Assembly (NCBI RefSeq): GCF_039542905.1
Contig: NZ_BAABIS010000001.1
Location: 5,580,001-5,644,000 of the forward strand
Reading direction: 5' to 3'
DNA: 64,000 nt
Source of the DNA: Kitasatospora terrestris
Lineage (GTDB): Bacteria; Actinomycetota; Actinomycetes; Streptomycetales; Streptomycetaceae
The first letter of the stretch is position 1. Each line of letters starts with the position of its first letter. The notes beneath the pieces are model-generated. The model was not told where the DNA came from, searched no databases, and worked only from the letters and a program-made list of their open reading frames with translations. The position numbers and the translations under genes are program-made. Shown here one piece after another: positions 1 through 64,000 of this stretch.

Positions 1-902
1 TCAACGGCACCTTCTACGCGGCGCCGATGAGCGCCAACATGAAGTCGCTGGTCTGGTACTCGCCGAAGGCCTTCAAGGCGGCCGGCTACGAGGTGCCCAA
101 GACCTGGGCCGACCTGATGGCGCTCAGCGACAAGATCGCCAAGGCGGGCTCCGCCAAGCCGTGGTGCGGCGGCATCGGCTCCGGCACCGCGACCGGCTGG
201 CCGGCCACCGACTGGCTGGAGGAGGTCGTCCTCGGCAGCTACGGCGGCGACGTCTACGACCAGTGGGTCAGCCACAAGGTCAAGTTCAGCGACGAGAAGA
301 TCACCACCGCGATGAAGACGGTGGCCGACTGGATGCAGAACCCGGCCTGGGTGAACGGCGGCTTCGGCGACGTGAAGTCGATCGCCACCACCACCTTCCA
401 GGACGCCGGCACGCCGATCCTCAGCGGCAAGTGCGCGATGCTCCAGCAGGCCTCGTTCTACCGCGCCCAGTGGCCCAAGGGCACGAACATCGGCCCGGAC
501 GGCGACATCTTCGCCTTCCACCTGCCGGCGGTGAACCCGCAGGTCTCCAACCCGGTCGAGGGCGGCGGCGAGTTCCTCGCGGCCTTCTCCGACCGGCCCG
601 AGGTGCAGGCCGTGCAGAACTACCTCTCCAGCTCCGAGTGGGCGAGCAGCCGGGTCAAGACCTCCCAGGGCTGGGTGTCCGCCAACCAGGGCGTGGACAA
701 GAGCCTGTACACCGACCCGATCGACAAGCTCTCGGCCGAGGCGCTCACCGACCCGGCGGCCACCTTCCGCTTCGACGGCTCCGACCTGATGCCGGCCGCG
801 GTCGGCTCCGGTGCCGAGTGGAAGGCGCTGACCGCCTGGTTCGCCGAGGGACAGGCCATCCCGAAGGTGGCGGCCGACATCGACGCGGCCTGGCCGCAGT
901 AA
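1..902 (+). CDS. Sugar ABC transporter substrate-binding protein (alpha-glucoside type), 5' truncated
   Basis: This is the C-terminal part of an extracellular solute-binding protein. The reading frame is open from base 3, so the gene starts upstream of the window and only about 300 residues are visible. The visible part has the stretch MSANMKSLVWY followed by a lobe typical of family 1 sugar-binding proteins, and resembles AglE-type alpha-glucoside binders. It would capture a sugar outside the membrane and deliver it to the two permeases that follow 90 bp downstream. The signal peptide and lipobox are not in view. Sugar specificity is inferred from overall resemblance only. Confidence 0.85.
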   Translation, partial: NGTFYAAPMSANMKSLVWYSPKAFKAAGYEVPKTWADLMALSDKIAKAGSAKPWCGGIGSGTATGWPATDWLEEVVLGSYGGDVYDQWVSHKVKFSDEKITTAMKTVADWMQNPAWVNGGFGDVKSIATTTFQDAGTPILSGKCAMLQQASFYRAQWPKGTNIGPDGDIFAFHLPAVNPQVSNPVEGGGEFLAAFSDRPEVQAVQNYLSSSEWASSRVKTSQGWVSANQGVDKSLYTDPIDKLSAEALTDPAATFRFDGSDLMPAAVGSGAEWKALTAWFAEGQAIPKVAADIDAAWPQ

Positions 903-992
903 CCGCGGCCCGGCCGTGAGCGGCCGGCATCGGGCAGCGCGGGTCCACCCACCCGCGCTGCCCCTCCCATGCCCTGAGGAAGGACCCTTCGC

Positions 993-1997
993 ATGCCCAC
1001 CGATCTCGTGCTCGCCAACTCGGCGTGGACGGACGCAACGATCAAGTTCGGCAACAGCGCCGGCGCCGTCGCGGGCTTCGTCGGCATCCTGCTGGTGATC
1101 TTCTTCGCGGCGGGGCGGGCCGGCGGGCGCTTCACCCGCCCGCTGGCGATCACCGTGATGCTCGGGCCGGCCGTCCTGCTGCTCGGCATCGGCCTGGTGG
1201 TGCCGCTGGTCCGCACCGTCTACCTCAGCTTCTACAACGACGACTCCACCCGCTTCCTCGGCGGCGCCAACTTCGGCTGGGCCCTCACCACCTCCCACAT
1301 CCAGGAGGTGCTGCTCACCACCCTGCTGTGGCTGCTGATCGCCCCGCTCGCCGCCACCGGCCTCGGCCTGCTGCTCGCCCTGCTGGTCGACCGGATGCGC
1401 GGCCAGGCGGTCTACAAGTCGCTGATCTTCATGCCGATGGCGGTCTCGCTGGTCGGCGCCTCGATCATCTGGAAGTTCGTCTACGAGGCCCGTGACCCCT
1501 CGCAGCCGCAGGTCGGCCTGCTCAGCCGGGTCGTCATCGCCCTCGGCTGGGAGCACCCGCCGAACTGGATCCTCTCCCAGCCGCTCAACACCTTCCTGCT
1601 GATGGTGGTCATGGTCTGGGTGCAGACCGGCTTCGCGATGGTGGTCCTCTCGGCGGCCATCAAGGCCATCCCGGACGAGATCACCGAGGCCGCCCGGCTC
1701 GACGGCGCGACCGGGATCCGGCTGTTCCGCTCGGTCACCGTGCCGATGATCCGCACCACGATCGTGGTGGTGCTCACCACCGTCATGATCACCACGCTCA
1801 AGGCCTTCGACATCATCCGCACCATGACCGGCGGCAACTTCGGCACCCAGGTGCTGGCCAACGAGATGTACTCGCAGTCCTTCGAGCAGTACAACACCGG
1901 CCGTGGCAGCGCCCTCGCGGTGATCCTCTTCCTGGCGGTGCTGCCGCTGGTGGCGTACAACATCATCCAGCTGCGCAAGGAGCGTACGGTCCGATGA
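993..1997 (+). CDS. Sugar ABC transporter permease 1 (AglF/MalF type)
   Basis: Integral membrane subunit of the sugar importer, 334 aa, with about seven hydrophobic segments. It carries the permease EAA loop (EAARLDGATG..F....VP, about residue 230) that docks on the ATPase. The ATG at 993 is preceded by a clear ribosome site, GAGGAAGG, at 976-983. Its stop overlaps the start of the next permease by four bases (ATGA), so the two are translationally coupled. No ATP-binding subunit is present in the visible operon. In streptomycetes such importers normally share the ATPase MsiK, and that is the likely partner here by inference. Confidence 0.9.
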   Translation: MPTDLVLANSAWTDATIKFGNSAGAVAGFVGILLVIFFAAGRAGGRFTRPLAITVMLGPAVLLLGIGLVVPLVRTVYLSFYNDDSTRFLGGANFGWALTTSHIQEVLLTTLLWLLIAPLAATGLGLLLALLVDRMRGQAVYKSLIFMPMAVSLVGASIIWKFVYEARDPSQPQVGLLSRVVIALGWEHPPNWILSQPLNTFLLMVVMVWVQTGFAMVVLSAAIKAIPDEITEAARLDGATGIRLFRSVTVPMIRTTIVVVLTTVMITTLKAFDIIRTMTGGNFGTQVLANEMYSQSFEQYNTGRGSALAVILFLAVLPLVAYNIIQLRKERTVR

Positions 1998-2926
1998 AGC
2001 AGCCGACGACCCGCACGACCGCGCAGCCCGGCGCCGTCCGGAAGGCCTTCAGCAGCCCGCTCGCCTCGGTCCTGGTGATCGCGGTCACCGTGCTGTGGAC
2101 CATCCCCACCGTCGGCCTGCTGGTCACCTCGCTGCGGCCCAAGGCGGACGTCGCGAGCAGCGGCTGGTGGGAGGTGTTCGTCCACCCGAACCTGGGCTTC
2201 GAGAACTACCACGCGGTGCTCTTCGAGGGCGGCTTCGGCAACAGCGCCGGACTGATGCCCTTCCTGGTCAACTCGGTGGCGATCGCCGTACCGGCCACCG
2301 TCTTCCCGCTGGTGCTCGCCGCGATGGCGGCGTACGCGCTCGCCTGGGTGCGGTTCAGGGGCAGCGACGCGGTCTTCTTCGTGATCTTCGCGCTGCAGGT
2401 GGTGCCGCTGCAGATGGCGCTGATCCCGCTGCTCCAGCTGTTCTCCGGCGGCGCCCACCTCGGCTCGGTCACCATCCTGCCCGCGCTCGACCTGCGCGGC
2501 ACGTACGCGCCGGTCTGGCTGGCGCACACCGCGTTCGCGCTGCCGTTGGCGATCTTCCTGCTGCACAACTTCATCGCGCAGCTGCCGCGCGACCTGATGG
2601 AGGCGGCCATCGTCGACGGCGCCTCGCACTTCAAGATCTTCCGTTCGATCGTGCTGCCGCTGTGCGCGCCCGCGCTCGCCTCCTTCGCCATCTTCCAGTT
2701 CCTCTGGGTCTGGAACGACCTGCTGGTGGCCCTCACCTTCGCCGGCGGCACCCCCGAAGTGGCCCCGATGACCGCCCGGCTCGCCCAGATGGCCGGCTCC
2801 ACCGGCCAGCGCTGGGAGCTCCTCACCGCCGGCGCCTTCCTCTCGCTGATCATCCCGCTCGCCGTCTTCTTCGCCCTCCAGCGCTACTTCGTCCGCGGCC
2901 TGTTGGCGGGCTCGGTCAAGGGCTGA
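1994..2926 (+). CDS. Sugar ABC transporter permease 2 (AglG/MalG type)
   Basis: Second membrane subunit of the same importer, 310 aa. It has an N-terminal membrane segment, a periplasmic-side loop and a binding-protein-dependent transport domain. The EAA loop reads EAAIVDGASHFKIFRSIVLP (about residues 206-225). It starts within the stop codon of permease 1 and shows no separate ribosome site, consistent with coupled translation. No gene for a glucosidase or LacI regulator follows it. The next gene, a secreted protein, has its own upstream signals, so the operon probably ends here. Confidence 0.9.
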   Translation: MKQPTTRTTAQPGAVRKAFSSPLASVLVIAVTVLWTIPTVGLLVTSLRPKADVASSGWWEVFVHPNLGFENYHAVLFEGGFGNSAGLMPFLVNSVAIAVPATVFPLVLAAMAAYALAWVRFRGSDAVFFVIFALQVVPLQMALIPLLQLFSGGAHLGSVTILPALDLRGTYAPVWLAHTAFALPLAIFLLHNFIAQLPRDLMEAAIVDGASHFKIFRSIVLPLCAPALASFAIFQFLWVWNDLLVALTFAGGTPEVAPMTARLAQMAGSTGQRWELLTAGAFLSLIIPLAVFFALQRYFVRGLLAGSVKG

Positions 2927-3013
2927 GTCAAGGCCTGGTCACATCTGTCAAGGGAGGGTCACGGATGTGGTGATTCGGGGGACGGTCCGGGGCGCCAGCC
3001 GGTAGACCGGTAG

Positions 3014-3054
3014 CGGCAGTTCTGCCGGTGGACTGGTTATCCGACCTTGGGGGG
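3014..3054 (+). promoter_or_regulatory. Palindrome and putative promoter before the large secreted protein
   Basis: A perfect 14-bp palindrome (CGGCAGTTCTGCCG, 3014-3027) is followed by TTATCC (3037-3042), a plausible -10 element. A G-run ribosome site lies at 3049-3054, before the GTG at 3060. The palindrome sits where a -35 box would be, so it could be an operator. No matching half-site was seen elsewhere in the window. Confidence 0.35.
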
Positions 3055-3059
3055 TTGGC

Positions 3060-6000
3060 GTGCGTGTAAGAAGACGGCTCGCAGGCGTGCTGGTGGGCCT
3101 GCTGGCAGCGGCAGGGCTGGTGGCGGCACCCGCCCACGCCGCGACCGCGGTACTCGGCAACAACGCGGTGGGCGCGGCCACCGACTCGGGCGACTCCAAC
3201 TACATGAACGCCTCGCGCTACGTCACCGGCGCGAACGGAGGCACCGTCTCCAGCGTCAGCGTCCACGTGGGCGCGGTCGGCGCGGCCCCCAACAACCAGT
3301 ACCAGGTGGCGATCTACGGCGACAGCGCCGGGAAGCCGGGCACCCTGGTGGCGGCCAGCGGCAGCGCCACGCTGACCGCCAACGCCTGGAACACCGTCGC
3401 CCTCACCGCCACCCTGACGCCCAACACCCCGTATTGGCTGGCCTACAACTCCAACGGCACCGGCTCCGCGGTCAACAACCTGCAGTACGCCACCGGCGGC
3501 ACCAGCGGCTACTCCACCAGCGGCACCGCCTTCGGCACCTGGCCGAGCAGCTTCGGCGCGGTCTCCACCGGCTCGCTCAACTACTCGATCTACGCCACCT
3601 ACACCCCGGACTCCGGCGGCTCCACCCCGCCCGGCAGCGGCCCCGGCAGCGAGGGCCCGATCCTGCTGGTGGCCGACCCGGCCAACCCCTACACCCGGTA
3701 CTACACCGAGATCCTCAAGGCCGAGGGCCTGAACTACTACAAGGTCAGCGACCTCTCCCAGGTCAGCGCCTCGACCCTGGCCTCCTACGACGTGGTGCTG
3801 CTCGGCGAGATGCCGCTGACCCCGGCCCAGGTCACCATGTTCGGCGACTGGACCACCGGGGGCGGCCGGCTGATCGCGATGCGGCCGGACAAGCAGCTCG
3901 CACCGCTGCTCGGCCTGACCGCCACCACCGGCACGCTCGCCGACGCGTACCTGAAGATCGACACCTCGGCCGCGCCGGGTGCGGGCCTCACCGCCGACAC
4001 CATGGGCTTCCACGGCACCGCCGACCGGTACACCCTCAACGGCGCCACCGCGGTCGCCTCGCTGTACGCGGACGCGTCCACCGCCACCGCCAACCCGGCG
4101 GTCACCCTGCGCACCGCGGGCAGCGGCCGGGCCGCCGCGTTCACCTTCGACCTGGCCAGGTCCGTGGTGCAGACCCGGCAGGGCAACATCGCCTGGGCCG
4201 GGCAGCAGCGCGACTCCACGGACGGCTACGAGGCGGCCGAGATGTTCTTCGGCATCAACGGCCAGCCGAACTGGAACAACCTGGACAAGGCGCTGATCCC
4301 GATCGCCGACGAGCAGCAGCGGCTGCTCTCCAACCTGATCACCCTGATGGACTCCGGCAAGAAGCCGCTGCCGCGCTTCTGGTACTTCCCCCGGGACGTC
4401 AAGGCGGTGGTCATCATGACCGGTGACGACCACGGCATCGGCGGCACCGCGGGCCGCTGGGACGGCTACATCGCGCAGTCCCCGGCCGGCTGCAACGTGG
4501 CCAACTGGGAGTGCGTGCGCGGCTCCTCGTACATCTACACCGACGACCCGATGACCGACACCCAGGCGAAGGCGTACTCCGACCAGGGCTTCGAGGTCGG
4601 CGTGCACGTCACCACCGGCTGCAAGCCCTGGGGCACCGCGGCCGACCTGCAGAACGTCTACGCCACCCAGCTGGCCGCCTGGAAGGCCAAGTACGGTTCG
4701 CTGCCGGCGCCGTCCAGCAGCCGCACGCACTGCGTGGAGTGGGACGACTGGGCGACCCAGGCGAAGACCAAGCTGGCCAACGGGATCCGGCTGGACGCCG
4801 ACTACTACTACTACCCGTCCAACTTCGTGCAGGACCGTCCGGGCTACTTCAACGGCACCGGCCAGATCATGAAGTTCGCGGACGCCGACGGCACCGTCAT
4901 CGACGAGTACCAGGCGACCACCCAGCTGACCGACGAGTCCGGCCAGTCCTACCCGTCGACGATCAACACCCTGCTGGACGCCGCCTACGGCGCGAAGGGC
5001 TACTACGCGGCGCTGAACGCCAACATCCACACCGACTACGCGGCCTCCTCCGCCTCGGACGCGATCATCTCCGCGGCCAAGGCCAAGGGCGTACCGGTGG
5101 TCTCCGGCCGGCAGATGCTCAACTGGCTGGACGGGCGCAACGGCTCCGCCTTCTCCAAGCTCGCCTGGGCCGGCAACGCGCTGACCTTCGACATCACCGG
5201 CGGCACCAACGGGCTGCGGGCGATGGTCCCGGTCAACTCCGCCTCCGGCACGCTCGCCGGCCTGAGCAAGGGCGGCCAGCCGGTCACCTACCGGATCGAG
5301 ACCATCCACGGCACCGCGTACGCCTTCTTCGACGGCGCGGTCGGCTCCTACACCGCCACCTACGGGCAGGACACCACCGCGCCCACCGTGACCGGCACCT
5401 CGCCGGCCGCCGGCGCGACCGGCGTGGCGATCGGCTCCACCGTCCGGTTCTCCTTCAGCGAGCCGCTCGACCCGGCGACGGTCTCCGGCAGCACGGTCAC
5501 CCTGAAGACCACCAGCGGCGGCACGCCGGTCGCGGGCGCCGTCTCCTACGACGCGGCGACCAGCACCGCGGTCTTCACCCCGAGCGCCGCGCTCGCCCTG
5601 ACCACCGGGTACACCGCCACGGCGCAGGGCGTGAAGGACGGTGCGGGCAACACGCTGGCCGCGCCCTACGCGGTCTCCTTCACCACCGGTGGCGCGCCGC
5701 CGAAGACCATCGGCAACACGGCCATCGGCACCCTGATCGACGACACCGACTCCAACCACCTCAACGGATCGAAGATCACCACCGGGGCGAGCGCGGTACC
5801 GCTGACCTCGCTCACCGTGCACGTCGGCTCGGTCAGCGCCGCGCCCAACAACCAGTTCCAGCTGGCGGTCTACAGCGACGTCTCCGGCTCGCCCGGCAAC
5901 CTGCTGGTCTCGACCGGGAGCGGTACGCTGACCGGCAACGCCTGGAACACCGTGCCGGTCGACTACACGCTGGCCGCCAACACCACCTACTGGCTGGTGT

Positions 6001-6167
6001 ACAACTCCAACGGCACCAGCAGCGCGGTGAACAACATGAACTTCAGCACCGGCCCGGCCGCCTCGGGCGCCTACAGCAACACCGGGGTGCCGTTCGGGAC
6101 CTGGCCGGCCGTCTTCGGTCCGGCGGTGAAGGACACGTTGGTCTACTCGCTGTACGGGTCGTACTGA
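3060..6167 (+). CDS. Large secreted protein: deacetylase-like core flanked by duplicated beta-rich modules
   Basis: A 1035-aa exported protein starting at GTG. Residues 1-27 form a classical signal peptide (MRVRRRLAGVLVGLL.. ending PAHA). Residues about 30-180 and 883-1035 are two copies of one module; shared blocks include AAPNNQ, NAWNTV and YNSNGT..AVNN, and both end with FGTWP. Between them lie a Pro/Gly linker, a large central domain (about 200-765) and an Ig-like Big_5-type domain (about 770-875). The centre contains MTGDDHG (about 452-458) and GVHVTTG (about 514-520), reminiscent of the metal-binding Asp/His motifs of polysaccharide deacetylase folds. Likely an extracellular carbohydrate-active enzyme, but the substrate is unknown and the enzyme assignment is tentative. 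Confidence 0.75.
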   Translation: MRVRRRLAGVLVGLLAAAGLVAAPAHAATAVLGNNAVGAATDSGDSNYMNASRYVTGANGGTVSSVSVHVGAVGAAPNNQYQVAIYGDSAGKPGTLVAASGSATLTANAWNTVALTATLTPNTPYWLAYNSNGTGSAVNNLQYATGGTSGYSTSGTAFGTWPSSFGAVSTGSLNYSIYATYTPDSGGSTPPGSGPGSEGPILLVADPANPYTRYYTEILKAEGLNYYKVSDLSQVSASTLASYDVVLLGEMPLTPAQVTMFGDWTTGGGRLIAMRPDKQLAPLLGLTATTGTLADAYLKIDTSAAPGAGLTADTMGFHGTADRYTLNGATAVASLYADASTATANPAVTLRTAGSGRAAAFTFDLARSVVQTRQGNIAWAGQQRDSTDGYEAAEMFFGINGQPNWNNLDKALIPIADEQQRLLSNLITLMDSGKKPLPRFWYFPRDVKAVVIMTGDDHGIGGTAGRWDGYIAQSPAGCNVANWECVRGSSYIYTDDPMTDTQAKAYSDQGFEVGVHVTTGCKPWGTAADLQNVYATQLAAWKAKYGSLPAPSSSRTHCVEWDDWATQAKTKLANGIRLDADYYYYPSNFVQDRPGYFNGTGQIMKFADADGTVIDEYQATTQLTDESGQSYPSTINTLLDAAYGAKGYYAALNANIHTDYAASSASDAIISAAKAKGVPVVSGRQMLNWLDGRNGSAFSKLAWAGNALTFDITGGTNGLRAMVPVNSASGTLAGLSKGGQPVTYRIETIHGTAYAFFDGAVGSYTATYGQDTTAPTVTGTSPAAGATGVAIGSTVRFSFSEPLDPATVSGSTVTLKTTSGGTPVAGAVSYDAATSTAVFTPSAALALTTGYTATAQGVKDGAGNTLAAPYAVSFTTGGAPPKTIGNTAIGTLIDDTDSNHLNGSKITTGASAVPLTSLTVHVGSVSAAPNNQFQLAVYSDVSGSPGNLLVSTGSGTLTGNAWNTVPVDYTLAANTTYWLVYNSNGTSSAVNNMNFSTGPAASGAYSNTGVPFGTWPAVFGPAVKDTLVYSLYGSY

Positions 6168-6196
6168 CCCGGTAGGTCCGCTTCGTCCCACCAACG

Positions 6197-6239
6197 CCGG
6201 GGCGGCTTGTGTCACAGGTCTGTGACCAAGCCGCCCCGG
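6197..6239. terminator. Composite hairpin terminator after the secreted protein gene
   Basis: A 13-bp perfect stem (CCGGGGCGGCTTG at 6197-6209 with its complement at 6227-6239) encloses a second small hairpin (GTCACA..TGTGAC, 6211-6226). It lies 30 bp after the stop of the secreted protein gene. Confidence 0.7.
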
Positions 6240-6255
6240 TGGCATTTTGAACCTG

Positions 6256-6283
6256 TTCAGAAATGGCGTGATCCTTCTAGAGT
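6256..6283 (+). promoter_or_regulatory. Putative promoter for the DUF4173 gene
   Basis: TTCAGA (6256-6261) and TAGAGT (6278-6283) are separated by 16 bp in a locally AT-richer stretch. The GAGGGGG ribosome site follows, before the ATG at 6312. The -35 match is only moderate. Confidence 0.35.
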
Positions 6284-6311
6284 CACGGGATCCACGTTCT
6301 GAGGGGGTTTC

Positions 6312-8090
6312 ATGACGAGTCCGTCCGTACCTGAAGGGCCGTCGCCGCAGGCCGGTCCGGCGCCGGAGTCGGATGCGCAGGGTGCGCCGGGGTCGTCGGC
6401 CGCGGCGGTGGCGGGGTCGGTGGCGGGTCCGGGCGCGGGGGCAGGGTCGGGCGCGGGGTCGGGATCCGTGCCGGGGTCGGTGCCGGGTGGGGGAGCCGTT
6501 CCGCCGCCGGCCGGTGCTGTGCCCGGGCAGGTGCCGGGGCGGGGCCCCGGGCCGGCGCCCAATCCGTACATGTACCGCCCGTACGTGTCGGTCGAGGCGG
6601 CCTGGTCCAAGCTCACCCGGGCCCGGGAGGCCGCGCCGCCCGCGCCCCGGGTCCTGGTCGCGGCGCTCGCCTCGGGCATGCTCGCCGCGCAGCTGTTCGG
6701 CGACGGACTCGGCGTCAACCTGCTGCTGTGCGCCCTCGCCGCGACCGTCGGCGCGGTGCTCGTCGCGTTGTCCACCGGGCGGCGGGCCCGGCCGTGGACG
6801 CTGGCCTTCGCGGTCTCGGCCCTCGTCCTGACGGCGATCCCGGCGGTCAGCGACGACGGCCTGCAGAGCTTCCTCGCCGTGGTGGCCGCGCTCGCCCTCG
6901 CCTCGCTGACCCTGCACGGCGGCCGCCGCTGGCCAGGTGTCCTGCTCGGCCAGATCGGCCTGGCGGCGCACATCGTCCCCGGCGTGGCCTGGGCGCTGAA
7001 GGCCGGCCGGACGGTCCGTCACCCGGCCCGTGCCAAGGTGCTGCCGATCGTCAAGGCGGTCGGGGCGTCGATCGTCCTGCTGGTGGTCTTCGGCTCGCTC
7101 TTCGCCGCCGCCGACTCGACCATGGCCGACGTCCTGGAGAGCCTGGTCCCGTCGTTCGACGTCGGCGACCTGCCGCTGCGCGCGGTCTTCTTCGTCATCG
7201 GCGTCCTGCTGGCGCTCGGCGCGGCGCACACCGCCGCCGCCCCGCGCCGCTGGGACCGGCTGGCGACCGCACCCGGCCGCGAACGCGGACGGTTGGAGTG
7301 GGCGATCCCGCTGGTGGTGATGAACCTGCTGTTCGGCGCCTTCGTCCTGGTCCAGCTGGTGGTACTGGTCGGCGGCTACGGCGAGATCATGCGCCGCACC
7401 GGGATGACCCCCGCCGAGTACGCGCGGCAGGGCTTCTGGCAACTGCTCTGGGTGGCCGTGCTCACCCTCGGGGTGATCGCGCTCGCCACCTACTGGGCGC
7501 CGCGCACGACCCCCGGCGACCGCCGGCTGGTCAAGATCCTGCTCGGCCTTCTCTGCGGGCTCAGCCTGGTGGTGGTCGCCACCGCCCTGCTCCGGATGAA
7601 GCTCTACCTGGACGCCTTCGGCCTCAGCGAGCAGCGGATCACCGTCGCCGCGACGGAGATCTGGCTCGGCACGGTCTTCCTGCTGGTCCTGGTCGGCGGT
7701 GTGCTCGCCGGCCGCAGCTGGCTGCCCCGGGCGGTGGTGCTCAGCGGAGCGGTGGCGCTTGCGGTCTTCGGCCTGATCCGGCCCGACGCGCTGGTCGCCG
7801 AGCAGAACGTGGCCCGCTTCGAGCAGTCCCACCGGATCGACATCGGCTACCTGCGCGACCTGTCCGCCGACGCCGTCCCCGCGTTGGACCGGCTGCCCGG
7901 CGACTACCGGGACTGCGCGCTGCAGCTGATCGAGCAGGACCTGGAGGCCGATTCCAACCCCTGGTACGGCAGCAGCCTCGCCGAAGCCCGCGCCCGGGAC
8001 ATCCTGCGCGAGCACCCGGTCCGCAACGGCTCCGCCGCCTGCGCCCGGATCGGCTTCTCCGACTCGGCCTACCGAAACCTCGACGACTGA
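6312..8090 (+). CDS. DUF4173 (DUF4153-like) multi-pass membrane protein
   Basis: A 592-aa polytopic membrane protein of unknown function. The first ~80 residues are a Gly/Pro/Ala-rich disordered tail (repeats of PG, GA and GS). About 12 hydrophobic segments follow between residues 115 and 490. The stretch GSLFAAADSTMADVL (about residues 260-274) is typical of the DUF4173 family. The C-terminal ~100 residues are soluble (Asp/Arg-rich, with paired cysteines in DCAL and ACAR). The start ATG follows a G-rich ribosome site. It is a single-gene unit ended by the hairpin at 8135-8172. Confidence 0.8.
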   Translation: MTSPSVPEGPSPQAGPAPESDAQGAPGSSAAAVAGSVAGPGAGAGSGAGSGSVPGSVPGGGAVPPPAGAVPGQVPGRGPGPAPNPYMYRPYVSVEAAWSKLTRAREAAPPAPRVLVAALASGMLAAQLFGDGLGVNLLLCALAATVGAVLVALSTGRRARPWTLAFAVSALVLTAIPAVSDDGLQSFLAVVAALALASLTLHGGRRWPGVLLGQIGLAAHIVPGVAWALKAGRTVRHPARAKVLPIVKAVGASIVLLVVFGSLFAAADSTMADVLESLVPSFDVGDLPLRAVFFVIGVLLALGAAHTAAAPRRWDRLATAPGRERGRLEWAIPLVVMNLLFGAFVLVQLVVLVGGYGEIMRRTGMTPAEYARQGFWQLLWVAVLTLGVIALATYWAPRTTPGDRRLVKILLGLLCGLSLVVVATALLRMKLYLDAFGLSEQRITVAATEIWLGTVFLLVLVGGVLAGRSWLPRAVVLSGAVALAVFGLIRPDALVAEQNVARFEQSHRIDIGYLRDLSADAVPALDRLPGDYRDCALQLIEQDLEADSNPWYGSSLAEARARDILREHPVRNGSAACARIGFSDSAYRNLDD

Positions 8091-8134
8091 GCCGCGGGGC
8101 CGGGGCCGGGTCGCGGGACCGGGGTCGGGCCGAC

Positions 8135-8172
8135 GCGGATGCGGGCGTGCCGGGGGGCACGCCCGCATCCGC
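8135..8172. terminator. Bidirectional terminator between DUF4173 gene and MFS gene
   Basis: A perfect 17-bp stem (8135-8151 with 8156-8172) with a GGGG loop lies between two convergent stops. It can serve both strands. Confidence 0.8.
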
Positions 8173-8184
8173 GCTGCGGAACCG

Positions 8185-9732
8185 TCAGAGCGCGACGCCC
8201 GCGCCGCTGCCGGTCGGGAGGTCGCCGGCCTTCGCCTTGATGACGAAGATCGACACCAGCAGGGCGACCGCCGCGAAGACCACGCCCACGATGAACGCCT
8301 GCGAGATGCCGTACGCCAGCACCTCGTTGGCCCACGTGCTGCCCGGCGGGAACTGGCCGGTCTGCTGGAAGTGGGCCTTCGCCTCCGCCGGTGCGTTCTG
8401 CATGAAGTCCGCGGCCTGGGACTTGCCCTCGGAGACTGCGGCATTGGCGAACACCGTGGTCAGGATCGACAGGCCCAGCGAGCCGCCGATCTGCTGCACC
8501 GAGTTGAGCAGGCCGGAGGCCGCACCGGTCTCGTTGTCGGCCACGCCGGCGACCGCGATCAGCATCACCGGCACGAAGATCAGACCCATGCCGAAGCCGA
8601 AGGTCACCGTCGGGCCGAGGACACCGGCGACGTAGCTGCTGTCGGCGCTGGTCTGGGTCAGCCAGGCGAGGCCCGCCGTCACCAGCACCGCGCCGCCGGC
8701 CATGAACGGCTTCGGGCCGAGCCGAGCCTGGAAGACCGAGGCGAGCTGCGCGGCGATGATGATCGCGACGCTGATCGGGAGGAAGGCGACACCGGCCTTC
8801 AGCGGGCTGTAGCCCAGCACCCGCTGCACGAACAGCGTGACGTAGAAGAAGATGCCGAACATCGCGGCGGCCAGGCAGAGCATCATGATCAGGCCGCCGG
8901 TCCGGTTCCGGTCCCGGAACAGGTGGAGCGGGGTGATCGGCTGTGCGGTGCGCTGCTCGATGACCACGAAGCCGGCCAGCAGCAGCGCGCCCGCGGCGAA
9001 GGCCACCAGCGTCACGGTGTCGCTCCAGCCGTCCGAGGCGGCGTGGATGAAGCCGTACACCAGGCTGACCAGGCCGAGCGTCGAAGTGAGCGCCCCGGGC
9101 AGGTCGAAGGTGCCCTCCCGGCGTTCCGACTCGTTGATGTACATCGGCGCCGCGACGGCGATCAGGATCGCGATCGGGACGTTGACGAAGAACACCCAAC
9201 GCCAGTCCAGGTACTCGGTCAGCACGCCGCCGGCCAGCAGGCCGATCGCCGCACCCGAGCCCGCCACCGCCGAGAACACGCCGAACGCCCGGTTGCGTTC
9301 CGGCCCTTCCTCGAAGTTGGTGGCGATCAGCGCGAAGGCGGTGGGCGAACAGATCGCACCGCCGATGCCCTGCAGGGCGCGCGAGGCCAGCAGCATGGTG
9401 CCGTTCTCCGCGAAGCCGCCCAGCAGCGAGGCCAGGCCGAACAGCAGCACGCCGGCGATGAACACCCGGCGTCGGCCGAGGATGTCGCCCGCGCGCCCGC
9501 CGAGCAGCAGCAGGCCGCCGAAGGTCAGCGTGTAGGCGTTGATCACCCAAGAGAGGTTCGTGGTGGAGAACTTGAGCGCGTCCTGGATGTGCGGGAGCGC
9601 GATGTTCACGATGGTCGCGTCGAGGACCACCATGAGCTGGGTCGCCGCGATCACGGTCAGGGCGATGCCCTTGTGCTGGCCGCGACTGGCCCTGGGTGGA
9701 GCGGACTTGCTGAGCATGTCGGAGATAGCCAC
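8185..9732 (-). CDS. MFS multidrug exporter, DHA2 family (14 TM, EmrB/QacA type)
   Basis: A 515-aa proton-coupled exporter with about 14 membrane segments. Motif A of the major facilitator superfamily (GGRAGDILGRRR, about residues 78-89) and a family motif C-like stretch (GSGAAIGLLAGGVL) are present, along with LDATIVNIALP in helix 1, the hallmark of DHA2 drug transporters. The GTG start at 9732 is preceded by an AGGGGG ribosome site 7 bases upstream; an internal ATG (MLSKS) is a weaker alternative. It is divergent from a TetR-family gene, and the 165-bp gap holds two palindromic operators. It is therefore probably derepressed by the drug or metabolite the regulator senses, which is unknown. 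Confidence 0.93.
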   Translation of the reverse strand: MAISDMLSKSAPPRASRGQHKGIALTVIAATQLMVVLDATIVNIALPHIQDALKFSTTNLSWVINAYTLTFGGLLLLGGRAGDILGRRRVFIAGVLLFGLASLLGGFAENGTMLLASRALQGIGGAICSPTAFALIATNFEEGPERNRAFGVFSAVAGSGAAIGLLAGGVLTEYLDWRWVFFVNVPIAILIAVAAPMYINESERREGTFDLPGALTSTLGLVSLVYGFIHAASDGWSDTVTLVAFAAGALLLAGFVVIEQRTAQPITPLHLFRDRNRTGGLIMMLCLAAAMFGIFFYVTLFVQRVLGYSPLKAGVAFLPISVAIIIAAQLASVFQARLGPKPFMAGGAVLVTAGLAWLTQTSADSSYVAGVLGPTVTFGFGMGLIFVPVMLIAVAGVADNETGAASGLLNSVQQIGGSLGLSILTTVFANAAVSEGKSQAADFMQNAPAEAKAHFQQTGQFPPGSTWANEVLAYGISQAFIVGVVFAAVALLVSIFVIKAKAGDLPTGSGAGVAL

Positions 9733-9826
9733 TGTCGTGCCCCCTGCTGGCTACTGCTGTTCGGTTGGTGCTCGGCCGTTGCTCTGGGTCGTTGTGCTCA
9801 ATGTGCGTGACGACTGCACATTGCGT

Positions 9827-9848
9827 TAGCGAACGGATGCGTTCACTA
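9827..9848. promoter_or_regulatory. TetR operator 1
   Basis: The core GAACGGATGCGTTC (9831-9844) is an inverted repeat with 5-bp arms. The flanks extend it (TAG..CTA) to a near-palindrome covering 9827-9848. It lies about 90 bp upstream of the MFS start. Confidence 0.65.
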
Positions 9849-9873
9849 TGGGACGATATCCGGGGGCCATTGT

Positions 9874-9887
9874 GAACGCAAGCGTTC
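9874..9887. promoter_or_regulatory. TetR operator 2
   Basis: GAACGCAAGCGTTC is an inverted repeat with perfect 6-bp arms. It shares the pattern GAACGNNNGCGTTC-like arms with operator 1. It ends 10 bases before the GTG of the regulator, so it probably mediates autoregulation. The operator centres are 43 bp apart, about four helical turns. Confidence 0.7.
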
Positions 9888-9897
9888 TTTAGGATGG

Positions 9898-10641
9898 GTG
9901 ACGATGGATCAGATGGTCCGGCGGCAGGCGGCGATCGGCCCGGCGGACGGCGTCGGTCGGCAGCGGGGCGGGCATGCCTCGGCTGCTGTGCCTGCGGCGC
10001 CTGCCGTGCCTGCTGGGGCTGCCGCGTCGGGTGCGCCGGCCGGGTCGGCCGTGCCCGCCGTGCCCGTCGTGTCGCGCAAGCGCGGCAAAGCGCTGGAGGC
10101 CGCGATCTTCGACGCGGCCCTGGAGCTGCTCACCTCCGGTGGGTTCGCGCGGATGACGATGGAGGGCGTGGCCGGTGCGGCGCAGACCGGGAAGGCCGCG
10201 CTCTACCGGCGTTGGGCGTCCAAGGCGGACCTGGTGATGGACGCCCTCGACGCCACCCTCCCACCCCCTACCGCCATCCCCGACCTGGGGTCGGTGCGCG
10301 GCGAGCTCCTGCAGGTCATGCAGGTGTACGCGAGCGTGATGAACTCCCGGGTCGGCAACGCGATGCGGGTCCTGATGGCCGAGCTCGACCACGAACAGGC
10401 CAAGAACTTCCGGGAGTTCTTGCAGGGTCGGGTGCTCGGCCCGAGCACCTCCGCGGTGCTGGCCGTCCTGCGCCGCGGCGCCGAGCGCGGGGACGTCCGG
10501 CCGGGCGCCGCCGATCCGCTGGTCGCAGACGTCGTGCCGGCCATGATGCTCTACCGGGCGAAGCTGTGTACCGGGCGGATCGACAGGGAGTTCTGCGAGC
10601 GGCTGGTCGACGAGGTGCTGGTGCCGCTGGTCCGGCCGTGA
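9898..10641 (+). CDS. TetR/AcrR-family transcriptional regulator
   Basis: A 247-aa regulator. The first ~55 residues are an Ala/Pro/Gly/Val-rich tail. The helix-turn-helix then spans about residues 65-110, with the typical pattern [26 protein letters not shown]. The remaining helices form the ligand-binding and dimer domain. Either the GTG at 9898 or the ATG at 9904 could be the start. Divergent arrangement and paired operators indicate control of the MFS exporter and of itself. The inducer cannot be deduced. Confidence 0.9.
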
Positions 10642-10807
10642 CCTGGGCGCGGCTGCGGCCGCGCTGTGGTCGAGGTCGCGGCGTGGCTCGGGTCGTCCTG
10701 GCTCGGCTCGGGTCGTGGCGGGCCCTCTCGGCTGGGCGGCGCTCGGGTCGGGTCGCGGCGGGCCGTCTCGGCCGGCCTGGGTCGGGGCTGTGGCAGGGGG
10801 CGTTCCT

Positions 10808-10825
10808 CCACCTGGCGCCAGGTGG
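10808..10825. repeat. Perfect 18-bp palindrome
   Basis: CCACCTGGCGCCAGGTGG reads identically on both strands. It lies in the 284-bp gap between the TetR gene and rnhB, about 60 bp upstream of a TAGGCT -10 box. It could be a protein-binding site for rnhB control; with no loop it is a poor terminator. Confidence 0.5.
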
Positions 10826-10885
10826 CCGGTGGCCGGCGGCCGGTGGGCGGGTCGGCGGGCGCGTGGGGGTGGTCCGCGGGCGGCG

Positions 10886-10891
10886 TAGGCT
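10886..10891 (+). promoter_or_regulatory. -10 box of the rnhB promoter
   Basis: TAGGCT is a good streptomycete vegetative -10 element. It lies 34 bases before the rnhB ATG. No strong -35 box was identified in the GC-rich sequence upstream. Confidence 0.4.
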
Positions 10892-10925
10892 GGGCGTTGC
10901 CAGCTCCTCGCGGAACGGATCAGCC

Positions 10926-11612
10926 ATGCCCTACGACCCCCCGACCCACTCGGTCGAGCGATCCCTGCGCCGGGCCGGTGCGAGCGTGGTCGTCGGACTG
11001 GACGAGGTCGGGCGCGGCGCCTGGGCCGGCCCGGTCACCGTCGGTGCGGCCGTCACGGGCCTGCGCAAGCCGCCGGAGGGGCTGACCGACTCCAAGCTGC
11101 TCACCGAGCGCCGCCGCCTCGCGCTCGCCCCGGTCCTCGCGGACTGGGTCTCCGCGTACGCCATCGGCCAGGCGTCCCCGCAGGAGTGCGACGAGCTCGG
11201 CATGACCGCCGCGCTCCGCCTCGCCGCCACCCGGGCCCTGGAGGCCCTCCCGGTCGTGCCGGACGCGGTCATCCTCGACGGCAAGCACGACTACCTGGGC
11301 GGCCCGTGGCGGGTGCGCACGGTGATCAAGGGCGATCAGTCCTGCGTCTGCGTCTCCGCCGCCTCGGTGCTGGCCAAGGTGCAGCGAGACGGTCTGATGG
11401 CCGAGTTGGGCGCCGACCACCGCGCGTTCGCCTTCGACGAGAACGCGGGCTACCCGTCCCCGGTGCACCGCGCCGCGCTGGACGAGTTCGGGCCCACCGA
11501 GCACCATCGGCTCTCCTGGGCCTACATGGACGCGCTGCCGCGCTGGCGCCACCTCAAGCGTCACCGGGCCGGCGAGGAGGACCGGGGCGAGCAGCTTTCG
11601 CTCGGTTTCTGA
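10926..11612 (+). CDS. rnhB: Ribonuclease HII
   Basis: A 228-aa RNase HII that nicks the RNA strand of RNA-DNA hybrids and removes misincorporated ribonucleotides in the cytoplasm. Active-site signatures are visible: [14 protein letters not shown] (about residues 21-34) with the acidic pair, TDSKLL (about 54-59), and ILDGKHDYL (about 117-125). The ATG at 10926 gives the usual family length. The frame is open far upstream, but that sequence lies inside the TetR gene. The ribosome site is weak (CGGAACGG). Confidence 0.95.
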
Positions 11613-11646
11613 CGTATTGTCAGGCCGTCCGCCTGCGGGCCCGCGA

Positions 11647-11704
11647 CGGTCGGATTGCGGCGCGCACGTGCCCAAGTGGTGGGGTGCCCGTGCGCATCCG
11701 ACCG
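11647..11704. repeat. Imperfect inverted repeat downstream of rnhB
   Basis: CGGTCGGAT (11647-11655) and GCGCACG (11662-11668) pair with CGTGCGC (11689-11695) and ATCCGACCG (11696-11704). Together they give a two-part stem with a 6-nt bulge. It may be the rnhB terminator or a control element of the next gene, whose promoter it adjoins. Confidence 0.45.
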
Positions 11705-11712
11705 GCATTTGA

Positions 11713-11718
11713 TAGATA
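11713..11718 (+). promoter_or_regulatory. -10 box suggesting a leaderless transcript
   Basis: TAGATA ends 7 bases before the ATG at 11726, so transcription would begin at or next to the start codon. No ribosome site precedes that ATG, which agrees with a leaderless message. Confidence 0.4.
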
Positions 11719-11725
11719 TCCGGGT

Positions 11726-12373
11726 ATGCCTGTCTTCCCCGAGGAGCCGGAGATTCACGAGAGTATCCCGGGCCCCGGCGTTCCCCTTCCCCACAAGTCG
11801 GACGCATCCGCCCCCCGCACGCCCGCCGCCGGTCGGGCCGTTTCCCCCTCCGCCGTAGCCGCCGTCCCGGTGCCGGGTCCCCGCCCCGCCACGCCGAGGC
11901 CCGGCCCCAGGCCCGCCCCGCCGCGCGCCGACCGCCCCGTTCCCGGGCCGCGGCCGGCACCCGGCCCCAAGCCCGCACCGGCGCCCGGCCGTGCCACTCC
12001 TGCCGTGCAACTGCTGCCGGCCGCGCCCGGCGACGCCGTCGAGCGCGCCGACGAGGCGGTGGACGCACTGCTGGAGTCCGGCCGTCGCCCGGGCGACGTC
12101 CTGGTCCTGACGGTCGGCGAGGCGCACCCCTGGCAGCAGCACGAGCTGAGCTTCGGCGAGGAGAGCTACTGGGCTCAGCTGGCCGACGGCGGCGACGTGT
12201 TCTACGCCGACGCGGAGGCGAGTCGTCCGCTGAGCCGGGACGTGGTGGTGCTGGTCGTCAACGACGGCACTGCAGGCCGGGTCGAGCGGGCCGCGCGCAA
12301 GGCGCTCGACGGCGCCGGCGCGCTGCTGGTGGTGTGCGGCGAGCGCGAGCTGGTCGCTCCGCTGTTCGCCTGA
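11726..12373 (+). CDS. Conserved hypothetical protein with Pro-rich N-terminal half
   Basis: A 215-aa protein of unknown function. Residues about 25-95 are a Pro/Arg/Ala-rich disordered region with repeats of PGPRPAP type. The C-terminal ~115 residues form a compact alpha/beta domain containing PGDVLVLTVGEAHPW and DVVVLVVNDG. No catalytic motif is recognised. It lies between rnhB and the terminator at 12388 and is probably monocistronic and leaderless. Confidence 0.75.
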   Translation: MPVFPEEPEIHESIPGPGVPLPHKSDASAPRTPAAGRAVSPSAVAAVPVPGPRPATPRPGPRPAPPRADRPVPGPRPAPGPKPAPAPGRATPAVQLLPAAPGDAVERADEAVDALLESGRRPGDVLVLTVGEAHPWQQHELSFGEESYWAQLADGGDVFYADAEASRPLSRDVVVLVVNDGTAGRVERAARKALDGAGALLVVCGERELVAPLFA

Positions 12374-12387
12374 ACCCCTGAAAGCCG

Positions 12388-12415
12388 CAGCCCGGGAGCC
12401 CCACGGCTCCCGGGC
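12388..12415. terminator. Hairpin terminator
   Basis: AGCCCGGGAGCC (12388-12399) pairs with GGCTCCCGGGCT (12404-12415) around a CCAC loop. It sits between two convergent genes. Confidence 0.75.
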
Positions 12416-12520
12416 TCCTTGTCGTTCCCGCAGCCGCGTGGTGTCCTGCGGTACCCGTTGCTCCGCCGTGCGAGGGCCGGCCCCGGGTCCGGCCGGTCGG
12501 GCCTCGGGTCGGCCCGGGCC

Positions 12521-13249
12521 TCAGCTGCCGGCTGCGCGGCGGACGGAGTTCAGCGCGGTGACCGTACCGACCGTGGCGACCGGGGCCGCAGGGACGACCG
12601 GGACGACGGGGAGGGCCGGGACGACCGGGACGGCGGGGACGACCGGGACAGCGGCGCCGACCGGGTGCTGCCGGCCGAGCTCGCGGGCCAGCTCACGGAC
12701 GGGTCGCGGCGGCAGCTCGGTGACCGTGTGGATCGGCCCGTCCGCCCAGGACCCCGAGTGCGGGTTGCGGCCGCGCCGACCGTCGCCGATCGAGTGCCAG
12801 CCGGCGGGGGTCAGCGTCAGGTAGGAGCCACAACGCAACCCGTGCAGCTCAGCGGCGTCCCGTAGGGCCCACATCCAGGCGCCGTCCTGCTCCGTCCACT
12901 CCGGCGTTCCCTCCCGGCAGCGCAGCAGCACCGCCGTGCGGACCGGGACGCTCAGCCGGAGGTCGTGCGGGACGACCCGGCGCAGCTGGGCGAGGAGCGC
13001 GTTGCGGTGGTGCCAGCCGTCGGTGATGTGCGGGCGGGTGGCGAGGGACGCGGAAGCGGTCACCCGGTGCTCCGGGTCGAGGACGGCCACCACGGTGGTG
13101 CCCGGCTGCGGGAGGTGCCGCTGGTGCAGCTCGGCGACGAACTCGCGGGGGGTGCGCAGCAGCGGCACCCCGAGGTCGTTCCAGCTGGGGAGGTCGATGC
13201 TGCGCGCGCCGTCGATGCGGGAAGGACCTCGGTCGATGCCGTTGATCAC
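12521..13249 (-). CDS. Conserved hypothetical protein with Val/Pro repeat tail
   Basis: A 242-aa protein of unknown function. The GTG at 13249 is chosen because an AGGAGG ribosome site lies 3 bases upstream; an open frame continues further 5' without such a site. The body contains TPREFVAELHQRH, VVAVLDPEHRVTASASL and GSYLTLTPAGWHSIGDGRRGR. The last ~55 residues degenerate into VPVVPAVPVVP-type repeats encoded by a 9-bp-like tandem DNA repeat (about 12590-12660). It is downstream of the RecQ-like gene on the same strand, but a hairpin and 271 bp separate them. Confidence 0.75.
   Translation of the reverse strand: MINGIDRGPSRIDGARSIDLPSWNDLGVPLLRTPREFVAELHQRHLPQPGTTVVAVLDPEHRVTASASLATRPHITDGWHHRNALLAQLRRVVPHDLRLSVPVRTAVLLRCREGTPEWTEQDGAWMWALRDAAELHGLRCGSYLTLTPAGWHSIGDGRRGRNPHSGSWADGPIHTVTELPPRPVRELARELGRQHPVGAAVPVVPAVPVVPALPVVPVVPAAPVATVGTVTALNSVRRAAGS
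12590..12660. repeat. GGGACGACC-type tandem repeat inside a coding tail
   Basis: Variants of a 9-base unit (GGGACGACC and GGGACGGCG) repeat about seven times. They encode the Pro/Val repeat at the C-terminus of the overlapping gene, suggesting slippage-driven length variation. Confidence 0.6.
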
Positions 13250-13453
13250 GATCCTCCTTCCCGAGCCCGCTGCGGTGGAGCAGCCCGCGCGGGCGTACGC
13301 CGAAGGCCGGGTCCGTCGGACCGGGCGCTGGATACGCTCCAATTCTCAGGTCACAGCGGGCCGAGCGGCAATGATGAAATGACGAACGCCGCCCGAAAGC
13401 CGTGGTTCTGCCGGATATATTCCTCGTTCGCCGTTCCGCCATTCGGCTGACGG

Positions 13454-13504
13454 GGGTCCGAAGGGTTTCACCGGTGTTGTACCCGGTGAACCGACTCCGG
13501 ACCC
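13454..13504. terminator. Two-part hairpin after the RecQ-like gene
   Basis: An outer 7-bp stem (GGGTCCG 13454-13460 with CGGACCC 13498-13504) encloses an 8-bp stem (TTCACCGG 13467-13474 with CCGGTGAA 13483-13490). It begins 17 bases downstream of the RecQ stop on the minus strand. Confidence 0.6.
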
Positions 13505-13520
13505 GTCCGTCCTGCCGGGG

Positions 13521-15728
13521 TCAGGCCTGGACGGCCAGGACAAGCGGAAGCACGGCGGTGGCGCCGGCCTGCCGGAGCAGCCGGGCGGCCACGGTGACCG
13601 TCCAGCCGGAGTCCACCAGGTCGTCGACCAGCAGCACCGGGCCCGGGGCCGCGGCCAGCGTCTCCCGCAGCCCGGGGGAGAGCGCCAGCGCACCGGACAG
13701 CGAGTGCAGCCGCTGGGCGCTGTTGCTCCGCCCGCCGTGCGGTGGCCGGCCCGTGGCGTACTCGACCCGGCCCAGCAGGGGCAGCCGCCCGACCGCAGCG
13801 AGCTGCTCGCCGAGGCTGCCGACCAGGGCGGGCCGGGTGGCCGAGTCCATGGCCACCACGCCGACCGGGCGGGCCGGCCGGGCGCCGTCGGGGCCCTCCG
13901 GACCGGCCCAGCCGCCCGGGCCCTTGGCCCAGTCGGCCACCACGCCGACCAGCGCGTCGAGCACCTCGCGGGGGAGCGGACCGTCCGGGCTCTGCTCGCC
14001 GAGCATGGCGCGCAGCCGGGTGCCCCAGCCGATGTCGGAGAGGCGGCCGAGCGCCCGGCCGACCTCGGCCTGCTCGCCGGCCGGGATCCGGCCCTTGAGC
14101 GGGACGCCGAGCGCCTCCATCCCGGTCGGCCACATCCGGCGCGGCTCGAAGGTGACGCCGGGGCGGCCGAGCGCGGCGCGGGCCGCGTCCAGCGCGGCGG
14201 CCGAGACCTCGGCGGAGTGCTTCGGGCCGGCGCAGTTGTCGCAGCACCCGCAGGGGGCGGCGTCCGGGTCGTCGAGCTGACGGCGGAGGAACTCCATCCG
14301 GCAGCCGGTGCCGGCCGCGTACTCCCGCATCGCCCGCTGCTCGGCCTCGCGGGACTCGGCGACTTTCGCGTAGCGCGCCCCGTCGTACGCCCACGGCCGG
14401 CCCGTCGCCTCCCAGCCGCCCCGGACCCGGCGGACCGCGCCGTCCACGTCCAGCACCTTGAGCATGGTCTCCAGGCGGGCCCGGCGGAGATCCACCCGAG
14501 TCTCCAGGGCGGCCGTGGACAGCGGGCGGCCGGCCTCGGCCAGCGCGTCGATCGTCCGCCGGACCTGCTCCTCGGCCGGGAAGCCCAAGGACGCGAAGTA
14601 GCGCCAGATCGCCTCGTCCTCCCGGCCGGGCAGCAGCAGGACCTCCGCCCGGTCGACGCCGCGGCCGGCCCGGCCGACCTGCTGGTAGTAGGCGATCGGC
14701 GAGCTCGGCGAACCGAGGTGCACCACGAAGCCGAGGTCGGGCTTGTCGAAGCCCATGCCCAGCGCGGAGGTCGCCACCAGGGCCTTGACCCGGTTGGCCA
14801 GCAGATCGGCCTCGGCGCTGCGGCGCTCGGCGTCCTCCGTACGGCCCGAGTAGGAGGCCACCGGGAAGCCGCGACCCCGCAGGAAGTCCGCCACCTCCTC
14901 GGCGGCGGCGACGGTCAGGGTGTAGACGATGCCGGAGCCGGGCAGCTCGGCGAGGTGGTCGGCGAGCCACGCCAGCCGGTGCGCCGGGTCGGGCAGCGGG
15001 AGCACGGCCAGGCTGAGGCTCTCCCGGTCGAGCGCGCCGCGCAGCACCAGGGCCCGGCCCGGTGTCGGACCGGACTCCGCGCCGGTGCCGAGCTGCTCGG
15101 CGACGTCGGCGGTGACCCGGGCGTTGGCGGTGGCGGTGGTGGCCAGCACCGGCACGCCTGGGGCGAGCTCGGTGAGCATGGTGCGCAGCCGCCGGTAGTC
15201 CGGCCGGAAGTCGTGGCCCCAGTCGGAGATGCAGTGCGCCTCGTCGACCACCAGCAGGCCCGTGGAGGCGGCCAGCTTGGGCAGCACCTGGTCGCGGAAG
15301 TCAGGGTTGTTCAGACGCTCGGGGCTGACCAGCAGGATGTCGACCCGGCCGGCCGCGACCTCGGCCTGGATCCCGTTCCACTCCTCGGGGTTGGCCGAGT
15401 TGATGGTGCGGGCGTGGATGCCGGCCTTGGCGGCGGACTCCACCTGGTTGCGCATCAGCGCGAGCAGCGGGGAGACGATCACCGTCGGGCCCGCGCCGCG
15501 CGAGCGCAGCAGGGCGGTGGCGATGAAGTAGACCGCGGACTTGCCCCAGCCGGTGCGCTGCACCACCAGGGCCCGGCGGCCGTCGACGACCAGCGCCTCG
15601 ATCGCCGACCACTGGTCCTCGCGCAGCAGGGCCGAGGGCCCGGCGAGCTCGCGCAGCACCGCCTCGGCGCGGGCACGGACGGCAGCGCGGTCGGGGGCGT
15701 CGGTGGGGTGGCTGGTGCGCTGGTTCAT
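13521..15728 (-). CDS. RecQ-family ATP-dependent DNA helicase with C-terminal phosphoribosyltransferase-like domain
   Basis: A 735-aa superfamily 2 DNA helicase. Visible motifs: Walker A variant TGWGKS (59-64), DEAH box followed by the RecQ signature CISDWGHDFRPDYR (162-179), TATANARV (motif III), and QVGRAGRG (motif VI). A cysteine cluster (PCGCCDNC) forms the zinc-binding RecQ-C region at about residues 500-507. The last ~150 residues lack the HRDC domain. Instead they contain VLLVDDLVDSGWT (about residues 696-708), a PRPP-binding-loop signature of type I phosphoribosyltransferases. The protein probably unwinds DNA during repair; the role of the tail is unknown. An ATG 9 bases upstream in another frame was not used. 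Confidence 0.9.
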   Translation of the reverse strand: MNQRTSHPTDAPDRAAVRARAEAVLRELAGPSALLREDQWSAIEALVVDGRRALVVQRTGWGKSAVYFIATALLRSRGAGPTVIVSPLLALMRNQVESAAKAGIHARTINSANPEEWNGIQAEVAAGRVDILLVSPERLNNPDFRDQVLPKLAASTGLLVVDEAHCISDWGHDFRPDYRRLRTMLTELAPGVPVLATTATANARVTADVAEQLGTGAESGPTPGRALVLRGALDRESLSLAVLPLPDPAHRLAWLADHLAELPGSGIVYTLTVAAAEEVADFLRGRGFPVASYSGRTEDAERRSAEADLLANRVKALVATSALGMGFDKPDLGFVVHLGSPSSPIAYYQQVGRAGRGVDRAEVLLLPGREDEAIWRYFASLGFPAEEQVRRTIDALAEAGRPLSTAALETRVDLRRARLETMLKVLDVDGAVRRVRGGWEATGRPWAYDGARYAKVAESREAEQRAMREYAAGTGCRMEFLRRQLDDPDAAPCGCCDNCAGPKHSAEVSAAALDAARAALGRPGVTFEPRRMWPTGMEALGVPLKGRIPAGEQAEVGRALGRLSDIGWGTRLRAMLGEQSPDGPLPREVLDALVGVVADWAKGPGGWAGPEGPDGARPARPVGVVAMDSATRPALVGSLGEQLAAVGRLPLLGRVEYATGRPPHGGRSNSAQRLHSLSGALALSPGLRETLAAAPGPVLLVDDLVDSGWTVTVAARLLRQAGATAVLPLVLAVQA

Positions 15729-15900
15729 GGCTCATGGATACCGCGCGGTGCCGACAAAGCACGAACCTGTGGACAACTACCGGACAGCTGTGGGGCCGTC
15801 CGTCGCTCGAACGAAGGAGCAGATGCCGAGCCCTGCGTGTTGTCCACAGCCGAACGGGTGAGTCACCCCACGGGCCGGGGATCGGGGCACGCTTCCGGTC

Positions 15901-17637
15901 ATGAACGACGACCGCGGCACCATGCCCTCCGCCCAGATCCCCGGTTTCCTCCCGGTCCGCATGCGCGGACCGGCCGACATGGCCGAGATGCTCCCGTACC
16001 TGCTCGGCTTCTTCCCGGACGACTCGATCGTGGCCGTCGGGCTTAAGGGGCCCGCCCTCGAACAGGGCGGCGTGATCCGGATCGACATCCCGGAGGACGC
16101 CGCCCGGTGGTCCCGCGTGGCAGAGGACGCGGCGCGGCTGCTGGTCGAGCTCTCCGAGCAGCGCGGCCGGAGGCCGGACCAGGTGCTGCTCTACCTCTGC
16201 CGGGACCCCGATCCGGACGGGAAGGCGGAACCCGACCCCGGCGGCAGTCCCGGGCCCGACCTCGAGTCCGGCCGAGGTCCCGCCCGGGGGCCCGACCCCC
16301 GCGCGGAGGGCCTGGGCGGAGGGCCGGCGGTCCTCACCCGCCTGCAGCCGCTGGCCCGCGCGCTGGCCCGGGCCTTCGAGAACGAGGGAGTGGTGGTGAA
16401 GGAGTCGCTCTGCATCTCCGCCGGGCGGTGGCGCTCGTTCCTGTGCACCGGGGCGAGCTGCTGCGATCCCGACGGCACACCGATCCGGCCCGCGCACCTG
16501 CCGAGCCCGTTGGCCGCTGCGGCGACCTTCGCCGGGCTCGCCCCGAGGGGCAGCCGGAAGGCCATCGTCGCGGGCCTCGCACCCGTGGGCCCGCCGGTCT
16601 CGGACGTCCAGCGCCGGGCCATCGAGGAGGCCGGGCCGCCGTTCATCCGGGAGCTGACCGGCCCGCTCGGCCGGGCCGGGACGGTCGACCGCACCGGAGA
16701 GCTGATCGCCGAGGCGATGGCGGCGTTCGGGGCGGGCGCCAAGGGGATCGACGCGGCCCGGACCGCCCGCCTGCTCGTCGGACTCCAGGACAAGCTCGGC
16801 CGAGACCGCGGCGCGGAGTACGCGGAACCGCACGAACTGGTCCAGGCCCAGCGGCTCTGGCGCTTCCTCATCCAGCGCTGCGTGCCGCCGTTCGACTACC
16901 TCGCGACCCCGCCGATGACCCTGCTCGCGTGGGCGTCCTGGCTCGGCGGTGACAGCGCGACCGCCCGCATCGTCCTCTCCCGCGCCCTGGACCTCGACCC
17001 CGGGTACACGCTGGCCCAGCTGCTCTACGAGTCGCTCAACGGCGGGCTGACGCCGGAGAAGCTGTTGGAGGCGGTGCGCCACGAGCGGTCCGAGCGGATC
17101 CGGCGCAGCGGTACCGGGCGCCCGGAGGGCGGCGTGGTGGAGGCGTCGGGCATGCCCGACGGACGGGGCGGGCCGGAGGCGCCGAAGCCGACGACGCCGG
17201 AGGGTCCGGTGGGTCCGGTGGGTCCGGGAGGTTCGGGGGGTTCGGACGGGCCGGACGGACCGGTGACGCCGGCGGGGCCGGATCGGGCGGACCGGGCGGA
17301 TCCCGGGCTCCCGGCCGTCTCGGGGCCCGGTGAGGAGGGCGGGGTTCGCCCGGCCGGTGCGGGGGAGCGCGGGGGGCGCGGTGCCGGGCCCGGGGCGGGG
17401 GCTCGCCGGCGGGGGGCGCCGGACCCCGGTGGCGACCCGGGCGGCGGCCAGCCGCCCGAGCTGCCCGAGCCGGGGGAGGACGGTCCTCCGGTCGGGGACG
17501 CCGCGGCAGGCGCCCGGCGCTCGGTCCGGCGGCGGATCCGGCTGCGGGTCCGGCAGGCGGCCGAGCAGGGCGCGGAGATCCCGGGTCCGGGCCGGGGGAT
17601 GCCGCGCGGGCGAGCGGGCGGAGGGTGGTCGAGGTGA
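15901..17637 (+). CDS. DUF4192 domain protein with collagen-like tail
   Basis: A 578-aa actinobacterial protein of unknown function. Residues about 10-390 are a DUF4192 domain, recognised from RMRGPADMAEMLPYLLGFFPDDSIV near the start and by LLAWASWLGGDSATARIVLSRAL near residue 350. The last ~185 residues are Gly/Pro-rich and include GPVGPVGPGG-type collagen-like triplets, with an Arg-rich end. No enzyme motif is evident. It is divergent from the RecQ-like gene across 172 bp and ends at a strong bidirectional terminator. Confidence 0.85.
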   Translation: MNDDRGTMPSAQIPGFLPVRMRGPADMAEMLPYLLGFFPDDSIVAVGLKGPALEQGGVIRIDIPEDAARWSRVAEDAARLLVELSEQRGRRPDQVLLYLCRDPDPDGKAEPDPGGSPGPDLESGRGPARGPDPRAEGLGGGPAVLTRLQPLARALARAFENEGVVVKESLCISAGRWRSFLCTGASCCDPDGTPIRPAHLPSPLAAAATFAGLAPRGSRKAIVAGLAPVGPPVSDVQRRAIEEAGPPFIRELTGPLGRAGTVDRTGELIAEAMAAFGAGAKGIDAARTARLLVGLQDKLGRDRGAEYAEPHELVQAQRLWRFLIQRCVPPFDYLATPPMTLLAWASWLGGDSATARIVLSRALDLDPGYTLAQLLYESLNGGLTPEKLLEAVRHERSERIRRSGTGRPEGGVVEASGMPDGRGGPEAPKPTTPEGPVGPVGPGGSGGSDGPDGPVTPAGPDRADRADPGLPAVSGPGEEGGVRPAGAGERGGRGAGPGAGARRRGAPDPGGDPGGGQPPELPEPGEDGPPVGDAAAGARRSVRRRIRLRVRQAAEQGAEIPGPGRGMPRGRAGGGWSR

Positions 17638-17672
17638 GCGCGCTGCTTGCGCAGGTGCTCGGGGCCGCGCGG

Positions 17673-17701
17673 GGGAGGGCGGCCGGTCCGGCCGCCCTCC
17701 C
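17673..17701. terminator. Bidirectional terminator
   Basis: GGGAGGGCGGCC (17673-17684) pairs perfectly with 17690-17701 around a 5-base loop, between convergent genes. Confidence 0.8.
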
Positions 17702-17717
17702 GGGCGGGCGGTTCCGG

Positions 17718-19031
17718 CTAGATCTCGCCCTGGGCCATCCGGATCAGCCGGTCCAGCACGCCGCCCCCGCTGACCCGCAGGCCGTCGTGCTCCCACTCGT
17801 TGGTCACCCACACCCGGGTGTTCGCGACGGCGTCCGCCGTCTCCAGGGAGTGGGCCGTGTCGACGTACATGTCGTCGTGGTAGACGGCCGCGAAGACCGG
17901 CACCTCGTTGGCCGCGAGCCGCTCGGTGTCGTACAGGTCGCTCCAGTCCGTGCGCTCCGCGAGCAGCTGCGCCGTCTCGCGCAGCGGCCGCAGCGACGGG
18001 TCGGTCTCGAACATCCAGGGGTAGATCATCTCCCCGGTGAACAGCACCGGCCGGTCGTCGGCCAGCGCCTGCGCTGCGTCGAACTCGGGGAACTCCTTGC
18101 GCACGCGCTCCGCCGACCACTCCGTGCCGCGGCCGTCGACCGAACGCTGCCCGTAGATCGACTCGTGCAGCACGGCGTACAGCGGCCCCTGGGCGAAGGA
18201 GAGCTGTGCCTGGGCACCCGCGAGGAAGGTGTCGGAGAGCTCGGGCCCGGCCGCGCCGTCCACCCACGCCTCCTCCAGCAGGTAGTGGAGGCTGAACGAG
18301 CCGGTGCCGCTGCCGAGCATCATGCCCAGCGCCTGGAACGCCTCGACGGTCAGCGTGCCGCCGTCCGGCAGGGTGGCGGGGCGATCGGCGAGGTGGGCGG
18401 CGATCCGGCGCACCGCGGCCACGTCCTGCGGGAAGCGCCGGTAGTGGCCGGCGTTCTTGCGGGCCACCCGCGGGTACGCCGCGCGGTAGACCTCGTCCGC
18501 CGAGCGGCGCAGCCCGGCCAGTCCGCCCGTCACGAACGCCTCGCGCAGCCCCTCCGGGGCCAGCGACAGGTAGGTCAGGGTGCAGAAGCCGCCGAAGCTC
18601 TGGCCGAGCAGGCTCCACCGGCCGTCCGGGCCCAGCAGACGGTGCCGGACCAACTCGGCGTCCCGCACGATCGAGTCCGCGCGGAAGTGGGCCAGGTACT
18701 CGGCCTGCTGCCGGGCGTCGCCCCGGCGGGCCAGGGTCTGCCGGGTGGCGGGCGTCGACCGCCCGGTGCCGCGCTGGTCGAGCAGCAGGACTCGGTAGTC
18801 GTCGAGTGCCCGGGTGAGCCAACCGTCCTTGCCCAGCGGGCGGTTGGCCTTGCCGCCCGGGCCGCCCTGCAGGTAGACCAGCCACGGCAGGTCGTCGTGC
18901 GCCCGGCCGGGGGCGACCACCTCGCGCGCGTAGAGCTCGATCTGCTCGCCGTCCGGCGCCCGGTGGTCGAGCGGGACCTGGAAGACGTGGTCGGTGGTGA
19001 CGATCCCGGGCAGTCGGCTGACGGTGGACAT
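17718..19031 (-). CDS. S33-family alpha/beta hydrolase (proline iminopeptidase-like)
   Basis: A 437-aa cytoplasmic serine peptidase-like hydrolase. The oxyanion-hole motif QGGPGG (55-60), DQRGTGRS (85-92) and the nucleophile elbow GQSFGG (143-148, Ser145) match prolyl aminopeptidases. The catalytic His is probably in EWEHDGLR near the C-terminus. The ATG at 19031 is chosen because AAGGAG lies four bases upstream. Family members release N-terminal proline or cleave related substrates; the true substrate is not deducible. Confidence 0.9.
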   Translation of the reverse strand: MSTVSRLPGIVTTDHVFQVPLDHRAPDGEQIELYAREVVAPGRAHDDLPWLVYLQGGPGGKANRPLGKDGWLTRALDDYRVLLLDQRGTGRSTPATRQTLARRGDARQQAEYLAHFRADSIVRDAELVRHRLLGPDGRWSLLGQSFGGFCTLTYLSLAPEGLREAFVTGGLAGLRRSADEVYRAAYPRVARKNAGHYRRFPQDVAAVRRIAAHLADRPATLPDGGTLTVEAFQALGMMLGSGTGSFSLHYLLEEAWVDGAAGPELSDTFLAGAQAQLSFAQGPLYAVLHESIYGQRSVDGRGTEWSAERVRKEFPEFDAAQALADDRPVLFTGEMIYPWMFETDPSLRPLRETAQLLAERTDWSDLYDTERLAANEVPVFAAVYHDDMYVDTAHSLETADAVANTRVWVTNEWEHDGLRVSGGGVLDRLIRMAQGEI

Positions 19032-19583
19032 GCAACTCCTTGGTGCGGGGTTGTCGCTGCTGAGTCGGGGCGGCGTCCGCCGGGGTCTCCGGTGCGGGCG
19101 CCACTGCCTCCGCACCGTATCCTGACGGCGGACCGGATCCGGTGGAGGGCGGCCGCCGACAGCGGCGACCCGAGGCCGACACCCCGACCGGACCACCACC
19201 GGCGCCCTGCGGGGGCCCGGGGGCGCGCCGCCGGGCGGGCACCACGCGGTGCCGGCGCTCGAGCCGACCTCCGGTGTCAGGGCGTGACCTGGGGCGGGTG
19301 CACGGCGTTCAACCTGCGGAACGCCACGGCGCTCCGCACCGGCGTCGGACTCCTGGCCGCAGTCGGGCGGCCACCGCGCAGTGTCGCGCGACCGGCGTCA
19401 CGGCGGGACGGACACGTCCGTGGAGGAGAGAACGGACCCGCTCCGGCCGGGTGGCCGGGGGCCGCCACCGTCCGGGCCGCTGCCGCGCACACCGGCGGCG
19501 GGAGAGCAGCACAGACCGCGATCGAGCACACTCGCGGCCGGCCGGAGACGCAGCCGCCGGTCGACCGAGGGGAGGAGAACCCG
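19032..19583. other. 552-bp divergent intergenic region
   Basis: It separates the S33 peptidase gene (minus) from the debranching-like gene (plus). I see ribosome sites at both edges and a TATCCT at 19116-19121 that could be a plus-strand -10. The rest is GC-rich without a convincing gene. Short open frames exist, for example 19381-19587, but lack support. Confidence 0.5.
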
Positions 19584-22325
19584 GTGACCGCCTCAAGGCC
19601 ACCACAGGCAGCGCCGCACGCGGCGCCACCTGTCCCCGCAGCCACCCCGCAGTACCCGGCCGGCCCCGCCCCCGGCCCGGCCCGCGCGGGCGCTCCGGGC
19701 GGTCCCGGCGATGCCGGCTTCCACGACGGCTTCCACGGCGGACCGGGTCCGTCCGCAGGCGCGCCGGCGGCGCCGGGTGCGCCCGGGACGGCGCCCGTGC
19801 CGACCGGGGCAACGGCGGCCGCCCCGACGGGCCCCGTCGGCTTCCGGAGCCCGGCCGGTCCGCCGTCGGCCGTGGGCGGTGCCGGGGTTCCCGCCGGTCC
19901 GCCGCCGGGCACGGGCGGCGCCGGGGTACCTACGGGTCCGGTCGGTCCGGCGGGCTCGTCGGGACCGGGTGGTGCCGGGCTGCCGGGTGGCCAGGTGCCC
20001 GGCCCGGGTGGGCAGTCGTTCGGGCCGCCGCGCCAGCAGGGGCCGCAGCCGCCGGCCGGGCCGCGCCCGCAGCCGGTGGCGTCCCACGACGCGGTGATGT
20101 GCGTCAGCGCGCCCGGCATGGCGATCTCCGCGTCCGACGGCCAACTGCGCGGCCAGGGGATGCACGGCTTCTTCCGCTCGGGGGTCCGCACCCTCGCCCG
20201 GATGGAGATCCGCATCGGCGGAATCGAGCCGATGCCCCTCCAGGGCACTCTCACCTCGACGTCCGCCGCCCGTTTCGTCGGCGCCGTCCGGATTCCCGGC
20301 GACCCCGACCCGGATCCCGCGCTCACCGTGGAGCGGCTGCGGCACGCCGACGGCATAGAGACGGTGACCGTTCGCAACACCGGGCTCCGCCCCGCCAGGC
20401 TCCCGCTGGAGATCGCGCTCGGCACCGACCTGGGTCTGCTCACCGACATCGCGGCCGGCCGCCGCACCGCCGACCTGCCCGGCCAGGTCCAGTCGGCGGG
20501 GCTGCGCTGGTCCGGCCACGGCCGGGGAGCGGCGGTGTCCGCACGCCCCTCGCCGCACGCCGTACTGGCCGGCGCGGGCGTCCTGCGCTGGGACCTGGAG
20601 GTGCAGCCCGGCGCCCGCTGGTCGGTCGAACTGCACGCGGAAGTGGAGTCGGCCGCCGGCGCCGTCCGACCGCCGACGGGCCGGGGCCAGGGCGTCCCGC
20701 TGCCCTGGGCGGAGCCCGAGGTCCGGTGCGACGACCAGCGGGCCGAGCGGCTGATCGCCCGTTCGCTCGACGCGCTCGGCGGGCTGCTGCTCGCCGATGC
20801 GGACCGCCCCACCGACCTGTACACCGCCTCCGGCGCCCCCTGGCGCTTCGGCCTGACCGCCGCCGACGCCCTGTGGGCGGCCCGGCTCACCCTCCCGCTC
20901 GGCACCCGCCTCGCCGCGGGCACCCTGCGGGCACTGGCCCGCCGCCAGCACGTCGCCAACCCGGCAAACCCGGCCGGCCCGGTCGGCCCCGCTTCCGGCC
21001 AGTCCGGCAGCACCGGACCCGTCGCCGGGTCCGGCAGCGGGCCAGCCCCCGCCCCCACCTTCGTGTTCGGCACCGGCGCCGACAGCGGTGTCACCCCGGC
21101 CGCGCCCGCCGGCGGGTCGGCGGGCGGTCACACGCCCCCCGCCGCACCGGGTGCCGCCCCGTCCACCACGGCTCCGGGCGGTCCGGCCGGCGCGGGCGGT
21201 GCCGCGTCCGAGACGGCGCATCCAATGGACGGCGTCGTGCCCGGTCCGCTGCGCCACGGCGGCCCCGAGCTCCCGCCGACCTGCACCGCGACCGAGGCGA
21301 CCCTGCTGTTCGTCACGGTGCTGGCCGAGGCGTGGCGCTGGGGCATGCCCCGGGCCGAGGTCGCGGAGCTGCTGCCCGCCGCCGAGCGGGCGCTGGGAGC
21401 GCTGCGGGCGGCGGTCGCGGACGGCACCGACGGACCGGAGGGTTTCGTCACCGACCTCGGCCGGTCGGCCGCGGAACGGGCGGCCCGTCCGGGCGCGGCC
21501 CGCTGCGAGGTGCAGGCGCAGGCCCACCGGGCGGCGCTGCACGGCGCCGACCTGCTGGACGCCTTCGACCGGCCGGGCGCGCAGGAGTGGCGGTCCTGGG
21601 CGGCCGGGCTGCGCGAGCGGTTCCGCGAGCGGTTCTGGATCGACGACCTGTCGGGCGGCCGCCCGGCCGCCGCGCTGCTCCCGGACGACCGGCCGCTGCC
21701 TGCGCTGGCGTCCACCCTGGTGCACCTCTTCGACGTTGGCCTGGCCGGCGACGGCGACTCGTACGAGGGGCTGCTGGACCGCGAGCAGTCCCGACTGCTC
21801 GCCCAGCGCCTGGTCACCCCGGAGCTCGACTGCGGTTGGGGGCTGCGGACGCTCAGCGCCAAGTCGCCCCGGTTCAACCCGCTCGGCCACCGCAGCGGCG
21901 CGGTCCGGGTGCACGAGACGGTGCTCGCTGTCTCCGGCCTCGCCGAGGCGGGATTCGAACGGGAGGCGGGAGCGCTGCTGGAGGGGCTGCTGGACAGCTC
22001 CACCCACTTCGAGGCCCGGCTCCCCGAGATGTACGCGGGCGAGCAGAAGGTGGCGGACTGTCCGCCGGTGCCGCACCACGCCGCGTGCCGGCCGGCTGCG
22101 GTGTCCGCCGCGGCCGCCGTGCACCTGGTGCTGTCGCTCGCCGGCGTGCGGCCCGACGTGCCGTCCGGGCGGGTGGCGGTGCGTCCGGCCAGCACCGCGC
22201 CGTTGGGTGAACTGCAGCTGACCGGGCTTCGGATCGCCGGTGAGCCGTTCTCGGTCCGGGTCAGCCGGATCGGCGTGGCGGTGGTGGAGGAGGCCCCGGC
22301 GGCGCTGCAGCTCGGCGCCCGCTGA
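19584..22325 (+). CDS. Glycogen-debranching-enzyme-like protein (GDE N-terminal type), probably altered active site
   Basis: A 913-aa protein. The GTG at 19584 is preceded by GGGGAGGAGAA. Residues 1-170 are Pro/Gly/Ala-rich low complexity. Residues about 170-370 match the N-terminal beta-sandwich of amylo-alpha-1,6-glucosidase-type proteins ([36 protein letters not shown]). The remainder is an alpha/alpha-barrel interrupted by a second low-complexity insert (about 455-555). The barrel keeps [18 protein letters not shown]. However, where family members usually have FGRDSL it has FGLTAADAL, and where they have GSVWPHDT it has GAVRVHET. It may therefore bind rather than hydrolyse glycogen-like substrates; this is inference. 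Confidence 0.75.
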
Positions 22326-22473
22326 CGGGTCGGCGCGGTCGGTACCCCCGGTCTGTTCCCTTGCTCCGGCGCCGGTCGGCATCCCGGGGCCGGTACCCGG
22401 TCGGTGCCCCGGGCCGGCGCCGGGCAGCACCCCGGGCGGTACCAAGGACCGGCGCCGGGCTGTGGATCGGGCT

Positions 22474-22500
22474 GCGGGGCGGGTTGCGGGGCGGGTTGTC
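22474..22500. repeat. 12-bp tandem repeat
   Basis: The unit GCGGGGCGGGTT occurs twice in tandem within the 283-bp gap before the Nudix gene. The surrounding gap is rich in CCGG/GGTACC-type short repeats, with no gene recognised. Confidence 0.5.
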
Positions 22501-22577
22501 CCTCGGGTCGGCCCACAGCCCGTGGGTCGGGCTGCACCTCAGGCCGTGCGTGGGGCAACCGTCCCGAGCTCTGTGTT

Positions 22578-22601
22578 TATCGTCAGAGAGACGACTATGA
22601 T
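22578..22601 (+). promoter_or_regulatory. Operator and -10 box of the Nudix gene
   Basis: TCGTC-AGAGA-GACGA (22580-22594) is a perfect inverted repeat. It is followed directly by TATGAT (22596-22601), a strong -10 hexamer ending 7 bases before the ATG at 22609. The operator lies in the core promoter, ideal for repression. Nudix-type regulators commonly control their own promoters. Confidence 0.55.
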
Positions 22602-22608
22602 CGTCGGC

Positions 22609-23352
22609 ATGTCGCGCTATGACCCGTCGGCCTTCCCCCCGTTCGCCGTGACCGTCGACCTGGTGGTGCTGACGGTGCGGGACCACGCGCTGTGCGCACT
22701 GCTGGTCAAGCGCGGCGAGGCGCCGTTCCAGGGTTACTGGGCGCTGCCCGGTGGCTTCGTCCGCCCGGACGAGGGCCTCGCCGAGGCGGCCTCCCGCGAG
22801 CTCGCGGAGGAGACCGGCCTGCGCGCCCACTCCTCGGCTGGCCAGGCGACGGCCGGCGCCCACCTGGAGCAGCTGGCGACGTACGGGCACCCGCAGCGGG
22901 ATCCGCGCATGCGGGTGGTCAGCGTGGCGTACCTGGTGCTCGCGCCGGACCTGCCGACGCCGCGCCCGGGCGGTGACGCGAGCGGTGCCCGCTGGGCGCC
23001 GGTCGGCGAGCTGCTCGGTGCCTCCCCGGCGGACGGCGTGCCGCTCGCCTTCGACCACGGCCAGATCCTCGCCGAGGGCGTGGAGCGGGCCCGGTCGAAG
23101 ATCGAGTACTCCTCGCTGGCGACGGCGTTCTGCCCGCCCGAGTTCACCGTCGGCGAGCTGCGCCGGGTGTACGAGGCGGTGTGGGGCGTGGTGCTGGACC
23201 CGCGCAACTTCCACCGGAAGGTGACCGGCACGCCCGGCTTCCTGCTGCCCTCCGGGGGCACGACGACCCGTCAGGGCGGGCGTCCGGCCCAGCTCTTCAC
23301 GGCGGGCGGTGCGACGCTGCTCAACCCGCCGATGCTACGCCCGGAGTCCTGA
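22609..23352 (+). CDS. Nudix hydrolase / NrtR-type regulator with winged-helix C-terminus
   Basis: A 247-aa two-domain protein. The Nudix box is intact (G-x5-E-x7-RE-x2-EE-x-G in [22 protein letters not shown], about residues 46-67). The C-terminal part (about 165-235) contains [15 protein letters not shown] and DPRNFHRKV, typical of the winged helix of NrtR-family NAD-metabolism regulators. It may hydrolyse ADP-ribose-like compounds, bind DNA, or both. ATG 22609 is favoured because TATGAT lies 7 bases upstream, which implies a leaderless mRNA; ATG 22597 is possible. No NAD gene is adjacent. Confidence 0.85.
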
Positions 23353-23621
23353 CCGGGCGCTCCGGCCGGGCCGGCTCCGGCCGAGTTCCGACCAGGCCCT
23401 GAGCAACTCCTGAGCAACTCCTGACCGGCGGACGACCGAGCCCTGCTCCGGTCCTGGTCACGCCGCCGCCGGGTCGTCCGGCGGAAGCTGTCGCCTGATC
23501 GGGTGAGGCGCGCGGCCACACCCCCTCCGACGCATCCGGAATGCCCGGAATCTACCGCTCCGCGTCCTACTGTGCTGGCGGCAGGCACAGCGGACGGCGC
23601 CCGGACAGGGGAGCGGCAGCG

Positions 23622-25130
23622 ATGATCCAGATCACCGGACTGACCAAGGTCCACCGGCGCGGGCGGCCCCCGGCGCTGCTGGACCTGACCTTCGATGCCC
23701 GCCCCGGCGTGGTGACCGCGCTGCTCGGTGACGCGGGCGCGGGCAAGACCACCGCGCTGAGGCTGATGGTGGAGCTCGAACGCGGCCTCGGCATCACGCT
23801 GTTCGACGGCCGCACCTACCGCAGCATCCGGCGCCCGGAGCGCGAGATCGGCGTGATGCTGCCCAGCGCGCGCCCGACCGCCGGGCACCCCGGGCAGCGG
23901 GCGCGCAGCCACCTGCGGATGCTCGCGGGCAGCGTCGGCCTCCCGGCCCGGCGTGCGGACGAGTTGCTGGAGCAGGCCCGGCTGGCGGCCGTGGCCGAGC
24001 ACCGGCTGCGCGCCTTCTCGCCCGGGATGAACCGGCGGCTGGCCCTGGCCGCGGCCCTGCTGGGCGACCCGAACACGCTCCTGCTGGACGCCCCGACCGA
24101 GGGGCTGTCGCCGCGCAACGAGGAGTGGTTCCACGCTTTCTGCCGATCCTTCGCGGTGGCCGGCGGGACGGTCGTGGTGACCACCCGCAGCCCGCAGGAG
24201 GCGGCCTCGCTCGCCGACCGCGTGGTCACCCTGGACCGGGGCCGACTGGTCGCGGACCAGCCGGTGGCGGAGTTCCGGCGGACCCGGTTGCACCCCGAGG
24301 TCGCGGTGCGCGGCCCGCAGATGGCCCGCCTCGCGGACCTGCTGACCGGCCAGGGGGCGCAGGTCCGGCGGGACGGCGGCGCGGGCCTTGCGGTGAGCGG
24401 CATCGGCCGCACCGAGATCGGCGAACTCGCCTACCGCCACGGCATCCTGCTGCACGAGCTGGCCGACCGGGTGGTGGAGCAGCCGGTACCGCACCCGTCG
24501 CTGCCGAGCGGTTCGGGCCGCTCGGGGCACGTCCTGGTGCGCGGGCGCGACCGGCGCGCGGCGGAGCCCGTACCGGCGGCGCGGCCGGAGCCGGCGACCG
24601 AGCTGTTGTCCCCGGTCGGCCGGGAGGAACCGCTGCACGAGCCCGTCCCGGCCGCTGTGGTCGTCGGACGCCCCGCCGAGCCCGAGCCCGAGCGCGCACC
24701 GGATCCGGTGCCGCAGCACCTGGGCGCGTACCACCCGGGAGCGCACCACATGGACACGCACCACGTGGGAGCGCACCAGATGGGCGCGAACCCGGCGGCA
24801 CAGCATCTGGGGCCGCAGCCGGGAGCGCAGGTGGGGCAGCAGTCGGTGCTGCCGCCGGCCGGCCGGTTCGCGGACCAGGAGGCGTTCCCGCTGGACGGGC
24901 ACCTTGTGCAGGCACCGATGGCGGCGCAGGCTCCGGTGGCGACCCAGACCCCGGCGACCCAGGCCCCGGTGGCGGCGCAGATCCCGCCCGCGGCGCAGAT
25001 CCCGCCCGCAGCGCAGGGCCATGCGATGCGGCCGGAGCGCCCGCTGTTCCGGGAAGAGCCGGCGCTCGACGGCCGGGCGGAGGGCGACGGCGGGCAACCG
25101 CCGTTCCCCGGCCCGCTCGCGGGCCACTGA
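23622..25130 (+). CDS. ABC transporter ATP-binding protein with His-rich repeat tail
   Basis: A 502-aa ABC ATPase. Residues 1-220 form the nucleotide-binding domain, with Walker A GDAGAGKTT (about 35-43) and Walker B TLLLDAPTEGL (about 152-162). The signature motif reads FSPGM instead of LSGGQ. Residues about 220-300 resemble the C-terminal domain of drug/antibiotic exporter ATPases. The last ~200 residues are low complexity: a histidine-rich stretch (AHHMDTHHVGAHQMG, about 375-390), then repeats of AAQIPP. It forms an exporter with the membrane protein 99 bp downstream. The tail length is unusual for the family. Confidence 0.88.
   Translation: MIQITGLTKVHRRGRPPALLDLTFDARPGVVTALLGDAGAGKTTALRLMVELERGLGITLFDGRTYRSIRRPEREIGVMLPSARPTAGHPGQRARSHLRMLAGSVGLPARRADELLEQARLAAVAEHRLRAFSPGMNRRLALAAALLGDPNTLLLDAPTEGLSPRNEEWFHAFCRSFAVAGGTVVVTTRSPQEAASLADRVVTLDRGRLVADQPVAEFRRTRLHPEVAVRGPQMARLADLLTGQGAQVRRDGGAGLAVSGIGRTEIGELAYRHGILLHELADRVVEQPVPHPSLPSGSGRSGHVLVRGRDRRAAEPVPAARPEPATELLSPVGREEPLHEPVPAAVVVGRPAEPEPERAPDPVPQHLGAYHPGAHHMDTHHVGAHQMGANPAAQHLGPQPGAQVGQQSVLPPAGRFADQEAFPLDGHLVQAPMAAQAPVATQTPATQAPVAAQIPPAAQIPPAAQGHAMRPERPLFREEPALDGRAEGDGGQPPFPGPLAGH
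24720..25020. repeat. Tandem repeats encoding His-rich and Ala/Gln/Pro-rich tail
   Basis: Repeated GCGCACCA-type units (about 24740-24790) encode the His-rich stretch. An 18-base unit around GCGCAGATCCCGCCCGCG repeats at about 24975-25015. Both lie in the 3' third of the ABC ATPase gene. Confidence 0.6.
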
Positions 25131-25229
25131 TCCGCCGTCACCACGCGGCCCCCACCCGTACCCCTCGCACCACCCCGCCTCGCCCCGCGCCCGACCCGCG
25201 CCGGGCCCGAACTCCGGAACGAGTGACCC

Positions 25230-26162
25230 GTGCGCGTACTGGCCTACGAGCTGCGCCGCCTGCGCGGCCTGCGTTCGACCTGGTTGATCCTGGGCGCCGT
25301 CCTGCTGGCCGACGCGGCCGTGGCGGCGGTGCTGGCCCGGCAGTTGCCGGACGGCGAGCTGTCGGTGGCGGCGGCGGTGCGGTGCGTGGCGGCGGTGGTG
25401 CCGCTGCTGCCGCTGCCGGTCGCGGCGCTCGGCGCGGGCGCGCTCGGCGCGCTGTCGTACGGGCACGAGGTGCGCTACCCGGGGCTCGCCGCCTCGCGGG
25501 TCTCGTTCGGCCGCCGGATCGGTCTGGTCGGCGGCAAGCTCGCCGTGATCGGCGCGGTGTCGGCGCTGCTGGCGGCGGTGTCGCTGGCGGTGGACGCGGT
25601 GGTGGTGCGCTTCGCGGCGCTGCCGGACGGGGTGGACGGCTCGGCGGTCTTCGACGGGCTGGCGGCGTTCCGCCCCGGAGCGGCCGCAGCGGCCGCAGCG
25701 GGCAGCGCGGCGGTCGGCGCGACGGCCGCGGCGGGAACCGCCCCGGGTTCGGGTCCGGTCGCGGCCTCGGTGACGGACGGCGCGGCGGGCACGCTGCTGG
25801 CGGAGGGTTCGGCCGGCCGTCCGCTGCTGGCGTTCGTGGTGATGGTGGTGCTCGGCGGCTGCGCCGGCCTGCTGCTGACCTCGGTGGTGCGCAGTGCGGC
25901 GGCCGGTCTGCTGGCGCTGTGCGCGCTCCCGGCATTGCTGGAGCCGACCGCGGGGCTGGTGCTGCGTCAGGGCGGCCTGGAATGGCCGGTGTGGGCGCGC
26001 GAGCTGATGCCGTTCCAGTACGGGCTGGACTGGGTGCGCGGGACGCCGGGTGCCGTCGCGACGGCCGGTCCGGAGCCGCTGCTGCTGGCCGCTCTGCTGG
26101 CGCCGGTGGTGTTGCTGCTGGCGGCGGGCGTGCTGGTCCAGTTCCGTCGCCGGGCGCTCTGA
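25230..26162 (+). CDS. ABC transporter membrane subunit
   Basis: A 310-aa membrane protein starting at GTG, with about six hydrophobic segments and a Gly/Ala-rich extracytoplasmic loop (about residues 145-190). It has no family-specific catalytic motif; its position after the ATPase gene and its topology identify it as the permease of an ABC-2-like exporter. In S. coelicolor an ABC pair also precedes whiH (from memory), but the exported substrate is not known. The ribosome site is weak. Confidence 0.8.
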   Translation: MRVLAYELRRLRGLRSTWLILGAVLLADAAVAAVLARQLPDGELSVAAAVRCVAAVVPLLPLPVAALGAGALGALSYGHEVRYPGLAASRVSFGRRIGLVGGKLAVIGAVSALLAAVSLAVDAVVVRFAALPDGVDGSAVFDGLAAFRPGAAAAAAAGSAAVGATAAAGTAPGSGPVAASVTDGAAGTLLAEGSAGRPLLAFVVMVVLGGCAGLLLTSVVRSAAAGLLALCALPALLEPTAGLVLRQGGLEWPVWARELMPFQYGLDWVRGTPGAVATAGPEPLLLAALLAPVVLLLAAGVLVQFRRRAL

Positions 26163-26255
26163 CCGGCGCCGGCCAGGACCGAGAAGGCATGATGTGACCG
26201 CAGTGGGACTGGTTTGGCCATTTCTTCCTGATAAGAAGTCAATTATCCAGTCACG

Positions 26256-26263
26256 GCCGATCA
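26256..26263 (+). promoter_or_regulatory. WhiG-type -10 element upstream of whiH
   Basis: GCCGATCA differs by one base from GCCGATAA, the -10 consensus of the flagellar-type sporulation sigma factor WhiG. WhiG is known to transcribe whiH in S. coelicolor. It lies 63 bases before the GTG, in an AT-richer stretch (26221-26280). No good TAAA-like -35 is found at the expected 15-base spacing, so this is tentative. Confidence 0.4.
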
Positions 26264-26326
26264 CCCTTTCGTGTGCTTTTCAGGAGAATCCTCAAGGCGG
26301 CTCCGCCGATCGCCGACAAAGGAGCT

Positions 26327-27199
26327 GTGAGTACCCTTGCGCACCCCACCATGACCGCAGCCCGCGCGGCCGAGTCGATCTCGGCCGGCGAGCTGGACCG
26401 TTTCCCCTACGCCGACCGGCCCACCCCGCCCGCCCCCCGCTGGGAGGGCGCCGAGTCGGAGCTCGGCCGGGTCGGCCGGAAGACCACCAGCAGCCGCGGC
26501 CGCGGTCTGCACGGCCAGTTGGTGCAGCAGCTCGGCCAGATGATCGTCTCCGGCGACCTGGGCGCCGACCGCCCGCTGGTGCCGGAGGAGATCGGCCAGC
26601 GCTTCGAGGTGTCCCGCACGGTCGTCCGCGAGTCGCTGCGGGTGCTGGAGGCCAAGGGCCTGGTCTCCGCCCGGCCGAACGTCGGCACCCGGGTCCGCCC
26701 GGTCGGCGACTGGAACCTGCTGGACCCGGACATCATCGAGTGGCGCGCCTTCGGCCCGCAGCGCGACGAGCAGCGCCGCGAGCTGTTCGAGCTGCGCTGG
26801 GCGATCGAGCCGCTGGCCGCCCGGCTGGCCGCCGGCCACGGCCGGGAGGACGTCCAGGCCCGCCTGGTCGAGCTGACCGAGATCATGGGCCACGCCGGGG
26901 CCCAGGGCGACCTGGTCAGCTACGGCCGGGCCGACGCCGAGCTGCACGGCCTGGTCCTGCAGATGGCGGGCAACCGGATGCTGGAGCACCTGTCCGGCAT
27001 CGTCTCGTGCGCCCTCCAGGTGTCCGGCGGCCCGGGCACCACCTGCGAGCGCCCGTCCGACTCGGCGGTCAGCCTGCACGCCCGGCTGGTCGACGCGCTC
27101 GGCATCGGCGACGGCACCGCCGCCGAGGCCGCCGTCCGCGCGCTGCTCACCGTCCACCCGGACGTCGAGCACGCGGTCCCCGCCCCCCGCGAGCACTGA
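26327..27199 (+). CDS. whiH: Sporulation transcription factor WhiH (GntR/FadR family)
   Basis: A 290-aa regulator needed in streptomycetes for sporulation septation of aerial hyphae. A winged helix-turn-helix of GntR type covers about residues 58-130 (GLHGQLVQQLGQMIVSGDL.. SRTVVRESLRVLEAKGLV). An FCD effector domain covers about 145-275, with putative metal ligands in DAELHG and SLHARL. The GTG at 26327 follows AAAGGAG closely; an ATG at 26351 is the alternative. Position immediately before hrdB matches the S. coelicolor arrangement. WhiH is reported to repress its own promoter, so the AT-rich upstream region is a likely target. Confidence 0.93.
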   Translation: MSTLAHPTMTAARAAESISAGELDRFPYADRPTPPAPRWEGAESELGRVGRKTTSSRGRGLHGQLVQQLGQMIVSGDLGADRPLVPEEIGQRFEVSRTVVRESLRVLEAKGLVSARPNVGTRVRPVGDWNLLDPDIIEWRAFGPQRDEQRRELFELRWAIEPLAARLAAGHGREDVQARLVELTEIMGHAGAQGDLVSYGRADAELHGLVLQMAGNRMLEHLSGIVSCALQVSGGPGTTCERPSDSAVSLHARLVDALGIGDGTAAEAAVRALLTVHPDVEHAVPAPREH

Positions 27200-27538
27200 G
27201 CGCGGTCCGGACGATGGACCGATCGACCGCCCCCGCCGCGCCGACCCCCCATCGGCGCGGCCGGACGGGCCGTCGCAGCGGCGGGACGTAGGCTGCCCGG
27301 GGCAGGTGGAGGCCGTTTCCCGGCGGTGTGACCCGCGCCACGACGGGCATGCGTAACACTTGAGGGGCGGCAGCGATGTGTACGGAGCGGAAGCAGCTCC
27401 GGAATACCACCACATGTCACAATGCTGTGTTGGTCTGCGGCGCTGCTGCCGTCCCGCAGACCCAGCCCCGTCCACCCACCCGAGTCCTCGGGCGGTCGGG
27501 TCCGGGTTCGTGTCCACTCATCGTCCGAGAGGTTGTTC
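27200..27538 (+). promoter_or_regulatory. hrdB upstream region with ECF-type promoter
   Basis: This 339-bp gap holds no gene. GTAAC (27353-27357), a 16-base spacer and CGATG (27374-27378) resemble an ECF-sigma promoter. In Streptomyces the ECF factor ShbA is known to drive hrdB. A second AT-rich stretch at 27395-27430 (GGAAT, later TGTGTT) resembles a SigR promoter but with wrong spacing. The mRNA leader would be about 150 bases, with a GAGAGG ribosome site at 27527-27532. Confidence 0.5.
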
Positions 27539-29167
<1,629 letters not shown>

Positions 29168-29175
29168 TCGCTCGA

Positions 29176-29213
29176 CGAAAGGGCCCCTCCGCCGCGGCGG
29201 AGGGGCCCTTTCG
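29176..29213. terminator. hrdB terminator
   Basis: CGAAAGGGCCCCTCCGCC (29176-29193) pairs with 29196-29213, a nearly uninterrupted 17-18-bp stem starting 9 bases after the hrdB stop. Confidence 0.85.
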
Positions 29214-29315
29214 CTTGTCGCTCGTCCGGGTGGCCCGGTGACGCGCCTCCCGTGCGGAGGGTGATCGCTCGACTACGCTGTGCCGGTTGCCCCCCGTCGA
29301 TCACCTGGAGATCCG

Positions 29316-30170
29316 GTGCCGCCCTTCCTGGACACGCTCCCGGCCCGTCTCGGCCGTCGGGCCGTCGCCCTCGTCGCGCTGGCCGCCCTGCCCTCCCCGC
29401 TGCTGGTGCTGGGTGCCGCGCAGCAGGCCGGGGCCCAGCGGCGGATCGTCGGCGGGTCGACCGCCTCGACCGCGGACCACCCGTGGATGGTGGCGCTGTC
29501 CAGCCGCAAGCAGTTCGGCAGCGCGCACTCCGGGCAGTTCTGCGGCGGGGCGCTGGTCACCGGGACGAAGGTGGTGACGGCGGCCCACTGCTTCTACGAC
29601 GAGTCGACCGGCCGCCGGACCGACCGGCCGGGGCTCCGGGTGGTGCTCGGCCGGGACGACCTGCGCGGCACGGCCGGGCGGGAGGTCGCGGTCACGAACG
29701 TCTGGATCGACCCGGACTACAGCTTCGCCGCCAACACCCGGGATGTGGCGGTGCTCACGCTGGCCGAGGCGCAGCCGGAGCGGCCGGTGATCGAGCTGGT
29801 CGGTCCGGGCGAGAGCGAGCCGTACGCGGAGGGCACGCCGGCGACGGTTTTCGGTTGGGGGGACACCCGCGGCGACGGCAGCTATTCGCCGGTGCTGCGG
29901 CAGGTGACGGTGCCGATCGTCTCGGACGCGGTCTGTGGTCACGCGTACCCGGCGGGTGGCGACACCGCGTACGACGCGCGGACGATGGTGTGCGCGGGCG
30001 AGGAGCGCGGCGGGAAGGACGCCTGCCAGGGCGACAGCGGCGGGCCGCTGGTGGTGGCCGGGCGGCTGGCCGGTCTGGTCTCGTGGGGCACCGGCTGTGC
30101 GGAGGCGGCCCACCCGGGCGTCTACACGCGGGTGGCCGCGGTGGCCGAGTCGGTGCGCTCGGTGCTGTAG
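29316..30170 (+). CDS. Secreted trypsin-like serine protease (S1A)
   Basis: A 284-aa secreted endopeptidase. The GTG at 29316 follows TGGAG, giving a short N-terminus and a hydrophobic signal segment (about residues 13-37); GTG 29280 is an alternative. A signal-peptidase site near AGAQ is followed by RRIVGG, the activation site of chymotrypsin-fold zymogens. The triad is visible as TAAHC, DVAVL and GDSGGP. DACQGDSGGP supplies the Asp at the base of the S1 pocket expected for Arg/Lys cleavage. TACGCT (29274-29279) is a plausible -10. A protease at this position is also found in S. coelicolor (from memory). Confidence 0.93.
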   Translation: MPPFLDTLPARLGRRAVALVALAALPSPLLVLGAAQQAGAQRRIVGGSTASTADHPWMVALSSRKQFGSAHSGQFCGGALVTGTKVVTAAHCFYDESTGRRTDRPGLRVVLGRDDLRGTAGREVAVTNVWIDPDYSFAANTRDVAVLTLAEAQPERPVIELVGPGESEPYAEGTPATVFGWGDTRGDGSYSPVLRQVTVPIVSDAVCGHAYPAGGDTAYDARTMVCAGEERGGKDACQGDSGGPLVVAGRLAGLVSWGTGCAEAAHPGVYTRVAAVAESVRSVL

Positions 30171-30270
30171 GCCGGTGTGCTGCCGGGCGCCGGGCGTCCG
30201 GAAGTCACGGTCGGCGCGTCACGCGCGGTGGTCTGACGGTCGCTCAGGGTGGCGGCCGGAAAAGAGCGAA

Positions 30271-30304
30271 GCCGGGCGGCGGGCCCGAGGACCCGCCGCC
30301 CGGC
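30271..30304. terminator. Bidirectional terminator
   Basis: GCCGGGCGGCGGG (30271-30283) pairs with 30292-30304 around an 8-base loop, between the convergent protease and zinc-ribbon genes. Confidence 0.75.
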
Positions 30305-30350
30305 CGGCGTCGACCGTGGTCGACTCAGCTCGGCGAACGACCGTGGACGG

Positions 30351-30581
30351 TCAGCGCTCGTCGTCGCTGGCCGAGTTCGGCGTCGCCGACAGGCGGCCGC
30401 TCTCGTCCTGTATGTCGACGGCGATCTTCTTGAGCTCGGGCTCGAACTTCCGGCCGTGGTGGGCGCAGAAGAGCAGCTCTCCTCCGCTGGCGAGGACGAC
30501 ACGCAGGTAGGCCTGGGCGCCGCACCGGTCGCAGCGGTCGGCCGCGGTGAGCGGGCTCGCAGGGGTCAGAACAGTAGTCAC
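30351..30581 (-). CDS. Small zinc-ribbon-like protein (DUF7455 type)
   Basis: A 76-aa cytoplasmic protein of unknown function, conserved in actinobacteria. Cys17-x2-Cys20 and Cys39-x2-His42 (CDRC and CAHH) form a likely single zinc site. The middle is LRVVLASGGELLFC and the C-terminus is polar and disordered. GTG start at 30581 with GAGAAGAGG upstream. It is divergent from parE across 480 bp. Confidence 0.85.
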   Translation of the reverse strand: MTTVLTPASPLTAADRCDRCGAQAYLRVVLASGGELLFCAHHGRKFEPELKKIAVDIQDESGRLSATPNSASDDER

Positions 30582-31061
30582 GTCGCCTCTTCTCTAGCTC
30601 GACGAGCTGTGTACCAGGATCAACATCCAACCAGGTCGAATTCGTTCCCGCTCGTGGCTTTTCTCTCTGAGGATTTCGCTGCGGTGTTGATGCGCCTTGT
30701 TGATGAGGAGGTGCCCCGGGCTCCGGTGGTTCATGCGTACCGAATTCCGCGGCGCACCCCCGCACCTCGAACGCCCGATCGGTTCGGGCTCCGGGTCCGC
30801 GTAGCATAATCCTCCGCCGGGTTGGAGCATAGCCCCGTCGTGGCGCCCGGTAGCCTGCATCACAGCAGCTCCGCCGCCTGTCCGGCCCGCCACGTTCCGA
30901 CAGGATCCGTGGTGTCAGCAGGAGATGGCATCCTCGGACCCGCGCGGTCGCCGGAAGTCTTGTTCGCGCAGCGCGTACAAGCCGAGCGGGCCCCGAAGGG
31001 CGGCGTCTCAGTTGCTGAGAGCGTGCGGGGTGTCCGTCAACGAGGTGGAGGAGTGCACAGC
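30582..31061. promoter_or_regulatory. 480-bp divergent region between zinc-ribbon gene and parE
   Basis: It contains a perfect 13-bp palindrome (AGCTCG-A-CGAGCT, 30596-30608) just upstream of the zinc-ribbon start. A lower-GC stretch follows at about 30620-30760. Plus-strand -10 candidates are CATAAT (about 30804-30809) and TAGCCT (30852-30857). No gene was convincing. The parE leader from these promoters would be over 200 bases, which is long. Confidence 0.4.
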
Positions 31062-33173
31062 GTGAGTGGGAAATCGACCGTCCCGGCCTCTCTGGTGACA
31101 GGGGAGGACGGGTCCAACTACACCGCGCGGCACCTTCTCGTCCTGGAGGGCCTGGAGGCGGTCCGCAAGCGTCCCGGCATGTACATCGGCTCGACCGACA
31201 GCCGCGGCCTGATGCACTGCCTGTGGGAGATCATCGACAACTCGGTCGACGAGGCGCTCGGCGGCTTCTGCGACAAGATCGAGGTGCTGCTGCACGAGGA
31301 CGGCTCGGTCGAGGTCCGTGACAACGGCCGCGGCATCCCGGTCGACGTGGAGCCGAAGACCGGCCTGTCCGGCGTCGAGGTCGTGATGACCAAGCTGCAC
31401 GCCGGCGGCAAGTTCGGCGGCGGCTCGTACGCGGCCTCCGGCGGTCTGCACGGCGTCGGCGCCTCCGTGGTCAACGCGCTCTCCGCCCGCCTGGACGTCG
31501 AGGTCGACCGCGGCGGCCACACCCACGCGATCTCCTTCCGCCGCGGCACCCCCGGCATCTTCACCGAGCTCTCCCCGGACGCGCCGTTCGAGGCGGGCAG
31601 CGGCCTGGCCAAGAAGGGCAGGGCGACCCGGGGGAAGACCGGCACCCGGATCCGCTACTGGGCGGACCGGCAGATCTTCCTCAAGGACGCCAGGCTCTCG
31701 CTGGACCTGCTGCACGCCCGCGCCCGGCAGACCGCCTTCCTGGTGCCCGGCCTGACCATCATCGTCCGTGACGAGCGGCTGACGGAGAGCGAGAAGGTCC
31801 GCACCGACACCTTCCGCTTCGACGGCGGCATCAGCGAGTTCTGCGAGTTCCTCGCCCCCGACAAGCCGGTCTGCGACGTGCTGCGGCTGCACGGCGAGGG
31901 CACCTTCAAGGAGACCGTCCCGGTCCTCGACGAGCTCGGCCACATGACCCCGACCGAGGTCACCCGCGACCTCGGCGTGGACATCGCGCTGCGCTGGGGC
32001 GCCGGTTACGACTCCACCGTGCGCTCCTTCGTGAACATCATCGCCACCCCCAAGGGCGGCACCCACGTCACCGGCTTCGAGCGCTCGCTCGCCAAGACCG
32101 TCAACGAGGTGCTGCGCTCGGCCAAGATGCTGCGCGTCGCCGAGGACGACATCACCAAGGACGACGCCCTGGAGGGCCTCACCGCGGTGGTCACCGTCCG
32201 GCTCGCCGAGCCGCAGTTCGAGGGCCAGACCAAGGAGGTGCTCGGCACCTCGGCGGCCAACCGGATCGTCGCCGCGGTGGTCGCCAAGGAGCTGAAGGGC
32301 TTCCTCACCTCCACCAAGAAGGACGAGAAGGTCCAGGCCCGCGCCGTCCTGGAGAAGGTGGTCGCCGCCGCCCGCACCCGGGTCGCCGCCCGCCAGCACA
32401 AGGAGGCCCAGCGCCGGAAGACCGCGCTGGAGACCAGCTCGCTCCCCGCCAAGCTGGCCGACTGCCGCAGCGACGACGTCGACCGCAGCGAACTCTTCAT
32501 CGTCGAGGGCGACTCGGCGCTCGGCACCGCCAAGCTCGCCCGCAACTCCGAGTTCCAGGCGCTGCTGCCGATCCGCGGCAAGATCCTCAACGTGCAGAAG
32601 GCCTCGGTGAGCGACATGCTCAAGAACGCCGAGTGCGCGTCGATCATCCAGGTGATAGGAGCCGGCTCCGGCCGCAGCTTCGAGATCGACCAGGCCCGCT
32701 ACGGCAAGGTCATCTTCATGGCGGACGCCGACGTCGACGGCTCGCACATCCGCTGCCTGCTGCTCACCCTCTTCCAGCGCTACATGCGCCCGATGGTCGA
32801 GCAGGGCCGGGTCTTCGCCGCCGTCCCGCCGCTGCACCGGATCGAGCTCACCAATCCCAAGCGCGGCCAGGAGAAGTACCACTACACCTACTCCGACGGG
32901 GAGCTGCGCCGCACCCTGCTGGAGTTCCAGGGCAAGGGCCTGCGCTGGAAGGACCCGATCCAGCGGTACAAGGGCCTCGGTGAGATGGACGCCGACCAGC
33001 TGGCCGAGACCACCATGGACCCGCGCCACCGCATCCTGCGCCGGATCAACCTCGGCGACCTGGAGGCGGCCGAGCAGACCTTCGACCTGCTGATGGGCAA
33101 CGACGTGGCGCCGCGCCGCGAGTTCATCGTCGACTCGGCGGCCACCCTGGACCGCTCCCGGATCGACGCCTGA
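31062..33173 (+). CDS. parE: DNA topoisomerase IV subunit B (ParE; GyrB paralogue)
   Basis: A 703-aa ATPase subunit of the type IIA topoisomerase that decatenates chromosomes together with ParC (gene at 47115-49562). The GHKL ATPase shows EIIDNSVDEAL (about 56-66) and RDNGRGIPV (about 86-94). The TOPRIM domain shows FIVEGDSALG and DADVDGSHI. The GTG at 31062 is preceded by GGTGGAGGA and gives the expected family length; the open frame extends 80 codons further 5'. The subunit genes lie about 14 kb apart here. Confidence 0.95.
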   Translation: MSGKSTVPASLVTGEDGSNYTARHLLVLEGLEAVRKRPGMYIGSTDSRGLMHCLWEIIDNSVDEALGGFCDKIEVLLHEDGSVEVRDNGRGIPVDVEPKTGLSGVEVVMTKLHAGGKFGGGSYAASGGLHGVGASVVNALSARLDVEVDRGGHTHAISFRRGTPGIFTELSPDAPFEAGSGLAKKGRATRGKTGTRIRYWADRQIFLKDARLSLDLLHARARQTAFLVPGLTIIVRDERLTESEKVRTDTFRFDGGISEFCEFLAPDKPVCDVLRLHGEGTFKETVPVLDELGHMTPTEVTRDLGVDIALRWGAGYDSTVRSFVNIIATPKGGTHVTGFERSLAKTVNEVLRSAKMLRVAEDDITKDDALEGLTAVVTVRLAEPQFEGQTKEVLGTSAANRIVAAVVAKELKGFLTSTKKDEKVQARAVLEKVVAAARTRVAARQHKEAQRRKTALETSSLPAKLADCRSDDVDRSELFIVEGDSALGTAKLARNSEFQALLPIRGKILNVQKASVSDMLKNAECASIIQVIGAGSGRSFEIDQARYGKVIFMADADVDGSHIRCLLLTLFQRYMRPMVEQGRVFAAVPPLHRIELTNPKRGQEKYHYTYSDGELRRTLLEFQGKGLRWKDPIQRYKGLGEMDADQLAETTMDPRHRILRRINLGDLEAAEQTFDLLMGNDVAPRREFIVDSAATLDRSRIDA

Positions 33174-33182
33174 CCCGCGGCT

Positions 33183-33222
33183 GCGAAGGGCCTCTCCACC
33201 CCCGGGTGGAGAGGCCCTTCGC
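33183..33222. terminator. parE terminator
   Basis: A perfect 19-base inverted repeat (33183-33201 with 33204-33222) begins 9 bases after the parE stop. Confidence 0.85.
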
Positions 33223-33310
33223 CGTCCGGTTCCACCCCGGCTCCGATCCCCGCGACCCGGCCGGTCCGTAGCGTCGAGAGGGTCAGCAACCCTGCAGCCG
33301 GGAGACCGAG

Positions 33311-33790
33311 ATGACCACCCTCGCCAACGTCCTGATCGCCCTCGTGGTGGTCGTCCTGGTGGTCGGCCGCCAGCTCAAGGCCCGCCCCCTGGAGACCGGC
33401 CGCCGCCCATGGCTCGTCCCCGCCGTCCTCGCGGTGATCGCCCTGCGCGACCCCGCGCTGATCGACCACGACCACCGGGCCACCGCCGGCCTGCTGCTGG
33501 CCGGCTCGCTGCTCACCACGCTCGCCATGGGCTGCGTCTGGGGCTGGACCGTCCGGCTGTGGCGCGACGACAGCGGCACGCTGTGGACCAGGGGCACCCG
33601 GGCCACCGCGTACGCCTGGCTCGGCATGATCGCGGTTCGGATCGGCTGGTACGGTGCCGCCGCCGCGCTGCACGTCCGGCAGGGCAGCGCCGTGCTGCTG
33701 CTCTCGCTCGGCGGCATGCTGCTGGTGCGCGGCCTCGTGGTGGACTGGCGGGCACGCGGCGTCGAGCACGGCCACACCCTCGCCGCCTGA
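33311..33790 (+). CDS. Small membrane protein, DUF1453-like
   Basis: A 159-aa protein with four hydrophobic segments (about residues 3-20, 37-55, 62-80 and 120-145). It has a positively charged C-terminus. It resembles DUF1453/CcdC-like small membrane proteins, of unknown function. A GGGAGACCGAG ribosome site precedes the ATG. TAGCGT (33269-33274) is a plausible -10. It is 22 bp upstream of the histidine kinase gene and probably heads its operon, so it may take part in signal sensing. Confidence 0.75.
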   Translation: MTTLANVLIALVVVVLVVGRQLKARPLETGRRPWLVPAVLAVIALRDPALIDHDHRATAGLLLAGSLLTTLAMGCVWGWTVRLWRDDSGTLWTRGTRATAYAWLGMIAVRIGWYGAAAALHVRQGSAVLLLSLGGMLLVRGLVVDWRARGVEHGHTLAA

Positions 33791-33812
33791 ACCGACCCGA
33801 GAGGATCCGCCG

Positions 33813-34985
33813 GTGACCACCCTGGAGCGCTGGACCCGCTGGCCCGCCGGGGACGTCCCGGTCCGGGACCGGCTCACCCCGGCGCGCCGGGTGCTCGCCG
33901 TCGGCGGGCGCTCGGTGCTGCTGGTCGCGGTGGTGGTGAGCACCTTCGGCGGCGGCCGGTTCAGCGGATGGCGGGTGCTGCCGCCGCTCGGCTGGCTGCT
34001 GGGGGCGGTCGCCCTGGCCACCGCCTGGTTCCTCGCCGTCCGGGCGCGCCGGCTGTGGGGGGTGCTCGCCGCCACCGCCGGGCTGCTGCTGGTCGCCGGC
34101 CTGGCCGCCGAGGGCGGCGCCCACACCCTCGCCTCGGTGGTCTGGTGCGGCCTGGCCGTGGTCGCGCTGGTCCGGCTGCCGCTGGGCGCCGCCGTGATCA
34201 CCGGCGCCGCGGCGCTCGCCTCGTACGGGCTGATGTCCGGCGACCCGGTGGTCGCGGTGGCCGGGGTCACCGCCGGGATCGGCCTGTTCGGCTACCTGCT
34301 GCGGCTGGACAACCAGGCCCGCTCGGCGCAGCGCGAACTGCTGGCCCAGGAGCGCGCCGCGCACGCCGCCCGCGCCGAGTCCGCGGCGCTCGCCGAACGG
34401 GCCCGGATCGCCCGGGAGATCCACGACGTGCTGGCGCACAGCCTCTCCGCGCAGCTGGTGCACCTGGAGGCGGCCCGGCTGATGATCGACGGCGGCGCCG
34501 ACCGCGGGCAGATCCGCGAGCGGGTGGTCGCCGCCCGGCGGATGGCCCAGGACGGGCTGGTCGAGACCCGCCGGGCGCTCTCCGCACTGCGCGGCGAACT
34601 CACCCCGCTCGGTGAGCAGTTGGCCGAGCTCGCCGAGCTGCAGCGGGCCGAGCTGCGGATCGAGGGCGCCGTCCGGCCGCTGCCCGCCGAGGCCCAACTG
34701 GCGGTCCGGCGCACCGCGCAGGAGGCGCTCACCAACGTCCGCAAGCACGCTCCGGGCAGCCGGGCCACGGTCGTCCTGGTCTACCGGGACGACACGGTGG
34801 AGCTGGAGGTGGGGAACACCGGCGGCGCCCGCCCGCCGGGCGGCGGGGACTCCGCGCTGGCCGGCAGCGGCTCCGGGTACGGTCTGCTGGGGATGCGCGA
34901 ACGCGCCGAACTGCTCGGCGGCGAACTGCTGGCGGGCCCCGACGATGCAGGAGGATGGCGCGTGCGGCTGACGGTGCCGGCATGA
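33813..34985 (+). CDS. Sensor histidine kinase, NarL/DegS type
   Basis: A 390-aa membrane kinase. About five or six hydrophobic segments (30-170) form the sensor. The HisKA_3 domain follows, with phospho-acceptor His in REIHDVLAHSLS (about residues 203-214). The HATPase domain contains TAQEALTNVRKHAPG and GYGLLGMRERAELLGG. GTG start with GAGAGGAT upstream. Its stop overlaps the start of the response regulator (ATGA). The stimulus is unknown; few residues are exposed outside the membrane, so a membrane or small-molecule signal is likely. Confidence 0.92.
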   Translation: MTTLERWTRWPAGDVPVRDRLTPARRVLAVGGRSVLLVAVVVSTFGGGRFSGWRVLPPLGWLLGAVALATAWFLAVRARRLWGVLAATAGLLLVAGLAAEGGAHTLASVVWCGLAVVALVRLPLGAAVITGAAALASYGLMSGDPVVAVAGVTAGIGLFGYLLRLDNQARSAQRELLAQERAAHAARAESAALAERARIAREIHDVLAHSLSAQLVHLEAARLMIDGGADRGQIRERVVAARRMAQDGLVETRRALSALRGELTPLGEQLAELAELQRAELRIEGAVRPLPAEAQLAVRRTAQEALTNVRKHAPGSRATVVLVYRDDTVELEVGNTGGARPPGGGDSALAGSGSGYGLLGMRERAELLGGELLAGPDDAGGWRVRLTVPA

Positions 34986-35707
34986 GCGGGGACGCGATCA
35001 GGGTGGTGGTCGCCGACGACCAGACGGTGGTGCGCGAGGGCATCGTGATGCTGCTCGGCCTGCTGCCCGGGATCGAGGTGGTCGGGGTCGCGGCGGACGG
35101 CGAGGAGGCCGTCCGGGTGGTCGCCGAACTGGCGCCGGACGTGGTGCTGATGGACCTTCGGATGCCCCGCTGCGACGGGGTGGAGGCGACCCGGCGGATC
35201 CGCGCCGGGCACCCCGGCACCGAGGTGGTGGTGCTCACCACCTACGCCGACGACGACTCGCTCTTCCCGGCGCTGCGGGCCGGGGCGCGCGGCTACCTGA
35301 CCAAGGACGCGGGCGCCGAGGAGATCGCCAAGGCGATCGCGGACGTCCGCTCCGGGGCGGCCGGGCTCGCCCCGCAGGTCCAGCTCCGGCTGCTGCAGCA
35401 CCTCTCGGCGCCGCCGCCGGCCGCGCCCGCGGCCCCCGTCGGGCCCGAGGCCCCGGTCGCGCCCGCCGCACCGGCGGGGGAGCCGCGGCGGGCCGCGCTG
35501 CCGGACGGGCTGACCGCGCGCGAGGCCGAGGTGCTCGCGCTGATCGCCGAGGGCCTGTCCAACACCGAGATCGCCGGCCGGCTGTTCATCAGCCAGGCGA
35601 CCGTCAAGACGCACATCAACAACCTGTTCGCCAAGACCGGGGTCCGCGACCGGGCCCAGGCGGTGGCGTACGCGTTCCGGCACGGGCTCTCCGGCGCCGG
35701 TTCGTGA
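34982..35707 (+). CDS. Response regulator, NarL/FixJ family
   Basis: A 241-aa DNA-binding regulator, the partner of the kinase it overlaps. The receiver domain (residues 1-125) shows the acidic pocket DD near the N-terminus, the phospho-acceptor Asp in VVLMDLRMP (about residue 57), and LTKDAGAEE after the conserved Lys. An Ala/Pro-rich linker (about 140-170) is unusually long. The LuxR-type helix-turn-helix follows (LTAREAEVLALIAEGLSNTEIA.. ATVKTHINNLFAKTG). Target genes are unknown; the symporter genes downstream are candidates. Confidence 0.94.
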   Translation: MSGDAIRVVVADDQTVVREGIVMLLGLLPGIEVVGVAADGEEAVRVVAELAPDVVLMDLRMPRCDGVEATRRIRAGHPGTEVVVLTTYADDDSLFPALRAGARGYLTKDAGAEEIAKAIADVRSGAAGLAPQVQLRLLQHLSAPPPAAPAAPVGPEAPVAPAAPAGEPRRAALPDGLTAREAEVLALIAEGLSNTEIAGRLFISQATVKTHINNLFAKTGVRDRAQAVAYAFRHGLSGAGS

Positions 35708-35817
35708 GCTGACGGTGCCTCACCACATCGGGTGAACGTATCTGCACCGGTTGGCAATAGCGGACGGTGACGCTCCATCATGGTTCGGTCGGCCCCAGTC
35801 GGACCATGGAGCAAGCA

Positions 35818-36243
35818 GTGGCACAACAGGAACGGTTCGACTGGTGGGTCGGCGGGCCGGCCCCGCGCGCGGCCCGGGCCGCGCGGACCTCCCGCCGGGT
35901 GCCGGTGCCGCGCCCCGCCGAACGGACCCGCGGCGGCGAGGTCTACCGGGCGGTCCAGGCGGGCGACGCCTTCCAGGAGATCCGGCGCGGCTACCGCCGC
36001 TTCACCTTCCCCGCCGTGGCCGGCTTCCTCACCTGGTACCTGCTGTTCGTCACCGCGCAGGCCTTCACCCCGCGGCTGATGTCCCGCCAGGTCGCCGGCC
36101 CGGTCAACCTGGCCTGGCTGCTGGGCCTGCTGCAGTTCGCCAGCACCTTCCTGCTGACCTGGCTGTACGCCCGCAACGCCCGCACCAAGCGCGACCGGGC
36201 CGCCCTCGAACTCCGCTGGGACACCCAGGACCAGCTGCGATGA
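35818..36243 (+). CDS. DUF485 membrane protein, symporter accessory
   Basis: A 141-aa membrane protein with a polar N-terminal half and two helices (about 68-85 and 95-120). The pattern FTFPAVAGFLTWYLLFVTAQAF and LLQFASTFLLTWLYARNA is typical of DUF485 proteins encoded with acetate-type symporters. The GTG at 35818 is chosen because GGAG lies six bases upstream; ATG 35806 and GTG 35767 are alternatives. The stop overlaps the symporter start (ATGA), indicating a coupled two-component transporter. Confidence 0.85.
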   Translation: MAQQERFDWWVGGPAPRAARAARTSRRVPVPRPAERTRGGEVYRAVQAGDAFQEIRRGYRRFTFPAVAGFLTWYLLFVTAQAFTPRLMSRQVAGPVNLAWLLGLLQFASTFLLTWLYARNARTKRDRAALELRWDTQDQLR

Positions 36244-37844
36244 GCGCCCACTCGCACCACGGCCTGGCCGTCGCCCTGTTCGCGGTGGTCGTCCTGATCA
36301 CCCTCGCCATCACCCTGTGGGTCGGCCGCCGCGGCCACGCCGCCGAGGACTTCTACGCCGGCGGCCGGGACTTCAGCCCGCTGCAGAACGGCTTCGCCCT
36401 GTCCGGCGACTACCTCTCCGCCGCCTCGTTCCTCGGCGTCACCGGCCTGATCGCGCTCTACGGCTACGACGGCGTGCTCTACAGCATCGGCTTCCTGGTC
36501 GCCTGGCTGGTGGTCCTGATGCTGGTCTCCGAACTGGTCCGCAACTCCGGCCGCTACACCCTGGCCGACGTGCTGGCGCTGCGGATGCGCCAGCGCCCGG
36601 TCCGGGCCGCCGCCGGCACCGCCTCCCTGGTCGTCACCCTGATGTACCTGGTCGCGCAGATGGTCGGCGCGGGCAGCCTGGTCGCCCTGCTGCTGGGCAC
36701 CGACAGCGCCCAGGCCAAGGGCTGGACCATCGTCGGGGTCGGCGCCCTGATGATCGTCTACGTCACGGTCGGCGGGATGCGCGCCACCACCTGGATCCAG
36801 ATCGTCAAGGCGTTCCTGCTGATCGCCGGCTCGCTGCTGCTCACCGTGCTGGTCCTGGTCCGCTTCCACGGCGACCTCGGCGAACTGATGCGCACCGCCG
36901 CCGACCGCAGCGGTGCCGGCCGGGCCTACCTGGAGCCGGGCCTGCGCTACGGCGCGAGCACCGTCAGCCGGCTCGACTTCGTCAGCCTGGGCCTGGCCCT
37001 GGTGCTCGGCACCGCCGGGCTGCCGCACATCCTGAGCCGCTTCTACACCGTGCCCACCGCCCGGGCCGCCCGCCGCTCCACGATCTGGGCGATCGGCCTG
37101 GTCGGCTGCTTCTACCTGATGGCGATCGTGCTCGGCCTCGGCGCCGGCGCCCTGGTCGGGGCCGGGGCCGTCCGGAAGGCCAACCCGGCGGGCAACACCG
37201 CCGTGCCGCTGCTCGCCCGCGACCTGGGCGGCGGCGCCGGCTCGACCGCCGGGGTGGTGCTGTTCGCGGTGATCTCCGCGATCGCCTTCGCCACCATCCT
37301 CGCCGTGGTCGCCGGACTCACCCTCGCCTCCTCCGCCGCCTTCGCACACGACCTGTACGCCCGCGCCTGGCGCCGCTCCGACGAGCGCGAGGTCACCGAG
37401 CAGCAGGAGGTGGTCGCGGCCCGGATCTCCGCCGTGGTGATCGGCGCGCTCGCCGTGCTGCTCAGCCTGTTCGCGCAGCGGATGAACGTGGCCTTCCTGG
37501 TCGGCCTGGCCTTCGCGGTGGCCGCCTCCGCCAACCTGCCCACCCTGCTGTACAGCCTGTTCTGGCGGCGCTTCACCACCCGCGGCGCGGTCTGGGCGGT
37601 GTACGGCGGCCTCGTCCCGGCCGTGCTGCTGGTGCTGTTCTCGCCGGTGGTGTCCGGGGCGAGGACCTCGGTGCTCCAGGGCGTCGACTTCCACTGGTTC
37701 CCGCTGGAGAACCCCGGGCTGGTCTCCGTCCCGCTGGGCTTCCTCGCCGGGTGGCTCGGCACCGTGCTCTTCCGCGAGACACCGGACGAGGACCGCTACG
37801 CCGAGCTGGAGGTCCGCTCGCTGACCGGCGCCGGCGCGGCCTGA
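36240..37844 (+). CDS. Cation:monocarboxylate symporter (solute:sodium symporter family, ActP/MctC-like)
   Basis: A 534-aa transporter with about 13 membrane helices. The SSS family pattern is clear: AEDFYAGGRDFSPLQNGFALSGDYLSAASFLG near residues 37-68 and the conserved GLPHILSRFYTVP around 259-271. With its DUF485 partner it probably imports acetate, pyruvate or propionate driven by a cation gradient. It ends 7 bp before the convergent CitB-type regulator gene with no separate terminator visible. Confidence 0.9.
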   Translation: MSAHSHHGLAVALFAVVVLITLAITLWVGRRGHAAEDFYAGGRDFSPLQNGFALSGDYLSAASFLGVTGLIALYGYDGVLYSIGFLVAWLVVLMLVSELVRNSGRYTLADVLALRMRQRPVRAAAGTASLVVTLMYLVAQMVGAGSLVALLLGTDSAQAKGWTIVGVGALMIVYVTVGGMRATTWIQIVKAFLLIAGSLLLTVLVLVRFHGDLGELMRTAADRSGAGRAYLEPGLRYGASTVSRLDFVSLGLALVLGTAGLPHILSRFYTVPTARAARRSTIWAIGLVGCFYLMAIVLGLGAGALVGAGAVRKANPAGNTAVPLLARDLGGGAGSTAGVVLFAVISAIAFATILAVVAGLTLASSAAFAHDLYARAWRRSDEREVTEQQEVVAARISAVVIGALAVLLSLFAQRMNVAFLVGLAFAVAASANLPTLLYSLFWRRFTTRGAVWAVYGGLVPAVLLVLFSPVVSGARTSVLQGVDFHWFPLENPGLVSVPLGFLAGWLGTVLFRETPDEDRYAELEVRSLTGAGAA

Positions 37845-37851
37845 GCCGCGC

Positions 37852-38538
37852 TCAGCGCGCGGGCGTCAGCACGTACCGGTGCTCCGGGCGGCCGGTGTCT
37901 CCGTAGCGCAGGGTCAGCCGCAGCCGGCTGTCGCGCTCCAGCTGCTTGAGGTAGCGCTGCGCGGTCGACCGGGACAGGCCGGTCTCCTCCGCGACCTCCT
38001 GCGCGGACAGCGGTCGTCCGGCCCGCCGCAGTGCGGCCAGCACCAGGTCGGTGGTGGGCGCCGAGTGGCCCTTGGGCAGGCCGGCCGAGCCGGGGGAGGT
38101 GCGCAGCGCGGAGAAGATCCGGTCCACCTCGTCCTGGCCGGCCTCCCGGGCGGCCGCCCCGGCCAGGGTGTGGCGCAGCTCGGCGTAGCCGGTGAGCTTC
38201 TCCCGCAGGCCGGCGTAGCTGAACGGCTTCACCAGGTACTGCAGGGCGCCGTGCTGCATCGCCGCGTGCACCGTGGACACCTCGCGGGCCGCGGTCACCA
38301 TCATCACGTCGCAGCCGATCCCGGCCGCCCGCATCCGGCGGACCAGCGCCAGCCCGGTCTCGTCCGGCAGGTGGTGGTCGAGCAGCACCAGGTCCACCGG
38401 GTGCCGCTCCAGCGCGGCCAGTGCCTCGGCCGCGCTGTGCGCCCGCCCGACCACCCGGAACCCGGGCACCTTGGCGACGTACGCGGCGTGCACCTCGGCC
38501 ACCCGGAAGTCGTCGTCCACCACCAGCACGTCGATCAT
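37852..38538 (-). CDS. Response regulator, CitB/DcuR family
   Basis: A 228-aa regulator. The receiver domain (1-120) has DDDFRVAEVH at the N-terminus, the phospho-acceptor Asp in LVLLDHHLPDE (about residue 54), and Lys in LVKPFSY. The C-terminal helix-turn-helix is PLSAQEVAEETGLSRSTAQRYLKQLE. The ATG overlaps the last base of the kinase stop (TGATG). This family usually controls uptake of di- or tricarboxylates or related acids. Both neighbouring transporters, the symporter and the ABC importer, are candidate targets. Confidence 0.92.
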   Translation of the reverse strand: MIDVLVVDDDFRVAEVHAAYVAKVPGFRVVGRAHSAAEALAALERHPVDLVLLDHHLPDETGLALVRRMRAAGIGCDVMMVTAAREVSTVHAAMQHGALQYLVKPFSYAGLREKLTGYAELRHTLAGAAAREAGQDEVDRIFSALRTSPGSAGLPKGHSAPTTDLVLAALRRAGRPLSAQEVAEETGLSRSTAQRYLKQLERDSRLRLTLRYGDTGRPEHRYVLTPAR

Positions 38539-40169
38539 CACGCCTCCACCGGTGCGATGTGCAGGGCCTCGGGCAGCACCACGGTGAACCGGGCGCCGCC
38601 GAGCGGGTCGTCCCCCACGGCCACGGTGCCGCCGGCCCGCTCGACCAGCCGGGCGACCATCGCCAGGCCCAGGCCGCGCGGGCGGTGCGCCGGGGCCCGC
38701 TTGCTGCTCCACCCCTCGTCGAAGATCCGCCCGCGCAGCTCGGCGGGCACCCCCGGGCCGGAGTCGGCGACCTCCACCACCAGGGCCGCGCCCTCGGCGC
38801 GCAGCGCCACCCGCACCGCGGGCCGGGTCCGGTAGAACACCTCGCCGGCCGGCAGCGCCCCGCCCGGACCGGGGGCGGCCGCGTCCAGGGCGTTGTCCAC
38901 CAGGTTGCCGACCACCGTGACCAGCGCCCGCGGGTCGACCGCCGCGTCCGGCAGGTGGCTGTCCGGGGAGACCGTGAGGCGGACGCCGCGCTCGGCGGCC
39001 ACCGCGGTCTTGCCCGCCAGCAGGGCGGCCACGTGCGGGTCCTGGACCTGTGCGGAGACCTCCGCCGCGAGGGCCGCGTGCGAACCGGACTGCTCGGAGA
39101 TGAACTCCGCGGCCTGCTCGTGCCGGCCGAGCTCCAGCAGGCCGAGCAGGGTGTGCATCCGGTTGGCGTGCTCGTGGTCCTGGGCGCGCAGCGCCTCGGT
39201 CAGGCTCCGGGTGTTGTCCAGCTCGCGGACCAGCGACTCCAGCTCGGTCCGGTCGCGCAGGGTGGTGACGGCCCCGCCGTCCGCGGTGGCCATCCGGTTG
39301 ACCACCAGCACCCGGTCGTCCCGGACGGCCGGCAGGTCGGTGCCGGTGATCCGCCCGGCCAGGACGTCCGCGAGCCGGCCCGCGGGGATCACCTGGTCCA
39401 CCGGGCGGCCCACCGCGCCGTCCGGCAGCGCCAGCAGCCGGACGGCCTCGTCGTTGGCGAGCCGGATCCGGCCCCGGGCGTCGAGCGCCACCACGCCCTC
39501 GCGGATGCCGTGCAGCATCGCCTCCCGCTCGATCAGCAGCGCCGAGATGTCCGCCACGGCGATGTTGTGGGTGCGCCGCTTGAGCCGGCGGGCCAGCACC
39601 AGGGTTGCCGCCAGGCCGGCGGCCAGGCCCGCGCCCGCGCAGAGCAGGATCCCGGCGGCCATGTCGGCCAGCCGGTGGCGGATCGAGTCGTCGCTGATCC
39701 CGACCGACACCTCGCCGACGATCCGCCCGTCCGCCGCCCGCAGCGGCACCTTGCCGCGCGCGGTACGGCCCAGCGTGCCCCGCTGGATCGCGGTGACGCT
39801 CTCCCCGCGCAGCGCCGGCTCCGGGTCGGTGGAGACCCGCTGCCCGATCCGGGCCGGGTCGGTGTGCGACAGCCGGATGCCGTCCCGGTCGGTCACCACC
39901 ACGAAGCTCGCGCCGGTGGCCAGGCGTATCTGCTCGGCGTCGCGCTGCACGGCCACCGCGTCGCGCTGCTCGGCGGCCCGGGCGATCGCCTCGTCCTGGG
40001 CGGTGACCCGGGCGATCGACAGCGCCCGCTGCATCGCGTCGCGGTCCAGCTCCCGGCTGACCGGGGCGAGGAACAGGCCCGCCGTCACCGCGGTGACACC
40101 GACGGTCACGACCGTCTGGCTCAGCAGCAGCTGGGCGAAGACCCGCCGGGGCCAGTGCGGTCGCCGCAT
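38538..40169 (-). CDS. Sensor histidine kinase, CitA/DcuS family
   Basis: A 543-aa membrane kinase. There are two membrane helices (about 10-34 and 170-195) flanking an extracytoplasmic CACHE/PAS-like sensor domain (about 40-168). A cytoplasmic PAS (about 215-320), a phospho-acceptor helix (HEHANRMHTLLGLLELG) and a HATPase domain (NLVDNALDAA, DSGPGVP, RGLGLAMV) follow. The ATG at 40169 is preceded by AAGGAG six bases upstream. CitA-type sensors bind small carboxylates directly; the actual ligand is unknown. Confidence 0.92.
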   Translation of the reverse strand: MRRPHWPRRVFAQLLLSQTVVTVGVTAVTAGLFLAPVSRELDRDAMQRALSIARVTAQDEAIARAAEQRDAVAVQRDAEQIRLATGASFVVVTDRDGIRLSHTDPARIGQRVSTDPEPALRGESVTAIQRGTLGRTARGKVPLRAADGRIVGEVSVGISDDSIRHRLADMAAGILLCAGAGLAAGLAATLVLARRLKRRTHNIAVADISALLIEREAMLHGIREGVVALDARGRIRLANDEAVRLLALPDGAVGRPVDQVIPAGRLADVLAGRITGTDLPAVRDDRVLVVNRMATADGGAVTTLRDRTELESLVRELDNTRSLTEALRAQDHEHANRMHTLLGLLELGRHEQAAEFISEQSGSHAALAAEVSAQVQDPHVAALLAGKTAVAAERGVRLTVSPDSHLPDAAVDPRALVTVVGNLVDNALDAAAPGPGGALPAGEVFYRTRPAVRVALRAEGAALVVEVADSGPGVPAELRGRIFDEGWSSKRAPAHRPRGLGLAMVARLVERAGGTVAVGDDPLGGARFTVVLPEALHIAPVEA

Positions 40170-40335
40170 CGCGGGCTCCTTCCTCGTCAGCCCCCGCCGC
40201 AGTTGTAGCGCAAGCAAAACGAGCAGAACAGCCCTCAACGCCCGAAAACCGCGATACGCCGACAAGACTGCCACCACCCCGACCTGCGCTCCTAACCTCC
40301 CGGAAACACAGCACAGACCCTGGAGGTGGTGGCCG
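40170..40335. promoter_or_regulatory. Divergent promoter region, CitA-type kinase / ABC importer
   Basis: The middle (about 40205-40275) is markedly richer in A than the surroundings on the plus strand. TAACCT (40293-40298) is a plausible -10 for the importer operon. The response regulator encoded by the divergent genes could act here. Confidence 0.35.
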
Positions 40336-41154
40336 ATGGAACTGCCCGGAGCAGCCCCGGCGATCGAACTGACCGGCGCGACCAAGCGGTTCCGCACCCC
40401 GTCGGGCGCCCTGCACACCGCCGTCCGCGACCTGGACCTGACCGTCGCCCCCGGCGAGTTCGTCGCCGTGGTCGGCCCGACCGGCTGCGGCAAGTCCACC
40501 ACCCTGACCCTGGTCAGCGGCCTGGAGGAGCCCACCGAGGGCGAGGTGCGGGTGCACGGCGAGCCGGTCACCGGCATCGACCCCGAGGTCGGTTTCGTCT
40601 TCCAGCAGGACGCCGTCTTCCCGTGGCGCACCGTGCTGTCCAACGTGATGGCCGGCCCGCGCTTCCGCGGCGTCCCGGCCGCCGAGGCCAGGGAGCAGGC
40701 CCGCGACTGGCTGGCCCGGGTCGGCCTCGCCGCCTTCGAGGACCGCTACCCGCACCAGCTGTCCGGCGGCATGCGCAAGCGCGTCGCGCTCGCCCAGACC
40801 TTCGTCAACGACCCGAAGATCCTGCTGATGGACGAGCCGTTCTCGGCGCTCGACGTGCAGACCCGGGCCCTGATGTCCGACCAGCTGCTGGAGCTGTGGT
40901 CCGGCACCGGCTCCTCGGTGGTCTTCGTCACCCACGACCTGGACGAGGCGATCGCCCTCGCCGACCGGGTGGTGGTGATGACCGCCGGCCCGGCCACCGT
41001 CAAGGAGGTCTTCACCGTGGACCTGCCCCGGCCCCGCACCGTCGAGGCCGTCCGCCTGGAACCCCGCTTCGTCGAGCTGTACCGCGAGATCTGGGCCTCG
41101 CTGGGCGAAGAGGTCCGGATCACCCGTGAGAGAGGAGCGGGACATGCCGCTTGA
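40336..41154 (+). CDS. ABC transporter ATP-binding protein (nitrate/sulfonate/taurine type)
   Basis: A 272-aa ATPase with Walker A GPTGCGKST (about residues 48-56), Q-loop QQD, signature LSGGMRKR (about 138-145), Walker B ILLMDEPFSALD and the H-loop THD. This matches SsuB/TauB/NrtD-type importers. A GGAGG ribosome site precedes the ATG at 40336. Its 3' end overlaps the permease gene by 11 bases. Substrate could be an aliphatic sulfonate, nitrate, a thiamine-precursor-like compound or another small anion or heterocycle; sequence alone does not decide. Confidence 0.92.
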   Translation: MELPGAAPAIELTGATKRFRTPSGALHTAVRDLDLTVAPGEFVAVVGPTGCGKSTTLTLVSGLEEPTEGEVRVHGEPVTGIDPEVGFVFQQDAVFPWRTVLSNVMAGPRFRGVPAAEAREQARDWLARVGLAAFEDRYPHQLSGGMRKRVALAQTFVNDPKILLMDEPFSALDVQTRALMSDQLLELWSGTGSSVVFVTHDLDEAIALADRVVVMTAGPATVKEVFTVDLPRPRTVEAVRLEPRFVELYREIWASLGEEVRITRERGAGHAA

Positions 41155-42004
41155 GACCGCCGTCGCACCGGCCCCCGCCGCGACCACCCGCACCCAGGTC
41201 CGCGAACGGGCCGCCCGCAACCGGAAGCTCGGCGTGTACGGCGCCCGGGCCGGCGTCCTGGTCGGCGTGCTGGGCCTGTGGGAGCTCTGCGCCCGGCAGG
41301 GCGTCATCGACCCGTTCAACTTCTCGCAGCCCTCGAAGATCTGGGCGCAGATCTGGCAGTGGACCACCCACGGCACCGCCCAGGGCTCGCTCGGCGAGCA
41401 GATCGCCTACACCCTGTACGAGGCGTTCACCGGCTGGGTGCTCGGCGTGGTCGGCGGCGTGCTGCTCGGCATCGCCCTCGGCCGGGTGCGCTTCCTGGCG
41501 GACGTCCTCGGCCCGTACATCAAGGTGCTCAACGCCATCCCGCGGATCGTGCTCGCGCCGATCTTCCTGATCTGGTTCGGCCTCGGCCCCGCCTCCAAGG
41601 TGGCCTCGGCGGTGGTGCTGGTCTTCTTCCCGGTGTTCTTCAACGCCTTCCAGGGCGCCCGCGAGGTCGACCGCAACCTGGTCGCCAACGCCCGGATCCT
41701 CGGCGCGAGCAACCGCCGGGTCACCCTGCAGGTGGTCATCCCCGCCGCCACCAGCTGGATCTTCACCAGCCTGCACGTCAGCTTCGGCTTCGCCCTGATC
41801 GGCGCCATCGTCGGCGAGTACATCGGCGCCACCAAGGGCCTCGGTCTGATGGTCGCCGCCGCCCAGGGCACCTTCAACGCGGCCGGCGTCTACGCCGCGA
41901 TGACCATCCTCGCCGTCGTCGCCCTGCTCACCGAGGGCCTGCTCACCTTCGCCGAGAAGCGGCTCTTCCGCTGGAAGCCCGCCGACAGCGGCGACGGCCG
42001 CTGA
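41144..42004 (+). CDS. ABC transporter permease (SsuC/TauC type)
   Basis: A 286-aa membrane subunit with about six helices. The conserved domain includes NAIPRIVLAPIFLIWFGLG and an EAA-like loop (NARILGASNRRVTLQVVIPA). The ATG at 41144 is chosen because AGAGGAG lies just upstream; the start lies within the end of the ATPase gene. It is the transmembrane channel of the importer formed with the flanking genes. Confidence 0.92.
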   Translation: MPLETAVAPAPAATTRTQVRERAARNRKLGVYGARAGVLVGVLGLWELCARQGVIDPFNFSQPSKIWAQIWQWTTHGTAQGSLGEQIAYTLYEAFTGWVLGVVGGVLLGIALGRVRFLADVLGPYIKVLNAIPRIVLAPIFLIWFGLGPASKVASAVVLVFFPVFFNAFQGAREVDRNLVANARILGASNRRVTLQVVIPAATSWIFTSLHVSFGFALIGAIVGEYIGATKGLGLMVAAAQGTFNAAGVYAAMTILAVVALLTEGLLTFAEKRLFRWKPADSGDGR

Positions 42005-42042
42005 CCCGCCCCGCCCCCACCCTCCAGGAAGGCCCCACCCCC

Positions 42043-43107
42043 ATGCGCAGAACCCTCGCCGCCGCCCTCGCCGCCGCGCTGCTCCTCCCGCTCGCCGCCT
42101 GTGCCAACGACGCCGCCTCCACCTCGCACAACGGCGCGGCCCCGGCCGGTGCCACCGTCGCGGGCGGGCCCAAGGTCAAGATCATGGTGGGCGGCCTGGA
42201 CAAGGTCATCTACCTGCCGGCGATGCTCACCCAGCGGCTCGGCTACTTCGCCGAGGCCGGTGTCAACGTCGAGCTGATGAGCGAGCCGGCCGGCGTCAAC
42301 GCCACCACCGCGCTGCTCGCCGGGGACGTCCAGGGCGCGGTCGGCTTCTACGACCACACCGTCGACCTGCAGGCCAAGGGCAAGAGCGTCGAGTCGGTGG
42401 TCCAGTTCTCGCAGGCCCCCGGCGAGGTGGAGGTGGTCTCCGCCAAGCAGGCCGGTGCCATCAAGTCCGGTGCCGACTTCAAGGGCAGGAAGCTCGGCGT
42501 GACCAGCATCGGCTCCTCCACGGACTTCCTCACCAAGTACCTGGCGGTGAAGAACGGCGTCAGCGTCAGCGAGTTCAGCCCGATCGCGGTCGGCGCCGGG
42601 CAGACCTTCATCGCCGCGATGCAGCAGGGCTCGATCGACGCCGGCATGACCACCGACCCGACGGTGGCGAACATCCTGGCCAAGAACCTCGGCACGGTGC
42701 TGTACGACATGCGCACCCCGGACGGCTCGAAGGCCGCACTCGGCGGGCTCTACCCCTCGTCCTCGCTGTACATGAACACCGACTGGGTGAACGCCAACAA
42801 GGACACCGTCCAGAAGCTGGCCAACGCCTTCGTGAAGACCCTGGGCTGGATGAACACCCACACGCCCGAGGAGATCGCCGCCAAGATGCCGGCCGACTAC
42901 GCGCAGGGCGGCGCCGACCAGTACGCGGCCGCGATCAAGGCCACCCTGCCGATGTTCACCACCGACGGGGTGATGCCCGCCGACGGCCCGAAGACCGTGC
43001 TGGCCGTGCTCGGCGCCTTCCACCCGGACGTCAAGGGCAAGGAGTCGACCATCGACCTGTCGAAGACCTTCACCACCGAGTTCGTGAGCAAGGCGCCCAA
43101 GGGCTGA
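42043..43107 (+). CDS. ABC transporter substrate-binding lipoprotein (SsuA/THI5-like)
   Basis: A 354-aa lipoprotein. The signal peptide ends in the lipobox LAAC (Cys20), so it is anchored to the outer face of the membrane. The mature part matches the NMT1/THI5-like binding fold (YLPAMLTQRLGYFAEAGVNVEL, GVTSIGSSTDFLTKYLAVKNGV). It has a Pro-poor Ala/Ser linker after the lipobox. The gene is 38 bp after the permease, with AGGAAGG upstream. It sets the specificity of the importer. Confidence 0.92.
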   Translation: MRRTLAAALAAALLLPLAACANDAASTSHNGAAPAGATVAGGPKVKIMVGGLDKVIYLPAMLTQRLGYFAEAGVNVELMSEPAGVNATTALLAGDVQGAVGFYDHTVDLQAKGKSVESVVQFSQAPGEVEVVSAKQAGAIKSGADFKGRKLGVTSIGSSTDFLTKYLAVKNGVSVSEFSPIAVGAGQTFIAAMQQGSIDAGMTTDPTVANILAKNLGTVLYDMRTPDGSKAALGGLYPSSSLYMNTDWVNANKDTVQKLANAFVKTLGWMNTHTPEEIAAKMPADYAQGGADQYAAAIKATLPMFTTDGVMPADGPKTVLAVLGAFHPDVKGKESTIDLSKTFTTEFVSKAPKG

Positions 43108-43118
43108 TCGCGGGCCGG

Positions 43119-44018
43119 TCAGCGCGGTTCGACGGCCACCACGTCCATCCGGGACGGGGTGGCCGGCGCCTTTCCGCAGCTCTCCGGCCGGGCCGGCTCG
43201 CTGACGCCCTGCGCCACCCGGACCCGCCAGGAGCGGCCGTCGGCGTGCTCCACCTCGACCGACCAGCCCTCGCCGTCCGCGGCCTGGCGGAGCGTCAGCG
43301 CCTCGGCGTCCGTCTCGCCGGTCAGCTCGCGGACCGCGTGCTCTGCGGCCTGGCCCGGCCGGTCCCAGCAGGACCGGCCGCGGGAGAACTCCGGCACCGT
43401 GTGCCCCGCCGCGGTCGCCGCCAGCACCTCCTTCGCGCCGGTCGCCGAGAGCCGCCCGTAGGCGTAGCCGTACGGCAGCACCAGCATGGTCGGCGAGAAC
43501 CGGTGCCCGCCCAGGTGGGTCACCTCCCACACCTCGCTGTGCCCGGCGCTCGCCAGCTCCGCCGCCAGCGGACGGCCGAGCAGCGCGCAGCAGCGGTCCC
43601 GGCGGCCGTTGGTGCACACCAGCGCGATCGGCCCGCCCACGTGGTCGGAGCCGCACCCGGCGTGGTCGCCCGCGCCCAGCGCCGCGAAGTCCAGCGCCAG
43701 CAGCTCCGCCGGATCCGCGACCGACAGCCGCCGCACCCAGGAGCGCCCCGGCGCGGTGTGCGCCACGACCACCTCGTGCCGGGCGCCCGGAGTCGCGTCC
43801 GCGTGCCGCCCCGGCCGACGGATCAGCGCCACCCGCACCCCGGTGCCGGCCGCCGCCGCGTCCAGCGCCCGCCCGACCCCGGTCTCCAGATGACTCTCGG
43901 TCAGCGCCTTCGCGCCCCACGGCCCGCTCTGCTCGACCAGCAGCCAGGTCGGGGCGGTCGCCGCGGTGGCGGCCAGCGGCTCGGACAGTTCGCTCGACAG
44001 CGTCGTACACGTGCTCAC
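43119..44018 (-). CDS. Sucrase/ferredoxin-like family protein
   Basis: A 299-aa protein of the sucraseferredoxin-like family. The second half carries the family marks CTNGRRDRCC (two or three Cys that may bind a [2Fe-2S] cluster in a thioredoxin-like fold) and HLGGHRFSPTMLVLPYG. The name is historical; true activity is unknown, with an oxidoreductase role possible. The GTG at 44018 gives the common N-terminus (CTTLSSELSEPLAATAATAPTWLLVEQ). It is divergent from the WXG100-like cassette across 99 bp. Confidence 0.85.
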   Translation of the reverse strand: MSTCTTLSSELSEPLAATAATAPTWLLVEQSGPWGAKALTESHLETGVGRALDAAAAGTGVRVALIRRPGRHADATPGARHEVVVAHTAPGRSWVRRLSVADPAELLALDFAALGAGDHAGCGSDHVGGPIALVCTNGRRDRCCALLGRPLAAELASAGHSEVWEVTHLGGHRFSPTMLVLPYGYAYGRLSATGAKEVLAATAAGHTVPEFSRGRSCWDRPGQAAEHAVRELTGETDAEALTLRQAADGEGWSVEVEHADGRSWRVRVAQGVSEPARPESCGKAPATPSRMDVVAVEPR

Positions 44019-44117
44019 CCGGCCCAGCCTAGCGATCGCCGCGCCCCGGCGCCTTCGTCGGTGTTCCCACGGATATGCTCTGGCATTACCGAACGTTGAC
44101 CATTCCATGGGGGAGTC

Positions 44118-44414
44118 TTGGGAACGTACTTCGCGGTCCAGGTCGGGGACCTCGACCGGCTGCTGTCCGACCTGCACCGCAGCCAGGAAGACCTGCGCAC
44201 CGCGCTGGACGCGATGCGCGACACCGGCCCGAAGACCACCGGCAGCACGGCGCTCGACCACGCCTGCGACGAGTTCCACGACAGCTGGGACGACGCGATC
44301 AAGAAGATCGCCGACGGCACCCGGCAGGTCGAGGAGGGCCTCACCGCCACCAAGAAGGCCTACCAGGAGACCGACCGGGCCCTGCGCGACGCCTTCTCCG
44401 GAGGCGCGGCGTGA
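44118..44414 (+). CDS. WXG100/ESX-like small helical protein
   Basis: A 98-aa, almost entirely helical protein. A helix (about 9-35), a turn, and a second helix (about 45-95) give the WXG100 hairpin topology. The usual W-x-G turn is replaced by DSWDDA (55-60). TTG start at 44118 with GGGGGAG immediately upstream. Its stop overlaps the start of the next gene (GTGA). By family analogy it may be a chaperone-like partner or secreted helper for the following protein. Confidence 0.7.
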   Translation: MGTYFAVQVGDLDRLLSDLHRSQEDLRTALDAMRDTGPKTTGSTALDHACDEFHDSWDDAIKKIADGTRQVEEGLTATKKAYQETDRALRDAFSGGAA

Positions 44415-45838
44415 GCGACGCGTCCGAGTTCCCCACCCTCGGGTTCGACCCCGCGCCCGGCAACACCGGCAACGTCGGGACGCTGGTCGGCCGGCTCACC
44501 ACCGCCGCCGGCGCCCTGGAACGCGCCTCCGGCACCCTCTCCTCGCTCACCCGCGGCAGCAGCTGGCAGGGCGACGCCGCCCGGGCCTTCGCCGGGAAGG
44601 TCGGCGAACTGCCCAAACTGCTCCGGGACAGCGACGACGCCGTCCGCGAGGCGGCCCGGCAACTCGACTCCTGGCAGGCCCAGCTGACGTCCTTCCAGGA
44701 CACCGCCCGGCGCTACGAGTCCGAGGCGCAGGCCGCCAAGCAGCGCTGCGAGCAGTGCGAACAGGCCAAGGACCGCGCCCGCACCCGCTACAACACGGCC
44801 GCCGACTCGCCCGCCTTCGCCCTGGCCGGGCGCCTCTACACCGACGACGCCCAGCTGAGGGAGGCCCAGGCCCGGATCGACGGCGCCCAGCGCGAACTCG
44901 ACGCCGCCGGCGGCGAACTCGACGACGCCAAGCGCGCCCTGGAGGACGCCCAGGACGCCTTCGACGCCATCGTCAGACGCGCGAAGGAACTCAAGGAGGA
45001 CCACCAGGACGCCGCCGCCAAGATCGCCAAGGCCCTCCGCAAGGCCAACCAGAACGCCCCGGACACCAGCCTCTGGGACCGTCTCAAGGACGGCCTGAAG
45101 CGCGCCGGCCACGCCATCAAGGAGTGGGCCACCAAACACGCCGACCTGCTGAAGAAGATCGGCGACTGGCTGTCCATCGCCTCCACCGTCCTCGGCGTCG
45201 CCGCCCTGGTCACCGCCTGGTGCCCGCCGCTGGCCGGTGCGCTCGCCCTCGCCGGCGGCGTCCTGTCGGTCGGCGCGCTCGCCACCCACGGCATGGCGAA
45301 GCTCGGCGGGGCCAACGTCAGCGCGCTGGACCTGGTCGGCGACGGCCTCGGCATCCTGCCCGCCGGCAAGTTCTTCGGCACCGCCCTCAAGGGCGGCGCC
45401 AAGGTCACCACCAAACTCGTCCCCAAGGTCGTCAACGGCGCCCGCTCCAGCACCGAGATGGTCCGCGAGGTCGGCAAGAGCAAGATCATCACCGGGATCG
45501 CCGACGCCACCCGCGGCAGTGCCGTCCGGGTGACGCAGCTCGCCGACCGCGGCAGCGACCTGGTCACCGAGTTCAAGGCCCTGCCCGGCCTCGGCAACCG
45601 GATGAAACTCGCCTGGCAGACCCACGTCGCCACCACCGTCGAGGCGACCCTGGTCGAAGGCTTCAAGACCAGCAAGCTCGCCCAACTGCCCGTCCTGCGC
45701 GACATCCCGTCCCTCAAGGCCGCGATCCGCGCCGACGGCTCGCTCGACCCGATGTCCTGGTGGTCCCGCGGCCCGCTCGCCGCCGCCGAACTGCCCGGCA
45801 TCGCCACCGACGTCTACGCAGCAGTCAGGGGGGACTAG
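44411..45838 (+). CDS. Putative type VII secretion substrate with WXG motif, coiled coil and hydrophobic domain
   Basis: A 475-aa protein. An N-terminal helical hairpin carries SSWQGDAARAF (51-60), a good WxGxAA-type motif. A long coiled coil (about 90-215) includes Cys113 and Cys116, then an amphipathic segment and a hydrophobic Ala/Gly/Leu region (about 254-300). The C-terminal ~150 residues match nothing I recognise. This layout resembles T7SS-secreted proteins with an effector end. GTG start overlaps the previous stop. No nuclease or ADP-ribosyltransferase motif is visible, so toxicity is only a possibility. Confidence 0.7.
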   Translation: MSDASEFPTLGFDPAPGNTGNVGTLVGRLTTAAGALERASGTLSSLTRGSSWQGDAARAFAGKVGELPKLLRDSDDAVREAARQLDSWQAQLTSFQDTARRYESEAQAAKQRCEQCEQAKDRARTRYNTAADSPAFALAGRLYTDDAQLREAQARIDGAQRELDAAGGELDDAKRALEDAQDAFDAIVRRAKELKEDHQDAAAKIAKALRKANQNAPDTSLWDRLKDGLKRAGHAIKEWATKHADLLKKIGDWLSIASTVLGVAALVTAWCPPLAGALALAGGVLSVGALATHGMAKLGGANVSALDLVGDGLGILPAGKFFGTALKGGAKVTTKLVPKVVNGARSSTEMVREVGKSKIITGIADATRGSAVRVTQLADRGSDLVTEFKALPGLGNRMKLAWQTHVATTVEATLVEGFKTSKLAQLPVLRDIPSLKAAIRADGSLDPMSWWSRGPLAAAELPGIATDVYAAVRGD

Positions 45839-46354
45839 ATGCACCCGCCGCTCACCCCGTCCGCCGGACCGCGGTCCAGGACCGGGCTGGTCCTGTGGTT
45901 CCTCCTGCAGTGGCTGCTCGTCCCGCTGGACCTGCTGCTGCGCCTGGTCGCCGTCCCCTTCATCGCCGCCTCCGACCTGCTGACCGACGGCGCCTTCGAC
46001 GCCGAAGTGCTCCGGGTGCTCTTCAAGCCCCTGACCCGGTGGGTCGGCCCGGGCAGGTTCGCCCGCGAGTGGGGCACCGACCAGCGCCGCTGGGACCGGC
46101 ACATGAACCGGCTGTGCGACGCCGCCCTCCGCGCCCACCGCCGCCACCAGCGGGGCGGCACCGGACCCGGCGGCTGGACCTACCTCCGGTACGGCTCCCA
46201 GGGCAACACCCTGCTCATCTCCCCGAAGGACTACCGGGGCCTGACCACCGAACGGATCCACACCATCGCCGGCGCGCGCGGCCTCGTCGCCCGCTCCGGG
46301 GGCCCGTTCGGCATCACCCTGGCCCCCGCCGCCGAACGGAGGACGGCCCCGTGA
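45839..46354 (+). CDS. Small membrane protein of the WXG cassette
   Basis: A 171-aa protein with one long or two short membrane helices at residues 16-46 (VLWFLLQWLLVPLDLLLRLVAVPFIAA region). A basic cytoplasmic domain follows (RRWDRHMNRL, AHRRHQRGG), ending with a small beta-rich part. The ATG directly follows the TAG of the previous gene (TAGATG). Function unknown. By position it could be an anchor or immunity component for the preceding protein. Confidence 0.7.
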   Translation: MHPPLTPSAGPRSRTGLVLWFLLQWLLVPLDLLLRLVAVPFIAASDLLTDGAFDAEVLRVLFKPLTRWVGPGRFAREWGTDQRRWDRHMNRLCDAALRAHRRHQRGGTGPGGWTYLRYGSQGNTLLISPKDYRGLTTERIHTIAGARGLVARSGGPFGITLAPAAERRTAP

Positions 46355-47049
46355 CCGCGCCCCGGCCCGAGACCGACCCGCAGCCCGAGACCGCGCCCCG
46401 GCCCGAGACCGGATTCGACTTCGTCGTCCCGGTCGCCTTCCACGACCTCGGCCTGCACCTCACCGACGAGGAACGCGCCGCCCACCTGGAGGAGATCTCG
46501 GCCGAGATCTGGTGCGGCGGCACCGACCACCAGCGCCGCAGCACCCAGGAGCTCTACGGGGGGATCGCCGACGCGGCCGCCGCCGACGGCGCCACCTACG
46601 CCGGGATCTGCATGGTCGCCACCGAGGACGACCGGGTCAGCAGCGCCTCGCTGATCATCCGCAGCGAGACGGTCGAACCGGCCGACGCCGAAACGATCGC
46701 CCGGACCCTGCAGGACGTCCTCACCCTCGACCCCGCGGCCGACGTCCACCGCACCGAGGTCGAGGCCGGCCCGGCCGTCGTCTCCTTCGTCGGCGTCGAA
46801 TGGACACCGCCCGGCGGCGCCGCCGCGATCCCGATGGCCAAGGTGGACGTCTACCTCCCGCTCCCCGAGGCCTCGTCCCTCCTGGTGATGTCGCTGACCA
46901 CGCCCTCGCTGCCCGAACTCCCCGACTACGTCGCCCTGCTGTCCGAACTCGCCGGAACCGTCCGGCTGCTCGGCGACGACACCCCCGTCCGTCTCCCCGC
47001 CCAGCAGGACGGCGAGTCCGCGGCCCGCATCGCCTCCGCCTTCGGCTGA
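46351..47049 (+). CDS. Soluble hypothetical protein of the WXG cassette
   Basis: A 232-aa protein. A short repeat (RPETDPQPETAPRPET) is followed by an alpha/beta domain with YAGICMVATEDDRVSSASLII, VSFVGVEWTPPGG and MAKVDVYLPLPEASSLLVMSLTTPSLPEL. The pattern of long strands near the C-terminus resembles small regulatory or immunity domains found next to ESX loci, but I recognise no family. GTG start overlaps the previous stop (GTGA). Strong terminator follows. Confidence 0.7.
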   Translation: MTAPRPETDPQPETAPRPETGFDFVVPVAFHDLGLHLTDEERAAHLEEISAEIWCGGTDHQRRSTQELYGGIADAAAADGATYAGICMVATEDDRVSSASLIIRSETVEPADAETIARTLQDVLTLDPAADVHRTEVEAGPAVVSFVGVEWTPPGGAAAIPMAKVDVYLPLPEASSLLVMSLTTPSLPELPDYVALLSELAGTVRLLGDDTPVRLPAQQDGESAARIASAFG

Positions 47050-47059
47050 ACCCTCAGGA

Positions 47060-47103
47060 ACCGGACAGGGAGCGCCCCCGCGCGGGGACGCTCCCTGTCC
47101 GGT
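47060..47103. terminator. Bidirectional terminator between the WXG cassette and parC
   Basis: ACCGGACAGGGAGCG (47060-47074) pairs with 47089-47103; the loop itself contains a CCCCGCGCGGGG palindrome. Confidence 0.8.
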
Positions 47104-47114
47104 CCGCCCGTCGG

Positions 47115-49562
47115 CTAGACCCGCTGCCCGATCGCGGCGATCGGCGCCTTCACCGGCGTACCCGAACCGTCACGGCGCGGATCGCGCTCCGGCAGCACCA
47201 CCGGCGCACCCGCCGCCGTCGCCGCCAGCGCCGGCACCGCACCCGCCCAGGCGAACACCAGGCCGTCCTCCCCGCGCAGGAAGCGCTGGCAGCGGACACC
47301 GCCGGTCGCCCGGCCCTTGCGCGGGTACTGCTCGAACGGCGTCACCTTCCAACTGGTCTGCTCGCCACCCGTCAGCGTGCCCGACGCCCCCGCCACCGAC
47401 ACGACCACCGCGTCCGCCGCCGGATCCACCGCCGTGAACGACAGCACCCGCTGGCCGTCCGCCAGCTTGATGCCCGCCATGCCGCCCGCCGGCCGGCCCT
47501 GCGGCCGGACCTGCGACGCCGGGTAGCGCAGCAACTGGGCGTCCGAGGCGATGAAGACCAGGTCCTCCTCGCCCGAGCGCAGCTCCACCGCGCCGACGAC
47601 CTCGTCGCCGTCCTTGAGCGCGATCACCTCGAACTCGTCCTTGTTCGCCGGCCACTCCGGCACCACCCGCTTCACCACGCCCTGCACCGTGCCCAGCGCC
47701 AGACCCGGCGAGGACTCGTCCAGCGTGGTCAGGGCCAGGGCGCGCTCACCGTCGTCCAGCCGCAGGAACTCACCCACCGCCGCACCGCCCGCCAGCGCCG
47801 ACGTCCCCGGCGGCAGCGACGGCAGGTCGATCACCGCCAGCCGCAGCACCCGGCCCGCCGTGGTCACCACGCCGACGTCCGCCCGCGCGGAGGCCGCCAC
47901 CACCGACACCACCACGTCGTGCTTCGCCCGTCCGCCCTCGCCCTCCAGCGGCTCCAGGTCCGCCGACCGCGCCAGCAGACCCGTCGAGGACAGCAGCACC
48001 CGGCACGGGTCGTCCGCCACCTCCAGCGGCACCGCCAGCGCCGCACTCGGCGCCGCACCCGCCTCCAGCAGCACCGTCCGCCGCTCGGTACCGAACTGCT
48101 TCGCCACCTGGCCCAGCTCCGACGACACCACGCTGCGCAGCTTGGTGTCCGAATCCAGGATCTCGGTCAGCTCCGCGATCTCCGACAGCAGCTTCGCCTG
48201 CTCCGCCTCCAGCTCCACCCGGTCGAACCGGGTCAGCCGGCGCAGCGGCGTGTCCAGGATGTACGCGGTCTGCGTCTCCGACAGCGAGAAGCGGGCCATC
48301 AGCCGCTCCTTCGCCTGCCCCGCGTCGTCGCTCGACCGGATGATCGCGATCACCTCGTCGATGTCGACCAGGGCCACCAGCAGGCCCTCGACCAGGTGCA
48401 GCCGGTCCTGCCGCTTGCGGCGGCGGAAGTCCGAGCGCCGCTTCACCACCGTGAACCGGTGGTCGACGTAGACCTCCAGCAGCTCCTTCAGGCCCAGCGT
48501 CAGCGGCTGCCCGTCCACCAGCGCCACGTTGTTGATGCCGAAGGTCTCCTCCATCGGCGTCAGCTTGTACAGCTGCTCCAGCAGCGCCTCGGGCACGAAG
48601 CCGTTCTTGACCTCGATCACCAGCCGCAGGCCGTGCTCACGGTCCGTCAGGTCCTTGACGTCCGCGATGCCCTGCAGCTTCTTGGCGTTGACCAGGTCCT
48701 TGATCTTCGCGATCACCTTCTCCGGACCCACCGTGTACGGCAGCTCCGTGACCACGATGCCCTTGCGGCGCGCCGTCACGTCCTCGATCGAGGTGGTCGC
48801 CCGGATCTTGAACGTGCCGCGGCCCGACTCGTACGCGTCCCGGATCCCCGACAGGCCGACGATCCGGCCACCCGTCGGCAGGTCCGGACCCGGCACGAAC
48901 CGCATCAGCGTGTCCAGGTCCGCGCCCGGGTGCTTGATCAGGTGCCGGGCCGCCGCCACCACCTCGGACAGGTTGTGCGGCGGCATGTTCGTCGCCATGC
49001 CGACCGCGATGCCCGTCGCGCCGTTCACCAGCAGGTTCGGGAACGCCGACGGCAGGACCTGCGGCTCCTGCTCACTGCCGTCGTAGTTCGGACCGAAGTC
49101 CACCGTGTCCTCGTGGATCGACTCCACCAGCGACATCGACGCCGCCGTCAACCGCGACTCGGTGTACCGCATCGCCGCCGGCGGGTCGTCGTTGCCCAGC
49201 GAACCGAAGTTCCCGTGCCCGTCGATCAGCGGCAGCCGCATCGAGAACGGCTGCGCCATGCGCACCACCGCGTCGTAGATCGACGCGTCACCGTGCGGGT
49301 GCAGCCGGCCCATCACCTCGCCGACCAGGCGCGCGCACTTCACGTGCCCGCGCTCCGGCCGCAGGCCCATCTCGTTGGCCTGGTACAGGATCCGCCGGTG
49401 CACCGGCTTCAGACCGTCCCGCGCGTCCGGCAGGGCGCGCGAATAGATCACCGAGTACGCGTACTCGAGGAACGAGCCCTGCATCTCGTCCACGACATCG
49501 ACATCGAGGATCCGCTCCTCGAAGTCACCGGGCGGCGGAGTGGGCGAACTGCGGCGGGCCAT
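47115..49562 (-). CDS. parC: DNA topoisomerase IV subunit A (ParC; GyrA paralogue)
   Basis: An 815-aa DNA-cleaving subunit of type IIA topoisomerase, partner of ParE. The catalytic Tyr is in MRYTESR (about residue 133), after the quinolone-resistance region HPHGDASIYDAVVRMAQ (about 88-104). The C-terminal half is the beta-pinwheel; no canonical GyrA-box (QRRGGKG-like) is seen, consistent with a decatenase rather than gyrase. ATG 49562 is preferred, with GGGAG ten bases upstream; an in-frame ATG seven codons earlier lacks a ribosome site. Confidence 0.95.
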   Translation of the reverse strand: MARRSSPTPPPGDFEERILDVDVVDEMQGSFLEYAYSVIYSRALPDARDGLKPVHRRILYQANEMGLRPERGHVKCARLVGEVMGRLHPHGDASIYDAVVRMAQPFSMRLPLIDGHGNFGSLGNDDPPAAMRYTESRLTAASMSLVESIHEDTVDFGPNYDGSEQEPQVLPSAFPNLLVNGATGIAVGMATNMPPHNLSEVVAAARHLIKHPGADLDTLMRFVPGPDLPTGGRIVGLSGIRDAYESGRGTFKIRATTSIEDVTARRKGIVVTELPYTVGPEKVIAKIKDLVNAKKLQGIADVKDLTDREHGLRLVIEVKNGFVPEALLEQLYKLTPMEETFGINNVALVDGQPLTLGLKELLEVYVDHRFTVVKRRSDFRRRKRQDRLHLVEGLLVALVDIDEVIAIIRSSDDAGQAKERLMARFSLSETQTAYILDTPLRRLTRFDRVELEAEQAKLLSEIAELTEILDSDTKLRSVVSSELGQVAKQFGTERRTVLLEAGAAPSAALAVPLEVADDPCRVLLSSTGLLARSADLEPLEGEGGRAKHDVVVSVVAASARADVGVVTTAGRVLRLAVIDLPSLPPGTSALAGGAAVGEFLRLDDGERALALTTLDESSPGLALGTVQGVVKRVVPEWPANKDEFEVIALKDGDEVVGAVELRSGEEDLVFIASDAQLLRYPASQVRPQGRPAGGMAGIKLADGQRVLSFTAVDPAADAVVVSVAGASGTLTGGEQTSWKVTPFEQYPRKGRATGGVRCQRFLRGEDGLVFAWAGAVPALAATAAGAPVVLPERDPRRDGSGTPVKAPIAAIGQRV

Positions 49563-49606
49563 CGCGGCGGGGCTCCCTTGCATCTGCGGACGTCGACGAC
49601 GATCGC

Positions 49607-49723
49607 CCCCATTGTGGACCCTCCCGCAGACAGCGCTTCGCAGGGCACCCGCTTCAGCCCCTGGCGAACGCCCCCGCAGCGCGGGACACGACCCGGGCCG
49701 TCACGCGTTGCACCACAATGGGG
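49607..49723. promoter_or_regulatory. Divergent mirrored promoter elements between parC and M16 genes
   Basis: CCCCATTGTGG (49607-49617) and CCACAATGGGG (49713-49723) are exact reverse complements. Each presents CACAAT followed by GGGG toward its own gene, like two divergent -10 regions 45-80 bases before the parC and M16 starts. Confidence 0.45.
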
Positions 49724-49746
49724 AACGACATCAGCCCCCCGGATTC

Positions 49747-49785
49747 ACCGACTTGCCGATGTACCGACTTGCCGACGTACCGACG
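49747..49785. repeat. 16-bp tandem direct repeat in the M16 leader
   Basis: ACCGACTTGCCGATGT (49747-49762) is repeated with one change at 49763-49778, then a partial third copy (ACCGACG). It lies between the putative promoter and the ribosome site of the M16 gene. Confidence 0.7.
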
Positions 49786-49804
49786 AAGACGGGAAGGACC
49801 CCGC

Positions 49805-51127
49805 ATGGCCAACCCGGCCCCCGCCTCCACCCGAGGCCTCGCCATCACCGAGCACCGCCTCGCCAACGGCCTGCGCGTCGTGCTCTCCGAGGACCACCTC
49901 ACCCCGGTCACCGCCGTCTGCCTCTGGTACGACGTCGGCTCCCGGCACGAGGTGAAGGGCCGCACCGGTCTCGCCCACCTCTTCGAGCACCTGATGTTCC
50001 AGGGCTCCGCCAACGTCTCCAACAACGGCCACTTCGAACTGGTCCAGGGCGCCGGCGGCTCCCTCAACGGCACCACCAGCTTCGAACGCACCAACTACTT
50101 CGAGACCATGCCCGCCCACCAGCTCGAACTCGCCCTCTGGCTCGAAGCCGACCGCATGGGCTCCCTGCTCGCCGCCCTCGACGACGAATCCATGGAGAAC
50201 CAGCGCGACGTCGTCAAGAACGAGCGCCGCCAGCGCTACGACAACGTCCCCTACGGCACCGCGTTCGAGAAGCTCACCGCGCTCTCCTTCCCCGAGCCGC
50301 ACCCCTACCACCACACCCCCATCGGCTCCATGGCCGACCTCGACGCGGCCACCCTGGAGGACGCGCGGAACTTCTTCCGCACCTACTACGCGCCCAACAA
50401 CGCCGTCCTCGCCATCGTCGGCGACCTCGACCCCGAGCAGACCATCGCCTGGGTCGAGAAGTACTTCGGCACCATCCCCGCCCACGACGGCAAGCAGCCC
50501 CCGCGCGACGGCACCCTCCCCGACGTCATCGGCCGGGAGATCCGCGAACTCGTCGAGGAGGACGTCCCCAGCCGCGCCCTGATGGCCGCCTACCGCCTCC
50601 CCCACGACGGCAACCGGCAGGCCGACGCCGCCGACCTCGCCCTCACCATCCTCGGCAGCGGCGAATCCAGCCGCCTCTACAACCGCCTCGTCCGCCGCGA
50701 CCGCACCGCCGTCGCCGCCGGATTCGGCCTGCTCCGCCTCGCCGGCGCCCCCAGCCTCGGCTGGCTCGACGTCAAGGCCTCCGCCGGCGCCACCATCGAG
50801 CAGATCGAGGCCGCCGTCGACGAGGAGCTCGCCCGCTTCGCCGCCGAAGGCCCCACCGCCGAAGAGCTCGAGCGCGCCCAGGCCCAGATCGAACGCGAAT
50901 GGCTCGACCGGCTCACCACCGTCGCCGGCCGCGCCGATGAACTCTGCCGCTTCGCCGTCCTGTTCGGCGACCCGAAGCTGCTCGACACCGCACTCACCAA
51001 GGTCCTCGACGTCACCGCCGAGGAAGTCCAGGCCGTCGCCGCCGCACGGCTGCGCCCCGACAACCGGGCCGTCCTGGTCTACGAACCGACCACCACCGAC
51101 GCGAACGAGGAGGAGGCGGCCGCATGA
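49805..51127 (+). CDS. M16-family zinc peptidase, catalytic subunit
   Basis: A 440-aa insulinase-type metallopeptidase. The inverted zinc motif HLFEH (58-62) is intact. The downstream glutamate is in NQRDVVKNERRQRYD (about 131-145). ATG 49805 follows GGGAAGGA. The gene overlaps the second M16 gene (ATGA), and the two products probably form a clam-shell heterodimer acting on peptides. No signal peptide, so it acts in the cytoplasm unless exported otherwise. Confidence 0.93.
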   Translation: MANPAPASTRGLAITEHRLANGLRVVLSEDHLTPVTAVCLWYDVGSRHEVKGRTGLAHLFEHLMFQGSANVSNNGHFELVQGAGGSLNGTTSFERTNYFETMPAHQLELALWLEADRMGSLLAALDDESMENQRDVVKNERRQRYDNVPYGTAFEKLTALSFPEPHPYHHTPIGSMADLDAATLEDARNFFRTYYAPNNAVLAIVGDLDPEQTIAWVEKYFGTIPAHDGKQPPRDGTLPDVIGREIRELVEEDVPSRALMAAYRLPHDGNRQADAADLALTILGSGESSRLYNRLVRRDRTAVAAGFGLLRLAGAPSLGWLDVKASAGATIEQIEAAVDEELARFAAEGPTAEELERAQAQIEREWLDRLTTVAGRADELCRFAVLFGDPKLLDTALTKVLDVTAEEVQAVAAARLRPDNRAVLVYEPTTTDANEEEAAA

Positions 51128-52515
51128 CCGGCGACTACACCCCCACCATGACCTTCCACCCGCAGCCCCAGCCCGGCACCCCCACCCCCTGGGCGTTCCC
51201 GGCCCCCGAGCGGACCACCCTCTCCAACGGCCTCACCGTCCTGCACTGCCACCGCCCCGGCCAGCAGCTGGTCGCCGTCGACCTCGTCCTCGACGCCCCG
51301 CTCGCCGCCGAACCCGAAGGCCTCGACGGCATCGCCAACATCCTCGCCCGGGCCCTGTCGGAAGGCACCGACACCCTGAGCGCCGAGGAGTTCGCCGGCG
51401 AACTCGAGCGCGCCGGCGCCACCCTCGACGCCCACGCCGACCACCCCGCCGTCCGCGTCTCCCTCGAAGTCCCCGCCTCCCGCCTCGAACGCGGCCTCAC
51501 CCTGCTCGGCGACGCCCTGCGCGCCCCCGCCCTCCCCGAGGACGAGATCGAACGCCTCGTCGCCAACCGGCTCGACGAGATCGTCCACGAGCAGGCCAAC
51601 CCCGCCCGGCGCGCCGCCAAAGCCTTCTACGCCACCCTCTTCGCCGAGGACGACCGGCTCTCCCGGCCCCGCAGCGGCTCGACCGACACCGTCAAGGCCA
51701 TCGACCGGGCCGCCGTCCACGCCTTCTACCAGGCCCACCTGCGCCCCAGCACCACCACCGCCGTCGTCGTCGGCGACCTCACCGGCATCGACCTCACCGC
51801 CCAGCTCGAAGCCACCCTCGGCACCTGGACCGCGGCCCCCGCCGAAGCCAGCACCCACGCCCCCGTCACCGCCGACGACACCCCGCGCGTCGTCATCGTC
51901 GACCGGCCCGGCTCCGTCCAGACCCAGCTCCTCATCGGCCGCATCGGCCCCGACCGCCACGACCCCGCCTGGGCCGCCCAGATCCTCGGCACCTACTGCC
52001 TCGGCGGCACCCTCACCTCCCGCCTCGACCGCGTCCTGCGCGAGGAGAAGGGCTACACCTACGGCGTCCGGGCCTTCGCCCAGCCGCTGCGCTCGGCCGC
52101 CGACGGCAGCGGCCGCGCGCTGCTCGCCATCAGCGGCTCCGTGGACACCGGGAACACCGCCCCGGCCCTCGCCGACACCTGGACCATCCTGCGCACCCTC
52201 GCCGCCGAAGGCCTCACCGACGGCGAACGCGAGGAGGCCGTCCAGTTCCTGGTCGGCGTCGCCCCGCTCAAGTACGAGACCGCCGGCTCCGTCGCCGCCA
52301 CCCTCGCCGACCAGGTCGAGCAGTACCTGCCCGACAACTACCAGGCCGAGGTCTACCGGCAGCTCGCCGAACTCGACACCGAGACCGCCACCCGCGCCGT
52401 CGTCGCCGCCTTCCCGCCCGACCGCCTGGTCACCGTGCTGGTCGGCGACGCCTCCGTGATCGCCGAACCCGTCAAGGCCCTCGGCATCGGCGACGTCACC
52501 GTCATCGCCAACTGA
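51124..52515 (+). CDS. M16-family peptidase homologue, non-catalytic subunit
   Basis: A 463-aa M16 fold protein in which the zinc motif is absent: the equivalent region reads GLDGIANILARAL. It retains the R/Y pair typical of the partner subunit (LTSRLDRVLREEKGYTYGVRA, about 297-317), which helps bind substrate for the active subunit. Coupled translation with the catalytic subunit supports heterodimer formation. A strong terminator follows. Confidence 0.92.
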   Translation: MTGDYTPTMTFHPQPQPGTPTPWAFPAPERTTLSNGLTVLHCHRPGQQLVAVDLVLDAPLAAEPEGLDGIANILARALSEGTDTLSAEEFAGELERAGATLDAHADHPAVRVSLEVPASRLERGLTLLGDALRAPALPEDEIERLVANRLDEIVHEQANPARRAAKAFYATLFAEDDRLSRPRSGSTDTVKAIDRAAVHAFYQAHLRPSTTTAVVVGDLTGIDLTAQLEATLGTWTAAPAEASTHAPVTADDTPRVVIVDRPGSVQTQLLIGRIGPDRHDPAWAAQILGTYCLGGTLTSRLDRVLREEKGYTYGVRAFAQPLRSAADGSGRALLAISGSVDTGNTAPALADTWTILRTLAAEGLTDGEREEAVQFLVGVAPLKYETAGSVAATLADQVEQYLPDNYQAEVYRQLAELDTETATRAVVAAFPPDRLVTVLVGDASVIAEPVKALGIGDVTVIAN

Positions 52516-52527
52516 GGCACCTCCGAC

Positions 52528-52561
52528 GGGGCCCGACGGAGCTGGTGCTCCGTCGGGCCCC
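52528..52561. terminator. Terminator of the M16 operon
   Basis: A perfect 15-bp stem (52528-52542 with 52547-52561) and TGGT loop lie 12 bases after the stop, with a modest T-run after it (CGTCGTTTAAT). Confidence 0.85.
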
Positions 52562-52660
52562 GCCGTCGTTTAATCCCTTGCCGGTGCTCCGCCGCCCGTG
52601 GGTGAATGTCCCCGGCCCCGCAACGCGCCGGGCCGAACACCACGAGAGGAGGCGGTCACC

Positions 52661-52723
52661 ATGCGGGTCGAGCCATACGTCCGATGCTCCCCGAGACTGT
52701 CGCTCCTCCGTCGCGCAGCCTGA
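52661..52723 (+). CDS. Putative 20-aa leader peptide upstream of rtcB
   Basis: ATG at 52661 opens a 20-codon frame (MRVEPYVRCSPRLSLLRRAA, then TGA). It is preceded by AGAGGAGG (52645-52652) at an 8-base spacing, one of the strongest ribosome sites in the window. Five of its residues are Arg, using the rare codons CGA and AGA among others. It ends 85 bases before the rtcB ATG. A hairpin lies between, suggesting translation-coupled control. It could be chance, but strong ribosome sites are rarely found without use. Confidence 0.5.
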   Translation: MRVEPYVRCSPRLSLLRRAA

Positions 52724-52746
52724 GCGCTGCCCCCAGTCTTCCCCGA

Positions 52747-52772
52747 GCCGCACCGGGACCGGTGTGTGCGGC
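52747..52772 (+). promoter_or_regulatory. Alternative hairpins in the rtcB leader
   Basis: GCCGCAC (52747-52753) can pair with GTGCGGC (52766-52772). The loop contains CACCG..CGGTG (52751-52755 with 52760-52764), which competes for the same bases. The rtcB ribosome site (GGAGG at 52795-52799) lies shortly after. Confidence 0.4.
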
Positions 52773-52808
52773 ACCATGTCATCAGCGACCTTTGGAGGTC
52801 GAACCACC

Positions 52809-54002
52809 ATGTCGTACACCGAAGTACCCGGCATCCGGGTCCCCATCCGGATGTGGACCGACCCCGCCACCGTCGAGGGCCAGGCCATGCAGCAGCTGCG
52901 CAACATCAGCTCCCTGCCCTGGCTGCACGGCCTCGCCGTGATGCCCGACGTCCACCTGGGCAAGGGCGCCACCGTCGGCTCCGTCATCGCCATGAAGGGC
53001 GCCGTCTGCCCCGCGGCGGTCGGCGTCGACATCGGCTGCGGCATGACCGCGGTCAGGACGTCCCTCACCGCGAAGGACCTCCCGGACGACCTCTCCCGCC
53101 TCCGCTCCAAGATCGAGCAGGCCATCCCGGTCGGCCGCGGCCTCCACACCGACCCGGTCGACCCGGGCACCCTGCACGGCTTCCGGGCGGCGGGCTGGAG
53201 CGACTTCTGGGACCGCTTCGACGGCATCGCGCCGGAGGTGAAGTGGCGGCGGGAGCGGGCTGCGCAGCAGATGGGAACCCTCGGATCGGGCAACCACTTC
53301 TCGGAAGTTTGTATAGATACCAATGGTGTGGTGTGGCTGATGCTGCACTCCGGATCGCGCAACATCGGCAAGGAGCTGGCCGAGCACCACATGGGCGTCG
53401 CGCGCTCGCTCCCGCACAACCAGGGCCTGGTCGACCGCGACCTGGCGGTCTTCATCGCGGACACCCCGCAGATGGCCGCTTACCGGCAGGACCTGTTCTG
53501 GGCGCAGGAGTACGCGAAGCACAACCGGGCGATGATGATGGCCTTGATGCAGGACGTGGTGCGCCGTGAGTTCCCGAAGGCGAAGGTGGTCTTCGACGAG
53601 ATGATCTCCTGCCACCACAACTACGTGGCGGAGGAGCGGTACGACGGCGTCGACCTGCTGGTCACCCGCAAGGGCGCGATCCGGGCCGGCTCCGGCGACT
53701 ACGGGATCATCCCGGGCTCGATGGGCACCGGCTCGTACATCGTGCGCGGCCTCGGCAACAAGGACGCGTTCAACTCCGCCTCGCACGGAGCGGGCCGCAA
53801 GATGAGCCGCACCGCGGCGAAGAAGCGGTTCACCACCCAGGACCTGGTGGCGCAGACGGCCGGCGTCGAGTGCCGCAAGGACTCCGGCGTGGTCGACGAG
53901 ATCCCGGGCGCGTACAAGAACATCGAGAAGGTCATGGACCAGCAGCGCGACCTGGTCGAGGTGGTCGCCCACCTCAAGCAGGTCGTCTGCGTGAAGGGCT
54001 GA
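52809..54002 (+). CDS. rtcB: RtcB-family RNA-splicing ligase
   Basis: A 397-aa RNA ligase that joins 2',3'-cyclic phosphate (or 3'-phosphate) and 5'-hydroxyl ends using GTP and Mn2+, acting in RNA repair. Metal and guanylylation residues are visible: DVHLGKG (47-53), Asp74 and Cys77 in VDIGCGM, His163 in GSGNHF, His180 in LHSGSRNIG, CHHNY (268-272), and His326 in SHGAGR, the expected guanylate carrier. Length is typical; no intein is present. ATG 52809 has TTTGGAGG upstream. Its stop is 4 bases from the stop of a convergent endonuclease gene. Archease is not encoded nearby. Confidence 0.95.
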   Translation: MSYTEVPGIRVPIRMWTDPATVEGQAMQQLRNISSLPWLHGLAVMPDVHLGKGATVGSVIAMKGAVCPAAVGVDIGCGMTAVRTSLTAKDLPDDLSRLRSKIEQAIPVGRGLHTDPVDPGTLHGFRAAGWSDFWDRFDGIAPEVKWRRERAAQQMGTLGSGNHFSEVCIDTNGVVWLMLHSGSRNIGKELAEHHMGVARSLPHNQGLVDRDLAVFIADTPQMAAYRQDLFWAQEYAKHNRAMMMALMQDVVRREFPKAKVVFDEMISCHHNYVAEERYDGVDLLVTRKGAIRAGSGDYGIIPGSMGTGSYIVRGLGNKDAFNSASHGAGRKMSRTAAKKRFTTQDLVAQTAGVECRKDSGVVDEIPGAYKNIEKVMDQQRDLVEVVAHLKQVVCVKG

Positions 54003-54006
54003 TCGG

Positions 54007-54825
54007 TCAGGCCCGGGCGTGCGGGATGCGCGTCCGGACCCTTTGCGGTCCGAACATCCGCCAGCGGCGCATGGCGCAGCTCTGCACGGTGCGGCCGAGT
54101 TCTGCCGCGGCCGCCTCGGCGCTGGGGCACGCGCGGAGGACGTCGAGTTCGTGGGCGGTCCAGCGGCGCTGGTGGATCTTCGGCCGGTCGGCAGGGCGGA
54201 TCCATGCGGCCGCGTGGGCCGCTGCGGACAGTTTGCGGGGGAGGGCGAGAGCGCCCGGGTAGTAGAGGTCCCGGGCGAGGGCGACGGCGTCCTCGCAGGT
54301 GTAGAGGATGTTGTAGATGTCGTCCCGGGCGTTGCGGTTGACCGTCCGGTGTGTCCCGGTGACCTGCTGGGCGTAGTCGCAGAAGAAGCGCTTGATCGGT
54401 TCGCTCTTCGTCGTCAGGCTCACGAACGGAAGCCCTGCGCCGGTCCGCCCGACCGATCCATCGGCGTCGACGAGCCCCCGGACGTAGTCGCGGGTGGAGA
54501 ACGGGACCGTCGGCGGCGTGACGGAGTCGGACTTGCGGCCGATCGGGAGTCCGAGGTCGAGGAGCTGTTCGCGGAACTCGAGGGCATGGACCGACCAGGC
54601 CGCGGAGGCGTGTTCGGCGGCGAAGTTGGTGGCCCGGGTGCGGTACTTGATGCTGCTGTTGTGCGGGCAGATCCGCTGGAAGGCTTCGAGGATCGGCGCG
54701 TCCCGGGCGGAGACCTCGACGCTGACGCGGCCGCGGTTGCGGTCGCTCGCGGAGTGGTGCCCGTCGGCCTGGAGGAAGGCGAACATGTAGGCGTGGTCGG
54801 GCGCTTCGAGGGTGAACTCGTCCAT
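54007..54825 (-). CDS. Free-standing LAGLIDADG-type homing endonuclease-like protein
   Basis: A 272-aa protein. Two dodecapeptide-like motifs are visible: MFAFLQADG (14-22) and RGLVDADGS (116-124), each followed by a region with basic and aromatic residues. This is the layout of a monomeric double-motif LAGLIDADG endonuclease. Residues about 220-260 (RRWTAHELDVLRACPS.. ELGRTVQSCAMRRWRMFG) form a SANT/HTH-like DNA-binding end. ATG 54825 is used, although no ribosome site is evident; an in-frame TTG at 54903 is possible. It is tail-to-tail with rtcB. Activity and target are unknown. Confidence 0.75.
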   Translation of the reverse strand: MDEFTLEAPDHAYMFAFLQADGHHSASDRNRGRVSVEVSARDAPILEAFQRICPHNSSIKYRTRATNFAAEHASAAWSVHALEFREQLLDLGLPIGRKSDSVTPPTVPFSTRDYVRGLVDADGSVGRTGAGLPFVSLTTKSEPIKRFFCDYAQQVTGTHRTVNRNARDDIYNILYTCEDAVALARDLYYPGALALPRKLSAAAHAAAWIRPADRPKIHQRRWTAHELDVLRACPSAEAAAAELGRTVQSCAMRRWRMFGPQRVRTRIPHARA

Positions 54826-54909
54826 GGGGCCCAGCCTGCGGCGAGTGTTCGGCGGCCGGGCGGGGATCGGGGCCGGATCATCCGATGAGGTGCTTTCGCT
54901 CAAGTCGAA

Positions 54910-55854
54910 ATGTCCGGTTCAATGGCCCGCGTGGATCAGGACGTGGAGTACGGGCGGCTGCTGCGGGACGTGATGGCGACGGCGTTGGCGGGGGAGGCGC
55001 GGGGGCGGCCGGCGGATTACATCCCGGCGCTGGCGGCGGCGGATCCGTCGGCGTTCGGGATGGCGCTGGCGACGGTGGACGGCGCGGTGTTCGGGGTGGG
55101 CGAGTGGGAGGTGCCGTTCTCGATCCAGTCGGTGTCGAAGCTGTTCAGCCTCGCGCTCGCGCTGGCGGAGGGCGGGGACGGGCTGTGGGGCGGGGTGGGG
55201 CGGGAGCCGTCGGGCAACCCGTTCAATTCGCTGGTGCAGCTGGAGTCGGAGCAGGGGATCCCGCGCAATCCGTTCATCAACGCGGGGGCGCTGGTGGTCA
55301 CGGACCGGCTGCTGGAGCTGACGGGGGACGCGGCGGGAGCGGTGCGGGATTTCCTGCGCGCCGAGTCGGGGAACCCGGCGGTGGGGACGGACGACGCGGT
55401 GGCGGCCTCGGAGGCGCGGCACGGCCACCGGAACGCGGCGCTGGCGCACTTCATGGCGAGCTTCGGGAACCTGCGCAATCCGGTGGGCAGCGTGCTGGCG
55501 CACTACTACGCGCACTGCGCGATCGCCGCGTCCTGCCGGGACCTGGCGCTGGCGGGGTTGTTCCTGGCGCGGCACGGGGTGCGGGCGGACGGTTCGCGGC
55601 TGCTGTCGCGCAGCGAGGCGAAGCGGATCAACGCGGTGATGCTGACCTGCGGGACGTACGACGCGGCGGGGGACTTCGCGTACCGGGTGGGGCTGCCGGG
55701 GAAGAGCGGGGTCGGCGGCGGGGTGCTGGCGGTGCTGCCGGGGCGGGGGTCGGTGTGCGTGTGGGGCCCGGGGTTGGACGCGGCGGGCAATTCGGTGCTG
55801 GGGGTGGCGGCGCTGGACGCGTTGACGACGGCGACGGGCTGGTCGGTGTTCTGA
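54910..55854 (+). CDS. glsA: Glutaminase
   Basis: A 314-aa glutaminase of the beta-lactamase-like fold, converting glutamine to glutamate and ammonia. The catalytic Ser-x-x-Lys is SVSK (74-77); NPFINAGAL (about 119-127) and SFGNLRNP add the family pattern. Start codon uncertain: ATG 54910 or ATG 54922, neither with a good ribosome site. Divergent from the endonuclease gene with only 84 bp between the assigned starts. Followed by a strong bidirectional terminator. Confidence 0.93.
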   Translation: MSGSMARVDQDVEYGRLLRDVMATALAGEARGRPADYIPALAAADPSAFGMALATVDGAVFGVGEWEVPFSIQSVSKLFSLALALAEGGDGLWGGVGREPSGNPFNSLVQLESEQGIPRNPFINAGALVVTDRLLELTGDAAGAVRDFLRAESGNPAVGTDDAVAASEARHGHRNAALAHFMASFGNLRNPVGSVLAHYYAHCAIAASCRDLALAGLFLARHGVRADGSRLLSRSEAKRINAVMLTCGTYDAAGDFAYRVGLPGKSGVGGGVLAVLPGRGSVCVWGPGLDAAGNSVLGVAALDALTTATGWSVF

Positions 55855-55880
55855 GGCGCGCAGTGGTCCGGGTGCGCGGA

Positions 55881-55911
55881 AGGGGTGCGCCGCGCAGTGC
55901 GGCGCACCCCT
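55881..55911. terminator. Bidirectional terminator, glutaminase / HPr
   Basis: AGGGGTGCGCCGC (55881-55893) pairs perfectly with 55899-55911 around a 5-base loop, between convergent genes. Confidence 0.85.
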
Positions 55912-55927
55912 CCGGGCAGGCGGTGCC

Positions 55928-56206
55928 TCAGGCGGCGGGGAGCTCGTCGAGGCCTTCCTGGACGAGCTTGGCGACGCGGTCGAGGGCGACGTCGGCGTTG
56001 TCGGCGTCGGAGGCGAGGACGACGGTGTCGCCGCCCTGGGCGCCGAGGCCGAGCAGGCCGAGCATGGAGCCGGCGTTGACCGGGTTGCCGCCTTCCTTGG
56101 CGATGGTGATGGGCACGCCCGTGGAGGTCACGGCGCGGACGAAGATGGAGGCGGGACGGGCGTGCAGGCCCTCGGCCCAACCGATGGTGACGCGGCGCTC
56201 TGCCAT
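55928..56206 (-). CDS. ptsH: Phosphocarrier protein HPr of the PTS
   Basis: A 92-aa cytoplasmic phosphocarrier that passes phosphate from enzyme I to sugar-specific EIIA proteins. The active His15 is in GLHARPAS and the regulatory Ser region is AGSMLGLL (Ser47). ATG 56206 has GAAAGG upstream. Monocistronic. A DasR-type site lies 35 bases upstream of the start, so expression probably responds to N-acetylglucosamine metabolism, as in S. coelicolor. Confidence 0.96.
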   Translation of the reverse strand: MAERRVTIGWAEGLHARPASIFVRAVTSTGVPITIAKEGGNPVNAGSMLGLLGLGAQGGDTVVLASDADNADVALDRVAKLVQEGLDELPAA

Positions 56207-56240
56207 GTGACGTGCCTTTCAGGTGGTGCAGGGTGGTGCA

Positions 56241-56256
56241 GGTTGTCTAGACCAGT
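56241..56256. promoter_or_regulatory. DasR-responsive element (dre) upstream of ptsH
   Basis: GGTTGTCTAGACCAGT matches the dre consensus A-S-TGGTCTAGACCA-S-T at 14 of 16 positions, including the perfect TCTAGA core. DasR, a GntR repressor released by glucosamine-6-phosphate, is known to control PTS genes including ptsH in S. coelicolor. Confidence 0.75.
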
Positions 56257-56422
56257 GTTGCACGCCGTTCACGCGGTCGCGCCGCTCAGGACGCGGCGCG
56301 GCGGCAATCGGGACCGATCGGTGACCAACGTCCGCCCAGGTCCGGGCCGGTTCCCGCCGGGTCCGGCCCGGCTCCCACCATGGCGCCCGTGCACGCCGGG
56401 CGCCATCCGGCTCGCCGACGGT

Positions 56423-56428
56423 TAACCT
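56423..56428 (+). promoter_or_regulatory. -10 box suggesting leaderless patA transcript
   Basis: TAACCT ends 7 bases before the GTG at 56436, with no ribosome site between, suggesting that the mRNA begins at the start codon. Confidence 0.45.
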
Positions 56429-56435
56429 GACGACC

Positions 56436-59267
56436 GTGGATGACACCGCCCCCGCGGCCGACGAGCAGAGCTACCCGCAGCACTGGGAGGCGGACGTCCT
56501 GCTGCGCGACGGCGGCACGGCCCGGATCCGGCCGATCACCGAGGCCGACGCGGAGCGGCTGGTGGAGTTCTACGAGCAGGTCTCGGACCAGTCCAAGTAC
56601 TTCCGCTTCTTCGCGCCCTACCCGCGGCTGTCCGACAAGGACGTGCGGCGCTTCACGCACCACGACTACATCAACCGGGTCGGCCTGGCGGTGGTGGTCC
56701 GCGACCGGTTCATCGCGACGGTCCGCTACGACCGGATCGACGCGGACGGCCGGCCCTCGTCCACCGGGACCGACGCCGAGGTGGCGTTCCTGGTGCAGGA
56801 CGCGCACCAGGGCCGCGGGGTGGCGTCCGCGCTGCTGGAACACATCGCGGCGGTGGCGCAGGAACGCGGGATCCGCCGGTTCATCGCGGAGGTGCTGCCG
56901 GAGAACCGGAAGATGGTGAAGGTCTTCACCGACGCCGGCTACACCCAGCGGCGCAGCTTCGCGGACGGCGTGGTGCACCTGGAGTTCGACCTGGAGCCGA
57001 CGGCGGCCTCGCTGGCGGTGATGCGGGCGCGCGAGCACCGGGCCGAGGCGCGGTCGGTGCAGCGGTTGCTGACGCCGCGCTCGGTGGCGGTGCTGGGGGT
57101 GTCGCGCAGCGCGCAGTCGGTGGGCCGGGCGCTGCTGCGGGACCTGGCGGCGGCGTTCCGCGGCCCGGTGTACGCGGTGAACCGCAACGCCGAGCCGGGC
57201 ACGCTGCTGGACGGGGTGGCGACGTACCGTTCGCTGCTGGACATTCCGGGGCCGGTGGACCTGGCGGTGGTGGCGGTGCCGCAGTCGGCGGTGCCGGCGG
57301 CGGTGGCGCAGTGCGGGGCGCACGGGGTGCAGGGCCTGGTGGTGGTGTCGGCGGGGTACGCGGAGACCGGTCCGGAGGGGCGGGACCGGCAGCGGGCGCT
57401 GGTGCGGCAGGCGCGGGCGGCGGGGATGCGGGTGATCGGCCCGAACGCCTTCGGCCTGATCAACACGGATCCGGAGCGGCCGTTGAACGCCTCGCTGGCG
57501 CCGGTGCTGCCGGAGCGCGGGCCGTTCGGGGTGTTCTGCCAGTCGGGGGCGATCGGGGTGGCGCTGCTGGAGGCGGCGCACCGCCGGGGCCTCGGGGTGT
57601 CGTCGTTCGCCTCGGTGGGCAACCGGGCGGACGTCTCGGGCAACGACATGCTGCAGTACTGGGAAGAGGACGCGGCGACCGAGGTCGTGCTGCTGTACCT
57701 GGAGTCGTTCGGCAATCCGCGGAAGTTCACCAGGATCGCGCGGCGGCTGGCGGCGGCGAAGCCGGTGGTGGTGCTGAAGGGGGCGCGGCACACCGGGAGC
57801 CTCCCGCCGGGGCACGCGGTGCAGCCGGCCGCGAGCCGGCTGCGGGACGCGACGGTGGACGCGCTGTTCCAGCAGGCCGGGGTGGTGCGGGTGGACACCA
57901 TCACGGAGCTGTTCGACACCGGTGAGCTGCTGGCGACCCAGCCGCTGCCGGCCGGGGACCGGGTGGCGGTGGTGGGCAATTCGGACTCGCTCGGGCTGCT
58001 GACGTACGACGCCTGCCTGTCGGCGGGCCTGCGGCCGCGCAGCCCGGTGGACCTGACCACCGGCGCGACCGGGGAGAACTTCCGGGTGGCGCTGCACACG
58101 GCGCTGCGCGATCCGGCGGTGGACGCGGTGATCGCGGTGGCGATCCCGCCGATCGGCGTGCAGGGTGCGGCGCCGGACCCGGCGTCGCACGGCGGGCCGG
58201 AGCGGGGCGAGGGGCGGGGCGGGGAGCCTGGCCGGGAACCGGTGGAGGACGATCCGGAGATCGCCCTGGCGCTGCTGGACGCCGCCGGGCTGGGCCGTGA
58301 CCTGGGCAAGCCGCTGCTGGTGACGCAGCTGGCGCTGTCCGGGCTGACCGGGCGGTTGAAGGCGGGCCGGGTGCCGGCCTATCCGGCGCCGGAGCGGGCG
58401 GTGCACGCGCTGGCCGACGCGGTCGGGTACGCGCAGTGGCGGCGCCGCTCGGCGGAGGCGGAGCAGACGGCCCGGGTCCCGGAGCTGGAGGGGGTGGACG
58501 AGACCGGCGCCCGGGTGCTGGTGGAGGCCGCGCTCACCACCCGGGAGGCGGTGGCGGCCCGGCTGCAGGCGGGTGGGGCGCGGGTGACGCTGCCGGACGC
58601 GGAGGCGGTGGCGCTGCTCGCCCGTTACGGCATTCGGGTGAGTCCGGTGCTGTCCGCGCCGGACGAGGAGAGCGCGCTGCGGGCGGCGGCGACGCTGGGC
58701 TACCCGGTGGCGCTGAAGGCGACGGCCGAGCACCTGCGGCACCGCCCGGACCTGGGCAGCGTGCGGCTGGACCTGACCGGCGAGCCGGGGCTGCGCCGGG
58801 CGTTCCGGGAGCTGGACGCGCTGCTGGGCGGGGCGGACAAGGCCCGGCTGGTGGTGCAGCGGCTGGCGCCGCGCGGGGTGGACACGGTGATCGGCGCGGC
58901 GGTGGACCCGGCGGTGGGCACCATCCTGTCGTTCGGGCTGGCGGGCGCTCCGGCGGAGCTGCTGGGCGACGTGGCCCACCGTCTGGTGCCGGCCACCGAC
59001 CGGGACGTGGCGGAGCTGATCCGCGAGGTGCGGGCGGCGCCGCTGCTGTTCGGCTGGCGGGGTGCGGCGCCGGTGGACACGGGGGCGCTGGAGGAGCTGC
59101 TGCTGCGGGTGTCGCGGCTGGTCGACGACCTGCCGGAGGTCGCCTCGGTGGACCTGGAGCCGGTGGTGGTGGCCCCGCGGGGGCTGGCCGTCCTGGGCGC
59201 GCGGGTGCGGATCGCTCCGCTGCCGGTCCGCACCGATCTGGGGCCGCGCGCCATGAGCACCCTGTAA
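56436..59267 (+). CDS. patA: Protein lysine acetyltransferase: N-terminal GNAT fused to NDP-forming acyl-CoA synthetase-like domain
   Basis: A 943-aa protein. The GNAT domain is N-terminal (about 22-190; QGRGVASALLEHIAAVA is the acetyl-CoA loop). CoA-binding, succinyl-CoA-ligase-like and ATP-grasp domains follow (about 205-930). This inverted order matches the S. lividans PatA described as an acetyltransferase that inactivates acetoacetyl-CoA synthetase. The S-H-T-G-A-L phosphohistidine motif of active ADP-forming synthetases is not found where expected, so the ligase part is probably a sensor rather than an enzyme. GTG 56436, probably leaderless. Confidence 0.9.
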   Translation: MDDTAPAADEQSYPQHWEADVLLRDGGTARIRPITEADAERLVEFYEQVSDQSKYFRFFAPYPRLSDKDVRRFTHHDYINRVGLAVVVRDRFIATVRYDRIDADGRPSSTGTDAEVAFLVQDAHQGRGVASALLEHIAAVAQERGIRRFIAEVLPENRKMVKVFTDAGYTQRRSFADGVVHLEFDLEPTAASLAVMRAREHRAEARSVQRLLTPRSVAVLGVSRSAQSVGRALLRDLAAAFRGPVYAVNRNAEPGTLLDGVATYRSLLDIPGPVDLAVVAVPQSAVPAAVAQCGAHGVQGLVVVSAGYAETGPEGRDRQRALVRQARAAGMRVIGPNAFGLINTDPERPLNASLAPVLPERGPFGVFCQSGAIGVALLEAAHRRGLGVSSFASVGNRADVSGNDMLQYWEEDAATEVVLLYLESFGNPRKFTRIARRLAAAKPVVVLKGARHTGSLPPGHAVQPAASRLRDATVDALFQQAGVVRVDTITELFDTGELLATQPLPAGDRVAVVGNSDSLGLLTYDACLSAGLRPRSPVDLTTGATGENFRVALHTALRDPAVDAVIAVAIPPIGVQGAAPDPASHGGPERGEGRGGEPGREPVEDDPEIALALLDAAGLGRDLGKPLLVTQLALSGLTGRLKAGRVPAYPAPERAVHALADAVGYAQWRRRSAEAEQTARVPELEGVDETGARVLVEAALTTREAVAARLQAGGARVTLPDAEAVALLARYGIRVSPVLSAPDEESALRAAATLGYPVALKATAEHLRHRPDLGSVRLDLTGEPGLRRAFRELDALLGGADKARLVVQRLAPRGVDTVIGAAVDPAVGTILSFGLAGAPAELLGDVAHRLVPATDRDVAELIREVRAAPLLFGWRGAAPVDTGALEELLLRVSRLVDDLPEVASVDLEPVVVAPRGLAVLGARVRIAPLPVRTDLGPRAMSTL

Positions 59268-59352
59268 CCTTGCGTGGTTCCCCTCCGGGAACGCCGGTAA
59301 CGCCCGGCGCAGTGCGACCCGCTACGTCGGCGGGACATGCCAGGATGGAGTT

Positions 59353-59940
59353 ATGGCGAAGACCGGTACCACCACGCAGGACCTGCGGTCCGCGATCGAG
59401 CGCAGCGGCTACTACCCGGCGCTGGTGTCCGAGGCGGTTGAGTCCGCGGTGGGCGCCGAGCCGATCACCTCCTACCTGGTGCACCAGGAGACCACCTTCG
59501 ACGCCAACGAGGTGCGCCGGCACGTCACCGTGCTGGTGCTGACCCCGTCCCGCTTCGTGGTGAGCCACACCGACGAGCAGAACGGCGACGCGGCGACCCC
59601 GGTGCCGTACGCGACGACCTCGACCGAGTCGGTGCGCCTGGACCGGATCAACTCGGTGGTGGTGAGCCGGATGGTGGCCAACCCGGAGACGTACACCCCG
59701 GGCACGCTGCCGCGCGAGGTGGTGCTGACCATCGGGTGGGGCGCGGTGCAGCGCCTGGACCTGGAGCCGGCCGGCTGCTCGGACCCCAACTGCGAGGCGG
59801 ACCACGGCTACACCGGTTCGGCGACGGCGGACGACCTGTCGCTGCGGGTGAGCGAGGCCGGCGACGGCCCGGAGACGGTGTCGCAGGCGCTGGTGTTCGC
59901 CCGGGCGCTGTCCGAGGCGACCATGACCAACCGGGTCTGA
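59353..59940 (+). CDS. DUF5998 family protein
   Basis: A 195-aa cytoplasmic protein conserved in actinobacteria, of unknown function. It has a helical N-terminus (DLRSAIERSGYYPALV), a beta-rich middle (RRHVTVLVLTPSRFVVSHTDE) and a Cys/His group (CSDPNCEADHGYTG, about 152-165) that may bind zinc. Nine bases separate it from the downstream phosphodiesterase gene, indicating an operon that probably continues to thymidine kinase. Confidence 0.85.
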   Translation: MAKTGTTTQDLRSAIERSGYYPALVSEAVESAVGAEPITSYLVHQETTFDANEVRRHVTVLVLTPSRFVVSHTDEQNGDAATPVPYATTSTESVRLDRINSVVVSRMVANPETYTPGTLPREVVLTIGWGAVQRLDLEPAGCSDPNCEADHGYTGSATADDLSLRVSEAGDGPETVSQALVFARALSEATMTNRV

Positions 59941-59949
59941 GCCGCCCGC

Positions 59950-61110
59950 ATGCACCTCGGCTACGACTCCTTCGAGATCCTCGACCCCTCGGACGCGCCG
60001 GCCCCGCAGTACGGCTGCGCCTCGCTCGCGGACCTGCTGCCCGCGGTGGCGGCGGGCCTGGGCGTGGACGGGTTCTCCAGCGGGCTGCCGCTGGAGCCGG
60101 CCGACCGGGTCTGCGTCTTCCTGGTCGACGGGATGGGCTGGGAGCTGCTGCGCCGGCACCCGGACTGGGCGCCGTTCCTGACCTCGCTGATGGCCGCCTC
60201 GGCGCCGATCACCGCCGGGTTCCCGTCGACCACCGCGACCTCGCTGGCCTCGGTGGGCACCGGTCTGACCCCGGGCGTGCACGGCCTGGCCGGCTACACG
60301 GTGGCGGTGCCGGGCGCCGGCCACCTGATGAACCAGCTGCGTTGGCAGCCGCCGGTGGACCCGCGCAGCTGGCAGCCGTACCCGACGGTGTTCGAGCAGG
60401 TGCACGCGGCGGGCGTGGCGACCGCGCAGGTCTCCTCGCCGCTGTTCTCCACCACGCCGCTGACCCAGGTCGCGCTGTCCGGCGGGACCTTCCTCGGCCG
60501 GACCACCGGCGAGGAGCGGATGGACCTGGCGGCCCGCTGGCTGGCCGACCACGACCGCGCGCTGGTGTACACGTACGTCAGCGAGCTGGACGGCGCCGGG
60601 CACCGCTTCGGCGTGGACTCCGACGAGTGGCGGCTGATGCTGTCCACCGTGGACCGGCTGGCCCGGCGGCTCGCCGAGCAGCTGCCGCCGCGTTCGGCGC
60701 TGTACGTCACCGCCGACCACGGCATGATCGACATCGCGCCGGAGGACCGGATCGACTTCGACGAGGACTGGGAGCTGTCCGCCGGCGTCGCCCTGCTCGG
60801 CGGCGAGGGCCGCGCCCGGCACGTGTACGCGGTGCCCGGTGCGGAGGCGGACGTGCACACGGTCTGGAGCGAGGTGCTCGGCGACCGGATGTGGGTGGCC
60901 ACCCGGGACCAGGCGATAGCGGCCGGGTGGTTCGGCCCGGTGGTCGACGAGCGGGTGTACCACCGGATCGGCGACGTGGTCGCCGCCGCGCGGGACGACA
61001 TCGCGGTGATCGCCTCCCGGAGCGAGCCGGGGGAGTCCTCGATGGTCGGCCTGCACGGCTCCATGACCCCGGTCGAGCAGCTCGTCCCGCTGCTCGAAGT
61101 CCGCGCCTGA
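59950..61110 (+). CDS. Alkaline phosphatase-superfamily phosphodiesterase (nucleotide pyrophosphatase type)
   Basis: A 386-aa cytoplasmic metalloenzyme. Metal ligands and nucleophile are visible in FLVDGMGW (about residues 57-64), PSTTATSLAS (Thr nucleophile, about 93-102), DGAGHRFG (about 214-221) and TADHGMIDI (about 256-264). The family hydrolyses phosphodiester or pyrophosphate bonds in nucleotides or similar molecules; the substrate here is unknown. It lies 33 bp upstream of tdk. Confidence 0.9.
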   Translation: MHLGYDSFEILDPSDAPAPQYGCASLADLLPAVAAGLGVDGFSSGLPLEPADRVCVFLVDGMGWELLRRHPDWAPFLTSLMAASAPITAGFPSTTATSLASVGTGLTPGVHGLAGYTVAVPGAGHLMNQLRWQPPVDPRSWQPYPTVFEQVHAAGVATAQVSSPLFSTTPLTQVALSGGTFLGRTTGEERMDLAARWLADHDRALVYTYVSELDGAGHRFGVDSDEWRLMLSTVDRLARRLAEQLPPRSALYVTADHGMIDIAPEDRIDFDEDWELSAGVALLGGEGRARHVYAVPGAEADVHTVWSEVLGDRMWVATRDQAIAAGWFGPVVDERVYHRIGDVVAAARDDIAVIASRSEPGESSMVGLHGSMTPVEQLVPLLEVRA

Positions 61111-61143
61111 ACCCCCTTCCCCTGAAAGGCTCCTGCGCTACCC

Positions 61144-61791
61144 ATGGCTGAACTGGTGTTCTTCTCGGGCACGATGGACTGCGGCAAGTCGACGCTCGCC
61201 CTGCAGATGGACCACAACCACGCCGCGCGCGGCCGCAAGGGCATCATCTTCACCCGCCACGACCGGGCCGGGGCGGCCACCATCTCCAGCCGGCTCGGCC
61301 TGCGGGCGGACGCCGTGGAGGCCGGCGACGACTTCGACTTCCAGGCGTACGTGGTGCACCTGCTGTCGGCCGGCGGCCGGGTGGACTACCTGATCTGCGA
61401 CGAGGCCCAGTTCTTCTCCGCCGGGCAGATCGACCAGCTGGCCCGGGTCGTCGACGAGCTCTCCATCGACGTCTTCACCTTCGGCATCACCACCGACTTC
61501 CGCACCAAGCTGTTCCCCGGTTCGCAGCGGCTGATCGAGCTCGCCGACCGGGTCGAGGTGCTGCAGGTCGAGGCGCTGTGCTGGTGCGGCGCCCGGGCCA
61601 CCCACAACGCCCGCACGGTGGGCGGGGTGATGGTGGTCGAGGGTGCCCAGGTCGTGGTCGGCGACGTCGCCGTCAACGAGGACGAGATCGGCTACGAGGT
61701 GCTCTGCCGCCGCCACCACCGCCGCCGCCTCACCGCCGCCACCGCCCGGGTCGCGGTGCTCTCCCCGGACGTGCTGCCCTTCGAGGGCTGA
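61144..61791 (+). CDS. tdk: Thymidine kinase (type II)
   Basis: A 215-aa salvage enzyme phosphorylating thymidine with ATP. The P-loop is SGTMDCGKST (8-17), the Walker B-type Asp is in CDEAQFF (about 87-93), and the structural zinc is held by CWCG and a C-terminal CRRH. The lasso loop covers about 140-160. GAAAGG lies upstream of the ATG. It ends 4 bp before the convergent VOC gene. Confidence 0.95.
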   Translation: MAELVFFSGTMDCGKSTLALQMDHNHAARGRKGIIFTRHDRAGAATISSRLGLRADAVEAGDDFDFQAYVVHLLSAGGRVDYLICDEAQFFSAGQIDQLARVVDELSIDVFTFGITTDFRTKLFPGSQRLIELADRVEVLQVEALCWCGARATHNARTVGGVMVVEGAQVVVGDVAVNEDEIGYEVLCRRHHRRRLTAATARVAVLSPDVLPFEG

Positions 61792-61795
61792 GCGC

Positions 61796-62572
61796 TCACG
61801 GCAGCTGCACCACCGAGAAGCGGCCGCCCTGCGGGTCGGCCAGCCGGGCCACCCGGCCGTCCGGGGTGTCGTACGGGCCGACCAGGGCCCGACCGCCCAG
61901 CGCACCGGCCCGATGGGCCGTCAGGTCGGCGTCGGCCACGGCGAAGTGGACCTGCCAGCGGGCGGGTCCCTGCCGCGGGTCGGAGCTGTGCCGGATCCCG
62001 GCCACCGGCCGGCCGCCGACCAGCAGCCGGGCGTCGTCCTCGCCCCGGGCCACCGCCTCCCGCTCCGACTCCACCACCGCGCGCCCCAGCACCGCCCGGT
62101 AGAACAGCGCCGCCGCGGCCTCGTCCGCCGTCACCAGCTCGTGCCAGGCCGGGGCGCCGGGCTCCCCGACCACCTCCCAGCCCAGGTGCTCCTCGCCCTG
62201 CCAGAGGCCGAACACCGCCCCCGACAGGTCCGCCGCCAGGGCCAGCCGCCCGGCCCGCTCCGCCTGCAGCGGGCCCACCGCGACGGTGCCGCCGCACTCC
62301 CGGATCCGCTGCGACACCTCGTCCGCGTCGTCCACGGCGAAGTACGTCGTCCACTCCACCGGGTGGCTCGTCCCCTCCGGGGCGACCCCGATCCCGGCGA
62401 CCTTCAGCCCGTTCGAGACGGCCCGCACGTACGCGCCGAGCGTCGTCGGGCCGGGCGTGAACTCCCAGCCGAGCAGCGCCCCGTAGAACGCCTTCGCGCC
62501 CTCCAGGTCGCCGGTCGTCAGGCTCACCCAGCAGGGCATGCCCTGGGCCAGCCGCACCTTCACCGCCGTCAT
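61796..62572 (-). CDS. VOC family protein (two glyoxalase-like domains)
   Basis: A 258-aa protein made of two vicinal-oxygen-chelate modules (about 8-120 and 135-258), each starting with a WxxLxTxDxxxAxxFY-like stretch (CWVSLTTGDLEGAKAFYGALLGW and WHELVTADEAAAALFYRAVLG). Such proteins are often glyoxalase or bleomycin-resistance-like, or bind hydroxylated metabolites; the role is not known. ATG 62572 has GGAGGTGG upstream. Divergent from the sulfurtransferase gene. Confidence 0.88.
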   Translation of the reverse strand: MTAVKVRLAQGMPCWVSLTTGDLEGAKAFYGALLGWEFTPGPTTLGAYVRAVSNGLKVAGIGVAPEGTSHPVEWTTYFAVDDADEVSQRIRECGGTVAVGPLQAERAGRLALAADLSGAVFGLWQGEEHLGWEVVGEPGAPAWHELVTADEAAAALFYRAVLGRAVVESEREAVARGEDDARLLVGGRPVAGIRHSSDPRQGPARWQVHFAVADADLTAHRAGALGGRALVGPYDTPDGRVARLADPQGGRFSVVQLP

Positions 62573-62708
62573 GGCGCCACCTCCGCCGCCGCGGGACCGA
62601 CCGTCCCAGCCGCATGCTTCCACCCGTCCCGGCGTGTCATGCCCCTCCGCACCGGCGAGCCGGGCAAAGACCGTACAAAGGGCGGACCCGGATGGACACA
62701 ATGGCTGC

Positions 62709-63530
62709 ATGACCTCCGCCAGTTCGCCGATCATCTCGGCCGCCGACCTCGCCGCCGCGCTCGACAGCGACCGCCCGCCGGTCCTGCTGGACATCCGCTG
62801 GCAGCTGGGCGGCCCGCCCGGCGCCGAGGAGTACGCCGCCGGACACCTCCCCGGCGCCCACTACCTCGACCTCGACCGGGAACTCGCCGCCCCGCCCGGC
62901 GCCGCCGGCCGCCACCCGCTGCCCGACCCGGAGGTGCTGGGTGCCGCCCTGCGCCGCGCGGGCGTCACCGCCGACCGGCCGGTGGTGGTCTACGACGCCG
63001 GGCCGGCCACCTCCGCCGCCCGCGCCTGGTGGCTGCTGCGCTGGGCCGGGCACGGCGACGTCCGCGTCCTGGACGGCGGACTCGCGGCCTGGCGCGACGC
63101 CGGCCGCCCGCTCGACACCGCGGTGCCCGCCGACGGCGACGGCGACTTCAAGGTGGTGCCCGGCGGGCTGCCCGCGGTCGACGCCGACGGTGCCGCCGAG
63201 CTCGCCCGCACCGGGCTGCTGCTCGACGCCCGCGCGGGCGAGCGCTACCGCGGCGAGGTCGAGCCGATCGACCCCAGGGCCGGCCACATCCCCGGCGCGG
63301 TCTCCGCCCCCACCACGGAGAACCTGACCGCCGACGGCCGGTTCCGGCCCGCGGCCGAGCTGGCCGCCCGCTTCGCCGCGCTCGGCGTCGCACCGGGCAC
63401 GCGGGTCGGCGTCTACTGCGGCTCCGGCGTCACCGCCTCGCACGAGCTGCTCGCACTGGAGATCGCCGGCCACCCGGGCGCGGCCCTCTACCCGGGCTCG
63501 TGGAGCGAATGGTGCGCGCTGGGGCGTTGA
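62709..63530 (+). CDS. Thiosulfate/3-mercaptopyruvate sulfurtransferase (double rhodanese)
   Basis: A 273-aa cytoplasmic enzyme that transfers sulfane sulfur to cyanide or thiols. Two rhodanese modules are present. The first is inactive. The second holds the catalytic Cys237 in CGSGVTA, a loop typical of mercaptopyruvate-type enzymes. No ribosome site precedes the ATG at 62709, and ACAATG lies just upstream, so the message may be leaderless. Ends at a bidirectional terminator shared with sepH. Confidence 0.93.
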   Translation: MTSASSPIISAADLAAALDSDRPPVLLDIRWQLGGPPGAEEYAAGHLPGAHYLDLDRELAAPPGAAGRHPLPDPEVLGAALRRAGVTADRPVVVYDAGPATSAARAWWLLRWAGHGDVRVLDGGLAAWRDAGRPLDTAVPADGDGDFKVVPGGLPAVDADGAAELARTGLLLDARAGERYRGEVEPIDPRAGHIPGAVSAPTTENLTADGRFRPAAELAARFAALGVAPGTRVGVYCGSGVTASHELLALEIAGHPGAALYPGSWSEWCALGR

Positions 63531-63534
63531 CAGA

Positions 63535-63563
63535 AGAGCGCACCGCCGACGGCGGTGCGCTCT
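63535..63563. terminator. Bidirectional terminator, sulfurtransferase / sepH
   Basis: AGAGCGCACCGCC (63535-63547) pairs perfectly with 63551-63563 around a 3-base loop. Confidence 0.85.
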
Positions 63564-63582
63564 CTCCGTTCTCCGGTCCGGA

Positions 63583-64000
63583 CTACTCCGGCTTCTTGCG
63601 GCGGCTGCCGAAGACGATCTCGTCCCAGCTGGGCACCGTCGCCCGGCGGCCCGGGCGGACGCCGTCCGCCTCGGCCTGCCGGTCGGTGGTGCCGACCAGC
63701 CGCTCGCGGTGCGGCGCCACCGAACGCGGCATCAGGATGTCGGCGTACGCGGACCCCGCACCGACGCTGGCGGCCGGGGCGGCGGTCTCCTCGACCTCCT
63801 CCGGCTCCTCCGCGGCGGCGGGCTCCAGCGTCGGACCGACCGGGGTCAGCTCGCCGCGGTACGAGGGCACCACGTCGAGCAGGCTGGTCAGCGAATCCCG
63901 CTCGCCGGAGGCGGCGACCGCCTCGCGGGCCTCGCGGACCTCCCGGGTCTGCATGATCCGGTCGGCCGAGGGCCGCTCGATCATCGGGCGGGCCGGGCGG
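63583..64000 (-). CDS. sepH: Cell-division protein SepH (DUF3071), C-terminal part
   Basis: The last ~138 codons of a gene whose start lies beyond the window end. The C-terminus VPSWDEIVFGSRRKKPE is the conserved terminal motif of SepH, which binds FtsZ and stimulates Z-ring assembly during vegetative and sporulation septation. An acidic Ala/Glu-rich linker (EEPEEVEETAAPAA) precedes it. The DNA-binding-like N-terminal domain is not in view. Confidence 0.85.
   Translation of the reverse strand, partial: RPARPMIERPSADRIMQTREVREAREAVAASGERDSLTSLLDVVPSYRGELTPVGPTLEPAAAEEPEEVEETAAPAASVGAGSAYADILMPRSVAPHRERLVGTTDRQAEADGVRPGRRATVPSWDEIVFGSRRKKPE

Follow-up and report, generated by a model that had tools for sequence, protein, structure and literature searches.

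Introduction

The closest described counterparts of the locus reported here are SegF and SegG of phage T4. These are free-standing enzymes that spread by intronless homing, and their cleavage sites lie hundreds of base pairs or more from their own genes (PMC2988022). Flanking DNA is co-converted during this process, and the markers of the uncut partner are preferentially lost (PMC2988022). The sites that such endonucleases recognise often code for residues critical to function (PMC2988022). Most descriptions of intronless homing come from phages (PMC2988022, PMC3984707).

Kitasatospora terrestris carries a gene, here called HEG, that resembles the T4 genes in being a free-standing endonuclease gene; a distant cut and co-conversion are predicted for it from sequence comparison. 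It differs in that SegF and SegG are phage enzymes of the GIY-YIG kind (PMC2988022), whereas HEG encodes a LAGLIDADG protein on a bacterial chromosome. Other known systems share single traits with it. The convergence of an endonuclease and an intron on one site is a described origin of mobile introns (PMC3984707). As in the collaborative homing of the psbA cyanophage system (PMC3984707), the predicted target of HEG coincides with a group I intron insertion site; unlike that system, the homologue in Bacillus phages already lies inside the intron, while the bacterial relatives stand free beside an intron-less gene. WhiA (DUF199), present in Streptomyces, also combines a LAGLIDADG fold with a C-terminal DNA-binding domain, a function that is only predicted for HEG, but WhiA is a conserved transcription factor (PMC3984707), whereas HEG is patchy and keeps its catalytic aspartates. 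In the RtcB inteins (NCBIfam NF052663, NF038162) rtcB likewise hosts a homing element, but HEG is a separate antisense reading frame and its product has no intein domain match in Pfam. The best NF052663 stretch begins at residue 77 of the RtcB studied here, so the inteins probably use a different site. A related case is an actinophage methylase with mobile elements at several of its sites (PMC9957025). Among the matches listed in a search of titles and abstract openings in the open-access PMC literature, with subscription papers and preprints outside its scope, none dealt with an rtcB-linked homing endonuclease or with the rtcB intron of these phages.

We consider it probable, at roughly 0.78, that HEG is a free-standing LAGLIDADG homing endonuclease gene spreading by intronless homing into rtcB, with a predicted target around codons 158-168.

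The endonuclease gene and its product

The window, meaning the whole 64,000-nucleotide stretch of K. terrestris DNA analysed, contains the following features.

52809-54002, plus strand: rtcB, uninterrupted, 397 aa, the predicted target gene (Pfam RtcB, E=8e-124)
54007-54825, minus strand: free-standing LAGLIDADG homing endonuclease gene (HEG), 272 aa, ATG start (open reading frame, Pfam and PHROG matches, structure model)
54760-54786, minus strand: first LAGLIDADG motif MFAFLQADG, residues 14-22, with D21 (invariant in 38/38 aligned proteins and 98/98 long-match copies)
54454-54480, minus strand: second LAGLIDADG motif RGLVDADGS, residues 116-124, with D122 (D120 and D122 invariant, 98/98)
54052-54162, minus strand: C-terminal three-helix SANT/HTH-like domain, residues about 222-258 (helices in the model; DNA binding predicted)

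The preliminary description of this DNA placed the endonuclease gene 4 bases from rtcB, tail to tail, and called rtcB uninterrupted; indeed the two stop codons are 4 bases apart and the 397-aa rtcB frame is intact. A longer reading of HEG is possible from a TTG at 54903. Both claimed LAGLIDADG motifs are present in a two-repeat protein of 272 aa. The protein matches Pfam LAGLIDADG_3 (2.5e-8, passing the family cut-off), as do all 38 members of its alignment, and PHROG 4645 'endonuclease' (3e-15). Three of the 38 relatives also match Hom_end weakly.

The AlphaFold2 model (pLDDT 92.3) has two alpha/beta repeats of the LAGLIDADG type, followed by three C-terminal helices within residues 224-258 (224-232, 236-243 and 247-258). 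These helices fit the SANT/HTH-like end that had been proposed, although Pfam gives no HTH for the window protein; Sigma70_r4_2 is weakly matched by 3/38 family members. The best Foldseek match of the model is I-Tsp061I (E=8e-10), and bI3 maturase is among the others. In the VIA structure comparison PI-PfuI scores Z 17.3 and WhiA Z 13.6, and I-DmoI and I-OnuI also match. A sequence search with the protein found no match in the PDB.

Residues D21, D120 and D122 are invariant in the 38-protein alignment, which includes the window protein and reaches down to 42% identity with it, so the motifs are more than chance. The check for conserved catalytic acidic residues proposed in the preliminary description found aspartate in 98 of the 98 copies of the codon set described below. 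We take D21 and D122 to be the catalytic aspartates from general knowledge of the family. Two motifs in a LAGLIDADG fold, each ending in a conserved acidic residue, are among the features of a LAGLIDADG homing endonuclease, a class of enzyme that makes site-specific double-strand breaks in DNA at long recognition sites. HEG has normal codon use (GC3 0.92) and a median dN/dS of 0.21 over 51 close pairs, with 0.10 for rtcB in the same pairs. From its sequence, HEG looks like the gene of a working, mobile nuclease.

Distribution, decay and surroundings of HEG

HEG is matched in 58 of 394 genomes of the same family, the Streptomycetaceae, and rtcB is present in 383 of them. In 43 of the 58 genomes HEG appears as a single match spanning 240 residues or more; in the other 15 it is fragmented or frameshifted. 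Not all of the long matches are intact: 4 of the 43 have an internal stop, one copy (L087) has an internal deletion, and an early stop occurs in two of 82 loci (L170, L210). HEG lies tail to tail with rtcB in 54 of the 58 genomes, making it a presence/absence polymorphism at a fixed locus. Two other copies adjoin an rtcB stub, of 35 N-terminal codons in G125 and 64 in G180, and two have no recognisable rtcB (G082, G359).

The link to rtcB extends beyond the family, and the arrangement varies. Of the 80 loci kept from a scan of genome contigs, which gave 128 relatives in total, 78 were tail to tail with rtcB, with 8-253 bp between match ends. HEG is upstream of rtcB and divergent in Actinomadura oligospora; around the copy of S. 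mexicanus (L196) there is no rtcB within the fetched stretch. A class-level draw of 394 genomes yielded 11 with a HEG match, three of them outside the Streptomycetaceae, and in one genome of another family (G494) HEG is again tail to tail with rtcB. Two IMG/VR contigs carry HEG on the downstream side of rtcB, same strand, in one and upstream in the other, and an uncultured 485-kb phage and a Jeotgalibacillus plasmid carry it downstream. The rtcB-HEG pairs lie at 2793-4768 of a 132.8-kb IMG/VR contig (L238; RtcB 60% identical to the window's) and at 2821-4672 of the 485-kb phage record (L036; 55% identical), and these viral contigs are possible shuttles. Two genomes, G499 (L291) and G570 (L292), have a HEG relative but lack rtcB both in its vicinity and, at E 1e-60, in the rest of the genome, a possible change of target.

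In five HEG-positive genomes rtcB is missing or truncated: G125 (L095), G180 (L097), G082 (L077), G359 (L096) and L196, with no rtcB in the fetched stretch of the last three. HEG occurs in 4 of 11 rtcB-less family genomes vs 54 of 383 with rtcB (p=0.06), so a loss of rtcB beside HEG is suggestive only. Separately, four loci from genomes without a HEG match have rtcB in two pieces or truncated (L286, L287, L288 and L289, of G204, G263, G243 and G210), so rtcB may be dispensable there.

The next genes beyond HEG in the window are glsA and then HPr. The closest named relative of the HEG protein in the genome collection, from K. paracochleata, is 67% identical, and both genomes have the gene order M16-M16-rtcB-HEG-glsA-HPr. 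The preliminary description had suggested comparing empty and occupied rtcB-glsA junctions. HEG-free relatives do exist, but they give no clean insertion point downstream of rtcB because their gene content varies in other respects as well: L040 and L045 have no glsA between rtcB and HPr. In the window glsA (54910-55854) separates HEG from HPr.

HEG stands outside any intron or intein, as a separate antisense frame beside the uninterrupted rtcB. We rejected the idea that it is an intein, as it is on the opposite strand, outside rtcB, and the Pfam scan of the window protein shows no intein domain. A mobile group I intron was also rejected for the window, since no Rfam group I ribozyme match was found around HEG (52300-55900). 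No tRNA gene was found in the window.

A phage homologue within a group I intron

In five Bacillus subtilis phages a HEG homologue (43-44% identical) lies between two parts of rtcB. The Rfam group I intron RF00028 matches at the end of the first rtcB part in all three phages tested (E 1.1e-16 to 2e-15). Comparing the interrupted site with the continuous rtcB site, which was present in all four related phages looked at (Grass, BSP38, Goe24 and 035JT004), the splice sites would delimit an intron of 1120 nt that ends in G, with boundaries GGT (G161) / AAT (N162) CAC/T TTC. The intron splits rtcB exactly between G161 and N162 of GNHF, in the numbering of the window; this is the GNH motif, which we take to belong to the RtcB active site. 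In the records of three of these phages (L033, L034, L037; intron at 3668-4787) the two rtcB exons are annotated as separate genes.

Sequences resembling the core of this intron occur in many other phages (259 records, 147 of them from Staphylococcus), suggesting that a common intron has this HEG as its passenger. At six other loci with a free-standing HEG, no group I intron scored above the Rfam threshold.

The recoded tract in rtcB

The codon analyses used 241 distinct Streptomycetaceae rtcBs: 98 HEG-positive (240 or more matched residues), 15 carrying a HEG fragment and 128 HEG-free. The first 30 HEG-free rtcBs of the largest genus were the best-scoring, so 80 lower-scoring HEG-free genomes were added; the HEG-positive and HEG-free sets were not drawn identically. 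Duplicates were removed only where rtcB was identical. Loci without one full-length rtcB match (among them the broken rtcBs of G204, G263, G243 and G210) fall outside the codon sets, as do the phage, plasmid and Actinomadura loci. The 15 fragment loci were left out of the tests of HEG-positive vs HEG-free rtcBs. They differ from the 15 broken copies among the 58 family matches, as they include L055 and L060 (below the threshold of the family scan) and lack L077 and L089 (no full rtcB).

The intron site of the phages falls within a tract of unusual codon use in the bacterial genes.

53277-53333, plus strand: recoded rtcB tract, codons 157-175, containing the AT-rich stretch gaagtttgtatagataccaatggt (GC3 profiles, codon tables)

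Within this tract GC3 is 0.62 in HEG-positive, 0.61 in fragment and 0.77 in HEG-free rtcBs; outside it, GC3 is 0.93-0.95 over codons 1-140 and 0.91-0.96 over codons 190-397. There are no gaps within codons 150-180 of the 241 genes. Codon changes on the 5' tree peak at codons 157-168 (962) and 169-180 (914), with 310-763 in the other blocks of 12 codons. Asn codons end in A or T in 0.65 of cases inside the tract and 0.07 outside it in HEG-positive rtcBs; the corresponding values in HEG-free rtcBs are 0.32 and 0.05. Gly codons of the tract show no such difference (0.46 in both groups).

HEG-free rtcBs of other actinobacterial families mostly have no dip. In 11 of 12 the tract GC3 is 0.89-1.00, like the remainder of the gene, though 7 of the 12 share only 44-48% identity with the RtcB of the window and may belong to a different subfamily. 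In the remaining one (L310) the values are 0.58 in the tract vs 0.68 elsewhere. The dip is present in both HEG-positive actinobacteria from other families whose rtcB is complete (0.44 vs 0.87 and 0.53 vs 0.74).

Within the family, the tract GC3 is below 0.68 in 66 of 98 HEG-positive vs 42 of 128 HEG-free rtcBs. When phylogenetically independent pairs were compared, low tract GC3 by itself showed no significant association with HEG, the median p being 0.69 for the 5' tree and 0.29 for the 3' tree. A search for remnants that would mark the low-GC tracts of HEG-free genes as scars of lost HEGs did not bear this out: a remnant lies beside only 1 of the 128, the fragment loci having been classed apart beforehand. 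Protective tracts may spread or be retained in the absence of HEG; alternatively, something else also shapes the tract. Just upstream, A156 replaces G (ATLGGGNHF) in 11 of the 128 HEG-free rtcBs, including L043, L046, L049, L052 and L053, and in 0 of the 98 HEG-positive ones.

Residues 164-165 and the HEG-linked haplotype

Two further features of the window follow from the phage intron and from the association of rtcB residues with HEG.

53280-53304, plus strand: candidate recognition and cleavage region, centred on G161/N162 (53291/53292) (phage intron boundary, empty sites and the 164-165 association; predicted for the window)
53292-54006, plus strand: 3' part of rtcB as a HEG-linked haplotype between the predicted cut and HEG (linkage and association analyses)

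G161-N162-H163 is invariant in all 98 HEG-positive and all 128 HEG-free rtcBs. The two residues that follow are not. F164-[IV]165 is retained in 11 of 98 HEG-positive vs 108 of 128 HEG-free rtcBs (Fisher 4e-30), F164 is absent from 8 of the 128, and the window's own codons 164-165 (53298-53303) encode F-S. The association holds in phylogenetically independent pairs drawn on a tree built from rtcB codons 1-140: HEG and the loss of F-[IV] coincide in 9.2 pairs and are opposed in 0.1 (median p 0.004, 13 supported pairs), and residue 164 alone gives 7.2 same vs 0.2 opposite (p 0.016). Residue 164 ranks first among 135 polymorphic RtcB residues for association with HEG, and the eleven residues ranked after it are all on its 3' side (174-377).

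The haplotype tied to HEG extends from codon 164 towards HEG. With close pairs excluded, HEG status was predicted from 30-codon windows with a balanced accuracy of 0.49-0.68 up to codon 160, 0.82-0.83 from window 141-170 through window 161-190, and 0.60-0.79 in later windows. On the 5' rtcB tree HEG status requires 54 changes and non-F164 requires 46; on the 3' tree the numbers are 32 and 7, with the reservation that the 3' tree uses more sites, which in itself lowers the counts. Among codons outside both trees, 143-157 fit the two about equally, and from 158 on the 3' tree fits better.

The divergence of HEG itself follows rtcB at both ends. Its correlation with rtcB divergence is rho 0.63 for codons 1-70 and 0.53-0.59 for codons 251-397, and lowest, 0.14, in the tract; the partial correlations are 0.36 (3') and 0.32 (5'). 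The 3' half was not singled out in this distance comparison. HEG thus tracks the 5' end as well as the 3' end, which argues for largely vertical inheritance with local conversion.

Discussion

In our model of intronless homing, the enzyme would cut HEG-free alleles of rtcB around codons 158-168, the region coding for the GNH motif, near codon 162. Recombinational repair from a HEG-positive donor would then copy the sequence that starts at the cut, spans the 3' half of rtcB and reaches into HEG. The carrier may be protected by a recoded site, in which F164 and/or I/V165 are replaced and wobble positions are changed, while G161-N162-H163 stays unchanged. Such immunity by recoding would be needed because HEG, about 700 bp away, leaves its own site undisrupted. 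The preliminary description had suggested, as one alternative, a mobile endonuclease that targets this locus. That suggestion is supported by the patchy distribution, the invariant aspartates, the broken copies, the link to rtcB in unrelated hosts and the intron version in phages. As to where the enzyme acts, the evidence points away from the rtcB-glsA junction to a site inside rtcB.

The target of a mobile HEG could also be the place downstream of rtcB where HEG itself is inserted, or DNA next to it, with the tract at codons 157-175 an unrelated mutation or recombination hotspot. This would fit the recoded tracts of HEG-free genomes (42/128), and endonucleases of the intron-encoded kind do cut near their own insertion (PMC2988022). 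We regard it as unlikely. The phage homologue lies in an intron at codon 161/162, none of the 135 residues is more strongly associated with HEG than residue 164, the tract is lacking from 11 of 12 HEG-free outgroup rtcBs, and the side, strand and distance of HEG vary between hosts while rtcB is the constant neighbour.

It is quite improbable that the HEG product works at the RNA level, as an RNA endonuclease or maturase-like factor kept for joint work with the ligase, with residue 164 co-varying for functional reasons. The tract differs at synonymous positions of invariant residues (AT-ending Asn codons, 0.65 vs 0.07), which a protein partner could not see. Moreover, 336 of 394 family genomes have no HEG match though rtcB is nearly universal, and 15 of 58 copies are broken. 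These observations outweigh the steady company that HEG keeps with rtcB across hosts, the purifying selection on it, and the existence of LAGLIDADG maturases such as the Foldseek match bI3.

The domesticated DNA-binding regulator offered as an alternative in the preliminary description is very improbable: HEG has the fold of WhiA (Z 13.6), an HTH-like end and normal codon use (GC3 0.92), but its catalytic aspartates are invariant (98/98), its distribution is patchy and decaying (58/394), and it has no WhiA family match in Pfam or NCBIfam. Of the three traits by which that description would have recognised a resident protein (presence in all relatives, normal codon use and degenerate acidic residues), only the codon use was found.

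Intronless homing into rtcB leads to a broader and more tentative picture, to which we give somewhat less than an even chance. The locus may represent a natural gene drive that acts on bacterial chromosomes and moves as a drive-plus-antidote cassette made of HEG and the recoded 3' half of rtcB. An arms race over one DNA site would then have diversified the codons and residue 164 beside the GNH of a conserved RNA ligase, and in phages a common group I intron would have captured the same enzyme family at exactly this site. If so, both the 'before' and the 'after' states of a composite mobile intron survive.

The convergence model of collaborative homing bears on how mobile introns came by their endonucleases. 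Since free-standing and intron-borne members of one family occur at what appears to be the same site, the convergence model of composite introns becomes testable on a single DNA substrate with a pair of related enzymes. The family would also supply new meganucleases that target rtcB. There is also a warning for students of RtcB, as variation near its active site may reflect a conflict at the DNA level and not enzyme function. In the Streptomycetaceae, a large family, intronless homing appears to operate on bacterial chromosomes, where the target, the immunity changes and the decay of the endonuclease can be read across many species.
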